This document shows, one piece after another, positions 1 to 64,000 of a stretch of DNA of 64,000 bases. The stretch's first letter is position 1; each line of letters opens with the position of its first letter. The DNA comes from Tubulanus polymorphus (taxonomy: Eukaryota; Nemertea; Palaeonemertea; Tubulaniformes; Tubulanidae): positions 18,184,650 through 18,248,649 of the forward strand of contig NC_134026.1 of the NCBI RefSeq assembly GCF_964204645.1, in the 5' to 3' direction. The position numbers and the translations under genes were made by a program. A model generated the notes under the pieces. That model had not been told where the DNA came from and ran no database searches. It worked only from the letters and a program-made list of their open reading frames with translations.

Positions 1-420
1 AGTGCATCTAACCAGTTGTGTATCGGCAATATTGCAAACTTTTTCTCGATATTCTCTTTCTCTGCTGATCGTGGTCACGACACCATCCTGTGTGCTAGCC
101 ATCATAAACAGACCTTTGTTCGACATTCTACCGCCCAGGTACAGATAAAGGGGTTCGTTGCAGAAATCGCGCATCAACAACTCGACCATGTTGGGTAGTA
201 GCAGATCAAAAGCAATCTTGTGAAGATACGTTCCCATTGTCATCGCTTGATTGGTCGTCATGTGTTTTAGTGATATTTTATGCAAGATTGCCTTGCTGCA
301 TTCAGCTTGACATTCAGACATCTTGTCGTCTATGATTTTCTTGACTTGATCAAAAGTCAGCTTGTTGGCTTGGGGTAAGGCAACTTTGAGCCAGGGGATA
401 TTTTTAACCTGTGCTTCCAA
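1..420 (-). pseudogene. Downstream part of a virus-like gene, open to the window edge
   Basis: On the minus strand this frame stays open from just after a TAA (421-423) to the window edge, about 140 codons. It starts with residues EAQVKNIPWLKV and has no in-frame ATG in its first 30 codons, so it does not look like an independent gene. The 218-aa ORF at 404-1060 runs straight into it and ends in another frame. A one-base shift at about 417-420 (GG where G is expected) would join the two. I therefore read them as one gene broken by a frameshift, with the rest off the left edge. The fragment includes KLTFDQVKKIIDDKM and a run of leucines near the middle. I do not recognise the family. A sequencing error or a programmed shift are alternatives. 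Confidence 0.5.
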
Positions 421-1060
421 TTAACTGCTGCCCTTTTTCTTGATTGACCTCGATGCAACGTAGAGAAAAATCTTTGTCCAGTTTGCAAAACCTTGTTATA
501 ATGTAATACGCCTCTAGATTCCTGTTTTGAGCGCATAGTTTACGAATCTGATCTTTGTTTACGCCACTGTTGTAAAAACCAGAACCACCGTTTACGAATG
601 CAAGATTACACGCACGCAGCGAGTAAAAATACAATTCGTATAAGCTCTCATAACCACCAGTGGAGTCTAAAGCATTGACAACTGCCGTTGTAGCAACAGA
701 AGCCTGGGTAACTTTGGGTTTTGCTCCGCCGTGCGAAGGGGTAATTTTAGATGCCGGTGAAGCGACTACATCTACGGGAACATTCCTTTTTTGGGCAGCG
801 GGGGTAGTAGTCATCAATTTTGGGGTATTTGGTGTTACCTTGGGTGGCACATAACCTCTAGGCAGACCGGCAACAGCTGGGGTAACGGTAGCAGTAGCTG
901 GAGTCCGACCACCTCTTTTATTGCTGCCTGATTTATTTTTCCTCTCTTCTATCTTCTTGACCATTTCCTCGTAGGACACAACCCCCTGAGGCATGCCACT
1001 CTTCCATGATTCCTTGTCAGCCATGATATGAACACCCACAACAAAAACAAGTAAAGTCAA
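404..1060 (-). CDS. Unrecognised intronless virus-like gene, N-terminal part
   Basis: A 218-codon ORF with two candidate starts: residue 1, or residue 13 at 1024, which begins MADKESWKSG. Residues about 30-110 are a Pro/Thr/Ala/Lys-rich low-complexity linker (TPATATVTPAVAG and similar). Residues 130-210 look folded and contain YESLYELYFYSLRACNLAF. The stop lies where the frame of the entry at 1-420 takes over, so the true protein is probably longer and shifted by one base. A TATA box on the same strand (complement of 1175-1180) sits about 115 bp upstream. The gene diverges from the RING-finger gene at 1378 across 317 bp. Intronless layout, tight divergent promoters and low-complexity linkers suggest a large DNA virus gene or an endogenous copy; the family is not identified. 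Confidence 0.55.
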   Translation of the reverse strand: MTLLVFVVGVHIMADKESWKSGMPQGVVSYEEMVKKIEERKNKSGSNKRGGRTPATATVTPAVAGLPRGYVPPKVTPNTPKLMTTTPAAQKRNVPVDVVASPASKITPSHGGAKPKVTQASVATTAVVNALDSTGGYESLYELYFYSLRACNLAFVNGGSGFYNSGVNKDQIRKLCAQNRNLEAYYIITRFCKLDKDFSLRCIEVNQEKGQQLIGSTG

Positions 1061-1155
1061 TACTTTATTGTAATAATTTCTCTAGGGTACAAAATACAAA
1101 TTTTTACCTCACCATGATATCACTATAAACACATGGACACAATTTTTTCTAACAT

Positions 1156-1228
1156 AAAAAATCCTAACACTTCATTTATACCCAAAAAAGCGTACCTGAT
1201 ATACAAGTTCAGAATTGTTAGGATTTTT
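1156..1228. promoter_or_regulatory. Divergent promoter with an inverted motif
   Basis: The motif TGTTAGGATTTTT occurs at 1216-1228 and, inverted, at 1156-1169, so each divergent gene has one copy pointing toward it. On the minus strand the motif lies downstream of a TATAAA (complement of 1175-1180). On the plus strand it lies about 30 bp upstream of TATAAAAG (1260-1267). The symmetry suggests a shared activator site; function is inferred. Confidence 0.5.
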
Positions 1229-1259
1229 CCTCACTAGAGTCCGAAAATTTAAAGTTAGG

Positions 1260-1267
1260 TATAAAAG
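1260..1267 (+). promoter_or_regulatory. TATA box of the RING-finger gene
   Basis: TATAAAAG, 111 bp upstream of the ATG at 1378. A CCTCAC element (1229-1234) precedes it by about 25 bp. A second candidate TATAAA lies at 1123-1128, preceded by GGGTACAAAA (1085-1094) and CCTCACCATG (1107-1116). The same trio recurs at 3422-3459. Confidence 0.5.
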
Positions 1268-1377
1268 TGGTTTTAGAGCTAAAAGTCACTCGCCAGTACC
1301 TAACCAAATCATTCAACTGTTACCCCTTGACCTGTCAAAGTCAAGCTAAATCAGAATAAACTGAAAAAAAACACAAA

Positions 1378-3189
1378 ATGGATCTTATCTCTCAACTGCC
1401 CGAAGAGGCCAAGAACAGCAGATTTGATGCCGCTGCTACTATCATCCTCTACGAAAACATTGCTCCCAATGTGGATAGTCACTTGAACTTTTTGTTTTTA
1501 ACACACTGCAACCTAAACTTGCAAATGACTTCTAATCTTACGGATATTATTTCTGCTATGGTTCGTAAAGGAACGTATACATACAGCAAAGTGGTTGAAA
1601 TATGTCAGGATATGGCAAATAACGTGGCACAACTGCTAGTGAAACAAGCAAAAGCCAAATGTGGCAACTACAAAGAAGACATAATGTCAAATTCTTCGTT
1701 CATTGAGTTTACCGAATCGATAACCGCACCAGACTATCTACACCCGATGTCAACCATTTATCTGGACTATGAAAACGAATCTGCCGACGTGGATACGAAA
1801 TGGACAGAAAACTATTACAATAAACTGTCTGCGATTGCTGAACGCATATCACGCATATCGACAAAGAAGGAAGTTCAACTTGCATTTGCGCTTTGCTGTG
1901 GATTCTATGATGATTTTGTGAAAAATACCAGTAGTCAGGCACAAACATTTAAACACGTGATTCGAAAAATGGTAACTTGCGACAAAGCGCGTGAACGACA
2001 TCGCTTGAATACCCAACTGATCCATTCTCGCTACTGCAACGTGAACTTTATGAAAAAGGTAATCTTGGCTATCCAAAATCACATTAATGATAGAAAAATG
2101 AAAACTTTGGTTACGCAAATGTTGAACTTTACCGAAGTTGAAATTAACGAGAATCGCATTAATCGCATTAGACGTCAAGCGCAATCACTTGCCGAGAGGA
2201 GACACCGCGAAGAATGCGAAAGGAGAGATCGTGAAAGGATAGAGCGCGAGGAACTTGAGATAAGAGATCAGGAGGAACGTGAAAGGAACAGATACCATGT
2301 GTCAGAGAGCGATTCTGAATCGGAGAGCGATTCTGAATCGGAGAGAGATTCTGAGGCGGACATATACATCAACTTGACGCAATCCGGCATCGAAGAAGAA
2401 GGAGAGGATAACTCGTTGGTTAGTTCTGACCACTCGATTGATCCATTCAGTGATGAGTTACCCGACCTGATACCACCGAGACGCCGCCGACGTGTTACTC
2501 CACGGAGAACAGCTACACTAACTACCAAAGCTGCTGGTACCACAAACCCATCATCTTCAGTGTCGACATCTAGAGACAATAATAGTAGTAATAATATACC
2601 CATGACTTCTAGTGGTTCCACGAGCGCACGTACTCTGGTAAACGTAACTGCTACTTTGCCAGGCGCAGACACGTTGTTGAACGCTATGAACAGTTATGGA
2701 TTTACATCTCCTGCTACATCTTCCTCTGGATTTACGTTCGTACCCTCAACAACATCATCAGACGTCTCAACGTCTCAACGCACTGTTACTCCTAGACGAC
2801 CCATCTCTGCTGCTAGTGGTGTAGCTACTCGCTCAAGAACAAACACTATTACCCAACCAACTACTGGTAGCAGCAGCAGCAGCAATGCGACTAACTCTGA
2901 AGAAGCGCGAAAGAGAAAGCATTATCACGAAGAATTTGGTAAGCAAAAGATGCACAAGGCCAATATGAATACTAAGATTTCTCCCAAAGACATTAGCTCT
3001 GATTTGGGAAAGTTATCCAAAGAACAATTGGAATCTAGACTTTTGTGTGTGTGTTGCACAATGGCCGCTAGAAACATTGTCAACTCGTGCGGTCACGTAA
3101 CTTCGTGTGACCAGTGTATTCTCAAGTTGGACAAATGTCCTGTTTGTAAGCAAGAAATTGTATCTAGAGTCAAGTTTTATGATTTGTAA
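1378..3189 (+). CDS. Virus-like RING-finger protein, possible E3 ubiquitin ligase
   Basis: A 603-codon uninterrupted, intronless ORF. Residues 1-265 form a mostly helical region I do not recognise (starts MDLISQLPEEAKN). Residues about 265-305 are Arg/Glu-rich, probably coiled coil. They are followed by an acidic Ser/Glu/Asp tract, an Arg-rich patch (PPRRRRRVTPRR) that could be a nuclear signal, and a long Ser/Thr-rich disordered stretch (about 385-515). The C-terminal ~50 residues are a C3HC4 RING: C-x2-C, CGH, C-x2-C, CPVC, ending VKFYDL. RINGs of this style at the very C-terminus occur in IAP-type and other large DNA virus proteins; no BIR domain is present. The start context ACACAAAATG also occurs at 3485-3492. 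No AATAAA follows, but ATTAAA is at 3259-3264. Ligase activity and viral origin are inferences; a host retrogene is the alternative. Confidence 0.75.
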   Translation: MDLISQLPEEAKNSRFDAAATIILYENIAPNVDSHLNFLFLTHCNLNLQMTSNLTDIISAMVRKGTYTYSKVVEICQDMANNVAQLLVKQAKAKCGNYKEDIMSNSSFIEFTESITAPDYLHPMSTIYLDYENESADVDTKWTENYYNKLSAIAERISRISTKKEVQLAFALCCGFYDDFVKNTSSQAQTFKHVIRKMVTCDKARERHRLNTQLIHSRYCNVNFMKKVILAIQNHINDRKMKTLVTQMLNFTEVEINENRINRIRRQAQSLAERRHREECERRDRERIEREELEIRDQEERERNRYHVSESDSESESDSESERDSEADIYINLTQSGIEEEGEDNSLVSSDHSIDPFSDELPDLIPPRRRRRVTPRRTATLTTKAAGTTNPSSSVSTSRDNNSSNNIPMTSSGSTSARTLVNVTATLPGADTLLNAMNSYGFTSPATSSSGFTFVPSTTSSDVSTSQRTVTPRRPISAASGVATRSRTNTITQPTTGSSSSSNATNSEEARKRKHYHEEFGKQKMHKANMNTKISPKDISSDLGKLSKEQLESRLLCVCCTMAARNIVNSCGHVTSCDQCILKLDKCPVCKQEIVSRVKFYDL

Positions 3190-3421
3190 AATGTAACAAA
3201 TGTATGATTTCAAAATTGATCCATGTGAAAGCTATGTAATATGAGATTGTATTCAATTATTAAATTATATATGCATTCTACAACAAAACATGGCTTGTAT
3301 TTTTGTTCTTTTGTGTTTCATTGTATACAATGAGTTTTTCGGGTACGCAGACAAAATTTATGGTTAGACAGACAGAAGTTAGTTGTATTGTGCTGCATTG
3401 TACAACTTGGTTAGATTTTCT

Positions 3422-3459
3422 GGGTACAAAAAGTTTCCTCACCATGTTTTTATAAAAGG
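3422..3459 (+). promoter_or_regulatory. Third copy of the virus-like promoter module
   Basis: GGGTACAAAA (3422-3431), then CCTCACCATG (3437-3446), then TATAAAAGG (3451-3459). The same order and spacing style occurs at 1085-1128. It lies 250 bp after the RING gene's stop and 30 bp before a short ORF, so it probably drives a third gene of the block. Confidence 0.45.
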
Positions 3460-3489
3460 TATGTATATCATTTCAAATCACGACACAAA

Positions 3490-3537
3490 ATGCCTGGACA
3501 ACAAGTGATGGATTCTGGTCAGTGTGTACCAACATGA
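3490..3537 (+). CDS. Short ORF, likely the start of a truncated third virus-like gene
   Basis: ATG in the context ACACAAAATG, the same as at 1378, 30 bp after a TATA box. It encodes 15 residues (MPGQQVMDSGQCVPT) and stops. No reading frame continues it. It is best read as the 5' end of a gene whose remainder was lost where the virus-like block meets repeat-like host DNA. A real micro-peptide cannot be excluded. Confidence 0.3.
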   Translation: MPGQQVMDSGQCVPT

Positions 3538-4838
3538 TCCACCAGTAAACTGTTTCTTGTTTTAGGAAGCGTGGATGCGACGCTAGCGCTAGGCCACAAC
3601 GGCCCTGAGATTGTCAAGACATAGTGGTCCAGCCCGGCAGGGCCAAATCGTGTAAAGTCTTGTCAAATCACCAATGTTACAGTGGCTTAGCAGCAGCAGA
3701 ATTGTGTTTCCAAGTTGAAAAATGAATAGTTCCAAAAATGACTCGAACTTTGAATCACGTACCAGATCATTCACGTCCTGAATCATCATCTCAAATCATC
3801 ATCCCAAATCATAGACTCGTGTGAATCAAGTCCATGATTCGAATTCAGATCACGTCTGAAATCACAGATATTTCACCAGTTCATGATTCGAATTCAGATC
3901 ACTTCTGAAATGACAGTCACGTCTCCAATCACAGTATGTTTGTCAGAATAAATTCGGTTCAAAATGTGGGCCCAGCGATCGGCGCCAAATACCCTGGCTC
4001 ATTTCTTTATCTATTAGATAGCAATATGATTCTGTTCGAGAAGTCGTCGCCTCTACATCTAACCCGAACACTATGCCAATGATGTCAGACAGTCAAGCCA
4101 AGTGGCATCCAAACCAAAAAAAGTTTCAAATACTCACAAAAAGTGCTGTCCGGTTAGGTACTGCTTCAACGTATTCGAACGATTAGACAAACACTTACAG
4201 GCCAAACCTCAAATTCGCTATTTCCGGGAGATCCCAAATATCATTACTATATGAAAATAGGAAAATATGCCGGGAAAGTCAGTTCTCCTTCGACCAAAAG
4301 TAAACAGGGGCTAAGATGAGCGACATGGTCTTCAAAATCATCTCCGGACAAGAAATGACCGAAAGAGATATTGAGGATGACGTCGAGTGAGGTCAATTGT
4401 CATAACAAAACCGCCCGTTAATTACAAATAATAACTTGTGAATAGACTCATCGGAACACCATGTTCGAATACTTTCGAATGAATGAAAGAATGATCAAAT
4501 AAATGATCACGGTAATTATCACTAGTCACATTGCTAATCACATATGAATCACGTCGATAATCACATGAATCACGTCGATAATCACATATGAATCACGTCG
4601 ATAATCACTCAATCACGTCTCATATCACAATCACGTCGGAAATCACTTTTGGGACAAAAAATGACATGTTTTTTAAAAAAAACAAAAGACTCAGAAAAAA
4701 TCAATTCTCGCGCAAAAAAATGCGTTTACCCATTAGAAAAAACCCGAAACTCTATTTTAAGATAAAATTTGCGCAGAAAACCGTTGGCTAGAGCGCTCAA
4801 CACGTCACGTAGAAAAATACCAAAAATACCAAATGACC
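3538..4838. repeat. AATCACGTC-rich repetitive non-coding region
   Basis: No gene is seen. The stretch holds dispersed variants of AATCACGTC and CTGAAATCAC. Two ~34-bp near-copies sit at 3832-3865 and 3881-3914, both carrying GATTCGAATTCAGATCAC. Three copies of GAATCACGTCGATAATCAC follow in tandem at 4546-4606, with further partial copies to 4650. Confidence 0.5.
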
Positions 4839-6580
4839 AGGGTTAGGGGGTTAGGGTTTAGTGTTTAGAGGGTTAGGGTTTAGTGTTAAGAGGGTTAGTG
4901 TTCAGAGGGTTAGTGTTTAGAGGGTTAGGGTTTAGTGTTTAGAGGTTTAGGTTTTAGAGGGTTAGGGTTTAGGGGGCTAGGGTTTAGTGTTTAGAGGTTT
5001 AGGTTTTAGAGGGTTAGGGTTTAGGGGGCTAGGGTTTAGTGTTTAGAGGGTTAGGGTTTAGTGTTTAGAGGGTTAGGGTTTAGTGTTTATAGGGTTAGGT
5101 TTTAGAGGGTTTGGGTTTAGGGTTTACGGGGTTAGGTTTTAGAGGGTTAGGGTTTAGGGGGCTAGGGTTAGGGGTCTAGGGTTTAGTGTTCAGGGATTAG
5201 AAAGTTAGATTTTAGCGGGTTTTAGTGTTCAGAGGGTTAGGGTTTAGGGGGTTAAGGTTTAGTGTTTAGCGGGTTAGGTTTCAATGGGGGTTTAGGGATA
5301 AGGTTTTAGAGAGAATTTAGAGGGTTTAGTGTTTAGAGAGTTAGGGTTTAGTGTTTATAGGGTTAGGTTTTAGAGGGTTTACGGTTTACGGGGTTAGGTT
5401 TTAGAGGGTTAGGGTTTAGGGTTTACGGGGTTAGGGGTTTAGGTTTTAGAGGGTTAGGGTTTAGGGGGCTAAGGTTTAGGGGACTAGGGTTTAGTGTTAA
5501 GAGGGTTAGGGTTTAGTGTTTGGAGGTTTAGGTTTTAGAGGGTTAGGGTTTAGGGGGCTAGGGTTTAGTGTTTAGAGGGTTAGGGTTTAGTGTTTAGAGG
5601 GTTAGGGTTTAGTGTTTTTACGGGGTTAGGTTTTAGAGGGTTAGGGTTTAGGGTTTACGGGGTTAGGGGGTTAGGGTTAGGGTTTAGTGATTAGAGGGTT
5701 AGGGTTTAGGGGGCTAGGGCTTAGGGGGCTAGGGTTTAGTGTTCAGGGATTAGAGAGTTAGATTTTAGCGGGTTTTAGTGTTCAGATGGTTAGGGTTTAG
5801 AGGGTTAGGGTTTAGTGTTTAGCGGGTTAGGTTTCAATGGGGGTTTAGGGATAAGGTTTTAGAGAGAATTTAGAGGGTTTAGTGTTTAGAGGGTTAGGGT
5901 TTAGTGTTTATAGGGTTAGGTTTTAGAGGGTTTAGGGTTTACAGGGTTAGGTTTTAGAGGGTTAGGGTTTACGGGGTTAGGGGTTTAGGTTTTAGAGGGT
6001 TAGGTTTTAGGGGGCTAGGGTTTAGTGTTTAGAGGGTTAGGGTTTAGTGATTAGAGGGTTAGGGTTTAGTGTTTAGAGGTTTAGGTTTTAGAGGGTTAGG
6101 GTTTAGAGGCTAGGGTTTAGTGTTTTGAGGGTTAGGGTTTAGTGATAAGAGGGTTAGGGTTTAGGGGTTTAGGTTTTAGATGGTTAGGGTTTAGTGTTTA
6201 GCGGGTTAGGTTTCAATGGGGGTTTAGGGATAAGGTTTTAGAGAGAATTTAGAGGGTTTAGTGTTAGAGGGTTAGGGTTTAGTGTTTATAGGGTTAGGTT
6301 TTAGAGGGTTTAGGGTTTCCGGGGTTAGGTTTTAGAGGGTTAGGGTTTACGGGGTTAGGGGTTTAGGTTTTAGAGGGTTAGGGTTTAGGGGCCTAAGGTT
6401 TAGGGGACTAGGGTTTAGTGTTAAGAGGGTTAGGGTTTAGTGTTTAGAGGTTTAGGTTTTAGAGGGTTAGGGTTTAGGGGGCTAGGGTTTAGTGTTTAGA
6501 GGGTTAGGGTTGAGTGATTAGAGGGTTAAGGTTTAGGGGTTAGTGTGTAGGGGGTTAGTGTTTAGTGTTTAGAGGGTAAG
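4839..6580. repeat. Degenerate telomere-like satellite (TTAGGG/TTTAGGG)
   Basis: About 1.74 kb built from GGGTTAGGG, GGGTTTAG, GTGTTTAGA and close variants, always G-rich on the plus strand. Higher-order repetition is visible: a block containing TTTCAATGGGGGTTTAGG recurs near 5277, 5830 and 6207. Perfect (TTAGGG)n runs are absent, so this is an interstitial or subtelomeric satellite, not a functional telomere end. Confidence 0.85.
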
Positions 6581-6586
6581 ACTCAC

Positions 6587-7513
6587 CGGCCACGCTTGTT
6601 TGCAAATTGCATCTAAATCGATGTGTCCATTCTTTAAGTATTTGAAATTTGATATTGGCGTCTTCAGGTTTGGGTAGTTCAGTTTTGATTCCCTAGTTAT
6701 TCTGTACAAAAACCACGCTTCTTCGAGTCTGAGTTCATTCAGGTACCAATTTATCGAATCATCTTGACCATCACTTGTAGGAGTACGCGAAAAGACCGAT
6801 GAACAGTGCAGTCTTGTTTTGTTCGCATTTTCGTGTTCTTCGTTGTAGGCGTCCGCGAGCGCTTTGAAAGAGGCCCCGAAATGATTTATCGAGACGGAAA
6901 CATGTTCAAGATAATCAATTGAAAACGCGGTTTGAGATGTTGATAGAAAATAGGTTTCGTTTGGATTTTCATAATAATAACGCTCGTCCTTCATTCCATT
7001 CATTGTGAAATATTGCGGGTGATATAAAAGCTTCTTGTTCACACAATGCCTACATTCTCCAGAAAACGAAGCCGCTATGTGAACTCCGGTTTTCGTAAAT
7101 ACATGTGGAAAAGACGGTTCATTTCTCAAAGTTATTTTTCGATCGCAAAACAAACACATCTGTAACGGCGGCATTAGCACGATTGGTTTAAATCCATCTC
7201 TTCTGGATGACACAGTCCCATAAATTATATCTTTGTGAATAGTCTCCATCCTAAGTATATCCGGATATTGTTGACTAATGACCCCATAAAGATCACGGCA
7301 GCACATTTCATTTTTTTCGAATGTCCTAACAGATGAAAAGCGACTACTGTTTCCTACCATTATATACGTACTATTCGTCTCATCGTTTGAAATGTCCTCA
7401 GAAGCTCCAAGATATGTACAAAAATGCTTCCATCGATTTGGCATACATTTAGGGAAAAGCTCTGATGCTTTCAAAAAAGAACACAGTTCTCCGAGACGTA
7501 AATAAAATGCCAT
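6587..7513 (-). CDS. First exon of a CxC5-like (KDZ-transposon-type) protein
   Basis: The ORF starts at ATG 7513 and stays open to 6569. Its last codons, TGG CCG followed by GTGAGTCTT, form a strong splice donor at 6586, so the exon likely ends at 6587 after about 309 codons. Two Cys pairs (CLFC at 120-123, CRHC at 154-157) sit in a region resembling the CxC5 cysteine cluster associated with KDZ (Kyakuja-Dileera-Zisupton) transposons. The C-terminal part (FSIDYLEHVSVSINHFGASF) matches the style of that family. The downstream exon(s) should lie to the left, but the donor opens directly into the satellite at 4839-6580 and no KDZ transposase is visible beyond it. Either the intron has filled with satellite or the gene is truncated. 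Family assignment is from memory of the pattern and is moderate. Confidence 0.6.
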
Positions 7514-7566
7514 TTTATCAATTTATATTCACACAAAACGGTAAAACTTTGTTATGGTATCCAGGT

Positions 7567-8312
7567 GACCATTTATTCTGGAACGATCCGGAAATTTCTG
7601 GAAAAGCAATTCTAATTTATTCTGGAACGATCCGGAAATTTCTGGAAAAATAATTCTGATTTTTCCGGAATTCCGCGGTACCCCCCCCCCCCCCCTCCGT
7701 GCCGATCAGCTTTCTGGATAGATCCGGAAATTTCTGGAAAAGCAATTCTAATTTATTCTGGAACGATCCGGAAATTTCTGGAAAAATAATTCTGATTTTT
7801 CCGGAATTCCGCGGTACCCCCCCTCCCTCCGTGCCGGTCAGCTTTCTGGATAGATCCGGAAATTTCTGGAAAAGCAATTCTAATTTATTCTGGAACGATC
7901 CGGAAATTTCTGGAAAAATAATTCTGATTTTTCCGGAATTCCGCGGTACCCCCCCCCCCCCCTCCGTGCCGGTCAGCTTTCTGGATAGATCCGGAAATTT
8001 CTGGAAAAGCAATTCTAATTTATTCTGGAACGATCCGGAAATTTCTGGAAAAATAATTCTGATTTTTCCGGAATTCCGCGGTACCCCCCCCCCCCTCCGT
8101 GCCGTTCAGCTTTCTGGGAAGATCCGGAAATTTCTGGAAAAGCAATTCTAATTTATTCTGGAACGATCCGGAAATTTCTGGAAAAATAATTCCGATTTTC
8201 CGGAATTCCGCGGCATCCCCCCCCCCCCTCCGTGCCGTTACGAGATCAGCTTTCTGGATAGATCCGGAAATTTCTGGAAAAGCAATTCTAATTTATTCTG
8301 GAACGATCCGGA
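7567..8312. repeat. Minisatellite with ~133-bp units and poly-C runs
   Basis: Five to six head-to-tail units. Each contains GATCCGGAAATTTCTGGAAA twice, a CCGGAATTCCGCGG palindrome and a C run of variable length before TCCGTGCCG. The anchor CAGCTTTCTGG recurs at about 7708, 7838, 7971, 8105 and 8247. Long ORFs on both strands here are a by-product of the repetition. Confidence 0.85.
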
Positions 8313-8330
8313 AATAGTCAGAAAAACGAT

Positions 8331-11205
8331 AGTAAAGTATGAAAAATGTCAGAAACCGCACCAATGTGGCCATTTGTCTATTGTTTATGTTAGCAAAAGA
8401 TTGCATTTGATATAGAAGGCTTTAAAATGTTTTGATGTATGGTTGAGATTTTCAAAATAAATGTTATGCTTACATGAGATAATTGGAACTAGATGTTTTA
8501 TTTCATTTTTATCAAGTATCGATGGATGAGAAGTCTTTCGACGATGTGCAGTTAGGCCATTAGAGTTTGCCTTAAAATACTTTACTCTCAGTCTAAGCTG
8601 AATTTAATTCATACCGCCGTTACAGTACCATAAAATTCACACAAAATCTTTAGCGTCATTGGAATAGGACGTCCCCTGTTTCACATCCGGCAGGTGTGTT
8701 GACGGAGTTTAATAAGGTACACCAAATCTATTAAAACGATCGCTATTTCAAAATCAAATCATCCCGAAGAAATTGGGGATTCGAACCTATCGGATATATA
8801 CTGGTACTCGGCGTCTTTCCACTTAACAAAACATCGTCAATAACATTAGTTCTTATTATTGCTAAGTAGCGGCGCCACAGTACTGTCGATCGGACATTAG
8901 AAACTTTCTACCTTTTGCCAGCTGACGCCGAAAATCGTGTGAAACGGAGGTATTTACAGACGCCATTTTATGGCATACAGCCCCGTCTAGCGACCCTCAG
9001 TACAGACCTCACGTGACCACAATTGACCAATCGCAGCAGCGTATGCTCCAATTCAATTCAATACAAATTAGGCCTATTACGCATTCGAATTTTAAAATCC
9101 CTAGCGTACGGACCTACATTTTTCGAGCTTGCATAGATTTATCAGTTAACAGATTTACGGACTGCTCAGTTACTCTACTCGTCCGTCTTATTTCGTTTAA
9201 ATTCGTCTCACTACTGCCACTGGACTAGACTATCAAAAGTTGGTGAACTTATTACTACGAAGAGGGCCTTACTTATTCTTAAAGTAAACTTTTTAGTTTA
9301 AGGTTTCGTTGGTCAGTACTTCGGATCGCAAGCGGCCGGCAAAAAAGGTGAGCTACATTTCTCCGATCCAGTTCCACGGGCACAAGTCACTGAGTCAGTT
9401 GTAAATTTTTTTTTGTCTGAAATTGATCTTTTTGGGACATTTCTTTTAAAAATCTTCTGAACACTCGCACCTCAATTTGGTCTTAGTCTTAGGCGATTGT
9501 GATAGGCCTACGACCAGTGAAACTTGTGCCATCATCGCATCGTTTTTAATTTTATCCATTTAAAAAACACTATGTATTGAAGGATTGCTAAAACTGATTG
9601 CTAAAAAGTCTTCTTTAAATCATTTCAATCGGAGGTAAGAGACTTAAATAACTGATCTTTTCTCATTCCAACATGAGAAAATTAAGACCAAATTCGAGGC
9701 ATGCGTTCAAAACATTTAGCGAAATATCCCAAAAACATTGATAGATTCAGTCAAATCCTAACTAACAACTGTGGAACTTGGTCCTGATGGCTATGTTATG
9801 ATTAATTGCCCTTGTGCAGTTGTCTTACTCTTTATCAAGGTGGCAATCCTTCAATCAATCTTGGCCTCAATCGCGATCTACCTAGGATTCATGTCCCACT
9901 ACAGTTTTAATTTCGTTTGTTATTCATTGTATCTCGACTTATCTCGGACTTCCATTTCTTGTTATTCGTTGCTCTTAGATACCATCTGTTTATTTTACTT
10001 TGATACAGTTTCATTTTGATTTAGACCTATTTCTCTTTGATTTGTTTTAGTTTGTTGTTCCTTAATTAATTAATTATCTACTCACTCACTTAGTTATTAA
10101 TTATCATTTCACTCATCATTTATTTGTAATAACTCTTCTCACTCAGTTCTCTGTAATTGGTGTCAGTCTACCTATAAATACTGTTGTTTTTCCATTGACT
10201 ATACTCATTCACCTGATGAAGCTTTTATTTATTAGAATCGAAAGCTTGTGCGTCAAATAAATAGTTAACCTATACAGTACTACTCGTCTCATTATTCTTT
10301 ATCCAGTGTAATAATTTGAATGCATTTCTTTAGAATTTATCCTAAATTTATTTCATATTCTAACATTTTTTCCTTGTGATACTCTATATGGACATGATTT
10401 GTATTTTGCAGATGTCTGAACCATGGATGTTAAAGAATGTTATTAGAATGTTATTAGAATGGGTAACAGATAATCCCACCCGGTGAAAGTACCCAAAACT
10501 TGATTTCACAGCAAATTTAAATAAAATTCGTCAATATTCTTGTTGAAAAACTTAAATATATATGTAGTTTTCAAAAATTTCAAATTTTCCGTGGTGTTTT
10601 TCTTTGACAATGTGTGACTTTAACCAAGCTATGGTCATGAAATGACATTACTCTGTGACTTTAAGCAAGTAACATGCATGAAAATAATATTGTTAGTAGT
10701 TTTTGTTAAAATTTCTGTTAAAAAATTAGGTCCGAAAGTTATAGTAAAATATCTATGTACATAATAATTATCTATTTTCATTTGGGCTTTATACAGAGAA
10801 CTGAGGGATTTTTACCAGGAGTTGATATTTACCTACTTTCATTAGTCTTTGTTTCAAAACCAGTAGTGATTTATTATAGGGCTTTTCTCTGTTCATTTAT
10901 TGAAGTTAACATTTTTGTGCAAATTCAACTTATATATAATTTGTAATTGTAAATAAATTATGATCATAATGTCTTTGATACACAATTTCTTTAATTATTT
11001 TTATGAGTGTCTCTCGAAACTGGTCTACCATTCCAAAATCTGTTTCTCTGATTTCCTTAGTGTTTATTTAAAGAACAATTAAATGGGGACTTGTAAGTAG
11101 TCATTGGTAGACAAATATGGTAATTAAATACCCCCCTAAGTAATGCAGCTGTGATAGGACTATCACATTAGTCAAGAAGAAACACAACATCCATAGTGTA
11201 CAATA
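8331..11205. other. Non-coding, possible promoter and 5' exon of an unseen gene
   Basis: No ORF here looks like a protein. Around 8990-9050 there is a short GC-richer stretch with CACGTGACC and GACCAATCGCAGC, resembling E-box and CCAAT promoter elements. A splice-donor-like AAAAAG/GTGAGC follows at 9349-9350. An acceptor-like TATTTTGCAG ends at 10411 and is followed by an open ATG TCT GAA frame to a donor-like GG/GTAACA near 10462. These could be parts of a spliced host gene, but no protein can be assembled. Confidence 0.25.
10215..10262 (+). other. Hairpin motif CTGATGAAG...CGAAAGCTT
   Basis: AAGCTTT (from about 10221) and AAAGCTT (about 10243) pair to form a hairpin preceded by CACCTGATG. 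Such CTGA-GA hairpin ...GAAA-type motifs are common in Penelope-like and related retroelement ends. Only this short motif is seen here, so origin is uncertain. The stem II needed for a canonical hammerhead ribozyme is not convincing. Confidence 0.25.
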
Positions 11206-11220
11206 AATGAACAAAAGAAA

Positions 11221-11344
11221 TCCCACCAAAATAATTCAGCCAAAAAGAATTCTTGAATAGAACAGTATATAATAGACACATTGATTAAATATATACACTG
11301 TTCTATTAAAAAATTCTCTTTTTGGCTGAATTATTTTGGTGGGA
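11221..11344. mobile_element. Hairpin MITE-like element
   Basis: An inverted repeat with arms of about 50 bp: 11221-11271 begins TCCCACCAAAATAATTCAGC, and 11291-11344 is its near-perfect reverse complement. The loop is about 20 bp of AT-rich DNA. No coding capacity; a clear target duplication is not visible. Confidence 0.6.
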
Positions 11345-11389
11345 GTTCTCACGTTTAGGAATATTAGATGAATACAATATTAGGCTCCT

Positions 11390-11524
11390 GGGGCCGGTTG
11401 CATAGTCATGACTTAGATTTAAGACCAGTTTAAGACCAACTGAGTTCTATAGCCAATCTAACAACTTAAGTCTTAAGATTTAAGACCACTTTTGGACTTA
11501 AGTCACGACTGTGCAACTGGCCCC
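11390..11524. mobile_element. MITE-like element with GGGGCC termini
   Basis: 135 bp bounded by GGGGCCGGTTGCATAGTC and its imperfect inverted copy GACTGTGCAACTGGCCCC. Internal sequence is rich in TTAAGAC/GTCTTAA palindromes, so it can fold over most of its length. This is typical of short non-autonomous DNA transposons; superfamily not assigned. Confidence 0.6.
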
Positions 11525-11805
11525 TGATCTTGGTTGCAAAATAAGGCAGGCCCTGTTCACCAAAGCTCAATGGCTCCCACTACCAACAACTGTTCCAAAA
11601 CAGCTCATCATCTTTCTAAATGGTTAGCCTGTAATCTTAATCTTGTGAATAATTAGCTTGAAATTTAGCATTCAGAACTTGTATTTTTTTTTAAGTAGGG
11701 AAAATATAAAAATTAAACAAATGATCAACTCAAAATTTAAATATATCTCTCTTTATTACAGATTTCATCATAATTTTGATACATTTGTATTATTCTTGTC
11801 CATAC

Positions 11806-12182
11806 AAAGTAATTACATTGTACAATTCTACTTCATTCTGTCAAGTGGTCTGACTTATAATGTCAAATTAATGGTGACACTTTACAAAATAAGCAGCTTA
11901 AACGGGTAGAAATAATTAATTAACAACTGCTTCCTAGCCAGTAATTTAATTCTATCAATAACTAGCAGCCACCTGAATTAAACCTTATAAATGCCAAAGT
12001 AATTACAATGTACAATTCTACTTCATTCTGTCAAGTGGTCTGACTTATAATATCAAATTAATGGTGACGCTTTACAAAATAAGCAGCTGAAACAGGTAGA
12101 AATAATTAATTAACAACTGCTTCCTAGCCAGTAATTAAATTCCATCAGTAACTAGCAGCCACCTGAATTAAACCTTATCATA
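11806..12182. repeat. Tandem duplication of ~189 bp
   Basis: Copy 1 (11806-11995) and copy 2 (11996-12182) share nearly all positions, for example TCTGTCAAGTGGTCTGACTT and CAACTGCTTCCTAGCCAGTA. A few substitutions (ACGGG/ACAGG, GTCAAATT/ATCAAATT) show it is not brand new. Confidence 0.85.
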
Positions 12183-12355
12183 AATGCCATGCCATGTTTT
12201 TGAGAGCGTTAATTAGTATCCTTTCACGGGTATTTTCGGAGGCTCTGCATATAAATATACTTCTGGGTGCTGAGGATCATAACCCGCTTATTATTAGATC
12301 AACCAACCTGGAAGAGATAAATATACATATAGGAATTGACAAAACAAAGTACACG

Positions 12356-12385
12356 ATGTCTGATGAACAATCATTCACGAATACG
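12356..12385 (+). CDS. Tentative first coding exon of the Ulp1-like gene
   Basis: ATG followed by nine codons (MSDEQSFTNT) and a good donor ACG/GTAAGTG at 12386. It ends in phase 0, compatible with the tentative exon at 14343. Assignment to that gene is by position and phase only. Confidence 0.3.
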
Positions 12386-12772
12386 GTAAGTGACAGAACA
12401 TTTTTTTGAAGCAGTGACATCCGTCATTTTCAAAATCAAGGGCATCCATACGTATTTTCAGATTTTCATGTAGGCTATTCTAAAAATAGGATTTGCACTA
12501 AAATACATTTTGGGAATCATCGAATGATCCATTTTGGTCAGCAATTATTTAAATATATTTCTCCAATTCGTGTTTTTTTAACTTTTAATTCTCAGAATTA
12601 AATAAATTGTTAAATTGATGGAATTAATGAACTTATGTAATATTTCAAAATTCAAAATTGAAATATTTTGATAGAACGATAACCACACTCAAATGTGGTG
12701 AACGTATAATAAGATAAAAACCCACTACTTACAGATTAAAAGAATTTAAAAACAAGAATTTATTTATTCAAT

Positions 12773-12825
12773 CTAAAATATATAGAATACACAACGTTTC
12801 GATCTCAACCTAGAGATCATCGTCA
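12773..12825 (-). other. Penelope-type hairpin motif
   Basis: On the minus strand the stretch reads CCTGACGATGATCTCT, a short loop, then GAGATCGAAACGTTG. This is a strong hairpin (GATCTC/GAGATC) of the form seen near the ends of Penelope-like elements. No reverse transcriptase is nearby, so it is a remnant at most. Confidence 0.35.
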
Positions 12826-14342
12826 GGTGTTTTTTTAAACAGTTGTGTAATCTATTTAGCTAGTGTAATCTATTTAAACTGTGTGATGAATTTTCTTCAA
12901 CTCGTGATAAATTTGAGCTGTGCGGTAACTTTAAGTATTAACTTAGTATTAATGAACTATTGATTTGCAGTACCTTTTCATTCAAATGGTACAATAATCA
13001 TCTCAAAATCTTCAAAGTAGGTAAAAATCTTGGCAATTTTTTACTTGTAGTATTTTTAACTGTGCGATGCGATGAATTATTAGAATTAATTTTTAAATAT
13101 TTTGAAATCAAGCTAGCATAATAAATTATTGATCATATTATGGATTTTTACAATTTCGATTTCCAGAGTTGTGGCTCCCCATTAAGTAAAGCTGTTAATA
13201 TTTACTTAGTTCAACTTCATTATCTTAATTGTAAGGAATCCAGCCAATACTTAAATAATTAGTGGGACCACAACTGCATGGCAATTGTTCATGTTAACAA
13301 CAGGACAATAGGATTGCAAGGCCAGGTGAAGCTCATGGTCTGTATTGTCATAGAAGTTTGCTTACACACTTTTATGATATCATGGATATTAAGACAGCTA
13401 GAATCATTTCTATGGGTGTTTGTTAATTCTTAGTTAATGAAAAATGACAAATACTTCTAAAACACAGTCCTTGAAAAAAGATTTTTGAGTTTGAAAAAAT
13501 GATCCAGTCTAGCCTTGCTAACTTGGTAATGTAGGTAATTTCACATAATTACATAATACTTTCACATAATACTTGCATTGCTTTGGACAATCCCTAGAAC
13601 TTGTGTTGGCAATATCTATTGCCACCAAATTTTGCAACATAGGAAAAAATGTCACTTTTTGTATAGTAGGAAAAAGAACTCAGTTGTTATAAACATATAT
13701 ATTCGAGTTGACTGCATTAATTATCAGTCATTTTATCAATGATCTCTTTCTATTGAATTTCAAACCTGCTATTGTATTTGGCGCTGTATTTTAGTACCCC
13801 TAAGTTTCTCCACTTAAAATTTCTTTAGTTTGTGGCATACTATGAACATTACTTAAATCAAAAATTAAAAGTTAATCAAAAATTATTACTCTATTGTTAG
13901 TTAAAATCAAATTAGTAAGCAGTAATTATATTCTGAATGTCTATGGCATTTTTTTCCTACTGTCATTTTCACTGGTGGTATTTTTTCCTACAATCGCCTC
14001 ACAGGTAAGTCAGGTAAAAAAAAGTTCACATAGCATAACCCTTTATCTTGCAGGAAACTGAAAAATTAGTTTCAGTGTTAATCGCACAGTTCTAATTATT
14101 TATTTAAGAATCTATCGAAAGAGTTTATTGCACTGTTTGGATATATTGCAGTTTTATTGCAAGCTAATAGAATTGGAGAATCATCTTTTTTTTGATATGT
14201 GATTGAAAATACCAAGTAGAGATTTTTACCTGCTTCAAAGGATTTCAACCCAGGGGTTTTATCTACTACCCCTTATCTTATACCAGTAGTTAAATATGTT
14301 TTTGATAAATTTGTAACGGTCATGCATTATTCTCATCTTCAG
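12826..14342. other. AT-rich non-coding, probably intronic
   Basis: No gene or clear repeat is seen. If the exons at 12356 and 14343 belong together, this is their intron. Confidence 0.4.
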
Positions 14343-14420
14343 ACTGTTAAACGCAAGCTGACCTCTCTACAGAAGTTGAGGTGTAATGAAAGAAAAAGAT
14401 TTGCAAGAATAACTAAAAAG
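14343..14420 (+). CDS. Tentative exon of the Ulp1-like gene
   Basis: Bounded by TCTTCAG/ACTG and AAAAAG/GTGAAA. The 78 bp are open in phase 0 and encode 26 basic residues (TVKRKLTSLQKLRCNERK...). Linking it to the exons downstream is plausible from position but the phase to 14779 does not fit without another exon. Confidence 0.35.
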
Positions 14421-14778
14421 GTGAAAACAAAATTACTTTTATAAGAACAGATCATACAAGAATCATGTTTTCATAATATATTCAAAAGTAAATGAAAGGG
14501 CCTACGAGATTTTCATATGATTATAACATTTTTCAGATAAAATCAGAAAAGAACTTGCCAGCAATGGTTTTACTACAATATAACAAGGGGTCTGTAGATA
14601 TTGTTTCAAGCAAGTACCAAACATGTTTATTGTTTCAAATACTTGTTTAACGAATATATATGATTCTCATATCTGACAATTCACAGGATAATTTTTCTTG
14701 ATAAATACATGTATGGAACCACATGACTTGGTGACAATCAAGTGATCATAATTCAGCAAATATTTTTTTTCTTTTTAG

Positions 14779-14994
14779 ACATCCCTGCACTTCAGACGGC
14801 AACACAAAATTCCGTACTTAAGTCGGAGTTCTTAAAAGTGGTAGTAGCGTCCCTAAAAAAATCTACGGATGAAAATTCAGATGGAGAAGTGTTATGGAGT
14901 AAAGTTTCATTGAAGGACCATGCATATGAAGAAATTGACGCCCAAGGGAATCATACTCTAAGAGCTTTGGTCTCAAAAATTATCGTCGGAGCTG
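14779..14994 (+). CDS. Probable exon of the Ulp1-like gene, function unknown
   Basis: A polypyrimidine tract and CTTTTTAG precede 14779; GCTG/GTGAGT closes the exon at 14994. The frame encodes about 72 residues (IPALQTATQNSVLKSEFLKV at the start) with no known domain. Both edges imply phase 1. The next clear exon (15394) starts in phase 0, so an exon between them is missed or one border is wrong. Confidence 0.5.
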
Positions 14995-15393
14995 GTGAGT
15001 TAACACTAAGGCCTTTTTTATTAGTCGGAGTTCAGAATTTTTCACGAAATAGTGGGAGGGCTAAGGGAATATTTGATAATATGTGCTTTAAACTGGAAGA
15101 AAACAGGGAAAAAATTTTTAAAAAAAAGTTTTTTAGAATTATTTTGAGTATTTCCTACATTAAACCTTAGAAGGACTGCAGAAAAAAATAAAAAAGGAGT
15201 GAAAATTGTGATGAATATGATTCAAATAATGGGAGAAATGAAAAAACTTTTTTTGAAAATTACAAGATTGAACATTGAGATGAACATAAATGTTTACAAG
15301 TTGCTAGATTGCAAACCAAGACGTACATGACAAAAAAATTTATTACTTTTGAAAAATTGTGATGAAAACAGGGAGGACTTTTTCTTTAATTAG

Positions 15394-16229
15394 ATGATTT
15401 TGGCAGAATTCTGGGAGGCCGATCCAAGTAAGGTTAAATCATACATTCTATTACAAATTCTTATGTTATTTCCAGAAGGAAAAAAAGTCGATCAATATGG
15501 GGCGATGACACGAATAGACCTACATGGTGGCCTGATTAAATCAACAATCCGGAGGGATATTTTGCTGAATTTTGACCGAAACAAATGGAAAATCAGGACA
15601 ATTCCACATACTAAGCAGCAGGATAGCACGTCATGTGGACTTCTATGCCTTGCTGTGAGTAGCAAAAAAAAATTCAATAACTCCTTCAAATTATCACTGA
15701 TAGTTTCTTTAATTTATAGGTCTTCGCATTACCTGAAATTCTCTTCTTTCAGTTCGCTGAAGGTCTAATATGCGAAACCTCGCTAGAGGATTTTGAATCA
15801 GCTAGTTCTGGAATCGAATCTATGCAAGAACAAGTGCTGGAAATTCTCCATGGTGTATGCGGTAGGTACTCTTCTATCAGTAGATCAAAGCGCAACTTGT
15901 TGGTGGTCAAGATACATCTGAAATAAATGAAATGAACAATATATATATTTCTATAGATACAGAAATACTAAAAATGGTATGCCGGTTGTGTGGCCAAAAG
16001 GAACCAGCTGATGACAAACACAAAAGAATTCTCTGGGTAAGAGTTACAAAAAAGCTGTTAATAATCACTTATATTATTATTACCATACTCTGATCAGATT
16101 ATTGGATTATCTCTTTTTAAGGAAGGATGTGAGAGGTGTGAATTCTTTTGGCTGCACAGGCAGTGTATCAAGAGGGGTAAAGGAAGTTGCCGATTGAGAA
16201 GAGGTGTTTGTCCAATTTGTGCACTGTAA
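15394..16229 (+). CDS. Spliced Ulp1/SENP-like cysteine protease, C-terminal half with PHD/RING-like zinc finger
   Basis: Five exons join in frame: 15394-15427, 15476-15654, 15753-15861, 15957-16036 and 16122-16229 (TAA). All borders are GT/AG and all phases agree. The second exon carries the protease core: VDQYGAMTRIDLHGG, then TKQQDSTSCGLLC, the Q-x-DS-x2-CG signature of C48 (Ulp1-type) peptidases, with the catalytic Cys near 15633. The last two exons encode CRLCG, GCERC, WLHRQC and CPIC, giving a C4HC3-like zinc finger. The catalytic His must lie in an upstream exon that I could not place. Such Ulp1 plus zinc-finger proteins are expanded in invertebrates and some are transposon-linked; whether this one is host or mobile is open. 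No frameshift or stop is seen in these exons. Confidence 0.75.
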
Positions 16230-16501
16230 TAATGTTTTGTATTTTGTGAATAGACAATTCGAAATATATTTTATACTGTAATCGTTTTTCTCTTACATTG
16301 GATTGTAAAACATTACCAACTCATTCAGACTTGCACTTATTAACTATGTTCAAGTTGGTCGGTCAAGGTTTACTGTATTTTTTGGTGAAAGGAGATATTT
16401 TCTATGTTTTTATGGATATACAACAAAATGTTTGTAGGACTCGTGGTGCAATTTGAATCGAAAGTTGATGGATGGACGAATGGTTAGAGGATGTCAGCTA
16501 T

Positions 16502-17915
16502 CCCCAGGGATGTTAATATGCCAGATAATGTCCAGTTAAGGTCCCCAGGGTTGTTAATGCAGATATCAACTTCAGGGATGTAAATATGCCAGATAATGTT
16601 CATTTAAGGTCCCCAGGGTTGTTAATATAAATATCAACTTCAGGGATGTAAATATGCCAGATAATGTCCATTTAAGGTCCCAGGGTTGTTAATGTAAATA
16701 TCAACCCCCAGGGATGTAAATATACCAGATAATGTCCAGGTAAGGTCCCCAGGGTTGTTAATGTAAATATCAACTTCAGGGATGTTAATATGCCAGATAA
16801 TGTCCAGTTAAGGTCCCCAGGGTTGTTAATGTAAATATCAACCCCCAGGGATGTAAATATACCAGATAATGTCCAGGTAAGGTCCCAGGGTTGTTAATGT
16901 AAATATCAACCCCCAGGGATGTAAATATACCAGATAATGTCCAGGTAAGGTCCCCAGGGTTGTTAATGTAAATATCAACTTCAGGGATGTTAATATGCCA
17001 GATAATGTCCAGTTAAGGTCCCCAGGGTTGTTAATGCAGATATCAACCCCAGGGATGTTAATATGCCAGATAATGTCCAGTTAAGGTCCCCAGGGTTGTT
17101 AATGCAGATATCAACCCCAGGGATGTTAATATGCCAGATAATGTCCAGTTAAGGTCCCCAGAATGGTTAATGTAAATATCAACCCCCAGGGATGTAAATA
17201 TGCCAGATAATGTCCAGTTAAGGTCCCCAGGGTTGTTAATGCAGATATCAACCCCAGGGATGTTAATATGCCAGATAATGTCCAGTTAAGGTCCCCAGAA
17301 TTGTTAATGTAAATATCAACTTCAGGGATGTTAATATGCCAGATAATGTCCAGTTAAGGTCCCCAGGGTTGTTAATGCAGATATCAACCCCAGGGATGTT
17401 AATATGCCAGATAATGTCCAGTTAAGGTCCCCAGAATTGTTAATGTAAATATCAACTTCAGGGATGTTAATATGCCAGATAATGTCCAGTTAAGGTCCCC
17501 AGGGTTGTTAATGCAGATATCAACCCCAGGGATGTTAATATGCCAGATAATGTCCAGTTAAGGTCCCCAGAATTGTTAATGTAAATATCAACTTCAGGGA
17601 TGTTAATATGCCAGATAATGTCCAGTTAAGGTCCCCAGGGTTGTTAATGTAAATATCAACTTCAGGGATGTTAATATGCCAGATAATGTCCAGTTAAGGT
17701 CCCCAGGGTTGTTAATGTAAATATCAACTACAGGGATGTTAATATGCCAGATAATGTCCAGTTAAGGTCCCCAGGGTTGTTAATGCAGATATCAGCCCTG
17801 GGGATGTTAATATGCCAGATAATGTCCAGTTAAGGTCCCTAGGGTTGTTAATGCAGATATCAGCCCCAGGTATGTAAATATGCCAGATAATGTCCAGTCA
17901 AAGTTCCCAGGGTTG
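16502..17915. repeat. Minisatellite, about 21 copies of a 68-bp unit
   Basis: The unit is CAGGGATGTTAATATGCC / AGATAATGTCCAGTTAAGG / TCCCCAGGGTTGTTAATG / (T or C)A(A or G)ATATCAAC. GATAATGTCCA recurs every ~68 bp from 16523 to 17884. Two variants, one with ATCAACTTCAGGG and one with ATCAACCCCAGGG, alternate in blocks, suggesting growth by multi-unit duplication. Degenerate unit traces continue to about 18120. Confidence 0.9.
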
Positions 17916-17926
17916 TAAAAATTTAT

Positions 17927-17971
17927 CTGATTAAATCAACAATCCGGAGGGATATTTTGCTGAATTTTGAC
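17927..17971 (+). pseudogene. 45-bp copy of part of a Ulp1-like gene exon
   Basis: 45 bases identical to 15532-15576 (start CTGATTAAATCAACAATC, end CTGAATTTTGAC) within the protease exon. The copy lies at the right edge of the minisatellite and lacks the rest of the exon and both splice sites. Confidence 0.85.
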
Positions 17972-18966
17972 TTTTTTGGTTCGTTTAAAGCCACATTTAC
18001 TCATAGAAATATAATTAATCAATTTACCCTAAAGGGCTGTAAGTATGTCAGATATGACCATTCAATATCCTCAGGGACGTTAACGAACAATACCCATCCA
18101 GTTAAGATCCCTGGGGCCGCTAATTGGGGCTGCATGCCGTAAAACGGCATACAGTTATACCTGTGAAACGGGCGCAGCCATATTTGACTTTTGATTGGTT
18201 GAGCTCACAGAGCGACGCCATCGTGCGGCAGACTAGCGGAACTAATCTGCTCTGGATTGTTCGGCATGCCTGCCGCCGGAAATAATCTAAAGTCGAGGTT
18301 TAATCGGATGTGAAAAGTAAGAGAATTAGCATAGCAACAACGAAAGATATAGATCCGCTATAGATAAAGTATATAAAATCATTCCTCGGAGGTCAACCAC
18401 TCCCCAGCGAACAAAAAGGGAAAATAACACGATACGCGGGGCCAGCGCGTACCCTCCTGGCTATATCCACACCGTGCGCACGGAATTTTCACGCTGAACA
18501 TTCCCAGTGCTTTCTGCACATAAACTCTGCCCGTCGGTGCGGCGTGCACCGAAAGCATCACGGCGATTCCCCTGAGCTTCCCCGCAACATCTCTATAAAA
18601 TGGGGTCTTTGAGAGTAGTTATGACCTCATCCTCAAGCGGAACCTTCACCAAGAACCTTAGTGTCTGATGTACCACAGGATCGTAGAGCAACGTAGATAC
18701 ACTGTGGAGATAGCCACACTGCCAGGACTGGGTGAAGCGGAACCATGAATCCCGTAAGGCGAAAAGAACTAAGTTTACGAGTAGGAATTTAGGTAAAAGC
18801 ATAACTATGAGAATTATATATATTATTCGAATATGTATAAGGTTTTGTAAATAAATATAGTACACCGCGAACACTCGAAGAAAAAGGGCTAATAAAAATG
18901 GGTGAAATTCCCAAATAGACCAAATAGAGAGATACATAAACGCCTAATTAGATTAGAATTACAGGC
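17972..18966. other. Non-coding, with a short palindrome
   Basis: No gene seen. GCATGCCGTAAAACGGCATAC (18132-18152) is a perfect short hairpin followed by a stretch with GATTGGTTG. Frames on the minus strand here lack any recognisable protein. Confidence 0.4.
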
Positions 18967-19472
18967 CTACTGTCTGTCACACCTACTCTCCGTGCGACGT
19001 TTTGGTCCGTAATTTCGTTAATAATCGGTTTATCTACCTTTATTATGCATCAATTTGTTCAGTGAGGAATTTGCATTCAGAAATAAACAACAATTTCCAC
19101 TTAAGTTGTTTTTGTTTTCATTCATGAGCGATAGTTTACTCGGCATACGCTCGCGTAATGCTGAAAAATCAGCTCCGCGGACGCTCGGAAACGTTACAGT
19201 GCCGTCATCACCTGTTCATTAGCATATCAAAATACAGTAGGTGGCGCCACGTGACGGGCCATAAAAGCCGTTTTTCAGCATTACGCGAGCTTATGCTGGG
19301 TAAACTATCGCTGATAGAAGAAAACACAAACAAATTTATGCCAGTTCATGATTTATTTCTGAATGCAAATTCCTTACTGAACAAATTGATGCATAATATT
19401 TACAGATCAACCAATTATTAACGAAATTACGGACCAAAACGTCGCACGAAGAGCATGTGTGACAGACAGTAG
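18967..19472. mobile_element. Fold-back element with 202-bp inverted arms
   Basis: Left arm 18967-19168 begins CTACTGTCTGTCACAC. Right arm 19271-19472 is its reverse complement at high identity, ending GTGTGACAGACAGTAG. The loop (19169-19270) is about 100 bp of unique sequence. No coding capacity and no obvious target duplication. This is a non-autonomous fold-back DNA transposon or large MITE. Confidence 0.75.
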
Positions 19473-22063
19473 TCTAAATAAGCTATAAATAGGCTCAAAG
19501 GTATAACAGGTCTGTGAGTAGAATGAGAGGAGCGATTGATGAAGAAAAGGTTCTTCGACGTCGTAAGAGAAAGTGTTGAGTCGCCAAGTTGACTCGGGAG
19601 GACACATCGTCAGTGAATTCGTCGGAATAAAGTAAATAGCTTGATAGACGAGTCGCCGGGTTGACATCTGTCATCGGTAAGACATCTGGCTCAACTCCAG
19701 AACAGGTAAAAGTAGATCTGCCCAGGCTGAGTACATAGCACGTATTCTTCGCTCACTCTCAAACCACCACAGACCTGGATAAAACCTGACGAGCCGGAGC
19801 TCAGCCAAGCGTGTCTTTACCTAATCTTCTTAAAAGCTCGGACCGTAAGTGATTATAGATACTCAAAATGCAAGAAAAGGAACCGTTTTGACGGTTGTTT
19901 ACTAATCAACACGTGCTCGCGACGTTACGATAAAAACATTACCATATTTGGAGAGTGGAACCAAAACAAAACACCTGATTGGTCAAAAGCGCAAAAGCGC
20001 CACCCAACGCGTGCATAAATAATTAGGTGCTGACATAAAAAATGGAGGATGTCAGCACGGCAACCGGCAACAGCTGATCAAGTTGAAAACCGTTGCCAAC
20101 GCTTCCACGCGGAGTCGAAAAGCGAGAAGAACGTATCTAAGGAGACCAATTCAGGCATTTTGCCAACTCCCCGAATATGGTAATCTAAAAGAATTCGTCA
20201 ATTAATTACTAGGAAATATCATGTCGGGCATTTTCGCTACGAACCCCCCCCCCCCTCCCCCCTCCAGACCTAGACGTCCTCGCCTAGTACATTAGAAAAT
20301 TGAACTAAAAGCGAAAATATCCGAACTGACATATAAATTACCTAAGATGAGATAATACACACATACGTTGATGAAATTCATTAATCCATTTTATAAATAT
20401 TGCGCTTAAATTATCACAGTTCAATTAATTTCTATAATCTTACAGGGATCCTGAATTTAATTTTTCTCTGATGATACTGCAGAATAAACATTGAATTTCA
20501 GCAGCCGAAGAGGACTCGATGATGATGACACTGTCGAACATCTCATGGCGATGGATAATCTTCTAGCATTTTGCCTAGTGTGAATGTACATGTACCAGTT
20601 GAAGCAATAGTTGAAGCAAGTTCTTCATAAAAGACACCAACGCGATATCTAAAATGTATATCTATGTAAATATATGTATGGTGAGTTCTTGTTTTCTGGA
20701 CGATCACTGGAGTTGTACTGATAAATCCTCTTCTCTTACGAAAGCCTCCTCTCCTCTTACGAATGAAACCTTTCCTCTTTTACGGATGACCAAGAGATAT
20801 ATCTCATCTCCGGGAATGAAAATCGGTATTGTACACAATTTGGGTAAGGTAAATGCTTTAAGCAATATAGCTGACGTTACAAGAGTCCTACTGCGTCCAC
20901 ATAACTAAGGTGAGTATAGTGAAGAAGGGGTAGTTGTACCTCCACAGGAAAAAAAAAGATAGTGCTCAACATTCCGGAGACTGCAGTGGCTTTAAAGAAA
21001 TGCGAAAATCCCCGACTACACTCAGGTGTGCGACTCCCGGAACTCCCACGGCTTGAGGTGAGAAAAGTTACTGCACACAGCATCACGCCTAGGGTGATTG
21101 GCCACTCGACCCGAACATGATACGCGGTAACCAGCGCGCGCTTACTCTCATTACATCTCATTCTAAGGGACTCGGTCCCCAACACTCACCCCTCCCGCTA
21201 GTGTGACAGCACGTCCAACGCCACATAATACAAAGCCGACGAACGCTGCATCGTACATCGAAGGACCCCGGGGCCTTATCCGGTGATCCTCTACTGCGCG
21301 TGGTACAACTAGCTCGCCTCGGGCCCCTCGCACATATAAATAAGCCACAAACAACCAAAATCAACCTAAATGACCACGAGTTTAAAGGAAAATGAATCGA
21401 TGTACACTTTATTTTCATTAGAAATACACTATACGTAATATCGGGCTAATCGACTATAACTGCTCCCTGGCGTATATTCTTCCAGTACCGGCGACGCAGC
21501 TCTATCTATGTCGACACTAAATTGTGAGGCTCCCATCTGCTCAGCGGAGCGTACCAGTGAGAAAGAAGGAAATAACTCTAGACTTTATATACGCGGACTT
21601 AATTATCCCACACCGAAACTTTCGCGAAGCACGCGACTCAAGGTTCGTCATACAAAACGTTACGGGGACATATGTTTATTTCACACTATTAGACGAGGTC
21701 CTCTCCCTCCACAAAATGTAACTTAAATACTACTACTATACGCGGGCATACACACTACCGTCCGAGCGGTACAACTAGCTCGCCTCGGGCCCCGACACAT
21801 TAACATTGCACGTATAAACTTTATTTATCCACTTATCCCTGCATCATAGGGCGTTAAACATTAAACTAAGACTAAGGGACACATATTTCCCTTGGAAACA
21901 TATCGTTGTTTTGTTGGCGAACTGGCGAATATGTTTTTTGAATGTAATGAGAAAAGAAAGGGTGAAATTTTAGGGATATTTGCAATACCATAGTGCGAAC
22001 AATAAATAACCTTTCTTATAAGAAAATCGGTTTTGATTAAACCTGGACAACTCGTTTATAAGT
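19473..22063. other. Non-coding, with short direct repeats, possible LTR debris
   Basis: No gene is supported. A 25-bp repeat (starts GTACAACTAGCTCGCC) occurs at 21303-21327 and 21769-21793. Each copy is followed by a TATAAA-containing stretch, as in LTR promoters, but no LTR can be delimited. A C-rich run lies at 20245-20263. GTGCTGACAT...ATGTCAGCAC at 20027-20059 is a short hairpin. Confidence 0.3.
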
Positions 22064-22547
22064 TTAAGCGACTAATTCTACTCTTTGCGAAGACTTGGTC
22101 GAGATAAACAACTTTAAAAGTGGCCCATGATATTCGTCACCATTGCTAACTTCAAAAAAAGATATTCGCCGCATATTCGCCACTATCCTAAATAAGAATA
22201 CAGTTATTCGTACAGCATTCGTCGCATATTCGCCAGTTTGCGATGTCACATATGGAGCACGTTCCATGATATATGGCAATTCTCCTGAATGTAAAATGTG
22301 AAAATCCAAGGTAAATAAAAGAAATCTTCCAGTAAGGCCGCTTCGTAGAAAGGTCTGTTTAACCTCCGAGTTCAACGAACATCAGAAACTGGATACAAAG
22401 ACTACAAAACTAATGTAACGCAAATAAACTTTAATTTCCATAAAAATGAACTAACTTTCAGATTAAACCCTTGAAAAAACAGATGAAAATTTAACATGAA
22501 ACTTAAAAATCTAAATTCTTAAGTCCATCTATTGAACAAACGTAGTT
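22064..22547. other. Non-coding 3' flank of the DUF7869-like gene
   Basis: AT-rich, no recognisable gene. CGCATATTCGCCA occurs twice (near 22162 and 22224), a minor local repeat. Confidence 0.35.
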
Positions 22548-23900
22548 TTAATTTTTGTACCGCGAGTTTTTGTAGAATAGAATATGCTCGGGCATTCTAA
22601 TAACAGGATTGTGTCCATTAGTTAAACTTATCAAGTCGTTATATTTTGCGGCATTTATTTCCTGGCTATTTGTGTATGCTTTGTGAAGAGATATGATGTT
22701 TCTTCGAAGAGGCAAGTTGAGGGTCTGGAAACCAACCTCATTATGCGCTAATTTAAACTCGATTTGATTATGATTTCCTTTAGACACGCGAAGTTGCATT
22801 ATATCGGGCCATTTAATTGCCACGCCCTCTTCTGAGAATCGCGAACATAGAATACCGAATGACTGTGACAGTGCTTTGAAATCGAAAATGTCTTCAGTAC
22901 AGACATCTGTGACTTTGTACGGACGAGAACATGCCATTTTCACCAGTATCGAGAGCTGAGCGTGAACAAAAATGTCTCCAGTTATTTTTAGAGCTCGATC
23001 AATCACGCTATGGACTGAATCCCCTTCAGACTGCCCATGGTTAGTTTCGAAATAGAAAATAGTGATGTCTCGGAGGTTCACGCATTTCCCTAATACATAC
23101 AGCATCATTCCACATACGATTGAATTTTTGTTTTGCCCAGCACATCCATCACAAAACAATGAAGCATGTTCAAACCCTTGTTTGTCTGCTTCTAAGAGAT
23201 ATGCCGCAAGATGCGAGGATATCTCATTGGAACCTCTTCCGGCAATAGACTCGTTCCACAAATAGCAATGGCCCTCTTTCGTCTTGATATTGAAGATCGA
23301 AAAATTGTAGCAGGATAGTCTCCTTTTGTAAAATACTTCACAGCGATTCGATTTCGGAAGAAAGATGACCTGCTGAAGATCAAAGGAAGCTACCAGTCTC
23401 TTGTCGTCATTCTCATCTTTGTAAAACTGTTTTATTTTCTTTCTGTTTTTCCGAGATATGTTTTTCGTATTGACTGCGTAAGCTGTCTTTCTCTTCTACA
23501 GTTGCGTTGCGAAACCCCTCACAAATACCACATAAGTCTTTCTTAGGTTTAGTGAAAGCTAAATACATTTTAGAAAATGTACGATAGTAGTACGAGAATG
23601 ATACGCTCTCATTGTCGGAGTGGTCGTCTTGATACATTTTGTGCATCATAGATAAGGTAAGTTCGCTCGAGATACTCTTTAGAGGTTGACGATCTGCAGT
23701 AGTGGGACTCTGTACGGGGGAATTTGTTAATGTGAGCGATGACAAGTTCCTTGATCCTTTCATCTCTCGTTTTCTGAATTTCCGGCCGACCACCACGCCT
23801 TTCAGGTTCAATACATCCAGCTTTCACCGTTTTTTCCAATGCCGTTCTTACTTGACGTTCAGCAATATTTACTGTGTTTAGAAACATGGTAACTGAGGTC
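22548..23900 (-). pseudogene. DUF7869-type transposon-associated protein, frameshifted
   Basis: Read on the minus strand. The N-terminal part (FLNTVNIAERQVRTALEK, then FPRTESHYCR) lies at 23690-23880. After a frameshift near 23680 comes SSELTLSMMHKMYQD and a Cys pair (DLCGIC). After a second shift near 23410 comes the main domain: SFDLQQVIFLPKSN, YLWNES..GRGSNE, LFCDGCAGQNKN and FETNHGQSEGDSVHS, ending at 22548. This order is typical of the DUF7869 family, common and multicopy in invertebrates, with transposase-like acidic residues (D in DLQQ, D in CDGCAGQ). Two one-base shifts disable it. Its 5' end abuts the integrase of the Gypsy element to the right. Confidence 0.7.
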
Positions 23901-25317
23901 CCAGTCATCCTGGCTCGACTCCATCCTGGCTCGACTCAATTACGAGCGTTAACTCCGACAACAGGGTACGATGAAACCTTTCTACGAGACCGTCGGACTG
24001 CGGGTGGTAAGCTGTAGTGCGAGTTTGCTGGATCGCCAACAGTCTGCACACTTCCCTAAATAACTTCGACATAAAGTTGCTCCCTTGATCAGAATGCAGA
24101 AACTCAGGAATACCCAGTCGAGCAAAGAACTCCCGCGTCAATAAATCGGCAATGGTTGACGCCTCTTTATTGGGAATAGGGAAGGCCTCCACCCACTTGG
24201 TGAAATAATCGGCTACTACCAACACGGCCACATTCCCACGTTCCGTTTCCCGCTTCTTGACTATATAGAGCAACCCATCTGACATCAAAAGAGACTTCCA
24301 CCTCGCACAACTTGACGGCCTGACTTACCGCAGATCTCCCTCGCATCAGGAGAAGAGCCCGACTTAAATACAGTAATCAACCATTGGAATTCAGGATCAC
24401 TCGCCTGAGCAGCTCTTTCTGAAGCTGCGACGGCAGACACGAGAAAGCGCGTCAGCATTCCCATGATTACGCCCCGGTCTGTGCTCAATTTCATAATCGT
24501 AACTATCGATGACTGATATCCAACTCGCAACTTGTCCCTCAGGTTCCTTAAACGACGTAAGCCAACGTAAGGAGGCGTGATCAGTTCTCAACCTAAACTT
24601 CCGCCCCCACAAGTAATGAAGGAAGTGTTTCATGAATGTGACTACAGCTAGCAATTTACGACGAGTGACACAGTAATTGCGCTCATCCTTCGACAACGAT
24701 TTACTGGCATATGATATGACCCTCTCCATACTATCCTGAACTTGTGACAACACGCCACCAATTCCAGAGGCGCTGGCGTCCGTGTCAAGAATAAACTGCA
24801 ATTCCGGACGAGGATATGCCAACACCGGAGCAGATATCAGGCATTCCTTCAGTTTACTGAATGCTTCTTGACACGCTGGTGTCCAAACACGCATGATTCT
24901 TCTCTGTTAGCCGATGCAGGGGCTTGGCAATAGTAGCGAACCCTGGACAAAACGACCTATAATATGATGCCAATCCAATGAACGATCTCACAGCTGTGAC
25001 GCAGTCGGGTATCGGCCAAACCCTAACGGCACTTATCTTTTCAATATCACAAGATATTCTGGATTCCGACACGACATGACCTAGGTATCGAACTGACTAG
25101 CGAAAAAAGTCGCACTTCTTTGGCTTAAGTTTCAAGCCGGTTTTCCTAAATCGCTTGAATACAGCACGCAGATTCTCAATGGTAGAGTCTAAACTCTTTC
25201 CGAACACGATGACATCGTCCAGGTAGACGAGACATATTTCATACTGGAGACACGATAACACGTTCTCCATCAGCCGCTCGAAAGTGGAGCTGGCATTACA
25301 CAGGCATTTGATTTAAT
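23890..25317 (-). mobile_element. Gypsy element A, 3' half of pol (end of RT, RNase H, integrase)
   Basis: Minus-strand Ty3/Gypsy pol in fragments. Right to left: NASSTFERLM of the RT palm (about 25280), PKKCDFF then an in-frame TAG near 25105, RT thumb (SFIGLASYYRSFCPGFA, 24900-25070), RNase H (FILDTDASASGIGGVLSQ to HGNADALSR, 24440-24890), and an integrase core (VVADYFTKWVEAFP, LHSDQGSNFMS, HPQSDGLVERFH; 23930-24290) with D, D and E present. The integrase zinc domain is missing or scrambled between 24290 and 24420. The integrase ends after ESSQD, where a 16-bp tandem duplication and then the DUF7869-like gene take over. Non-functional. Confidence 0.8.
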
Positions 25318-25671
25318 GTGAAGAGTTGGGTTTAACGAAGAAAACAAGAAATGTAAATAGCTTAGTCTAAGGGAATAGTTGAGAAAACATGATTCAGAAA
25401 CTTGGTATGTAGTGTTGGTGGTTGGAAATATATTTCTAGTCGGAGAGTGGTTGATGGAGGCAGCAGATTCTGTAGAAACCATACTAAATTTGGTACGGAG
25501 AGATCACGTGGTTGAAACTTGGTAGAGGGAGAGACTAGAAGTTGGGTAACAAGTAGAGAGGGAGAGAGTTCGAATTTTGGCAGCCACCAGCACAGTTGTC
25601 AGTAGATCCCATGAGATTGCCTAGTTGTTAGTTTATTTTTTGGAGAAGTCATCTTAAGAGGCAATCGATCA
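25318..25671 (+). repeat. 5' LTR of element B (5'-truncated)
   Basis: Matches 29220-29559 almost base for base (for example GAAGAGTTGGGTTTAACG, GATCACGTGGTTGAAAC). It ends AATCGATCA. A possible primer-binding site starting TGGTGGAGAACCCGGG follows at 25673. Confidence 0.8.
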
Positions 25672-25823
25672 ATGGTGGAGAACCCGGGCAATTTTGGCAA
25701 CTATTAAGAGGAAAATTGAGCGCAAAAGAAAACTACAACAACAGCGAACTCAGGAAAATTCAAACGGGAACGGAAGACTCAAATACTTTGGACGTGAAGG
25801 AAAATTCGACGTAAGTTGTGAAA

Positions 25824-26958
25824 ATGAATGTGCCGGTCTTTAGTTTGGAAAACAGTCAAGCTACATCACCAGACTTTGTGAGTAAAATTAATCAGTTGCA
25901 GACTCAAATTGCTACTTTGGAAGCGGGTACAACGGTCACCCCAGACGGGCTAGCTTTTAGGCCTGATATTCACCCTCTGGGGATGCAGATGAAGATATTG
26001 TAGATCTTTTGCGGGATTTTCAAATAAGAGTTGAGTTTGGGGGGTGGAAAAAGAGTAAAGCGCTGGCCGCTTTACCGATGTACTTGAAAGGGCGTGCCCG
26101 AGAGTACTATTACTATTTACGATCAAACCCTCCGCTAGATGCGGAAAATAAGATCATAGAAAGATCTTTTGAGGAAATTTTAGATTTGTTTAAAGAAAAA
26201 TTTAAGAATGAGGACATGCAATTTGTAACTCAGCAACAATTTTACAAGTTGAAGATGAATGAAGGTGAATCACTTGACTCGTATATTAGGAGGTTACTAT
26301 ACTTGGCTGGTAAACTTGAGAAGTCGGGTGAGGACTTGTTGCAGCCATTTCTGCATGGGTTGCTACCAGCCACAAAGGCGTTTGTAATTGGGAAATGCCC
26401 AATCAATTTTGACCAGGCGATAACTTATGCCAGATTATCGCAGGAACTTGAAAAAATATCGCCGGCATCAATCAGGTCATTGAATATAGATTATTCCCGT
26501 CAGATAGCCTTAGAGCAGGAAGTAAAAGGTTTAAGTGAGAAATTGAGTTGTTGCAATTACAAAAGGGTGAAACGAGTCAAAACAAATCTCGACCGATTAG
26601 ATTATCGGATGGTCGACCATATTGCGAGTATTGTCAAACGGTAGGGCATACAACATCAAGATGCCGAATATGCCATTACTGTGGTCGTCGTGGCCATATC
26701 GCCCGACAATGTCGGAGTCCACGGCAAAACTATAATAATCCGACAAATTCCAACCGCCTACCGCAACGACAATATTCGCAAGTGAGGCAACCAACTGATA
26801 ATCGATTTGATCATTTCCGGGAAAGTTCAGTTTATCAGGATAATTCACGTGAACCGCCGCCTCTTAGACAGCAAGCTCAATCATTTATACCACGAAATAG
26901 AACGCACACAGTGAATAGTTTATATGAATTTGAGACCCCGCCTCCGGGAAACGAGTAA
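25824..26958 (+). pseudogene. Gag of LTR element B, frameshifted
   Basis: Three open segments. 25824-26003 covers the N-terminus (MNVPVFSLENSQ...). 26009-26644 covers the capsid-like Retrotrans_gag region (FGGWKKSKALAALPMYLKG, FKEKFKN, KMNEGESLDSYIRRL). 26548-26958 has two CCHC knuckles: CEYCQTVGHTTSRC and CHYCGRRGHIARQC. Shifts occur near 26000 and 26560. In the family, capsid assembles particles and the knuckles bind the element RNA. The sequence after the knuckles is Gln/Arg/Pro-rich. Confidence 0.75.
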
Positions 26959-27763
26959 GGGCCTATGATAACGGGGTGAATCAAGGTCCTATAGCCACAT
27001 CTGCATTTACGAACGGACATTCAAGTAAATCTAATTATGATGATAGATACGATTATTTAAAAAGCTATAATGAATTTAGAGAAACAAACTTCCCTTCAGA
27101 ATATGAGCAGAATAATTTTGAGCCTTATGCTTACGATAAGACAGACGATCTGTATGGTAATGAGTTTATTTTAACGGACAGGTGCGATGGGTATAATATG
27201 TGTAGGAAAAGGTCTGCTGGCGAGGATCCCAGACGAAATATGAGTAGTTTACTGTATACTGATGAATCTATGGGGGTATTCGCACTTAGTGAAAATAAAC
27301 CGTTGATGAAAACAGATAGTAATTTATCGGAAAAAGGTCTGTCAGAAGCAGAAATTAAATCGGAAAGAATTGAATCGAATAGCCTATTGAATTTAAATAG
27401 AGAAGATATAACGTGGAGTAATGATGGTATGAATAATAAAATTCGATTGTAAAATTAGTAATGATTGCGATAGTCAGATTGAATCTACCGCAGTAAATGA
27501 CGGAGAGATAGATAATGAAAATGTTTCTAGTTTAAGCTCATACTCTGAAGGAGAGGAATATTCAAAAATTATATCAAATAAGGAATTAGTAGAAAAGTGT
27601 ATACAAAATCAGTTTGAAATTGAAACTAAGAAAATTAAAAAACGTGTGAGTTTTGATACGATGTCCGAAATAAATGCGGAGGTTCAAATTCGTATTTGGA
27701 ATGTAGTCGTGTTGCTGTGTTCGTTTGGTTCTATAGTCCCTAATTTCAAATTCCTTTATTAAT
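26944..27763 (+). pseudogene. Acidic C-terminal extension of Gag or a separate ORF, unrecognised
   Basis: An open frame from about 26944 to 27452 (Tyr/Asn/Asp/Glu-rich) continues after one shift near 27440 to a TAA at about 27763, ending in a hydrophobic stretch (VVVLLCSFGSIVPNF). No known domain. It occupies the place where protease and pol should start. Confidence 0.4.
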
Positions 27764-29137
27764 TATGGAAGATATTACGTTCATTTGGAACTAAATAACG
27801 TATGTTGTATTGTATGTCGTTGCATAGTTATCATTTATCGGGATCTATTGGTTTAGCATTGGGAGTGAATTGTACCTTATATATTTACTGAAATTCTCAT
27901 ATATTATCGCTATGCCATCTTCATCTGCAAACCCGTGGGGAGTGTTTTGGGTTTGATTGCTTAGTTTTGTTTGGGTTGTTCCGTGTCACTTTCGTTCCGG
28001 CCAGAGTCGAACTCGTCGGGAGTGAACTTTACTGTTTCGCAATCATCGTGGGACCGTCGCCGTCGCCGTCTTCACATATACTTGCAGTCGCCGGATTCGC
28101 TTTACGTGACCTCAACTTAGCGCGATCGTCCGTATCCTGAATCTGAATGCCGTTTTTCGGACTTCGCCTAATTCGCTGTCGTGCAGATTGTCGGGCGTTC
28201 GGTCGCTTGTCCCGTTATAGCGCGGTTACATCGTTCCGGAGAGTGGTTCTCAATATGGTGCCGTCGTTCTTGCGATCCCTGGAAGTCACGTATATTATGG
28301 CCGGTGTGATGGATAATTATATTCAGGATCATAATATGGTCCATCCGAAAGAAATAAAACCGAAACGAACTGTGAGACTGTGCCAGTTTGTTCGTTAACA
28401 CCTATGGCCGTCATTCTGTATTATAAGCTGTCAGTAGTTCGTTCAAAAAAAACCGCTTCGTCATTGTTTGCGCCGTAATCGAATTGATTAGTACTCGTCT
28501 GTGGCGATGTCGTTTGCATTATAATATATACCTGTTTGTTCTACGTCCAAATGTTTAATATGTCGTATGACTTGTTTTGTTGTGTACTCATGTCATTTGT
28601 ACGGTTACTTGATTTGCTGCTTTTGAATGGAGACCGTTTATCGACGCGAGAGCCGCCGTTATTCGAGAAGATTCTGATTCGCCATCTAGGTGGGTGCGTT
28701 ATTGTGTGTGAGTGGTACCGATACATGCTACGTAACGTTCTTGCTAATTGAATGACTTAATCGAACTTATTGTGCATTCAATTTTCGTACATAAGTGATC
28801 AACTTTTGTGTTGCGCGTTGTATGCTGAACTGCTGCGGAAGTGAAAATAGAATAGTGGAAAAAATATTTACATATATAATAATGCATTAATGAATGAAAT
28901 TAGTTAAATGAATAAATAAATTGCCATGTATAATGATAAATGAATGATGATATTAATTATGATAATATATACTACTGATGATAATTATGTTAAATTAAAT
29001 TCCTTAAGAATGCTGTCGTATCTGTATTGTATTGCTTGTGTATTGTTGTATCTTATATTTGATCTGGTTGAAAAAAGTTAATGTCTGGATGGTTGCCATT
29101 TGTTTTTCGGGGCGAAAAAAAATTAAGCCTGGGGGGA
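27764..29137. other. Non-coding interior of LTR element B
   Basis: No gene. GC rises in 27960-28400 and falls to AT-rich microsatellite-like ATGATAAT after 28850. The expected pol is absent. A polypurine tract lies at 29126-29137. Confidence 0.45.
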
Positions 29138-29559
29138 TGATAGTTGACTAGGGTTAATCAAATAATGATATAAATATTAATAACGTCTGGGGAAACAAAA
29201 AACAAATAAAATAATGATTTGAAGAGTTGGGTTTAACGAAGAAAACAAGAAATGTAAATAGCTTAGTCTAAGGGAATAGTTCAGAAAACATGATTCAGAA
29301 ACTTGGTATGTAGTGTTGGTGGTTGGAAATATATTTCTAGTCGGAGAGTGGTTGATGGAGGCTGCAGATTTTGTAGACACCATACTAAATTTGGTACGGA
29401 GAGATCACGTGGTTGAAACTTGGTAGAGGGAGAGACTAGAAGTTGGGAAACAAGTAGAGAGGGAGAGAGTTCGAATTTTGGCAGCCACCAGTACAGTTGT
29501 TAGTAGATCCCATGAGATTGCCTAGTTGTTAGTTTATTTTTTGGAGAGGCAATCGATCA
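29138..29559 (+). repeat. 3' LTR of element B
   Basis: Begins TGATAGTTGACTAG directly after the purine tract and ends AATCGATCA (422 bp). From 29220 it matches the 5' LTR. Confidence 0.75.
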
Positions 29560-30650
29560 CCAGACAAGGATCGCAAAGAGTCATCGATGCGAGGTAGAGG
29601 ATAAGCATCTTTAACGGTCACTTCGTTCAAACGACGATAATCAATGCAATACCGCATTGATCCATCCTTCTTAGTCACCAGCACGATAGGACTGGCCCAA
29701 GGGCTACAAGACGGCTCGACTACTCCTTTCTCTAATATATCCTTAAGGTGCTTGTTGGCAACCTCCTACGAGGCCTTTGCCTGACAGGATGGGCATTGCC
29801 AGTGTCTATAGTGTGCCTCACACCTCTCGCACAACCTAGGTCCATATCCGCTTGTATAAATATATCAGCATACTCAAGTATGACCTTTCGGATTTTAGAT
29901 CTATCCTGAGGACCGAAGCCCTCACAACTACGACGAACCAGGTCTTCGAAATACTCGGAAGTGTCGCTCTCTTGATGTGTTACGGTAGCACTATCGTTCT
30001 TATCGAAGGCACAAACTGCACAACTCATAACAGGAGCAAGAATACCGAGAACACATCCTTGATGTACGGTGATTGGATGTTCGGAAGAATTCAACAATCT
30101 GACAGGAAAACTCATGCCCTCGGTGTCTAGCACACACTTTCCAACAAGGAGATCACTACTGACATGTCTCGAAGGACATGCTTCGACTACACCCCACTTG
30201 CTATTTACCGATGGGTCAACGGCCAATGCGGAAACGATCACTTCACTACGAGCAGGAATCACCGTCCTTGACGACGCGACGACCAGGTTATCCTCCGAGT
30301 CTTCGTTGAATCTACGGGAGTCAAATATCTGACCGTTCTTGAAAACGATAGAACGTCTCTTAGGGAATATCTCACAGTCAAAATAAGAAAGGAAATCCAT
30401 ACCAAGAATCACCTCCTGATTGATATCTGCCACAACAAAATTCCACGACATCGGTTGTTCAAACAACACGAACTCAGCTTCAGCCTGACCGAATACGGGT
30501 ATAGGCTCGTGACTAGCAGAGATTAACTCTGCTCGAACATCTGACAGGGGAAACAAATATGAACTACGATCCTTAAAACACTTAACGCTCAAGATGGAAG
30601 ATTGATATTCAAAATGGCGGTGGTGTTGGAGTCGCTTCTCCGTCACTGAT
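29560..30650 (-). mobile_element. Gypsy element A, 5' half of pol (protease end to RT start)
   Basis: Minus strand. The ORF 29732-30646 includes the end of an aspartic protease region (VILGMDFLSYFDCEIFP) and a linker up to the RT entry ([22 protein letters not shown]). After a frameshift the RT fingers continue at 29565-29720 ([26 protein letters not shown]). It is cut there by LTR element B and resumes at 25316. About 45-50 RT residues are missing between the two sides. The right end at about 30650 abuts the gag-like ORF1 at 30690; the Gypsy gag and DTG site are lost. Confidence 0.75.
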
Positions 30651-30689
30651 ATGGTTTTTTGGATTTTTACCTCAATTCTCAGTTAGCCA

Positions 30690-31005
30690 CAAGTTTAAAC
30701 ATGGATCTAAAAGACCTCTCACGGTTGTTTGTTATGGTGGAAGGATTACGGAAAGTGATATCCTATCAGCCCTGGGATCTAAATCAGTTCGAGTGCGTGC
30801 GATTCAAATCACAAAAACTGGTGAGTGTAGAATAACGTTCAAGGACACGAGTGCAGATGAGGATTTCATAAAAAATCCACCGAACATAAAAGACCGCACG
30901 TTAAAAGTTAATAAAGCTGACGATGTACAAGATGTTACGAACGTTACAATTAAAGATGCACCAGTTGAACTATCAGATGCGTTCATTGCCTCCCAATTAT
31001 CGACA
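30690..31005 (+). pseudogene. LINE-type gag-like ORF1, N-terminal half (interrupted)
   Basis: The open frame begins near 30690 (KRPLTVVCYGGRITESDILS) and includes GECRITFKDTSADEDFIKN and NVTIKDAPVELSD. It parallels the minus-strand ORF at 59704-60285 residue for residue. It ends at ASQLST, exactly at the 8-bp target duplication of the palindromic element. The second half resumes at 35138. ORF1 proteins of this type are RNA-binding partners of non-LTR retrotransposons. No EN/RT ORF of this copy is present. Confidence 0.7.
30998..31005. repeat. Target-site duplication, left copy
   Basis: TATCGACA, repeated exactly at 35138-35145. Removing the element and one copy restores an unbroken codon series (TTA TCG ACA TAC GGT) in the host ORF1. 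Confidence 0.9.
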
Positions 31006-31188
31006 GTAATAGGGATAATAGGCTTTCAGGCCAAAGGTCGAACGGTCGAGCTCATAAAAAATGAAAAATATGAAAATAATAACAATTTCTACTTGAATTA
31101 GTCGCGAAACTCATAAAAAATGAAAAATAATTCTCACGCTCGAATTTATTTTTCATTTTTACTCGCTAGAAAAAAGTGTGAGTAAAGT

Positions 31189-31890
31189 GTGAGTGAAATA
31201 ATTCATAAATCATTGAATATTTATATTTATATGCGTTGGATTCATTTTAATAAAAGTTTTGTTATTAAAATGAAGACAGAAGAAGAAGAACCCAACTTTA
31301 AAATCGAAATAAAAGAAACCAATAAATCATTTTCATTATTTAACATTAAAAATTATATTTCAGCAACAAATTTAGTGTCCGCAAGGTATTATAAAATTTA
31401 TGACATTACTATGATTAATCAAATATCATCAAATGAAACATATTTAATTACTAAACTAATTGATACTTTTGATAATGGTGTTAAAAATCCTAAATTGTTC
31501 AATACAGTTTTGAATTTTAAAGGAACTTTAGATGAAAACATAATTAATATACTTCAAACCCCTTTCAATGAAAGAAATGATGATATAATACTTTCAAAAG
31601 ATTACAATGACTTGATTAACTTAAGAATTGAAAAAAGACAATTATATTATTTCAATTTTGATAATAAACAAATTATCTATAATGAAAATTCATCAAATAT
31701 TGGAATTCAATGTGAATTAGATAATGAAAAATCATTTAAAGATATTGCAGTTCAATGTAATTTAGATGATGAATTTAGAAAATTCAATCCTAATGAAAAA
31801 GTGCATTGTTATTGCGGAGGTAAATATTTAAAATCACATAAATCAAAGCATTATGAAACAATTAAACATAAAAACTGGCGTAAAGAGTAA
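31189..31890 (+). CDS. Palindrome arm gene, left copy: protein with C-terminal Cys/His motif
   Basis: The frame is open for 233 codons from a GTG at 31189. Likely starts are ATG at 31231 or, better, ATG at 31270 (MKTEEEEPN), giving about 206 residues. The body is rich in Asn, Ile, Lys, Asp and Glu. Near residues 168-195 a phrase is repeated: GIQCELD then AVQCNLD. The last ~28 residues form a zinc-finger-like C-x-C-x(11)-H-x3-H-x5-H motif (CYCGGKY...HYETIKH). Similar CGGKY-type C-termini occur in proteins of some large mobile elements and viruses of protists and animals; I cannot name the family. It lies wholly within the inverted arm, so both copies evolve as a pair. Confidence 0.65.
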   Translation: MSEIIHKSLNIYIYMRWIHFNKSFVIKMKTEEEEPNFKIEIKETNKSFSLFNIKNYISATNLVSARYYKIYDITMINQISSNETYLITKLIDTFDNGVKNPKLFNTVLNFKGTLDENIINILQTPFNERNDDIILSKDYNDLINLRIEKRQLYYFNFDNKQIIYNENSSNIGIQCELDNEKSFKDIAVQCNLDDEFRKFNPNEKVHCYCGGKYLKSHKSKHYETIKHKNWRKE

Positions 31891-31950
31891 CAATTCTACA
31901 TTATAATTATTGAATTGAGTTAAATGATTTAAATACCTAATAGACTGTTA

Positions 31951-32357
31951 AAATGATAAATTGTTTGACAGTTGAAATGATAAATTGTTTGACAGTTGAA
32001 ATGATAAATTGTTTGACAGTTGAAATGATAAATTGTTTGACAGTTGAAATGTTAAATTGTTTGACAGTTGAAATGATAAATTGTTTGACAGTTGAAATGA
32101 TAAATTGTTTGACAGTTGAAATGATAAATTGTTTTACAGTTGAAATGATAAATTGTTTGACAGTTAAAATGATAAATTGTTTGACAGTTGAAATGATAAA
32201 TTGTTTGACAGTTGAAATGATAAATTGTTTGACAGTTGAAATGATAAATTGTTTGACAGTTGAAATGATAAATTGTTTGACAGTTGAAATGATAAATTGT
32301 TTGACAGTTGAAATGATAAATTGTTTGACAGTTGAAATGTTAAATTGTTTGACAGTT
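31951..32357 (+). repeat. 24-bp repeat array, left
   Basis: About 17 units of GTTGAAATGATAAATTGTTTGACA (24 bp). Because 24 is a multiple of 3, all copies share frames: plus strand reads MINCLTVE repeated, minus strand reads QFIISTVK repeated, with no stop either way. Variants (ATGTTAAA, GTTTTACAG) are sparse. Confidence 0.9.
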
Positions 32358-32468
32358 ACAATCCTTACTGATATTTTCATAATAAAAGAAAAGCGCAGCC
32401 AATATTAATCCACCTGCTACTAAATAATGTTTCAAATCACTTTTCCCAGTTGGGATGAAACCATCCAT
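32340..32468 (-). CDS. Possible 42-aa single-pass membrane protein in the palindrome centre
   Basis: ATG at 32468 to TAA at 32340. A short polar N-terminus (MDGFIPTGKSDLK) precedes a hydrophobic span HYLVAGGLILAALFFYY, then an acidic/Cys tail ENISKDCNCQTI whose last codons lie in the first 24-bp repeat. The typical membrane-span length and clear polarity argue against chance. Small one-span proteins are common in viruses and virus-derived elements. Weak because of its size. Confidence 0.4.
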   Translation of the reverse strand: MDGFIPTGKSDLKHYLVAGGLILAALFFYYENISKDCNCQTI

Positions 32469-32587
32469 TTATTTAAGAGAAAAAATTAAACAGTTAATAA
32501 AATATTTGCTAGTTTTTAATTAAATATTTTATAATCATTTTAAAAATATTAAACTTTTAAATGATTAAATCAAATAACAATTAAATT
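32358..32587. other. Unique centre of the palindrome
   Basis: The only part without an inverted partner. It holds the start of the 42-aa ORF and an AT-rich stretch (32470-32587) with no other gene. Confidence 0.6.
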
Positions 32588-34190
32588 TACAGCCAAACAA
32601 TTTAACATTTCAACTGTCAAACAATTTATCATTTCAACTGTCAAACAATTTATCATTTCAACTGTCAAACAATTTATCATTTCAACTCTCAAACAATTTA
32701 TCATTTCAACTCTCAAACAATTTATCATTTCAACTCTCAAACAATTTATCATTTCAACTGTCTTATCATTTCAACTGTCAAACAATTTATCATTTCAACT
32801 GTCAAACAATTTATCATTTCAACTGTCAAACAATTTATCATTTCAACTGTCAAACAATTTATCATTTCAACTGTCAAACAATTTATCATTTCAACTGTCA
32901 AACAATTTATCATTTCAACTGTCTTATCATTTCAACAGTCGAACAATTTATCATTTCAACTGTCAAACAATTTATCATTTCAACTCTCAAACAATTTATC
33001 ATTTCAACTGTCAAACAATTTATCATTTCAACTGTCAAACCATTTATCATTTCAACTGTCAAACAATTTATCATTTCAACTGTCAAACAATTTATCATTT
33101 CAACTGTCAAACAATTTATCATTTCAACTGTCAAACAATTTATCATTTCAACTGTCTTATCATTTCAACAGTCGAACAATTTATCATTTCAACTGTCAAA
33201 CAATTTATCATTTCAACTCTCAAACAATTTATCATTTCAACTGTCAAACAATTTATCATTTCAACTGTCAAACAATTTATCATTTCAACTGTCAAACCAT
33301 TTATCATTTCAACTGTCAAACAATTTATCATTTCAACTGTCTTATCATTTCAACTGTCAAAGAATTTATCATTTCAACTGTCAAACAATTTATCATTTCA
33401 ACTGTCAAACAATTTATCATTTCAACTGTCAAATAATTTATCATTTCAACTGTCAAATAATTTATCATTTCAACTGTCAAACAATTTATCGTTTCAACTG
33501 TCAACCAATTTATCATTTCAACTGTCAAACAATTTATCATTTCAACTGACTAACAATTTAACATTTCAACTGTCAAACAATTTATCATTTCAACTGTCAA
33601 CCAATTTATCATTTCAACTGTCAAACAATTTATCATTTCAACTGTCAAAAAATTTATCATTTCAACTGTCAAACAATTTAACATTTCAACTGTCAAACAA
33701 TTTAACATTTCAACTGTCAAACAATTTATCATTTCAACTGTCAAACAATTTATCATTTCAACTGTCAAACAATTTATCATTTCAACTGTCAAACAATTTA
33801 TCATTTCAACTGTCAAACAATTTATCATTTCAACTGTCAAACAATTTATCATTTCAACTGTCAAACAATTTAACATTTCAACTGTCAAACAATTTAACAT
33901 TTCAACTGTCAAACAATTTATCATTTCAACTGTCAAACAATTTATCATTTCAACTGTCAAACAATTTATCAATTCAACTGTCAAACAATTTATCATTTCA
34001 ACTGTCAAACAATTTATCATTTCAACGGTCAAACAATTTATCATTTCAACTGTCAAACAATTTATCATTTCAACTGTCAAACAATTTATCATTTCAACTG
34101 TCAAACAATTTATCATTTCAACTGTCAAACAATTTATCATTTCAACCGTCAAACAATTTATCATTTCAACCGTCAAACAATTTATCATTT
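32588..34190 (-). repeat. 24-bp repeat array, right (inverted, longer)
   Basis: About 65 units of the same 24-bp repeat as at 31951, in opposite orientation. Internal higher-order structure is present: a shortened unit (CAACTGTCTTATCATTTCAA, losing 10-15 bp) recurs near 32760, 32920, 33155 and 33340. It splits the otherwise continuous frame into separate MINCLTVE-repeat ORFs. Confidence 0.9.
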
Positions 34191-34250
34191 TAACAGTCTA
34201 TTAGATATTTAAATCATTTAACTCAATTCAATAATTATAATGTAGAATTG

Positions 34251-34952
34251 TTACTCTTTACGCCAGTTTTTATGTTTTATTGTTTCATAATGCTTTGATT
34301 TATGTGATTTTAAATATTTACCTCCGCAATAACAATGCACTTTTTCATTAGGATTGAATTTTCTAAATTCATCATCTAAATTACATTGAACTGCAATATC
34401 TTTAAATGATTTTTCATTATCTAATTCACATTGAATTCCAATATTTGATGAATTTTCATTATAGATAATTAGTTTATTATCAAAATTGAAATAATATAAT
34501 TGTCTTTTTTCAATTCTTAAGTTAATCAAATCATTGTAATCTTTTGAAAGTATTATATCATCATTTCTTTCATTGAAAGGGGTTTGAAGTATATCAATTA
34601 TGTTTTCATCTAAAGTTCCTTTAAAATTTAAAACTGTATTGAACAATTTAGGATTTTTAACACCATTATCAAAAGTATCAATTAGTTTAGTAATTAAATA
34701 TGTTTCATTTGATGATATTTGATTAATCATAGTAATGTCATAAATTTTATAATACCTTGCGGACACTAAATTTGTTGCTGAAATATAATTTTTAATGTTA
34801 AATAATGAAAATGATTTATTGGTTTCTTTTATTTCGATTTTAAAGTTGGGTTCTTCTTCTTCTGTCTTCATTTTAATAACAAAACTTTTATTAAAATGAA
34901 TCCAACGCATATAAATATAAATATTCAATGATTTATGAATTATTTCACTCAC
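34251..34952 (-). CDS. Palindrome arm gene, right copy
   Basis: Mirror copy of the gene at 31189-31890, also intact for 233 codons. Only two residue differences are visible: Asn to Asp in NIIxILQ and Gln to Leu in DNKxIIY. The likely start (MKTEEEEPN) is at 34871. Both copies being intact points to recent origin, gene conversion between arms, or selection. Confidence 0.65.
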   Translation of the reverse strand: MSEIIHKSLNIYIYMRWIHFNKSFVIKMKTEEEEPNFKIEIKETNKSFSLFNIKNYISATNLVSARYYKIYDITMINQISSNETYLITKLIDTFDNGVKNPKLFNTVLNFKGTLDENIIDILQTPFNERNDDIILSKDYNDLINLRIEKRQLYYFNFDNKLIIYNENSSNIGIQCELDNEKSFKDIAVQCNLDDEFRKFNPNEKVHCYCGGKYLKSHKSKHYETIKHKNWRKE

Positions 34953-35137
34953 ACTTTACTCACACTTTTTTCTAACGCGTAAAAATGAAAAATAAATTCG
35001 AGCGTGTGAGAATTATTTTTCATTTTTTATGAGTTTCGCGACTAATTCAAGTAGAAATTGTTATTATTTTCATATTTTTCATTTTTTATGTGCTCGACCG
35101 TTCGACCTTTGGCCTGAAAGCCTATTATCCCTATTAC

Positions 35138-35145
35138 TATCGACA
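35138..35145. repeat. Target-site duplication, right copy
   Basis: TATCGACA, identical to 30998-31005. Confidence 0.9.
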
Positions 35146-35606
35146 TACGGTGAGGTAATAAATGGGAGTATCAGAAGAGGGAAAATAAAAGACACTGATT
35201 ATTAGGCAGGCTCTATTTATGCTAAATTGCTTAAAGTGAAAGTATAATTCCGGTTAATTCAAAATTTGGAAGATTCGAAGTCCGACTTTACTGCGATAAT
35301 AATAAAACGCAGTGTGTGTATTGCGGTGAAACGGATCACCAGTATTATCGTTGTCTCTTGCGTACTCGCAAACTCTGTTTTAAATGTAAATTTCCAGACC
35401 ATCTAGCAGCCAATTGTCCATCTGGCGTTTTATGTTTCTACTGCCGTAAGGAAGGGCATAAAAAATCAGAATGTCCGATATTACAGGGTGTCTTGAATTC
35501 CATCCTTGTCCCTTCGGTTGAGCCGAGAAGTAACTTTTTAACGACCAGTTTTTCTAGTTTTCATGACTTTTTATTTATTCTTTACACTTCCGGTTCTGGC
35601 AAGTGA
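35138..35606 (+). pseudogene. LINE-type gag-like ORF1, C-terminal half with zinc knuckles
   Basis: Continues the frame broken at 31005: TYGEVINGSIRRGKIKDTD, then an in-frame stop and shifts. The Cys/His region (35290-35490) follows: CVYCGETDHQYYRC, CFKCKFPDHLAANC and CFYCRKEGHKKSEC, three CCHC-type knuckles as in the copy at 59704. The ORF ends in non-homologous sequence before the BEL LTR region. Pseudogene by stop and frameshift. Confidence 0.65.
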
Positions 35607-36381
35607 GCATTCACAGATTTTTTCCTATAGATGGCAGCAGTAGCCAAGGTTACAATACAGAGTGTTTCATAACAAATGTCACACCAAAAATTGAACACAA
35701 ATAAACAAACATATCGATGCCACTGCAATCAATCAATGACGTCGTTAATAATACTGATCAATAATAAAAAATATATTCGCACTTCGCGACACTCCCACCA
35801 AGGAGAGCAAATAGTAATCTCACCTAATTTTATGATTAGAATTAGTAACTATTAATACTGGTTTATGCAATTCCAATTAGAGAATACTAACTAATCAATA
35901 ATGATAATACACATACACACACTTTAACTCCTTACAAAAAATAACTCCTACATTAATTTTCCTAACACACGTCACAGTGTTTTTTCTTTTTAAATGAAAA
36001 TAATCAATCTTTTACTTTACGTTCATTTTATGAGTTTCCATTATAATACCCTAAAATTACTTTACACCCTTAACGGTATTTAAACAGCAACGGAGTAAAT
36101 ATAGTTCTTTTCACAGTCACCAAGAAAAAATGTAGGCTCTTTAATACGCACGCAGTTCATACCGTTATAATACACCAACGCCGCACAAATAACAGTCAGT
36201 TTTTTTTTGTTTTAACTATATTCACCACTGATCCAGTCCGTGACTAGTTGAATGACATATTACTTCACTTTGCGGAAATCATATGGAATTTATCTACGCA
36301 CGAAGCTGCTTTATTATATATAACTGTGAGCTAAAAAGCTCACAACTGACCATAGCACTAGCAGCAAAGATTTTCGAATCT
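35605..36381 (-). other. 3' flank of the BEL/Pao element, possible 3' LTR
   Basis: No gene. On the minus strand a purine-rich tract (TTGGTGGGAG, near 35798) is followed by TGTCGCGAAGTGCG. This is what an LTR start after a polypurine tract looks like. A TG...CA unit would then run to about 35605 (~190 bp). No second LTR is available for comparison, so borders are uncertain. Confidence 0.35.
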
Positions 36382-39300
36382 TTAAGCACAATCAAAACAG
36401 AATAGCATGAATGATCCCGCTGGATCTTCGTCGTTAATCCATCCTTTGATTTTATCCCGAGCTGCTCGAGCAGCTGAACGTTTTGGACGATCCGGGAATA
36501 TCACGCTTTTTTCCTGTGGTACAGGTACATTAGACGCATTCGGAGGATCCGGGTATATGTTGTCTCGTTTCGCTACAGCTACATCTGACCCCATTGGTAA
36601 GTAAATTCCATTTTTGTCCAACTGTAGACCCAAATCGGTTTTCAACTTATTTTTCAAATTTTTCTGTACTGCATTGATGACTTCAGGGAATGCCGATTTC
36701 TGGATAAACTTATCCCATCTCAGTTTGGCTTCTTCAATCAAATGTATGTTCAAACATTCTTCACCGACATGTTCTTTTTTCATCATCTTAAACAGTTTCA
36801 GAATCCATGCTGTTACTCTGAGTAACTTTATAAAGGAGGAGAATTTCTTCATATTCACTTCACATGGACCAATAAACTCAACGCTCAGGAGAGGGGTGCC
36901 CTCCCCAGCCACCAATTCTCCTTCTATTTCTTTAGTAAGAATCATTTCTTGCTCATGTACTTCATCGGCAGATTTATTCCATACCGGCCATTTATTTTCT
37001 TTCATAACAAATTCTGGACCATTCCACCAGATTTTTCTATTCATTTCTTCAACAGTGCATGGTCGAGTCGCAATATCTGCTGGATTTGATGCGCTTTCGA
37101 CATAGTGCCACTGTACAGCTTGGTGTTTTCTAATTTCTTTCAGACGATTTTCGATGAAGACAGGCTGTTTCTTCCTCGACTTGATCCAATTCAACACACA
37201 CTGTGAATCCGTCCACAAATGAGTTTCATCTATTAGGGTTGGTAGTTCGTTCGTCACATAATTTAAACATCTCACGCCAATCAGCACAGCCATTAGTTCC
37301 ATTCTTGGTATGGTACAACCTTTTTTCGGAGCTAACCTCGATTTGGCAAATATCAGATTGACTTTCTGTTCAGTAAAACTCTCAACCTTCAGGTATACAA
37401 GTGTTGAATAAGCTCTATCTGACGCATCACAGAAACATAACAGTAGGTACCTCAATGGATCTTTAACTCCCATATATCTGGGTACCCTCACAGTAGAAAT
37501 CAAGTCTAATTGCCTTTCAATCCTCATCCACACAGATCTCTGTTCTTCAGTCAAATCATCATCCCAACCTTTTTCTTTCAACCATAACTCTTGAATCAAC
37601 AATTTTCCTCCAAGAATCACTGGGGAAAATAGTCCAAGCGGATCAAAATGAGATGACAATCTCATCAATATTTGACGTTTGGTATTTACAATATTTCTTT
37701 CTTTCATTTCTTTTTTCATGGATGGGATACTGAGTTCATCTCGTTTTCTATCCCATGTTACACCAAGGACCTTCATAACCACATCATTCTGTTCATGATC
37801 CTCCTTGAGTACGTTCTTCATAAATTCACTATCATTTGATGCATAACATCTCAGATTCATTCCCATCTGATTAAAACTTTTCTTCGATTCTTCGTAGAAT
37901 GTCTCTTTTCCACTGTCGATACTAACAACCATGTTGTCGACATACATATTTTTTCGCATTTTTTCTGCTACAGCACTATTCTCAGTTCGTAAGTGATGAT
38001 CAATTACAGCTGATAATAGGAATGGGCTTGAAATAACACCGAATGGTACTCTACAGAAGCGGTATGTCTGTATGTTTTCTGCTACACATGGTCCATCCAC
38101 ATCTTTCAGCCAAAGGAATCTTGTCACGTCACGCTGACTTTCATGCAGTGAGATTTGTAGGAAGGCTTTTTCAACATCAGCCACAATTGCCACTTTATGA
38201 ATCCTAAATCTCATCAGTAGACCACATAAGTCAGACAGTAACACAGGACCGCGGTACAGACATTCATTTAAACTCTTGTTCTCTCTTGTCCTCTTACACG
38301 ACGCATCAAAAACGACTCGCACTTTAGTTGTCGTTTTCTGAGGTGTCATCACCGCATGATGTGGGATGTAGTGTATTTGGTTGTCTGTTGGTTTATCTTC
38401 AACCTTTTCGATGATATTCTTTTTTTCCTGATCTTCAAATATGGCTTGATATTGAGTCAGAAAATCTTTTGATGCACTCAGTTTCTTCATCAGTGATTTC
38501 AGTCTGTAGAAGGCGATATCCTTATTCTCTGGTAAATTCAACCATAAGTCTTCGATCCATGGCCACCGAACCATGTAACGACCATCTTCAAAACTTATGG
38601 AGGCTTGAAATTTTTCTAACGCCTTGTCGTCACTAGATATCTTTATTTCTTCAGTTATACCAATTGCATCCAAGTCCCACAATCTTTCCACATGAGGGTT
38701 GGTGGCTGCCAATGCCATATCAGCCTTGGTATAAGAATGGAGGTTCGCAACCTCCTCCTCAGCATATGTCAAGATTAGCATACCAGGGTTTTGTTTCACA
38801 TCTATCGCACTTTCACTTACTGATCTTCCTGACAATAACCACCCCAATTTAGATTCAACCAAGAACAAGTTTTCTTCTACCTGTATCTTCCTCTGTTGTA
38901 CCAGGTTCAAATAATAATCGTTACCAACCAACAAATCTACTTCAAATGTTTTTTGAGTCTTTGGTAAAGTATCAGCCAGTGACATCTCTTGGTCTGACAA
39001 TATGACTTCTATTCTCTCTATCGTCTCAGGTCGAACGGGATTTTGATGAAGTTTACCCGTTATCATGGGTATTATGGTAATATGTAACGTCATCAAGCTA
39101 CCATCATTCAGTCTAATTTGCAAATATGATAACTTCCCATTGAGATATTTTGGTGTATTCGACCCAAACGTGTTGACAGGAATGTATTCTATTGCATACC
39201 AAGACAGCTTCAAACTTTTTGCTTTCAAGCTAGACATATACGTCCGATAGCTTCCAGTGTCGAATACTAGTCGACCATCAACTTTGTTTTTGGTTACCGG

Positions 39301-40700
39301 ATTCATCATGGATACCGTGGCTGTCTGCATACATACAAGTGGTCTGCCTACACCTGTAGCTACCATACTGAAATTCATTGTCAACATCCCGGATTCAGCT
39401 TCAGCTCCCCGTAGACTTGAACTCTGACTCGATTCAGCTACGCTACCACTAGCTGACGTAAACAAATTCGGACAAATGCTACGATGATGGTCTTTCCTCA
39501 CACCACAGTGTGCGCATAACCGGTTTACCATACATCTATCTTTTCTGTGACCCTTTTTCAGGCAAATATGGCAAACAGCCTTCAATTTCTTCTTCCGACC
39601 TTCAATTGTTGAAAATTTCGTGCACTCATCCGACCAATGGGAGTCAGTACAATAGAAACAGCGTGGAGAGTAACCACCGATGGCGCCTGTGGCAGCTAAC
39701 GTAGCCGACGGTGTATGTTGTCTTTTCTGATAATTGGTGAACTTGAAATTCGATCTCTGGTATTGGTGCTCATTGGGTTTAACCCTGCCAGTTGAACCAT
39801 CATTCTGGTTCCTCTCCGCAACTTCTCGTGCCGAGATATAATTATCGAGTGATTCTCGAAGTGACTTCACCGTCCACTTTTCGTCTTTTTCTTTCTGGAT
39901 TTCAATTGTTACCAAACATGCTTTGGGTAATTTGGACATGATAATCGATACGAAGACACTTTGATTAACGTCTTGTTTTAAGACCTCTAATGACCGTAAA
40001 TGTCTCTCAATATTGTCAAGAAGTTGACGTAGTTTTGCCGTTTGATTTGTTGACACTGGTAACTCGATGAGATTTACATAGTGCGCATTTATTAGCACTT
40101 GGGTATCCCCAAATCTTTCACAAAGCAGTTTAACTGCCACTTCATAATTGGCATTGGAGATCGTCAGACCAGCAATAGCATCTAGGGCTTCTCCAGTCAA
40201 CAAACTTTTCAAGTATGTCATCTTCTCCACATCGGATAGGTTTTCATTTTTATGTATCGATGTCTCAAAATGATCCCAAAATTCTTGATACTGCATGATA
40301 TCGCCCGAAAATTTAGCAATACTCAATTTGGGCAGACTGACAGATGTACTTTTTTCTTTACTAGTTGACGCCTTCTTCATACCAGTACTGTCTTCTGCTA
40401 CCGTCAATTGAGCCATGGCTTCCGTTGCCATAGCAATTATATCAGTGTCTTCCTCGTCGAAAGACGCCATAACTTTTTCTTCCTTCTTTCTTTCAGTATC
40501 CTCAACGATTGAATCAACAGACTCTGCCAATTCATCCAGGGCTCTTTCAAATTTTGAAAGATAATTTCCTATTAATATTTTGAGTGTGGCAACTTTTTTC
40601 CGTAGCTCACTCACGTCATCCTTTTTCGCTTCAGCTTCAGCCAACAACGACCTCTTTTTTTCAACCTCTTTTTTTATGAGGTTCATATACCTAGGTTCAT
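36382..40700 (-). mobile_element. BEL/Pao retrotransposon gag-pol lacking the integrase core
   Basis: The frame is uninterrupted to 40764; its first ~20 codons come from the antisense of the adjacent LINE, so the element proper starts near MNLIKKEVEKKR (about 40690). Domains by residue of the 1,460-aa frame: coiled N-terminus; DUF1759-type Gag (about 145-305); zinc knuckles (370-430: CFYC, CHIC, CAHC series); DUF1758-type protease (DTGSYRTYMSS, ~505); RT (VVFDASCKRTRENKS ~818 to MYVDN ~940, the BEL-type YVDN active site); Pao-type RNase H (LWTDSQCVLNW, ~1190). The start of the integrase region (LGLQLDKNGIY) then joins directly to the C-terminal tail (LPMGSDVAVAKRD), so the DDE core is deleted in frame. 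The 5' LTR and leader are missing. Not autonomous, but the preserved frame implies a recent copy or mobilisation in trans. Confidence 0.85.
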
Positions 40701-41449
40701 ATGGAAAAAAGACTAAATTTTGACGACGACATAACTGATCATCAATCATGTGAGGACATATCACATTCCACAGTTAAAACTCCTACTCATACTCAGTCTG
40801 CCGTCACTGACATGTCACCTGCAGAGAGCCGCACCGCTAGCTCGACAATTGTGCCCCCGAAACATATTATTATGGGTGACTCGAACTGCTCTCGCCTGAT
40901 GTTTACAGATATTCCGGAAAGCGTTCACGTGTGCAGCCTTTCGGGTGCAACGGCCCATGATGTAAATAAACTTCTCCAGAAAGTGGACCCGTCTATTGAA
41001 AATGCGAAAATAAAATCGATAATCTGCCATCTAGGGACCAACGACATGACTCGAAACAAAGATGATCATGACCAAACAATCCTGGATTTGTCAAAATGAT
41101 AAATATCCTTCGAAATACATTTCCCAGCGCTCAAATTAATGTATCTAGTATACTACCGCGTAAAGGAAAATGTAAGACTGCGCTAACCTACAATGACACT
41201 TCCTCAAAGATCAATAACTATCTTCGAAAGCTATGTGACAGTGAAAATCATTTGAACTATATAGACAATGACTTGGTATTCCAACCAAATTTTTTAGTTA
41301 ACCAGTCGTTATTTGATTCAACTGATAGGTCAGGAATCCATATTGGAATCGATGGTGCCAAAGAACTTACACAAGTCTTTCTTCGTGCATTGACACCGGA
41401 TCAGAATAAAAAAACGAACCAGAAGTCAGACATCATCATCCGATATTAG
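40701..41449 (+). pseudogene. LINE A ORF1: SGNH esterase-like protein, frameshifted
   Basis: 40701-41099 carries IIMGDSNCSRLMF (block I, GDSN with the catalytic Ser) and CHLGTNDM (block III, GTND). A one-base shift at about 41096 separates it from 41096-41449, which has VSSILPRKG and DRSGIHIG (block V, Asp-x-x-His with x = S/G). Such esterase ORF1s occur in CR1/L2 LINEs and are thought to aid membrane or RNP interactions. Copy B (51226-51816, minus) confirms the order without that break. Confidence 0.75.
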
Positions 41450-41519
41450 CCCAACTGTTCACATGGCCAAAAAGGACAGAATTTCAGTCCCGGATGATTT
41501 ACCGATAACATCAGTCTAA

Positions 41520-44379
41520 TAATGCTACCTACTAACGAGTATTATCTACCCTATACTTATTCATCATCGACATCTTTAATAATAACAAATGTCAATACTT
41601 TGATGTACACTCTATTGTAGAGTTTGAAAAGCAACATTTTTCAATCTGTGCTTTATAAAACATTCGTAGTTGTAACAGAAATTTTGATACATTTTCATAT
41701 TTTTTTAGCAATTTAAAAACTGACTTTTCTATTTTCGGGTTAACCGAAACCTGGACTAGCGAACTTCATGATAATGTCAGGCTGTACAATCTCCCAGGTA
41801 TGAAAAGTGTTTTTAAGTGTAGAAAAAAATTGTCAGGGAGAAGGTTTGGCCCTATTTTTCAAAGAAAGTTTTAATGTGAAACTTAGACCAGATCTATCCG
41901 AGGATAGAAATACTTTTGAATGTCTATTTATTGAATTGATTCTTGAAAAAGAGAAAAATAAATTAATTGGTCTGATCTATCGACCACCCGGACAAAGCAT
42001 AAATGGCTTTAATAATGAATTAATTCCACTTTTAGCAAAATTTAATAGAGAAGACAAAGTATGCTATCTTATGGGCGATTTCAATATCGATTTACTACAA
42101 GTTAACGCCCACAGACCAACTGATAACTATTTAGAAAATATGACTTCATTTGGGTTCATTCCATTAGTTGATAAACCTACAAGAATCACTCCCACATCCT
42201 CGACGCTTATAGATAATATTTTTTGTAACGATATTCGCCATGTGTTTAGTACGGGTATTATTTGTACCGATATTTCGGATCATTTTCCAATTTTTACTGT
42301 CTGTAATCACGTTGAGCCCAAAATTGACCAAGAGGTGACTTCGAACAGGAACTATTGTGAACGTAACATTTCAAAATTCAATAGAGCTCTTCTGGCCACT
42401 AATTGGTGTCGGATATCTATAGTAATGCAGACCCGCAACTCTCATACAGCGCATTTAACACTAAATTCATGGAATTATATAATGAATGTTTTCCTTTTTC
42501 AACTTCCCGTAAAATAAACGAAAATAGATTACATAAACCGTGGTTATCATCTGGTTTATTGAAATGTATTAAACACAAAAATCGCTTGTACAGAAAATCT
42601 TTGCGTAATAGATCACATTTGAAAAATTATTTGAATTACAAACGTACCTTGTCTCGTACACTCAAATATGCCGAGAAAAAGTATTATGAGACTAAATTAC
42701 TTGCAGCCAAATCCGATATGAAAAAATCATGGAATATCTTAAACAGTCTAATTGGAAAATCTTCCAATGATCGGAGTAGATTACCTTGCTCTTTCAAAAG
42801 GAACGGTATCATTGTAAACGGCTATGAAAATATCGCTAATGAATTTAATTCTTTCTTTGTAAATATTGGTAGCAACCTAGCCAATCAAATACCAGATACA
42901 GGTGTCCACTTCAGTGAATATCTGACAGATCCAGTAAATTAAAACTTTTTCTTTTTCCCGACCCACCCTGATGAAATCAGTCAGATTGTAAATGATTTCT
43001 CACCCAGCAAAGGCGCTGGTGCTGATGGTTTCTCTGTAAAAGTAGTTAAGAAAATAATTGATTCTGTAAAATACCCGCTAACTCATATATTTAACTGTAG
43101 CTTAAATTCCGGTATAGTGAACTGAAGGTAGCGCGAATACGTCCACTCTATAAAGCTGGCAATAATGACTCTTTTGATAATTACAGACCGATATCCGTAC
43201 TGCCTTGCTACTCTAAAATTCTCGAAAAGATAGTGTATAATCGATTAACCGAATATTGTAACAAGTTTCACATCATTCAACCAAACCAGTTCGGCTTTCG
43301 AAAGAACCATTCAACTGCCATGGCCTTAACATTGATAACTGATGAAATTTCACTAAATTTAGAAGAAAACAAATCAACTATTGGGGTATTCTTAGATTTA
43401 CTAAAAGCCTTTGACACCGTTGATCACGAAATCTTATTAAGAAAATTATGTTTTTATGGAATAAGAGGCATCTCTAACAACTGGTTTGAAAACTATTTGA
43501 AGTATAGAAAACAATTTGTTCAAATTCAAAATTATAACTCCTCGTTATGTACCGTTAAAACTGGAGTACCCCAAGGCTCAATTTTAGGTCCCTTGCTTTT
43601 TTTATTATATGTAAACGACTGTATTAAATTTTCTAATGTGTTAAAACTTATATTGTTTGCCGATGACACAGTGCCTTTTATAGTGACATTAATTTAGACA
43701 GATTAGTACGTACAGTAAACATTGAATTATCAAAATTGTATACCTGGTTTCAAACAAACAAGCTGTCATTAAATGTAAAGAAGACGTCATTTATGGTGTT
43801 CGGTAAACTATTGAAACATAACTTGAGAATATCAATTAACAACATAGGGATCAAACAAGTCAATGTCACAAATTTTCTTGGAGTTTTTATTGACAGAAAT
43901 CTAACCTGGGACGATCAAATAAAATCAGTTGAAAAAAAAGTTTCTCGAAGCATTGGTATAATAAATAGAGTAAGATATAAGCTGCCAGTGAGTTCTCTTC
44001 GTACCCTTTATTTGTCGCTTATTGATCCTTACCTCCAGTATTGTAACTTAGTTTGGGGACGAAATTTTGAAAATGAACTTCAGCCATTAATTGTATTGAA
44101 AAAAGAGCTATCAGGCTAATTTCTAATTCCTATTATTTGGCGCACACTGACCCTATATTCAAATCGTTTAATATCCTCAAGCTCAAAGATATTAATACAC
44201 TTCAGCTAGGTAGTTTTATCTACAGATCTGTCCATTCCGAATTACCGAAATCATTCGAAAATTATTGGAGCCAAAATTTTCAAATCCACAGTCACAATAC
44301 TCGGCGACGTCAAGATTTACAAACACTTTCTTTCAATAGTCTAAGAAGAAAATTTTCAGTAAAAGTATCCGGCCCTTAA
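41520..44379 (+). pseudogene. LINE A ORF2: endonuclease-reverse transcriptase, frameshifted
   Basis: Endonuclease pieces: SIFGLTETWT (~41740), GLIYRPPG, YLMGDFNIDLL and ISDHFPIFT (41807-42330). A linker (42400-42940) follows. The RT has RPISVLPCYSKILEK (about 43190), GVFLDLLKAFDTVDHEILL, GVPQGSILGPLLFLLYVND and LFADDT (43230-43690), then the thumb and C-terminus to 44379. At least four frame changes are needed (near 41800, 42400, 42950-43130 and 43690). Active-site FADD is present. Reverse transcription of its own RNA is the family role; this copy cannot do it. Confidence 0.8.
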
Positions 44380-44800
44380 CTTTGGAATAACATCAGTGAA
44401 AATCTAAAAAAAACATGGAAAATTCTAAACTGTTCCTAAGAAATTATAGTTTGTGCTTGATTTTATCATACAGTTATTCGAACTAAAATTATTGTTTTTG
44501 GAATATTTCAGAAAATAACTGGCTTATTAAATGATTATATCTTAATCAAGCTGTTATCATAGTTTACTTTGATTGCATTTTGTGTGTTAAGGGTTGACTG
44601 TGAGCATATTATTTTCTTTATTGCATTTCTCTTTTTTTCTTTTCTCTTCTGAGGGACCTGTTTTATACCTGTTTTTAACTATTCCTTAGTTTCTACAGGC
44701 CCCTCCAGGTCTAATTTACTGTATTTTGTATTATGCTTTGTACACTATGCTGTAAATTATATTTGAAAAATAAAGTGTTCAAATCAAAAATCAAAAATCA

Positions 44801-45566
44801 GAAGTAACTGCTCCGGTGTCTACTAGACACTGAAGAGTTTGTGGACCCATTTTCATAGGTATCCGTATGCGCATAACTGATGATTCTCGACTATATTCGT
44901 AATTGGAACAGACTTCTGAAGCTGGGAGGTGTGGGAACTCGGCAGAACTTACTCCCTCTTGTCCTGCCGCGTGGCGTTTCCCTGTTCCAGAGGACAAAAC
45001 CTATTGATGTGGCCCCTGGCGTTACAGCTATGACAACGAACCTCTCTTGGCCCACTTTTCCATTGTAACTTAGACAGTGAAGTAGTCAGCTGAGCCGCTT
45101 GTACTTTCAGCTTTTCCAACTCAGAATCACCGCCCGATTTCTCAGAGACACTTTTCACAAAGAAGCGACCACATGCTTGCCGGTCGGCTTCTTACTTGGT
45201 ATACCCTTCTAACTCGACGGCTAGAGTGACGAGATCGTCGAGTGTTTTACTCTTGCTCATGAACAATTTCATTCTAAGCTCACTGTCGTCTAGAGCATCG
45301 AGAAAATGAGTGCGCCACAATCTGTCTTTTTGGAACATGTCCATGCCAGGATACGCTCGGTTACCTAACGTAATCAAGGCTTGCCCTAACTGTCTCAAAC
45401 TTTCATTTCTCTTCCTGTGCCTATTCCGTAATTCGGCCAAAAATAGCTCAGACTGGTGGCTAGCACCAAACCTATTTTGCAACGCCTGGACTAAACGTGT
45501 GAAATCTCTCTGATCGGAATACGGTAGAGAACAGGCAAGCTGTAAGAAAGTTGGTTTATACTGCAC
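44801..45566 (-). pseudogene. Gypsy element C: gag and start of protease
   Basis: Minus strand. Gag capsid at 45192-45566 (YSDQRDFTRLVQALQNRFG, LRQLGQALITLG). One CCHC knuckle at 45015-45060 (CHSCNARGHINRFC). The protease start IRIPMKMGPQTLQCLVDTGA contains the DTG catalytic motif and is cut at TS by the 3' end of LINE A (44800). Two frames are used, so it is broken. Right border about 45566-45680, next to the P2RX7_C exon. Confidence 0.7.
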
Positions 45567-45682
45567 ATATAAATAGAAAGTTTCCTGTTCCGGGTACTAA
45601 TGTATAAGTTTCATTTTTAACCCTAACAAAAATGTCCTCTTAAATATACCAAGAATTTGCAAAAACATGTATTATTTATTAC

Positions 45683-46172
45683 AGACTGGATGATCTCTAT
45701 TTCAAATAACGATTCACAATTGTACATAACGCCATTTGTCTTTAAGAACGGTAATTTTATTTTAAGGTATTCATGTGGACACCGCCAGACGATTAACTTG
45801 CCGCGAGAAAACATTTGCTGTCAGAAGATACCGGAAGTCATCGAAAAAAATAATGAAACAAACCCAGTGCTCTCCTGTGTGACCGACCATCCTGGTCTGC
45901 CATCTGTGTCACTTGATCCATGGGGGCTTCAATGTGCTTGGTATGGCTATAGACAGCAATACAAAGAAAGAGCATTTGACGGACCACTTGAGGCTAAGTA
46001 TAGGCATATTGCCTATAGACAATTCGTTTGTTGGTGTTGAAAGATTCTTGGTGAAGGCTACCGTGTTGTTCTTCCATCTTGTGCCGTGATGTGCATTCGG
46101 GCACATTTTCATCCACCTGAGGATGAAGAGGATGCAATATTTATGGGTCATCGTTGGCCGAATTTAGATTAG
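45683..46172 (+). pseudogene. P2RX7_C-domain exon with an in-frame stop
   Basis: An acceptor TTATTACAG ends at 45682. The exon encodes YSCGHRQTINL, ENICCQKI, VSLDPWGLQCAWYGYRQQ, YRHIAYRQFVCWC, then TGA (46038-46040). It continues in the same frame with GEGYRVVLPSCAVMCIRAHF to a stop at 46172. This is the pattern of the zinc-binding cytosolic C-terminal (ballast) domain of P2X7 receptors, which also occurs alone in large invertebrate families. The expected residue at the TGA is Trp (one base change). A selenocysteine reading is not supported. Only this exon is present, between two Gypsy fragments, so it is a fragment or captured pseudogene. Confidence 0.65.
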
Positions 46173-46189
46173 CATGATTCTAAAGTTAA

Positions 46190-48600
46190 AAAGAAGTAGT
46201 ACGTAGATGCATGAACTTGTCTTAAGACTTCCCTTCGGTACTCAGAAGGTAAAAGTAATAATGTCGAATTTGGAAGATTTTCTCTTTTCTTAATGATATA
46301 CAATACACCATCGATCTTCTTCACAGATTACCAATGGGTCCAGAAAGATTTACTAGCCAAACTCTTGTCTGAAATCTTAGACCAAGACAGACGTTCTGGA
46401 TTGTCGATATATTTAAATATCCAACCAAATTCTGGATCTTTAAGTTGACCGCTACTCATCTCTTTTGGTGACCATCATTCTTTGTTGGGTAAAAATTCTG
46501 AAAATCCTAAATTTTCATTTCTTTCAGAAGTAACGTTGATTTGTCTGATGTATTTTCTCTTTTCAGCTCAGACCTCTGAACACGCTCCATTAATCCGATC
46601 ACACTGCCGGCAGGGAATTCTAGATAATGCATCAGCATTACCGTGACTACGTCCTGGTCTGTGAACGATCTCGAGATCATATGAATTCAGAACGGAGATC
46701 CATCGAGCGACTTGTCCTTCAGGTTCTCGAAATGACATCAACCATTTCAGCGACGCGTGATCAGTCCGTACTGTGAAGCGTTTATCAGCTAGGTAATACT
46801 TGAAATATTTCACAAAAACTACAACTGGCAATAATTCTCTTCGAGTTACGCAGTAATTTCTCTCTGTTTTTGATAAACAGCGACTTCCACAAGCGATTAT
46901 CCTCCCTTGTCCATCTTATATTTAGCTAACTACACCTCCTATTGCTAAAGCCGAAGCATCTGTGTCTAATTTAAAAAAGAGAGGTCCGGATCGGGAAATG
47001 CTAATATAGGTGCATTTTTAAGCATCTCCTTGAGAACTTGAAAAGTGTCTTCGCATTCAGTCGACCAGGTAAAAGGTTTTCCTTTCTCCGTCAGTCCATG
47101 CAAGGGTTTAGCAACGCCTGCGAAACCTTCACAAAATGAACGATAGTAAGAAGCCAATCCTAAAAAAGATCTGATTTCGGTGTTTTTTTTTCTGGAGTTG
47201 GCCAATTCTTAATCGCTAAAATTTTGTCTTCGCTACAGATAATTCCTTTGGAAGAAATGGTGTGTCCTAAGTAACGAACAGAAGTTTTAAAGAAATCACA
47301 CTTCTTGGGTTTGAGTTTCAATCTAGCAATCCGTAAACGATCAAAAACCATCCGAAGATTCCCTACCATTGATGTAAAACTATCAGCATGGAATAACACG
47401 TCGTCTAAATAGGCCAACGCTATCTAAGGTAAAAAACCGTCTAAGACTTTCTCCATTAATCTCTAAAATGTAGCTCCACTGTTCTTTAACCCCATCGGCA
47501 TTTTCCGGAATTGAAAGAGTCCCTTGTCTCCTACTACAAAAGCCGTTTTCTCTTTCGAGTCTTCGTGCACCCTCACTTGCCAGTATCCCGAAGCCAAGTC
47601 CATTGTGCTGAAATGTTTAATGCTCGATAACGACCGAATAGTATCGTCGATCCTCGGAAGTGGGTAACTGTCTGCTTTGGTAACTTCATTGACTTCTCTG
47701 TAATCAAGACATAGTAGGATAGTATAATCAGATTTCCTGACAACAACAATACTACTACACCAAGGACTTTCTGATTTCTCAATGACTTTGGCTTCTAACA
47801 TCTCGTCAATTAATTTGTTAACTTCTGTTTGTGTTGGTAATCTCCTAAACTACCGTTGTTTGATAGGTGGCGCTTCTCCAACTTCAGTATGATGAGAAAC
47901 TCCTCTCGCTTCGCCTAGATCTAGATTGGTTCTTGCGAAAATATCTGAATATTCGGTCAATGAGCGTTTTACTTCGAGTGATTCGTATTCATCAAGTTCT
48001 ACGCAACTACGTTTATATAAGTCTTCTAAAAATTCTGGTAAGTCTTACTTGATTTCGAGGTATTTTCATTCTCCTTTGAGTGATACACCGCTTTTACTTC
48101 ATTCAATACAGCGAATGGAGTTCCGCTACGAACTATCCTCGGTTTGTCACTTAGATTCATTGCTCTAACAGCGTAGGACTTCTTGTTCAAATGTACTACT
48201 TCTTTAGCAACGCAAAGATCGGTGCCAAGTTTCCGACTATTTGACGTTTCTAAAATGGCCCACTTGCCATCAGGTGGAATTGAGTTAATATATGAGGGAA
48301 TTGTAACCTCCGACAGGGCAGGAATAACAACTTTCTTCAAACTTCTGACTTTGGTTAAGTTCATCTTTCTATCATCGGATTTTTCACTCGTCGTTTACAT
48401 CATATATATCTCGTCGATTTTTCGGAGGTAACAAATTTATCAAAGCTGTCACTTCCTCCTCAGCGACAATGGCCCTTCGTTTCCCGAAAATCGTTGTGGC
48501 CTGAAATACATTAGTTAGTATATAAACCATCTTTTTTAGGTTAGAAAAATGATACCTTGTTTCTCCACCTTCTCTACCCACCAAAGCCACCAGACAGGCA
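46190..48600 (-). mobile_element. Gypsy element D: pol fragments
   Basis: Minus strand. 48026-48364 is the protease-RT linker (VIPALSEVTIPSYI). 47463-47801 is RT fingers and palm (CLDYREVNEVTKADSYPLP, STMDLASGYWQV). 47160-47417 has the AYLDDV active site and LKPKKCDFF. 46966-47205 is the thumb (SFLGLASYYRSFCEGFA). 46568-46831 is RNase H (FTVRTDHASLKWL, HGNADALSR). 46190-46480 is the start of the integrase region (IDGVLYIIKKRE) with stops. Multiple frameshifts; the integrase core is absent. It is similar in layout to element A but clearly divergent. Confidence 0.8.
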
Positions 48601-49425
48601 GGTGTTGTTTTTATTTATCTAAAAAAGGAACACAAATTTGTGGAAACTCGGCACGTGGCAGGCAGGATTTTATTTTTATTAGGATTTTATATTTTTATTT
48701 AAACAATATGTAACTTTCTAGTTTACCTTCGTCAGCGATATGATGTTGGCATTGAGCCAATTCATGTAATATCGCGGTACGTTTTTTGTGTGAGCATTTG
48801 TTTCATTGGTTCTCGGCTAAAACGACGTATAATCGATGCGACTGAAGACATGGCGAACCTCCGTCGATGACATGGTCAACTGAGTTAAAATTCTACGAAA
48901 AACTGTTTTGGCGGGAAAATTCTTAGCTCTCGCGTATAAAATTGCAATGACCTCGATTGGGGGCGTCGTCTCTACGAGCGAATGGGATTGGCTGTTTTTG
49001 GGATAAACGGGGAATTCCGGCGCTACTAAAATAATTATGGGAAAGCTATAGAATGGCATACGTTTCATTGGACTAGGTGCCGTAGACGTGCGAATTTTAA
49101 ATGCTGATTGCTGGTGAGGATGTAATTATTTCACACATCCGCCATAGGTATTGTTTCATTTTAATACCCGGTGATTGTTTTGATTGACATTGAAGTGTAA
49201 GCGAACATTCACTTACACGAGGCCTCCACCTGTGCGCGCAGAGTGCTACACGACATATACACAAGCTCGTACAGTACACTACTCAAGGTGATGCTGTAAC
49301 GCGTGCGCGTTTGACATGAAAATAGGCTGAATAATCGTAGCAGAAGATGAGCGCTGTGTTTTCTGTTTGATAGAATTTGTAATAAATTGTAATTTCTTGT
49401 GAACTGAAAATATTTAGCAACAAAG
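48601..49425. other. Unassigned non-coding
   Basis: No gene or repeat family recognised. GTGTAAGCGAACATTCACTTACAC (49195-49218) is a short hairpin. Confidence 0.35.
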
Positions 49426-51229
49426 TATAGGTCGAGGTCTGAATATTGTAGTCGTTGAGTAATTTTTCCTAAATCCGAATTGGTTATGATCAATAATTTC
49501 AAATTTATCACAAAAAGCGACTAAACGTTTATGAACGAGTTTTTCTAGTATCTTAGAAAAACATGTTAAAATAGATAAGGGTCGATAATTGTCAAAGGAA
49601 TCGCATTCACCTTTTTTATACAGAGGGCACACCCGAGCAATTTTGAGTTCAGCAGGGACCACTCAAGGCTATTGTTGAATATATGAGTAAGTGGATATTT
49701 ATTACATCAATTATTCTTTTAACTATTTTCATAGAGATCCCGTCAATGCCAATACCTTTATTTCCAGAGAATTTATTTACTATTTCATCAATTTCTTGCG
49801 AGTTTGTTGGGAAGAAAAAGAAGTTTTCATTATTAGGACGATTTAAATAAAAGCTGAAATTTTTTCAGACTCGGGGATCGTATTTGCTAAACGATGTCCA
49901 ATATTAACAAAAAAAGTATTAAACTCATTTGCAATGTTTAAACTACCACTGACAGTTACGTTGTTTAGCTTAAAGGAAGCTGGTAGTTGTTCTTTGACGG
50001 AGTTACTTCCAATAACTGTTTTTAAGATTTTCCACGTAGCTTTCATATCATTCTTTACACCAAATAACTGAGTATCATAGTAACCTTTTTCAACAGCTTT
50101 TAATAAACGTGATAATAATCGCTTATATTCTAAATAACGGGATTTAAAAGCAATATCTGAATTATAAAGTGTTTTCCTATATAAGTTATTTTTATATTTA
50201 ATAGAGTTTAACAAGCCCGTAGTTAACCAGGGTTTAGACTCATTGGTTTTTGCATTCATGCGTTTGATAAATGGAAAGCATGTATCGTATAAATGAGTAA
50301 ATTTAGAAATAAATACAGTATACGACCTTTGTGGGTCATTTTCATTATAAATAGCCGACCAATCACACGCTATTAAGCTCCTATAGAATCTATCAATATT
50401 ATGATCACTAAAGTTTCTAGTTGAGTAAGTACAATTATTGCAGACACGTTTACGTTGATCACACATTGTGAAAATTGGAAAATGATCAGAAATATCTGTA
50501 CATAATATGCCCGAGTTAAATACATTTTCAACATTATTACAAAAAATATTGTCAATTAGACTGGATGAATTATTGGTCACCCTGGTTGGTTTATCAATAA
50601 GTGGGTAAAAGGATGAAGCTATCAGATTATCTAGAAATGATTCAGTAGGCTTGTGAACTTCTGATTGAAGTACATCAATGTTAAAATCACCAATCAAATA
50701 ACAATCTTTTCTTTCCCTATTTAGCTTGTCTAATAGTAAATTAAATTCAACTAAAAAAGTAGATATACTTAGCCCCGGAGGTCTGTATATAATACCAATA
50801 ATCTTATTCTTTTTACTCTTACAAATAATTTCAAGAAAGAGAGATTCAAATACCTCATTATTACCAGAAAGATCTGGGCGTATTATAGTTTCGTAATCAT
50901 CTTTGAAATAAAGGGCAACGCCACCACCCTTTACATCATTCGAGCGGCTTTTAAGAAATACTATCGTAGCCAGATAGTTTATAAAGATTATTGTTATGGG
51001 CATTATCATTACTCCAAGTCTCAGTAAGTCCTATGATAGAAAAATCGGATTTTATACAATTGATGTAGTCAGTGAAAGAATCAAAATTTTTGTTGCAACT
51101 TCTGATATTAAAAGTGCAAATTGAAAATTGACTTTTATCGAATTCAAAGTTATTCTCATCGAAATACTGACAATCATTAGATGAAGATGGATTGTTAGTC
51201 ATAGACTGATGGATAATAATACACTTCAA
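49426..51229 (-). pseudogene. LINE B ORF2: endonuclease and partial RT
   Basis: Endonuclease starts FSICTFNIRSCNKNFD and SIIGLTETWSND (50951-51229), shifts frame near 50980, and continues with GIIYRPPG, YLIGDFNIDVL and ISDHFPIFTMC (49843-51009). The RT N-terminus follows through NKGIGIDGISMKIVK (about 49750) and RPLSILTCFSKILEK (about 49580). Three frames, no catalytic FADD present. Confidence 0.75.
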
Positions 51230-51816
51230 ACTGCAGTAACAGGTGAGTCACCAGAAATAATCCTGTCCTTTTTAGTCAGTTGGCTACAACTGGGACTGAT
51301 GATAGCAGGTGACGTCTGACTATGAGATCTTTTCTTGTTTCTATCCGACGGTAAAGCAAATGCATTCAGAAATGTGGCTGTTAGTTCTTTGGCTCCGTCT
51401 ATTCCTAAATGAACTCCACTCTTATCCATGGAATCGAAGAGGGCTCGTGTAACACCAGCTTGGTTAGGGCGGAACTTTTCATCATTGTCGATATAAAATA
51501 GTCTTTCGTCGCTATTACACAGTTTTTTTAGATAGTTATTGACGGCCGTGGCAGATTCATTAAGTGCCATTATTGTCTTGCTCCGTCCTCTACGGGGGAG
51601 GATACTGGATACATGAATTTCAGAATTTGGAAATCTAGTAAGTAGTGTATTTGTAGCTTTGGATAAGTCGAGAATAGTTTGATCATTATCGTCCTTGTTT
51701 AAAGAAATGTCATTTGTTCCTAGATGACAAATAACACGTTTTACTAGGCTACTGTCTAATTTCGGGTTAAGCTTGAGTAATTGTTGATCAATACCATGAG
51801 CGGTTGCGCCTGGCAA
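51226..51816 (-). CDS. LINE B ORF1: SGNH esterase-like protein
   Basis: 196 codons with VKRVICHLGTNDISLNKDD (block III), HVSSILPRRGRSK and KSGVHLGIDGAKEL (block V). The upstream GDSN block I (near 51870, TIIGDSNCRRL on the minus strand) is in another frame, so the full ORF1 has one break near 51816. It overlaps the start of ORF2 by 4 bp. Confidence 0.65.
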   Translation of the reverse strand: MPGATAHGIDQQLLKLNPKLDSSLVKRVICHLGTNDISLNKDDNDQTILDLSKATNTLLTRFPNSEIHVSSILPRRGRSKTIMALNESATAVNNYLKKLCNSDERLFYIDNDEKFRPNQAGVTRALFDSMDKSGVHLGIDGAKELTATFLNAFALPSDRNKKRSHSQTSPAIISPSCSQLTKKDRIISGDSPVTAV

Positions 51817-51995
51817 ACTGTCAACATGAATACTACTGGGCAGGTCAGTGAATATAAGGCGCCTGCAGTTAGAGTCTCCTATGATCAGGTAATCCGCGGT
51901 CGGATTGTCAACAACAAGAGGCGTTGTTGTAAATTCAACTCGCGCTGAGTTTTGAATTGTGTCTGACTGGTGATCACTGATACTATTTTCGTCAT

Positions 51996-52083
51996 AGAAT
52001 TTTTTGCAACAATAGACGAAGTTTGTCAGTTAGAAAATCAGGGGGTATAGCTATTGCCATCAGATATGACATATCTCAATATG
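51996..52083 (+). pseudogene. Left piece of LINE 2 (endonuclease fragment)
   Basis: Reads RIFCNNRRSLSVRKSGGIAI then IRYDISQYV, aligning with KNRKKISSFRSGGIAIADRL in the endonuclease of LINE 1. The continuation is found at 56332, on the far side of LINE 1. So LINE 1 appears to be inserted in LINE 2. Confidence 0.6.
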
Positions 52084-52084
52084 T

Positions 52085-52783
52085 GTGATCTGTGAATCTT
52101 CAGTTAAGAAAATAATAAAAGAAATCCTGGGAGTAGAGGACGCAGAACATATTAAATTCCAGCGAGTCCATAGATTATATAAACGTGCGGAAAGCAACAA
52201 CAGTCCACGCGGTGTTATTGCTCGGTTCGTACATTACGCTGACCGGGAGAGAGTCAGGCGGAACGCGTATAAATTTAAAGGTACGGGACTGTCACTCAGC
52301 GAGGATTACAGCCCAGAAACTTCGAATAAAATCCGCGAATTGCTCCCAATTAAAAAAGCGGCCGTCAAAGCTGGTCACAAAGCGTTCTTCAACTGGCAGG
52401 GTAACCTTTTCGTAGACAAAAAACCGTATAAGGGTGATGGTAGCGAATTTAGACGTAAGAAAAAACCAATGAAAGTGGCCCCGCCGCAGGGGAACACGGT
52501 AGCCGAAAATCAAGACGCCACACGTGACGAAGGGGTTTTTTCGTTTCGTGCCGGACCAAGCCCAGAGAGCTTTGACAAACATGATACAGTGCCAAAAACC
52601 GTATCCAATTCAAAATTCGCGGGGAAACCGAATCACAATAGAAAACATGCGTCATCAAAGCCTGATTCGAAACGGGCACGGGTTTCTTCATCGGTTACCT
52701 CAACGGATGATGGCCTAGGCGATCTAGGCGAGGTGCTGAGGAACGCGCGCATGACACTAGATTGCGATCCGGTCCAGGCATAA
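52085..52783 (+). CDS. LINE 1 ORF1: L1-type RNA-binding protein, N-terminally truncated
   Basis: Open from the junction (first codon GTG; a stop lies at 52067-52069), so the true start is lost. Residues 1-120 resemble the RRM and C-terminal domains of L1 ORF1 (Transposase_22 type): FQRVHRLYKR, GVIARFVHYADRERVRRNAY, LSEDYSPETSNKIRELLPIKK. The rest is basic and disordered. The usual N-terminal coiled coil is missing. Role in the family: nucleic-acid chaperone coating the element RNA. Confidence 0.65.
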   Translation: MICESSVKKIIKEILGVEDAEHIKFQRVHRLYKRAESNNSPRGVIARFVHYADRERVRRNAYKFKGTGLSLSEDYSPETSNKIRELLPIKKAAVKAGHKAFFNWQGNLFVDKKPYKGDGSEFRRKKKPMKVAPPQGNTVAENQDATRDEGVFSFRAGPSPESFDKHDTVPKTVSNSKFAGKPNHNRKHASSKPDSKRARVSSSVTSTDDGLGDLGEVLRNARMTLDCDPVQA

Positions 52784-52831
52784 CGGGACACTGAGGCAAA
52801 ATTATCAATTCTATCACTAAACGTTGGCGGA

Positions 52832-55800
52832 TTGAGGAGCAAATTACATGTCCCAGAATTTCAGGCGCTAATTCTGGAAAACGATGTTATCGCGCTAACT
52901 GAAACTAAACTCGATGATACGGACGAACAGTGGATAAAGCAGTTTTTTAAAAGTTTAGGATACAAAATATTCCTTAAGAACCGGAAAAAAATATCATCGT
53001 TCCGTTCAGGAGGCATAGCGATCGCCGATAGACTGAACTTAGCTCCACATGTATGCCCTATTGACAGCGAAAGTAAATTAGTTCTGTGGCTGCGCGTTCA
53101 TAAGCAGCTAACTGGATCTGAAAAAAATATCCAGATTGGATGTGTTTACGTTCCACCCGAATCGAGCAGTTACGGTGGAAGTGAGTGTTTTGACGAACTG
53201 AATCTCGAAATAATAGAGAATTATAATGCTAATGATTCGCACTTATTTATTTGTGGTGATTTAAATGCGTACACTGGAAGCCTATTTGATTATAGTGACC
53301 CAAACGACATTTTAACACAAGGGCTAGAATTCGAAAACGAGGTTTTTGCAGACACCCATACTTGTGTACAAATATTAAATTCCCTCAATATTACCAGACG
53401 TAAAACAAAAGATCTTTCTATTAACAACTACGGTTTACGGTTGGTGGAACTATGTAAAAACCATTCAATCATTATCCTGAATGGTCGAATAGCCCCTGAT
53501 TTAACAGTTGGTGATTTTACGTGCCATAAAGGAGATAATGAACATATTGTCGACTACATGATTTCGTCATCGTACCTTATAAACTATGTAAAGCGGCTGG
53601 AGGTAATGGCATTCGACCGGTTACTTTCCGACGTACATAGTGCCATCGTGACGCATCTACAACTTAAGACATCAGCGCCAGTTGTAACTGGTTCTCAAAA
53701 TTTCGAACCGGAGGAGGTAGTGAACTGGGACCCAGATAAAAAAGACCAATTCGCACAAGACATTTCGAGGAATTCAACGGTCCTTATTGAAATAAACGAA
53801 AACCTGATGAATGGGTCATTGAGCGCAAGCGAAGCCAATGAACGGCTTTGTGCTGTTTTGTTACAATCAGCCGTTAAAGTAATGGGCAAACGAATTGTCA
53901 AACGTAAATCGAAACCTCGGCCACCGGCCAAGGCTACCCAAAACGAAGTCGTTAGAAACACCAGGTTGGATTATCGTCGTGCAAAAAGAACATACTCATC
54001 TTTACCCTCACGTAATAATCACTACATAATGAACCGTGCGTTCCGTAAATACAAAAACGCCATTCACAAATGGAATAGTGATAGGAAGACGGTTTTCAAC
54101 GAGAAAATACGTTCACTGTCAAAATCTGACCCTCACAACTTCTGGAACTATTTCAAGAAGAACCACAATAACACGTGTAATGTCTCAAGCGCTGATTTTC
54201 TAAATCACTTTAAATCTATGAACGAGCGTCCTGTGCTTGATGGAAGTGAACCACGGCTTCATAACGTCGAAGACTTTAACGGCAATAACTATGACCAAAC
54301 CCCTTTAAATCAACGTATTAACGGGGATGAAATATTAAAGAGTATAAATAAATTAAAAAACTTTAAGGCATGTGGTACGGACAAAATCCCTAACGAGTTC
54401 TTAAAATCGGCCGAGGAGAGTTTACTACCAACACTTATGTGTCTTTTTAACAATGTCCTTGATACAGGTAATATCCCCGAATCATGGTTAAACGGAATGA
54501 TTATACCTATTTTCAAACAAAAGGGTAGTGCTGATGACCCAAGTAACTATAGGGGCGTGACTTTGTTGAGCAATGTAGGCAAACTTTTTACTAGTGTCAT
54601 CAACAACCGGCTAACTAATTACCTAGAGACGAACAATATACTAATGGAAAATCAAGCAGGTTTCAGACAAAAACACGGCATTCTGGACCATATATACTCC
54701 CTTAAGTCACTTGTGGATATGTTTTTGAATAGTAATCGCAAGCTTTACTGCATTTTTGTAGATTACAAACGTGCCTTTGATAGCATATGGAGAAAGGCTC
54801 TGTGGCATAAGATGATCAATAGTGGTGTTACGGGCAAAGTTCTAAATGTAATATGTAGCATGTACCAGGGCATCAAGTCATGTGTATTTTCTAATCATAG
54901 TAAAACAGATGCCTTTGAAAGTTTTATGGGTGTCAGACAGGGAGAAAATTTGTCCCCTGTGCTCTTTTCAATATTTTTAAATGATCTGGAAGGCTATTTA
55001 GATGCTCAAAATTGTCCCTCCCTAAATCTGCGCATGCGTAATGATGCATGGGTCAAATTGATGATCCTTATGTACGCAGACGATACAGTACTTATGAGCG
55101 AGAGTCCACAGGGTCTTCAGAAATTGATTGACAACCTGCATGTTTATTGCAAAGATTGGAAGTTACAAATAAATTGCGAAAAAACAAAAGTAATGATATT
55201 CTCGAAACGAAGACTCCGAAACCCTCCGGAGTTTAATATAAACGGTCGAGTGTTGGAGTTAGTACATAACTATAAGTATTTGGGTATACTATTCTCCCAT
55301 ACCGGGTCTTTTGCTCAGTGCCGAAAAGCGTTAGCAAACCAAGCACAGCGGGCTATGTTTTCTATTTTAAAAAAGGTTAGCGAATATTCACTCGACGTTG
55401 ATGTTAGTTTAAAGTTATATGATAGCATGGTATTACCAATTCTATTATTTGGTTGTGAAATTTGGGGTTACGAAAATCTCCGAGTTCTTGAGTGCGTGCA
55501 GCTGAAATTTTTTAAATATTTACTCAAGTTAAAGAAATCTACTAATAGCTCATTTGTCTATGGAGAACTGGGTCGTTTTCCTCTCGAAGTTTACGTACAG
55601 CTTAGAATTGTAAATTTTTGGGCAAAATTAATAACTGATGATAAATTATCGTCAAAGGTTTACAGTTGTGTTTATAATAGCTATATTGATGGTCAAGCTA
55701 ACTCTTGGATGGATTCTGTGAAGTAACATTTTGCTCCGAAATGGGCTCGGATATATTTGGGAAAATCAAAATATTCCAAACGTGAATTACTTGAGTCTGA

Positions 55801-56237
55801 TTCTTAAACAGAGATTGCAGGATCAGTTTATGCAAGTCTGGCATGCAAAACTTACTGATTCCACTATGGCTGTTACGTATTTAACAATCAAATGCCGTTT
55901 CGAAATGGAAAAGTATCTAACTGAATTAACCCCTAGGGACCGGTTAACTTTATGTAGATTTAGATGCTCAGCTCACAGGCTACCGGTGGAAGTTGGGCGG
56001 TGGCGTGGAATTGCCCGTGCCAATAGGCTGTGCCAAAAGTGTGATTTAGTGGCGGTGGGGGATGAATATCACTTTTTACTCGTCTGCCCGTACTTCCAGG
56101 AATCCAGAGCTAGATATATCCCGGAGCGTTATTGGAGATTCCCCAATAACGTAAAGTTGTATGATTTGTTTAACTCAAATTGCCAAACTCTTAAAAAATT
56201 GGCGTTGTATATACGCAAATGTTTAATACATTTCTAA
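52832..56237 (+). pseudogene. LINE 1 ORF2: endonuclease-reverse transcriptase, one frameshift
   Basis: 964 codons open to 55726, then a shift at about 55724-55731 into the frame 55731-56237. Endonuclease: VIALTETKLDD, GCVYVPPESS, FICGDLNAYTG, SDVHSAIV (residues ~20-275). RT: IPIFKQKGSADDPSNYRGVT (~560), FVDYKRAFDSIWRKALWHKM (~645), GVRQGENLSPVLFSIFLNDL (~700), LMYADDTVLM (~747). C-terminal part after the shift: CQKCDLVAVGDEYHFLLVCP, a C-x2-C...H-x4-C motif. All catalytic motifs are present, so this is a young copy broken only near the end. Confidence 0.8.
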
Positions 56238-56306
56238 TGTTAAATGTTGCAATGTCTATTGTAAATTAATTTTGTGCTCTGTGCAATTGTATAATTGTGG
56301 AGTAAA

Positions 56307-56331
56307 TAAACTTAACTTAACTTAACTTAAC
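56307..56331 (+). repeat. AACTT microsatellite tail of LINE 1
   Basis: Four to five repeats of AACTT directly after GTAAATAAAC; marks the 3' end of LINE 1. Confidence 0.8.
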
Positions 56332-59300
56332 TATTCGATCGTTCCACCTGAGCAATCTTGCGCAGTGGATTGAGTTTGATAAAGTTTTGTGGAACACCGA
56401 TAAGCATGTTCTATTCGCAGGTATATACTTGCCACCCGAAACTAGTGTTTACGGTGGAAGTCATTTGTTTGACGATTTAAACAGCGAGATAGCGCAGGTT
56501 TTAAAAGATGAAAATTATCTCTTCATTAGTGGAGATTTTAATTCATATACAAAAACCTTCCCAGAATTTATAACCCATGATGAATTCATAGCAAATGAAT
56601 TGGGCCTGGACTTCATTTTTAATGACGCAGTGGTAGGTTTGGCTGAACTTGATAGGCTTGGAATCCGTAATAGATGTAATGAAGATAGCGGGATAAATAA
56701 CTATGGGTACAGGTTGATTGAACTTTGTAAATTGTGTAATATTTTTATTGTGAATGGGCGAGTTGGAGTTGACAGAAATATCGGGAAGTGCACGTGCTTC
56801 AAGGGAAACACAAAACACCTTGTGGACTATTTTATCAGTTCATCGAGCATTTTCAAAAACATTACAGATTTCCAAGTACTCGAATTCGAAAAGCTTTTTT
56901 CTGACGTTCACTCAGCGATATCTTGCCAAATTAGAAGGGGAAATTTACCAAAACCAGAACAACGGGACCACCCGACAGTTGTAGATCAAAATGCTAGGAT
57001 TAAGTGGAATAAACAAAGAGTTGAAACCTATAAAATTGAGCTCAAACGACGTAATGAGGACCAATTAATTGAACTCAATAGAGAACTATTAGATAATAAT
57101 ATCAATGCTGGTGATGCGAGCAATATTTTAACTGACATAATGATCAGTACTGCAGTTTCAATAATGGGGTTACAAAATGTAAAAAGTAAGAAAACGGTCA
57201 GTAATAATAAGGGGTTTAGCCCAAGATTAAAAGAGCCGAGGAGAAACTATCGTCAGATGAAACGGAGATATAGGAGGTATAAATCAAACCTAAATAGAAC
57301 AGAAATGAACAAAGCTTTTAGGCGATATAAAAAAGCTATCCGAACTCCGAGAAATATAAAAGTGAAAAATATGAATAACACCTTGCGGCAAATGAAACGC
57401 CTAAACCCAAGGGACTATTGGAAATTCTTCAAAAAGGATAACAATCCACAATGTGAAACCACACTTGAAGACCTCTTTGAATTTTATGTTGACTTAAATA
57501 AACCCCCTACAGATGAGGGGAATTACTCCGGTTTTTTAAATGCCCTTGACTTTTCGTTTGACGGCGATGAGGTATTAAATAGGTTTTTCACTACAAATGA
57601 AGTTGTTAAATGTATGAAAAGACTTAAGACTAACAAAGCTGCAGGAATAGATCGCATAACTAACGAAATTTTAAAAGCCTCACAAGAGTTCATATTACCA
57701 ACACTTGTTTTACTTTTTAACACTGTCTTAGATACCGGTGTTATCCCCGACAGTTGGACTATTGGTACTATCAAGCCAATCTATAAGGGAAAAGGCGATG
57801 CCAAAGACCCAGACAACTATCGAGGGATCACCCTCCTTAGCTGTCTGGGGAAACTTTTTACTAGCCTGATAAATGATCGTCTGACGGAATACCTAGAAAT
57901 CAATGATCTTCTACTGAAAAACCAGGCAGGCTTCAGGAAGGAGCATTCTATACTAGACCATATCTTCACTTTGAATTCACTGATTGAATTATTTATAGCA
58001 AACAATAAGAAGTTATTTTGTATCTTCATCGATTATCGAAAGGCATTCGATTCAATATGGCGTAAAGCACTCTGGCATAAAATGATAAATACTGGTATAA
58101 CTGGAAAAATATTACGAGTAATTTACAATATTTATCAAGATGCAAAGTCATGTATTCAAGTAAACGGCGTCAATTCGGAGTACTTTGAGAGTTTTAAAGG
58201 ATTGAGGCAAGGTGAGAACCTCTCCCCTATTCTGTTTTCAATATATCTGAATGATATGGAACCGTTTCTGATTGAAAGTCAGTGTGATGGTATTAGGTTC
58301 TTTCGTGACCAAGATAGCTTAGATGTTTATTTCCAACTCCTATTATTGTTATATGCAGACGATGCCGTTATACTAGCAGAATCTGCCCAAAGCCTACAAT
58401 ATACAATCGATAAAGTCTTTGAGTATTGTCAGATGTGGAAACTCGACATCAACTTGGATAAAACGAAGGCAATAATCTTTCAAAAGAGGAAATGTCGAAA
58501 TCCTCCAGAATTTTTCATAAATGGGAGTAAAATAGAATTAGTCTCCAGTTTCAGATACTTAGGTATCATTTTCTATTATAATGGAAACCTATCGACATGT
58601 ATTAAGTCTATAGCTTCACATGCTAATAAAGCTATGTTTTTTGTTTTGAAAAAGGTAACAGAATACTCCTTGAGTGTTGACATAGCTTTACAACTCTTCG
58701 ACAGTATGGTAACCCCAGTTTTAACATTCGGTTGCGAAATTTGGGGATTTCTAAATTTGAACTTGCTTGAGAAAGTTCAACTGACCTTTTTCAAATATCT
58801 ATTAAAACTAAAAAGGTCGACACCGACCTTCTTTGTTTATGGAAAACTATGACGTTTCCCCTTGGAAGTAACGGTAAAAACCAGAATGCTTAAATTTTGG
58901 AGCAAATTGTTGAATAATCATAGTAAGCTTTCTTCTTTTATGTACAAGGTTTTGTACCAACAGTCCTTATTTAATAATAATACCAGTAGATGGTTAAAAT
59001 GTATCAAGAATACATTGGAATCTAACGGACTTGGTGATTTATGGTACAACCAAAACACACCGGACCTGGAGCTCTTCTCTTTAATAGTGCGGACACGAAT
59101 AACTGATCAATTCACCCAAACTTGGCACAGCATAGTAAATGAATCAAGCATCGCCACGTACTATAAATTTTTTTAAAACCAATGGGGTATCGAAAATTAC
59201 CTTGTCAAACTGCCAACGGATCTTAGAATAAGTCTTTGCCGATTTCGCTGCTCTAACCATAAACTACCAGTCGAAATAGGAAGATATAACCGTACCCCCA

Positions 59301-59705
59301 GGGAAGAGCGAATATGTAATCTATGTAATATGAGAGTCATTGGGGATGAGTACCACTTTGTTCTAGAATGCCCTTTCCTTCAGAATCTTCGCACCCGGTT
59401 CATTAAACCATATTTTAGAATAAGACCAAGTGCCTTCAAACTGATACAATTATTAAATTCTAAAGGCAAACAGCTCTGTAACCTGTCTCGCTTTATACAG
59501 CAAGGATCAAAGTTTCTCTAACTCATATTGAATATGTACTGTTCAATGCCCGCCTTAAGCTATTGTTGATTGATAAGTATTCATGTATTTCTTTTCATTT
59601 AAACCGTGTTTGTATGAATTCTGTAAACTGCATGGATACGTGTACAATGTATGAACCTGTTTTTTTTTGCTCTGTGCAAATGTAAATTTTGTGGAGCAAT
59701 AAACT
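56332..59705 (+). mobile_element. LINE 2, right part (main body)
   Basis: Relative of LINE 1, starting inside the endonuclease (VLFAGIYLPPETSVYGG) and ending in TGCTCTGTGCAAATG ... GTGGAGCAATAAAC followed by TAATTGTAATTG. The first endonuclease residues are at 51996-52083. Its 3' tail abuts the minus-strand gag-like ORF1 at 59704. Confidence 0.8.
56387..59521 (+). pseudogene. LINE 2 ORF2: endonuclease-reverse transcriptase with nonsense mutations
   Basis: 821 codons open to a TGA at 58850-58852 (reads GKL-stop-RFPLEV where LINE 1 has GELGRFPLEV, a GGA to TGA change). Open again to a TAA near 59174 (KFF-stop-NQW), then, after a shift, to 59521. RT motifs: YKGKGDAKDPDNYRGITLLS, FIDYRKAFDSIWRKALW, GLRQGENLSPILFSIYLND, LLYADDAVIL. 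C-terminal CNLCNMRVIGDEYHFVLECP. Older than LINE 1 by number of disabling changes, consistent with being its host. Confidence 0.8.
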
Positions 59706-60290
59706 AATTGTAATTGTCTATATCGTAATTCAATCGTTTTTGAATTTTTCGAATTTTTGGGCATTCAGATTTTTTGTGACCATCTTCACGACAATGATAA
59801 CAAATTATGCCGTACGGACAATCATAAGCCATATGATCAGCTGATTTACACTTGAAACAAAGTTTTCTAGTTTTCAGTAAACATCTGAAATACGGGTGAT
59901 CAGTGTCACCGCAATGTTTGCACTGTGTTTTGTTATTGTCGCAAAAAAGTCTTACTTCAAATCTTCCAAACTTAGTCTCCACGGGTATAATGTTTTTTAC
60001 GTTTGACAGTTTTGCATAGATAGATCCGTTTAAAATTTCGGTGTCTTTAATTTTGCCTCTTCGCAGTGAACCGGTTACTACGTTGCCATACTTTTGTAGC
60101 TGATTAATAATGAACATATCCGAAAGCTCAACCGGCGCGTCTTTAATAGTTATGTTCGTTATATCAATCAATTCGTCAACTTTGCACGCTTTAATTTGAC
60201 GATTTCTGATCTTTATACCACTTTTAATGAAGTTTTCCATAGCTTCCAAATTGTAAAAAGTAATTCTGCACTCACCATTCTTCAAAAACT
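59704..60290 (-). pseudogene. Gag-like ORF1 of another LINE, second copy
   Basis: Intact for 193 codons: GECRITFYNLEAMENFIKSG, NITIKDAPVELSDMF, KFGRFEVRLFC, then knuckles CKHCGDTDHPYFRC, CFKCKSADHMAYDC and CYHCREDGHKKSEC. It lacks the N-terminus seen in the copy at 30690 (sequence similarity stops at about 60297). No EN/RT follows on its strand because LINE 2 lies there. It provides the template for recognising the split copy at 30690-35606. Confidence 0.7.
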
Positions 60291-60297
60291 GAATGGC

Positions 60298-60662
60298 TCA
60301 AACATGTTTTGTGTTTTCTCCAAGCTTACTCAATATATCCTCCTCAAAAGATATTACAAAAGACATTAAATAAGTTACAGTAAACTCAGATAAGTACAAT
60401 TTACACATCGCACGTTTCAAATTATGCCCAGTATGACATATTTGAGTAAATATAATAATATAAATATAAGAAGGCACAGTTGTAAAAAAAACATAGTAAA
60501 GAGTACAGTAATTGAATAATAGTAAACCACAGAACAATGAAATGATGATGTTTTGCCAAATCAATTGAGCAAAATAGAATATATATATTGTTCATATAAT
60601 TGATAAAAGTTCATGAAAATTTTAAAACTCAGTTATTTCACTCAGCACCAATGTTTGTCAAC
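60298..60662. other. AT-rich non-coding
   Basis: No gene or element recognised. Confidence 0.4.
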
Positions 60663-62133
60663 TTAACGATTTAACAAACGCATATTCCAACCAACACCAC
60701 GCAGAAATTCTGGCATGTCCTTCCGCCTAGTATTGTAATCCATGCACAAATTTCTCAAACGATTTTGTAAGTCCACATATTTTTTACGGATGCGCTTTGC
60801 CGGGCGTTGGCCAATTCGATCTTGTTCAATGATAGCACTAACTGCAGCATTCTCGTGCTGAAATTCCTGAATAGTCCGCCAAATAGAGGGATGACGATGC
60901 CCTACAAGATTGAAGAATTTATTATTCCAACCTTCACAGAAATTATTTGTCCGAGCGCAATTATCTAAAGTAGCCTGATGTACATTCCATTTAACAGGAG
61001 GGAAACGTGGCGGAACCCGTCTAAATCTAATAACACCACCAGGGGCACGCACATTACGATAAGTCCCGGTTCCATAAGTTGAGTTAAAATAGTTCAGCAA
61101 CTCAACAGCCTCATCAGGAACATTATCCATTAGATATAATAATCCATCTGGAACATCATCTATTGGTAGGAAGGCAAGTCCATCGATCATACCACAAAAC
61201 AACTGGAATTCTTCAATTTCCATATTGTTGTAACCCTAGCGCCTGAACCTTTCTCCACGTCGCTTGCGTTAGATGGTAGAAACATCCCCGTATTCTCTCC
61301 TGTTCATCGCCATCATCGAACGCTGCCTTCACACCTTGGTGTACTGCCATCTCAAAATCTACCATAACCATCTCGGGATCTGGGAAGATGTTCTGTTGCT
61401 GACACTTCTCCAGTAACACGCTGATAAGTTCTTGATACGTCTCCTTGGTCTTGCGCTGGAGAAACGCGTAGACTACTGTTATCGCCGAGTCACCACATGG
61501 CACCCTTATAATATATATCTGTTCAAACAGCGTTGGTGCCATACTAAAGTTACCATCCATGTACCATTTAGTTGACTGGCCTAGTTTTCTGAGACATTCA
61601 TCGCTTGCAAAGATAATGATTCGTGACGTGTTGTCGTTGTTATCGTGTAACAGGAACCGTTCTCCTTCTGCCTCGTCATCTTCTCGCTGGGAACCAGTAG
61701 TAGCCCAGCGGCCTTCTATGCGTAGTTCATGTAAAGATTGCGGATTTTTTGGTAAGTTCTTCCGTCTGTGTCTTCTGATGGCTTGCTTGCAGATGTCTTC
61801 ATTTGGCAATGATCCCTTGACTTGTTCAGGGAACTGGGCAATTACTTCTGAGTAGATCTGAACTGGCTTTGAGTGGGATATCTCAGAATTCATCTTCAAT
61901 CTGGCTTTAGCTGTGGCTATTTCTGTATCACTACTACCATGGTTGTGTAGCATACTGACAACTGGATCTGTCATTGTGGCTGTGGACATCACGCTTCCTT
62001 TACAACTATCGCTCTTCTTCTTAACACATTCCCATCTTATCTTGTTATTACGCTCGTACTGTTTGGTGTACAAGTAGCCATCCATACATAACTTGTGGCC
62101 TCCTCTTGACGTTTTAATAATTTCGTGCGGCAT
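60663..62133 (-). pseudogene. FLYWCH zinc finger-MULE transposase, one frameshift
   Basis: First ORF 61213-62133 (306 aa): an N-terminal FLYWCH finger (GYLYTKQ, WECV with C36, C44, H63, H65), a basic linker, then a MULE transposase domain with the first Asp in YMDGNFSMAP (~191) and the second in MVDFEMAVHQG (~260). Second ORF 60663-61223: starts MEIEEFQLF and carries the likely catalytic Glu in NNFCEGWNNKF (residue 97). The two overlap by 11 bp in different frames; a one-base change at about 61220 joins them. These proteins are abundant in invertebrates as Mutator-derived genes. Either a recently broken transposase or an assembly/sequencing error. Terminal inverted repeats were not found. Confidence 0.75.
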
Positions 62134-62220
62134 GTTTGCTGTAAATATTAACTATGATGATGTTTCCCCAAAAATTGGCCTTTTTATACAGTTTCCTATA
62201 GCTGATAAGTAATCAAAAGC

Positions 62221-62335
62221 AATGAATCCACTCACTCACTAATTAAGCGCACCCATTGGTTAATTACTAATGAATCCACTCACCCACTAATTAAGCGCAC
62301 CTATTGGTTAATAAAGAGTTCTCATTGGTTTTGTT
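62221..62335. promoter_or_regulatory. CCAAT-box repeat upstream of the FLYWCH-MULE gene
   Basis: Two ~45-bp direct copies (62221-62265, 62269-62312) sharing CACTAATTAAGCGCACC and ATTGGTTAAT, and a third ATTGGTT at 62325. ATTGG is the inverted CCAAT box. They lie 90-200 bp upstream of the start at 62133, so a promoter role is plausible. Confidence 0.4.
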
Positions 62336-62339
62336 TTAA

Positions 62340-64000
62340 TGCACTATATTAAGCATTTTCGGGTCTTTTTTATTAATGATTCAATTACAGTGGATTGTCA
62401 GAGCAATTCCCTTTTTAATTCAAAACATTCTCAAAACAATTGAGTAAATCAAAAACAGTTTTGGAACCCTGCATCAATATTGGTTTTATTCAACAACTCT
62501 CCTATTTCAGTATGTACAAGGCAACTTATGGATTCATAGAGAAATACTCATTTTAGTTTTAAAATGAATAACTGCAACAATGCGTTAATATATTGAATAA
62601 TTAAATCCTTTGATCTAAGAAACAATGAGGATTAATAAGATTAAAGGTTTTATTAAATAAAGCAAATTGCCTTGCTATTGTCAGATTGAGTCAGGTGGAA
62701 CTTGAATTTAGCTCACATGCTTAGGCAACATAATATTATACTAGAAATTCTGTTAATGTCCATCGATCAAAAATGAATTTTCATAATCAAATCATTTATT
62801 TCCAATTATTTCATTAATAATATTAAATTGAACACTTGGAGGGAAAATGTATGTTTTTGGAGGGAAAGTAACTGAAGGGATAATGATTGAGGGATTTTGT
62901 GTGGAGGGAAAATGGCCGGAGGAAAAATGACAGTGAATCCAGATTTTATCTCTTTGTGCCTGCTTTCCATTTGATTGAGACGTTGAATAAACCCAGGAAG
63001 AAAGACACTCTAAATATTTGGATGGATATATGAAAGCTGTGGGTACTGGAGTGTGTAATGGGTAGTGTAGTGTGATCTGTGTGCATTTGTGGCCAGCACA
63101 CAGATCACATTGTTCAATGGGGTTTGGTCCAGGACTCGCGGGATTTTCAACAACACGAAGTAAAGTGTAATAAATGATGACTTGAATTGCATGACTACCT
63201 ACCACCCCTCATTATTGTTGGAAAACTAAACGTTCGGCACTGACTAAAAATTAGTAATAACATTTTAGAAATGGCCAGAATTTTAACTTAGGTTCTATCT
63301 CATTTTTATTTTACAATTGCGATTGATATAATTTTTTTTAAACGGCCGTTAAGGCTTCATGTTTCGTCTGCAATTCACTGCAAATAGTTACGCAACTACG
63401 CACATTTCAGTGTTTTTGGCAGCTGTACACTCAATCGGCACCGTTCGTGACTAGCTTCACTGCGGAATTATCATTAATTATCATCGCCATATCACATCAT
63501 CAACTTATATTGTGCCTTAAAACCCTAACAGCCGAAATAATTGAAATGCACACACTATTTCTATCATTGAAAATTGAGAGAGTGGCCATGTTTGTGGTTG
63601 CTGCTTCGCGTAAATCCCGCGCGGTGGCGCAACCGCGCGGAGTGGGGCCGATAATGGGCGGCGAGACGACGCGAAAAGCTACCCGAGCTGAGAGCCGCGA
63701 AAGCGAACGGAAAACAAGCTTTCTTTGTACGGGACAAACTCGTTATCCGCGAAAACCGTGACCGCGTACCGATGGACAGCCACTAGGAACCAGCGGAGGG
63801 ACTTTGCGTACAATTCGTAGACCGGACTGTCCTTGTATCTCGAAGTTGTTGTTATGTTATAGAATTTGTAAATAGTGTAAATTTATGTGACAGTTATCCA
63901 AATGTAAATAGAGATATCGTTGGCTCGCATGTAAATTCTCATACGGTAGATACATACCCTGATGTAAATAGTAACAATCATGTACCTGATGTAACTCCTA
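62340..64000. other. No convincing gene; GC-rich patch at 63600-63830
   Basis: The frames here (62792-63205 minus, 63447-63761 plus) have no recognisable domain and biased composition. A GC-rich patch at 63610-63830 contains the palindrome CCGCGCGG twice around GTGGCGCAA and contrasts with AT-rich flanks. It could be a promoter/CpG region or the leader of another element continuing to the right. GATGTAAATAGTAAC-like words repeat near 63950. Confidence 0.3.

Follow-up and report, generated by a model that had tools for sequence, protein, structure and literature searches.

Polinton/Maverick elements are described as leaving a 6-bp target duplication and bearing AGT.../...ACT ends (PMC8097293) and as encoding a type B polymerase (PMC6431247). 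The family studied here, which includes an element in a window of 64,000 nucleotides (the whole stretch of DNA analysed) from the nemertean Tubulanus polymorphus, resembles them in its 6-bp duplication, its 5′-AG...CT-3′ ends and its long terminal inverted repeats, the arms being ~945 bp long in the window copy. It also has relatives with a type B polymerase, and six of the nine equal-ended terminus pairs on C1, the one chromosome listed, are spaced 16.1–19.0 kb apart, compared with a full Polinton size of about 15–20 kb; the other three pairs measure 13.0, 21.8 and 24.1 kb, all nine being delimited by their termini alone. In contrast to Polintons, the window copy is 4.1 kb long, palindromic and polymerase-free and carries 24-bp arrays in its arms, and many termini of the family are palindromic as well. 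Because of the shared termini, the 6-bp duplications and the polymerase-bearing relatives, we place the family with Polintons/Mavericks, and we consider that the window element is probably a non-autonomous palindromic derivative of this family, which is abundant in the genome, formed by snap-back copying.

Other systems share part of this architecture. In adenovirus and similar linear DNA viruses, snap-back defective genomes are inverted duplications of one genome end; the window element has the same one-end inverted duplication, but the form known here is integrated in a genome and flanked by target duplications. In Foldback, Galileo and TU elements, too, tandem repeats lie within long inverted repeats. 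Their duplication lengths and transposases are different, whereas the window element has a 6-bp duplication and Polinton-type ends. Parvoviruses have hairpin ends, and both Parvoviridae and Bidnaviridae have small linear genomes, as window-type elements do. Bidnaviruses carry a Polinton-derived polymerase, and their ends are said not to form parvoviral hairpins (PMC4061559). No parvoviral gene was noticed in the copies read. Within the open PMC literature, the terms 'non-autonomous/nonautonomous Polinton/Maverick' and 'Maverick-derived' were not found; 'Polinton-derived' does occur. The features that we regard as new are the full-length self-mirroring copies, the pairing of arms within elements, the palindromic terminus blocks and the exchange between a Rep-like gene and a satellite.

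The window element covers 4,134 bp (31005..35138, unstranded) between the ends AGTAATAGGG...CCCTATTACT. Its left arm (31005..31950, + strand) comprises the terminus, ORF A and the start of the satellite, and its right arm lies at 34190..35138 (− strand). The arms are identical at 951 of 961 aligned positions, with 10 mismatches and one 2-bp gap, and the mirror match extends into the satellite, reaching 1,355 bp at 98.45%, so that the near-perfect palindrome of the original prediction is confirmed. The convergent inverted 24-bp arrays that it described are also present, with 17.3 copies at 31943..32357 (+ strand) and 68.0 copies at 32594..34198 (− strand). About 236 bp separate them, close to the ~230 central bases first reported, but these are not unique: the centre carries the start of a small gene, ORF C, also found in relatives, where it encodes 65–72 aa with a hydrophobic segment (5′ fragment MDGFIPTG..., 32356..32468, − strand). 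Both window arms lack the second terminal half; seven other delimited copies lack it too, and this absence was dropped as an informative character of the window element.

Each inverted arm does contain a gene, as had been proposed: ORF A, of 219 aa (31231..31890, + strand), has a second copy of the same length and 99% identity at 34251..34910 (− strand). Its C-terminus carries what we take to be a zinc-finger-like motif. Searches for homologues outside this genome found none, whether with the single sequence (E≤0.001) or with an alignment of eight rows (E≤1), and only chance-level matches to Pfam were obtained. Between elements, the median dN/dS of ORF A was 0.36 (open frames only; 28 frames from 18 elements, 150 of 153 pairs). 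Arm-to-arm differences comprise 8 synonymous and 9 non-synonymous changes and do not have a neutral look.

The element is multicopy. Scoring 150 of 701 candidates gave at least 159 matches of the arm ORF, so other genomic copies, the existence of which had been left to be checked, were found. Genome-wide, a 19-bp end pattern has 1,561 matches (779+782; reversed control 0/0); on C1 it bounds elements of mostly 16–19 kb, and 40 of the 60 listed terminus blocks are palindromes in their own right. Longer relatives with the same GTAATAGGG-type end thus exist, and three of them appear to carry a polymerase gene, which supports in outline the suggestion that the palindrome is a larger virus-like element collapsed end to end. 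In these three, of about 18–19 kb (C1:14237008-14255995, 16873971-16891901 and 13989088-14007313), the polymerase would start, judging from coordinates, 278–452 bp inside one terminus; among the ten polymerase matches on C1 they are the ones beside paired termini, five others having no listed terminus at the deduced start and two lying beyond the listed stretch. A close copy of the polymerase frame, 725 aa long in L051, matches DNA_pol_B_2 (E=5.2e-16). Polymerase remnants also occur inside the palindromic copies L022 and L049, and a 225-aa polymerase fragment beside the L049 core gave no polymerase family match of its own.

With regard to other Polinton genes, no rve integrase was found in the paired C1 intervals among 150 scored of 1,412 candidates. 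The ATPase family PF04665 occurs in the genome (150 of 1,014 candidates scored), and four of its listed matches are on the opposite strand from a polymerase start and 12.3–12.75 kb downstream of it. Listed ATPase–polymerase pairs number six at 0–18.5 kb downstream and five upstream; as the downstream control averages 3.9 and reaches 11, the total is not above control, and suggestive spacing is confined to the tight cluster of four. A 249-aa ORF showed a weak DUF5901 match (E 5e-4), below the cut-off. The C5 copy, 11.1 kb long, has a 923-aa DUF1280 frame that is probably a nested insertion and was set aside.

In some copies a Rep-like gene, with an ORF of 758 aa, occupies the place of the 24-bp satellite; the window copy does not have it. 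The protein has five relatives in public assemblies (28–52% identity), no match to any Pfam or PHROG family, and no relatives in viral contigs, in phage records or, by sequence, in the PDB. Residues 57–308 of a homologue are predicted to have a middling fold likeness to Rep_trans (pT181-type) rolling-circle initiators, and the DxD, YxK and RxE motifs stand, presumably, in Rep_trans order. One reading is that these elements are satellites with a replication gene of their own, which borrow Polinton ends and integrase and which in the window copy have lost the gene. We find this doubtful as a full account, though it is compatible with snap-back copying: the best Foldseek E value is only 0.023, and what precedes the Rep-like gene is polymerase and P113 sequence in L040 and fragments of polymerase in L038, L042 and L047, so that the gene may instead belong to a Polinton subfamily.

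Why are the two arms of each copy so alike? Three copies mirror themselves from end to end at 98–99.7%, arms within copies are 98.7–100% alike, and in all 11 two-armed elements an arm resembles its partner more closely than it does any other element. In the arm tree, 15 of 16 pairs are sister within their element, L023 being the exception; this tree excludes a fragment at L030 that belongs to a neighbour and the two unpaired L033 arms; with these included, monophyly held for 14 of the 17 loci that have at least two arms. A short shared hairpin marks the dyad only in L025 and L049, so the idea that the palindromes are in general centred on it was dropped. Since two hairpin copies flank the dyad in L019, L026 and L029, and the hairpin is off centre in L027, L030, L036 and the C5 copy, one fixed turning point does not explain all copies. 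Alternatively, the element could be a deletion derivative of a Polinton with long inverted repeats, with gene conversion between the arms preserving their likeness once it had inserted, as happens in Y-chromosome palindromes. Such a process would account for the similarity of the arms, predicts the same arm tree and agrees with a hairpin that is not always at the dyad; we nevertheless judge it unlikely, because gene conversion alone does not produce full-length self-mirroring copies. The L023 exception, the non-neutral arm-to-arm differences and the variable hairpin position were counted against snap-back copying, as were the absence of an integrase hit in the paired C1 intervals among the candidates scored, the seven C1 polymerase matches outside the three paired elements and the L049 fragment without a family match.

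The insertion sites bear on the remaining explanations. The window element is flanked by ATCGAC at 30999..31004 and 35139..35144 (6 bp each, unstranded), and TATCGACA is present on both sides. Twelve elements were delimited, the window's and 11 from 20 stretches (the C5 copy spans two), with AGTAATAGGG-type ends throughout apart from a mismatch at one L025 end. Ten of the 12 (the window copy and nine of the 11 others) have exact 6-bp duplications, of ten different 6-mers, and the inexact ones match at 5/6 (L036) and 1/6 (L025) positions. The test left out L021, L023, L024, L031, L032, L033 and L035, and no duplication of at least 4 bp was found at L034. The duplication had originally been read as 8 bp; judged by the other copies it is 6 bp, and the apparent 8-bp repeat arises because the A and T at the termini of the element pass for two further duplicated bases. 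When the flanks are joined without the insert, a single open frame runs over the junction (joined 386–862, junction 804), and an insert-free paralogue at 59844..60183 (− strand) aligns over it at 68% identity with small gaps only, so excision of the element with one duplication copy does restore the frame of the gag-like ORF1, as predicted. A separate fold-back class with an 8-bp duplication, as first proposed, and its own transposase would fit the repeat seen at the window copy and the satellite-bearing inverted repeats, which fold-back elements also have, but it is very improbable given the 6 bp of the other copies and ends common to larger polymerase-bearing elements; termini, duplications and relatives point to Polinton/Maverick rather than to a new class. 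Least credible of all is an assembly artefact in which a fold-back chimera was read as a second arm, since, hard as palindromes are to assemble, the arms differ (10 mismatches, a 2-bp gap, arrays of 17 versus 68 copies), the two flanks are dissimilar and bear an exact duplication, and the same form recurs at many loci.

That Polintons replicate through a single-stranded, protein-primed intermediate has been put forward as a suggestion (PMC4061559). On the snap-back explanation that we prefer, a linear parent element would replicate by protein-primed strand displacement, and a strand would fold back and be copied; the product would be a mirror-image molecule that has a terminus at both ends. 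The polymerase of the parent could then amplify this molecule, and an integrase acting in trans might insert it, making the 6-bp duplications. Because one arm serves as the template for the other in a snap-back cycle, the arms of a copy would be more alike than arms of different copies, and it is this copying of the arms that we infer. More tentatively, the palindromes might be genomic fossils of polintovirus snap-back defective genomes, that is, self-propagating mirror-image satellites in which accessory genes are retained (ORF A, under purifying selection, and sometimes a Rep-like initiator) and arm identity is renewed in each replication cycle via hairpin ends; this Polinton lineage would then combine protein priming with a parvovirus-like step of the hairpin type.

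Integrated mirror-image copies in large number, whose termini are palindromic and whose arms can be compared, would provide evidence at the sequence level for the DNA intermediate of Polintons. A mirror-image family of this kind would also mean that virus-like transposons have defective derivatives of their own.

The insertion at 31005-35138 (4,134 bp) has much of the architecture put forward in the original prediction. The inverted arms share 951 identities over 961 aligned positions with a single 2-bp gap, two convergent 24-bp arrays and a short centre are present, and the repeated flank TATCGACA is found on both sides. The mirror match of the arms extends into the arrays (1,355 bp at 98.45%), 81% of the element mirrors itself, and ORF A (one 219-aa frame per arm), the 24-bp array and the start of the small ORF C are retained. 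As anticipated, the joined flanks form a single open frame spanning the junction; a 68% identical paralogue on the minus strand (59844-60183) lacks the insert and spans the junction point, apart from small gaps in the alignment. The proposed 8-bp target duplication proved to be 6 bp, ATCGAC; the terminal A and T of the element, combined with an adjoining T and A, give the impression of 8 bp. The end sequence TAATAGGGATAATAGG (31007-31022) resembles part of the I-SceI site, probably by chance. The window also contains an open BEL/Pao retroelement frame of 1,455 aa (36382-40749, minus strand; Peptidase_A17 1e-47, DUF1759, RVT_1, DUF1758), fragments of the integrase core (rve) and reverse transcriptase from other retroelements (23905-24285, minus; 43320-43697, plus), a degenerate 1.7-kb array (4839-6577) whose telomere-type units resemble AGGGTTT and whose GC skew is extreme, and tandem arrays of 132-bp (7576-8315) and 68-bp units (16502-17916).

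The element belongs to a family. In the 267.8-Mb assembly (77 contigs), ORF A has at least 159 matches (150 of 701 candidates scored), and those scored frequently form inverted pairs a few kb apart. Twelve copies were delimited, the window's and 11 drawn from 20 stretches; all have AGTAATAGGG-type ends, with a mismatch at one end of locus L025. The 6-bp duplication is exact in 10 of the 12, every 6-mer being different, and matches at 5/6 positions in L036 and 1/6 in L025. The terminus of a half-unit is followed inwards by ORF A (214-219 aa), by either the 24-bp array or a Rep-like ORF (758 aa), and by two small frames: ORF C, of 65-72 aa and with a hydrophobic segment, and then the zinc-finger-like ORF D, of 100-103 aa, whose C2H2 matches fall below cut-off. 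Short tandem repeats come next, and a short hairpin is innermost. A second, inverted terminus copy lies inside the first in four of the 12 (L020, L030, L036 and the copy on contig C5) and is absent from the window element and seven others. The 24-bp core word is missing from L022 and L049, which carry the Rep-like gene, and the array is present in the window and nine other loci counted. In the window, where exact core copies number 15 and 46 on the two strands, the satellite (31943-32357 and 32594-34198) replaces the Rep-like gene of these two loci between ORF A and ORF C. The 11.1-kb C5 copy (C5:12915867-12926996) includes a DUF1280 frame (923 aa) alongside a 165-bp tandem array, and perhaps contains a nested element. 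Seemingly the same palindromic copy, with identical spacing and in opposite orientations, occurs at C14:177799-181996, on a small contig, and at C2:17704721-17708918, on a chromosome; this pair is perhaps a haplotype copy.

How are the two arms kept so alike? In all 11 two-armed elements, arm-arm identity is 98.7-100%, compared with 93.9-99.0% to any other element, and the tree joins the two arms as sisters in 15 of 16 true pairs, all but that of L023. Arms could also be kept alike by post-insertion gene conversion, but by itself this would not produce copies mirrored along their whole length; L025 is a mirror image of itself along 5,936 of 5,940 bp (99.7%), and L019 and L026 are mirrored from end to end at 98%. 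The comparison establishes the palindromic form, the arm identity of each copy, insertion with a 6-bp duplication and, in part of the family, palindromic termini. We favour snap-back copying in the course of strand-displacement replication, after which the element would be inserted by an integrase supplied in trans. Replication of Polintons via a single-stranded, protein-primed intermediate is suggested in a published account (PMC4061559). The common hairpin does not mark the turning point in every copy: L025 and the 6.84-kb core of L049 have it at the dyad, L019, L026 and L029 have one copy of it on either side of the dyad, and in L027, L030, L036 and the C5 copy a single one sits off centre. 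For ORF A, the median dN/dS of 0.36 (150 pairs from 18 elements, open frames only) suggests that it was translated and under selection during the family's spread; the within-element differences (8 synonymous, 9 non-synonymous) are too few and too skewed to be called neutral.

The palindromic copies carry polymerase remnants. For the polymerase fragment adjoining the L049 core, the genome yields 1,899 candidates, of which the 150 scored show 95-100% identity and in many cases lie within frames of about 1,356 aa. This fragment itself matched no polymerase family, and in L051, a close copy of it, a 725-aa frame matches DNA_pol_B_2 (E=5.2e-16). L022 keeps a remnant in both arms (92.6%), L049 contains a polymerase with an internal deletion, residues 1-51 survive in L038 and at the right end of the L049 element, and residues 1-31 in L042 and L047. 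Among ten polymerase matches on contig C1, the inferred start lies 278-452 bp inside a listed terminus in three, has no listed terminus there in five and falls beyond the listed stretch in two. The palindromic copies have the anatomy of Polinton/Maverick deletion derivatives; the end motif and the 6-bp duplication were set against the description in PMC8097293.

A 19-base end pattern with two degenerate positions, which counts a palindromic terminus twice, has 779 forward and 782 reverse matches genome-wide (reversed control, 0 and 0). The first 100 places listed, all on C1, fall into 60 blocks; palindromes of 184-449 bp make up 40 of these. In nine consecutive block pairs the two palindromes are equally long; six of these intervals span 16,098 to 18,988 bp and the others 12,968, 21,833 and 24,077 bp. 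No integrase (rve) was located in the paired C1 intervals (150 of 1,412 candidates scored). The packaging-ATPase family PF04665 is abundant in the genome (150 of 1,014 candidates scored), with one copy within C1:14063817-14085649, a possibly composite interval of 21.8 kb in which ORF A lies some 0.6 kb in from the right end. ATPase-polymerase spacing forms a tight cluster at 12.3-12.75 kb (n=4), but the pair count of 6 is not above control (mean 3.9, maximum 11). With respect to capsid genes, there was a weak match to DUF5901.

We conclude that the palindrome is real and multicopy, and consider it probable that the window element is a palindromic Polinton/Maverick derivative, copied by snap-back and inserted by an integrase acting in trans. 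It matters mainly for what may be learned from it about Polinton/Maverick replication.
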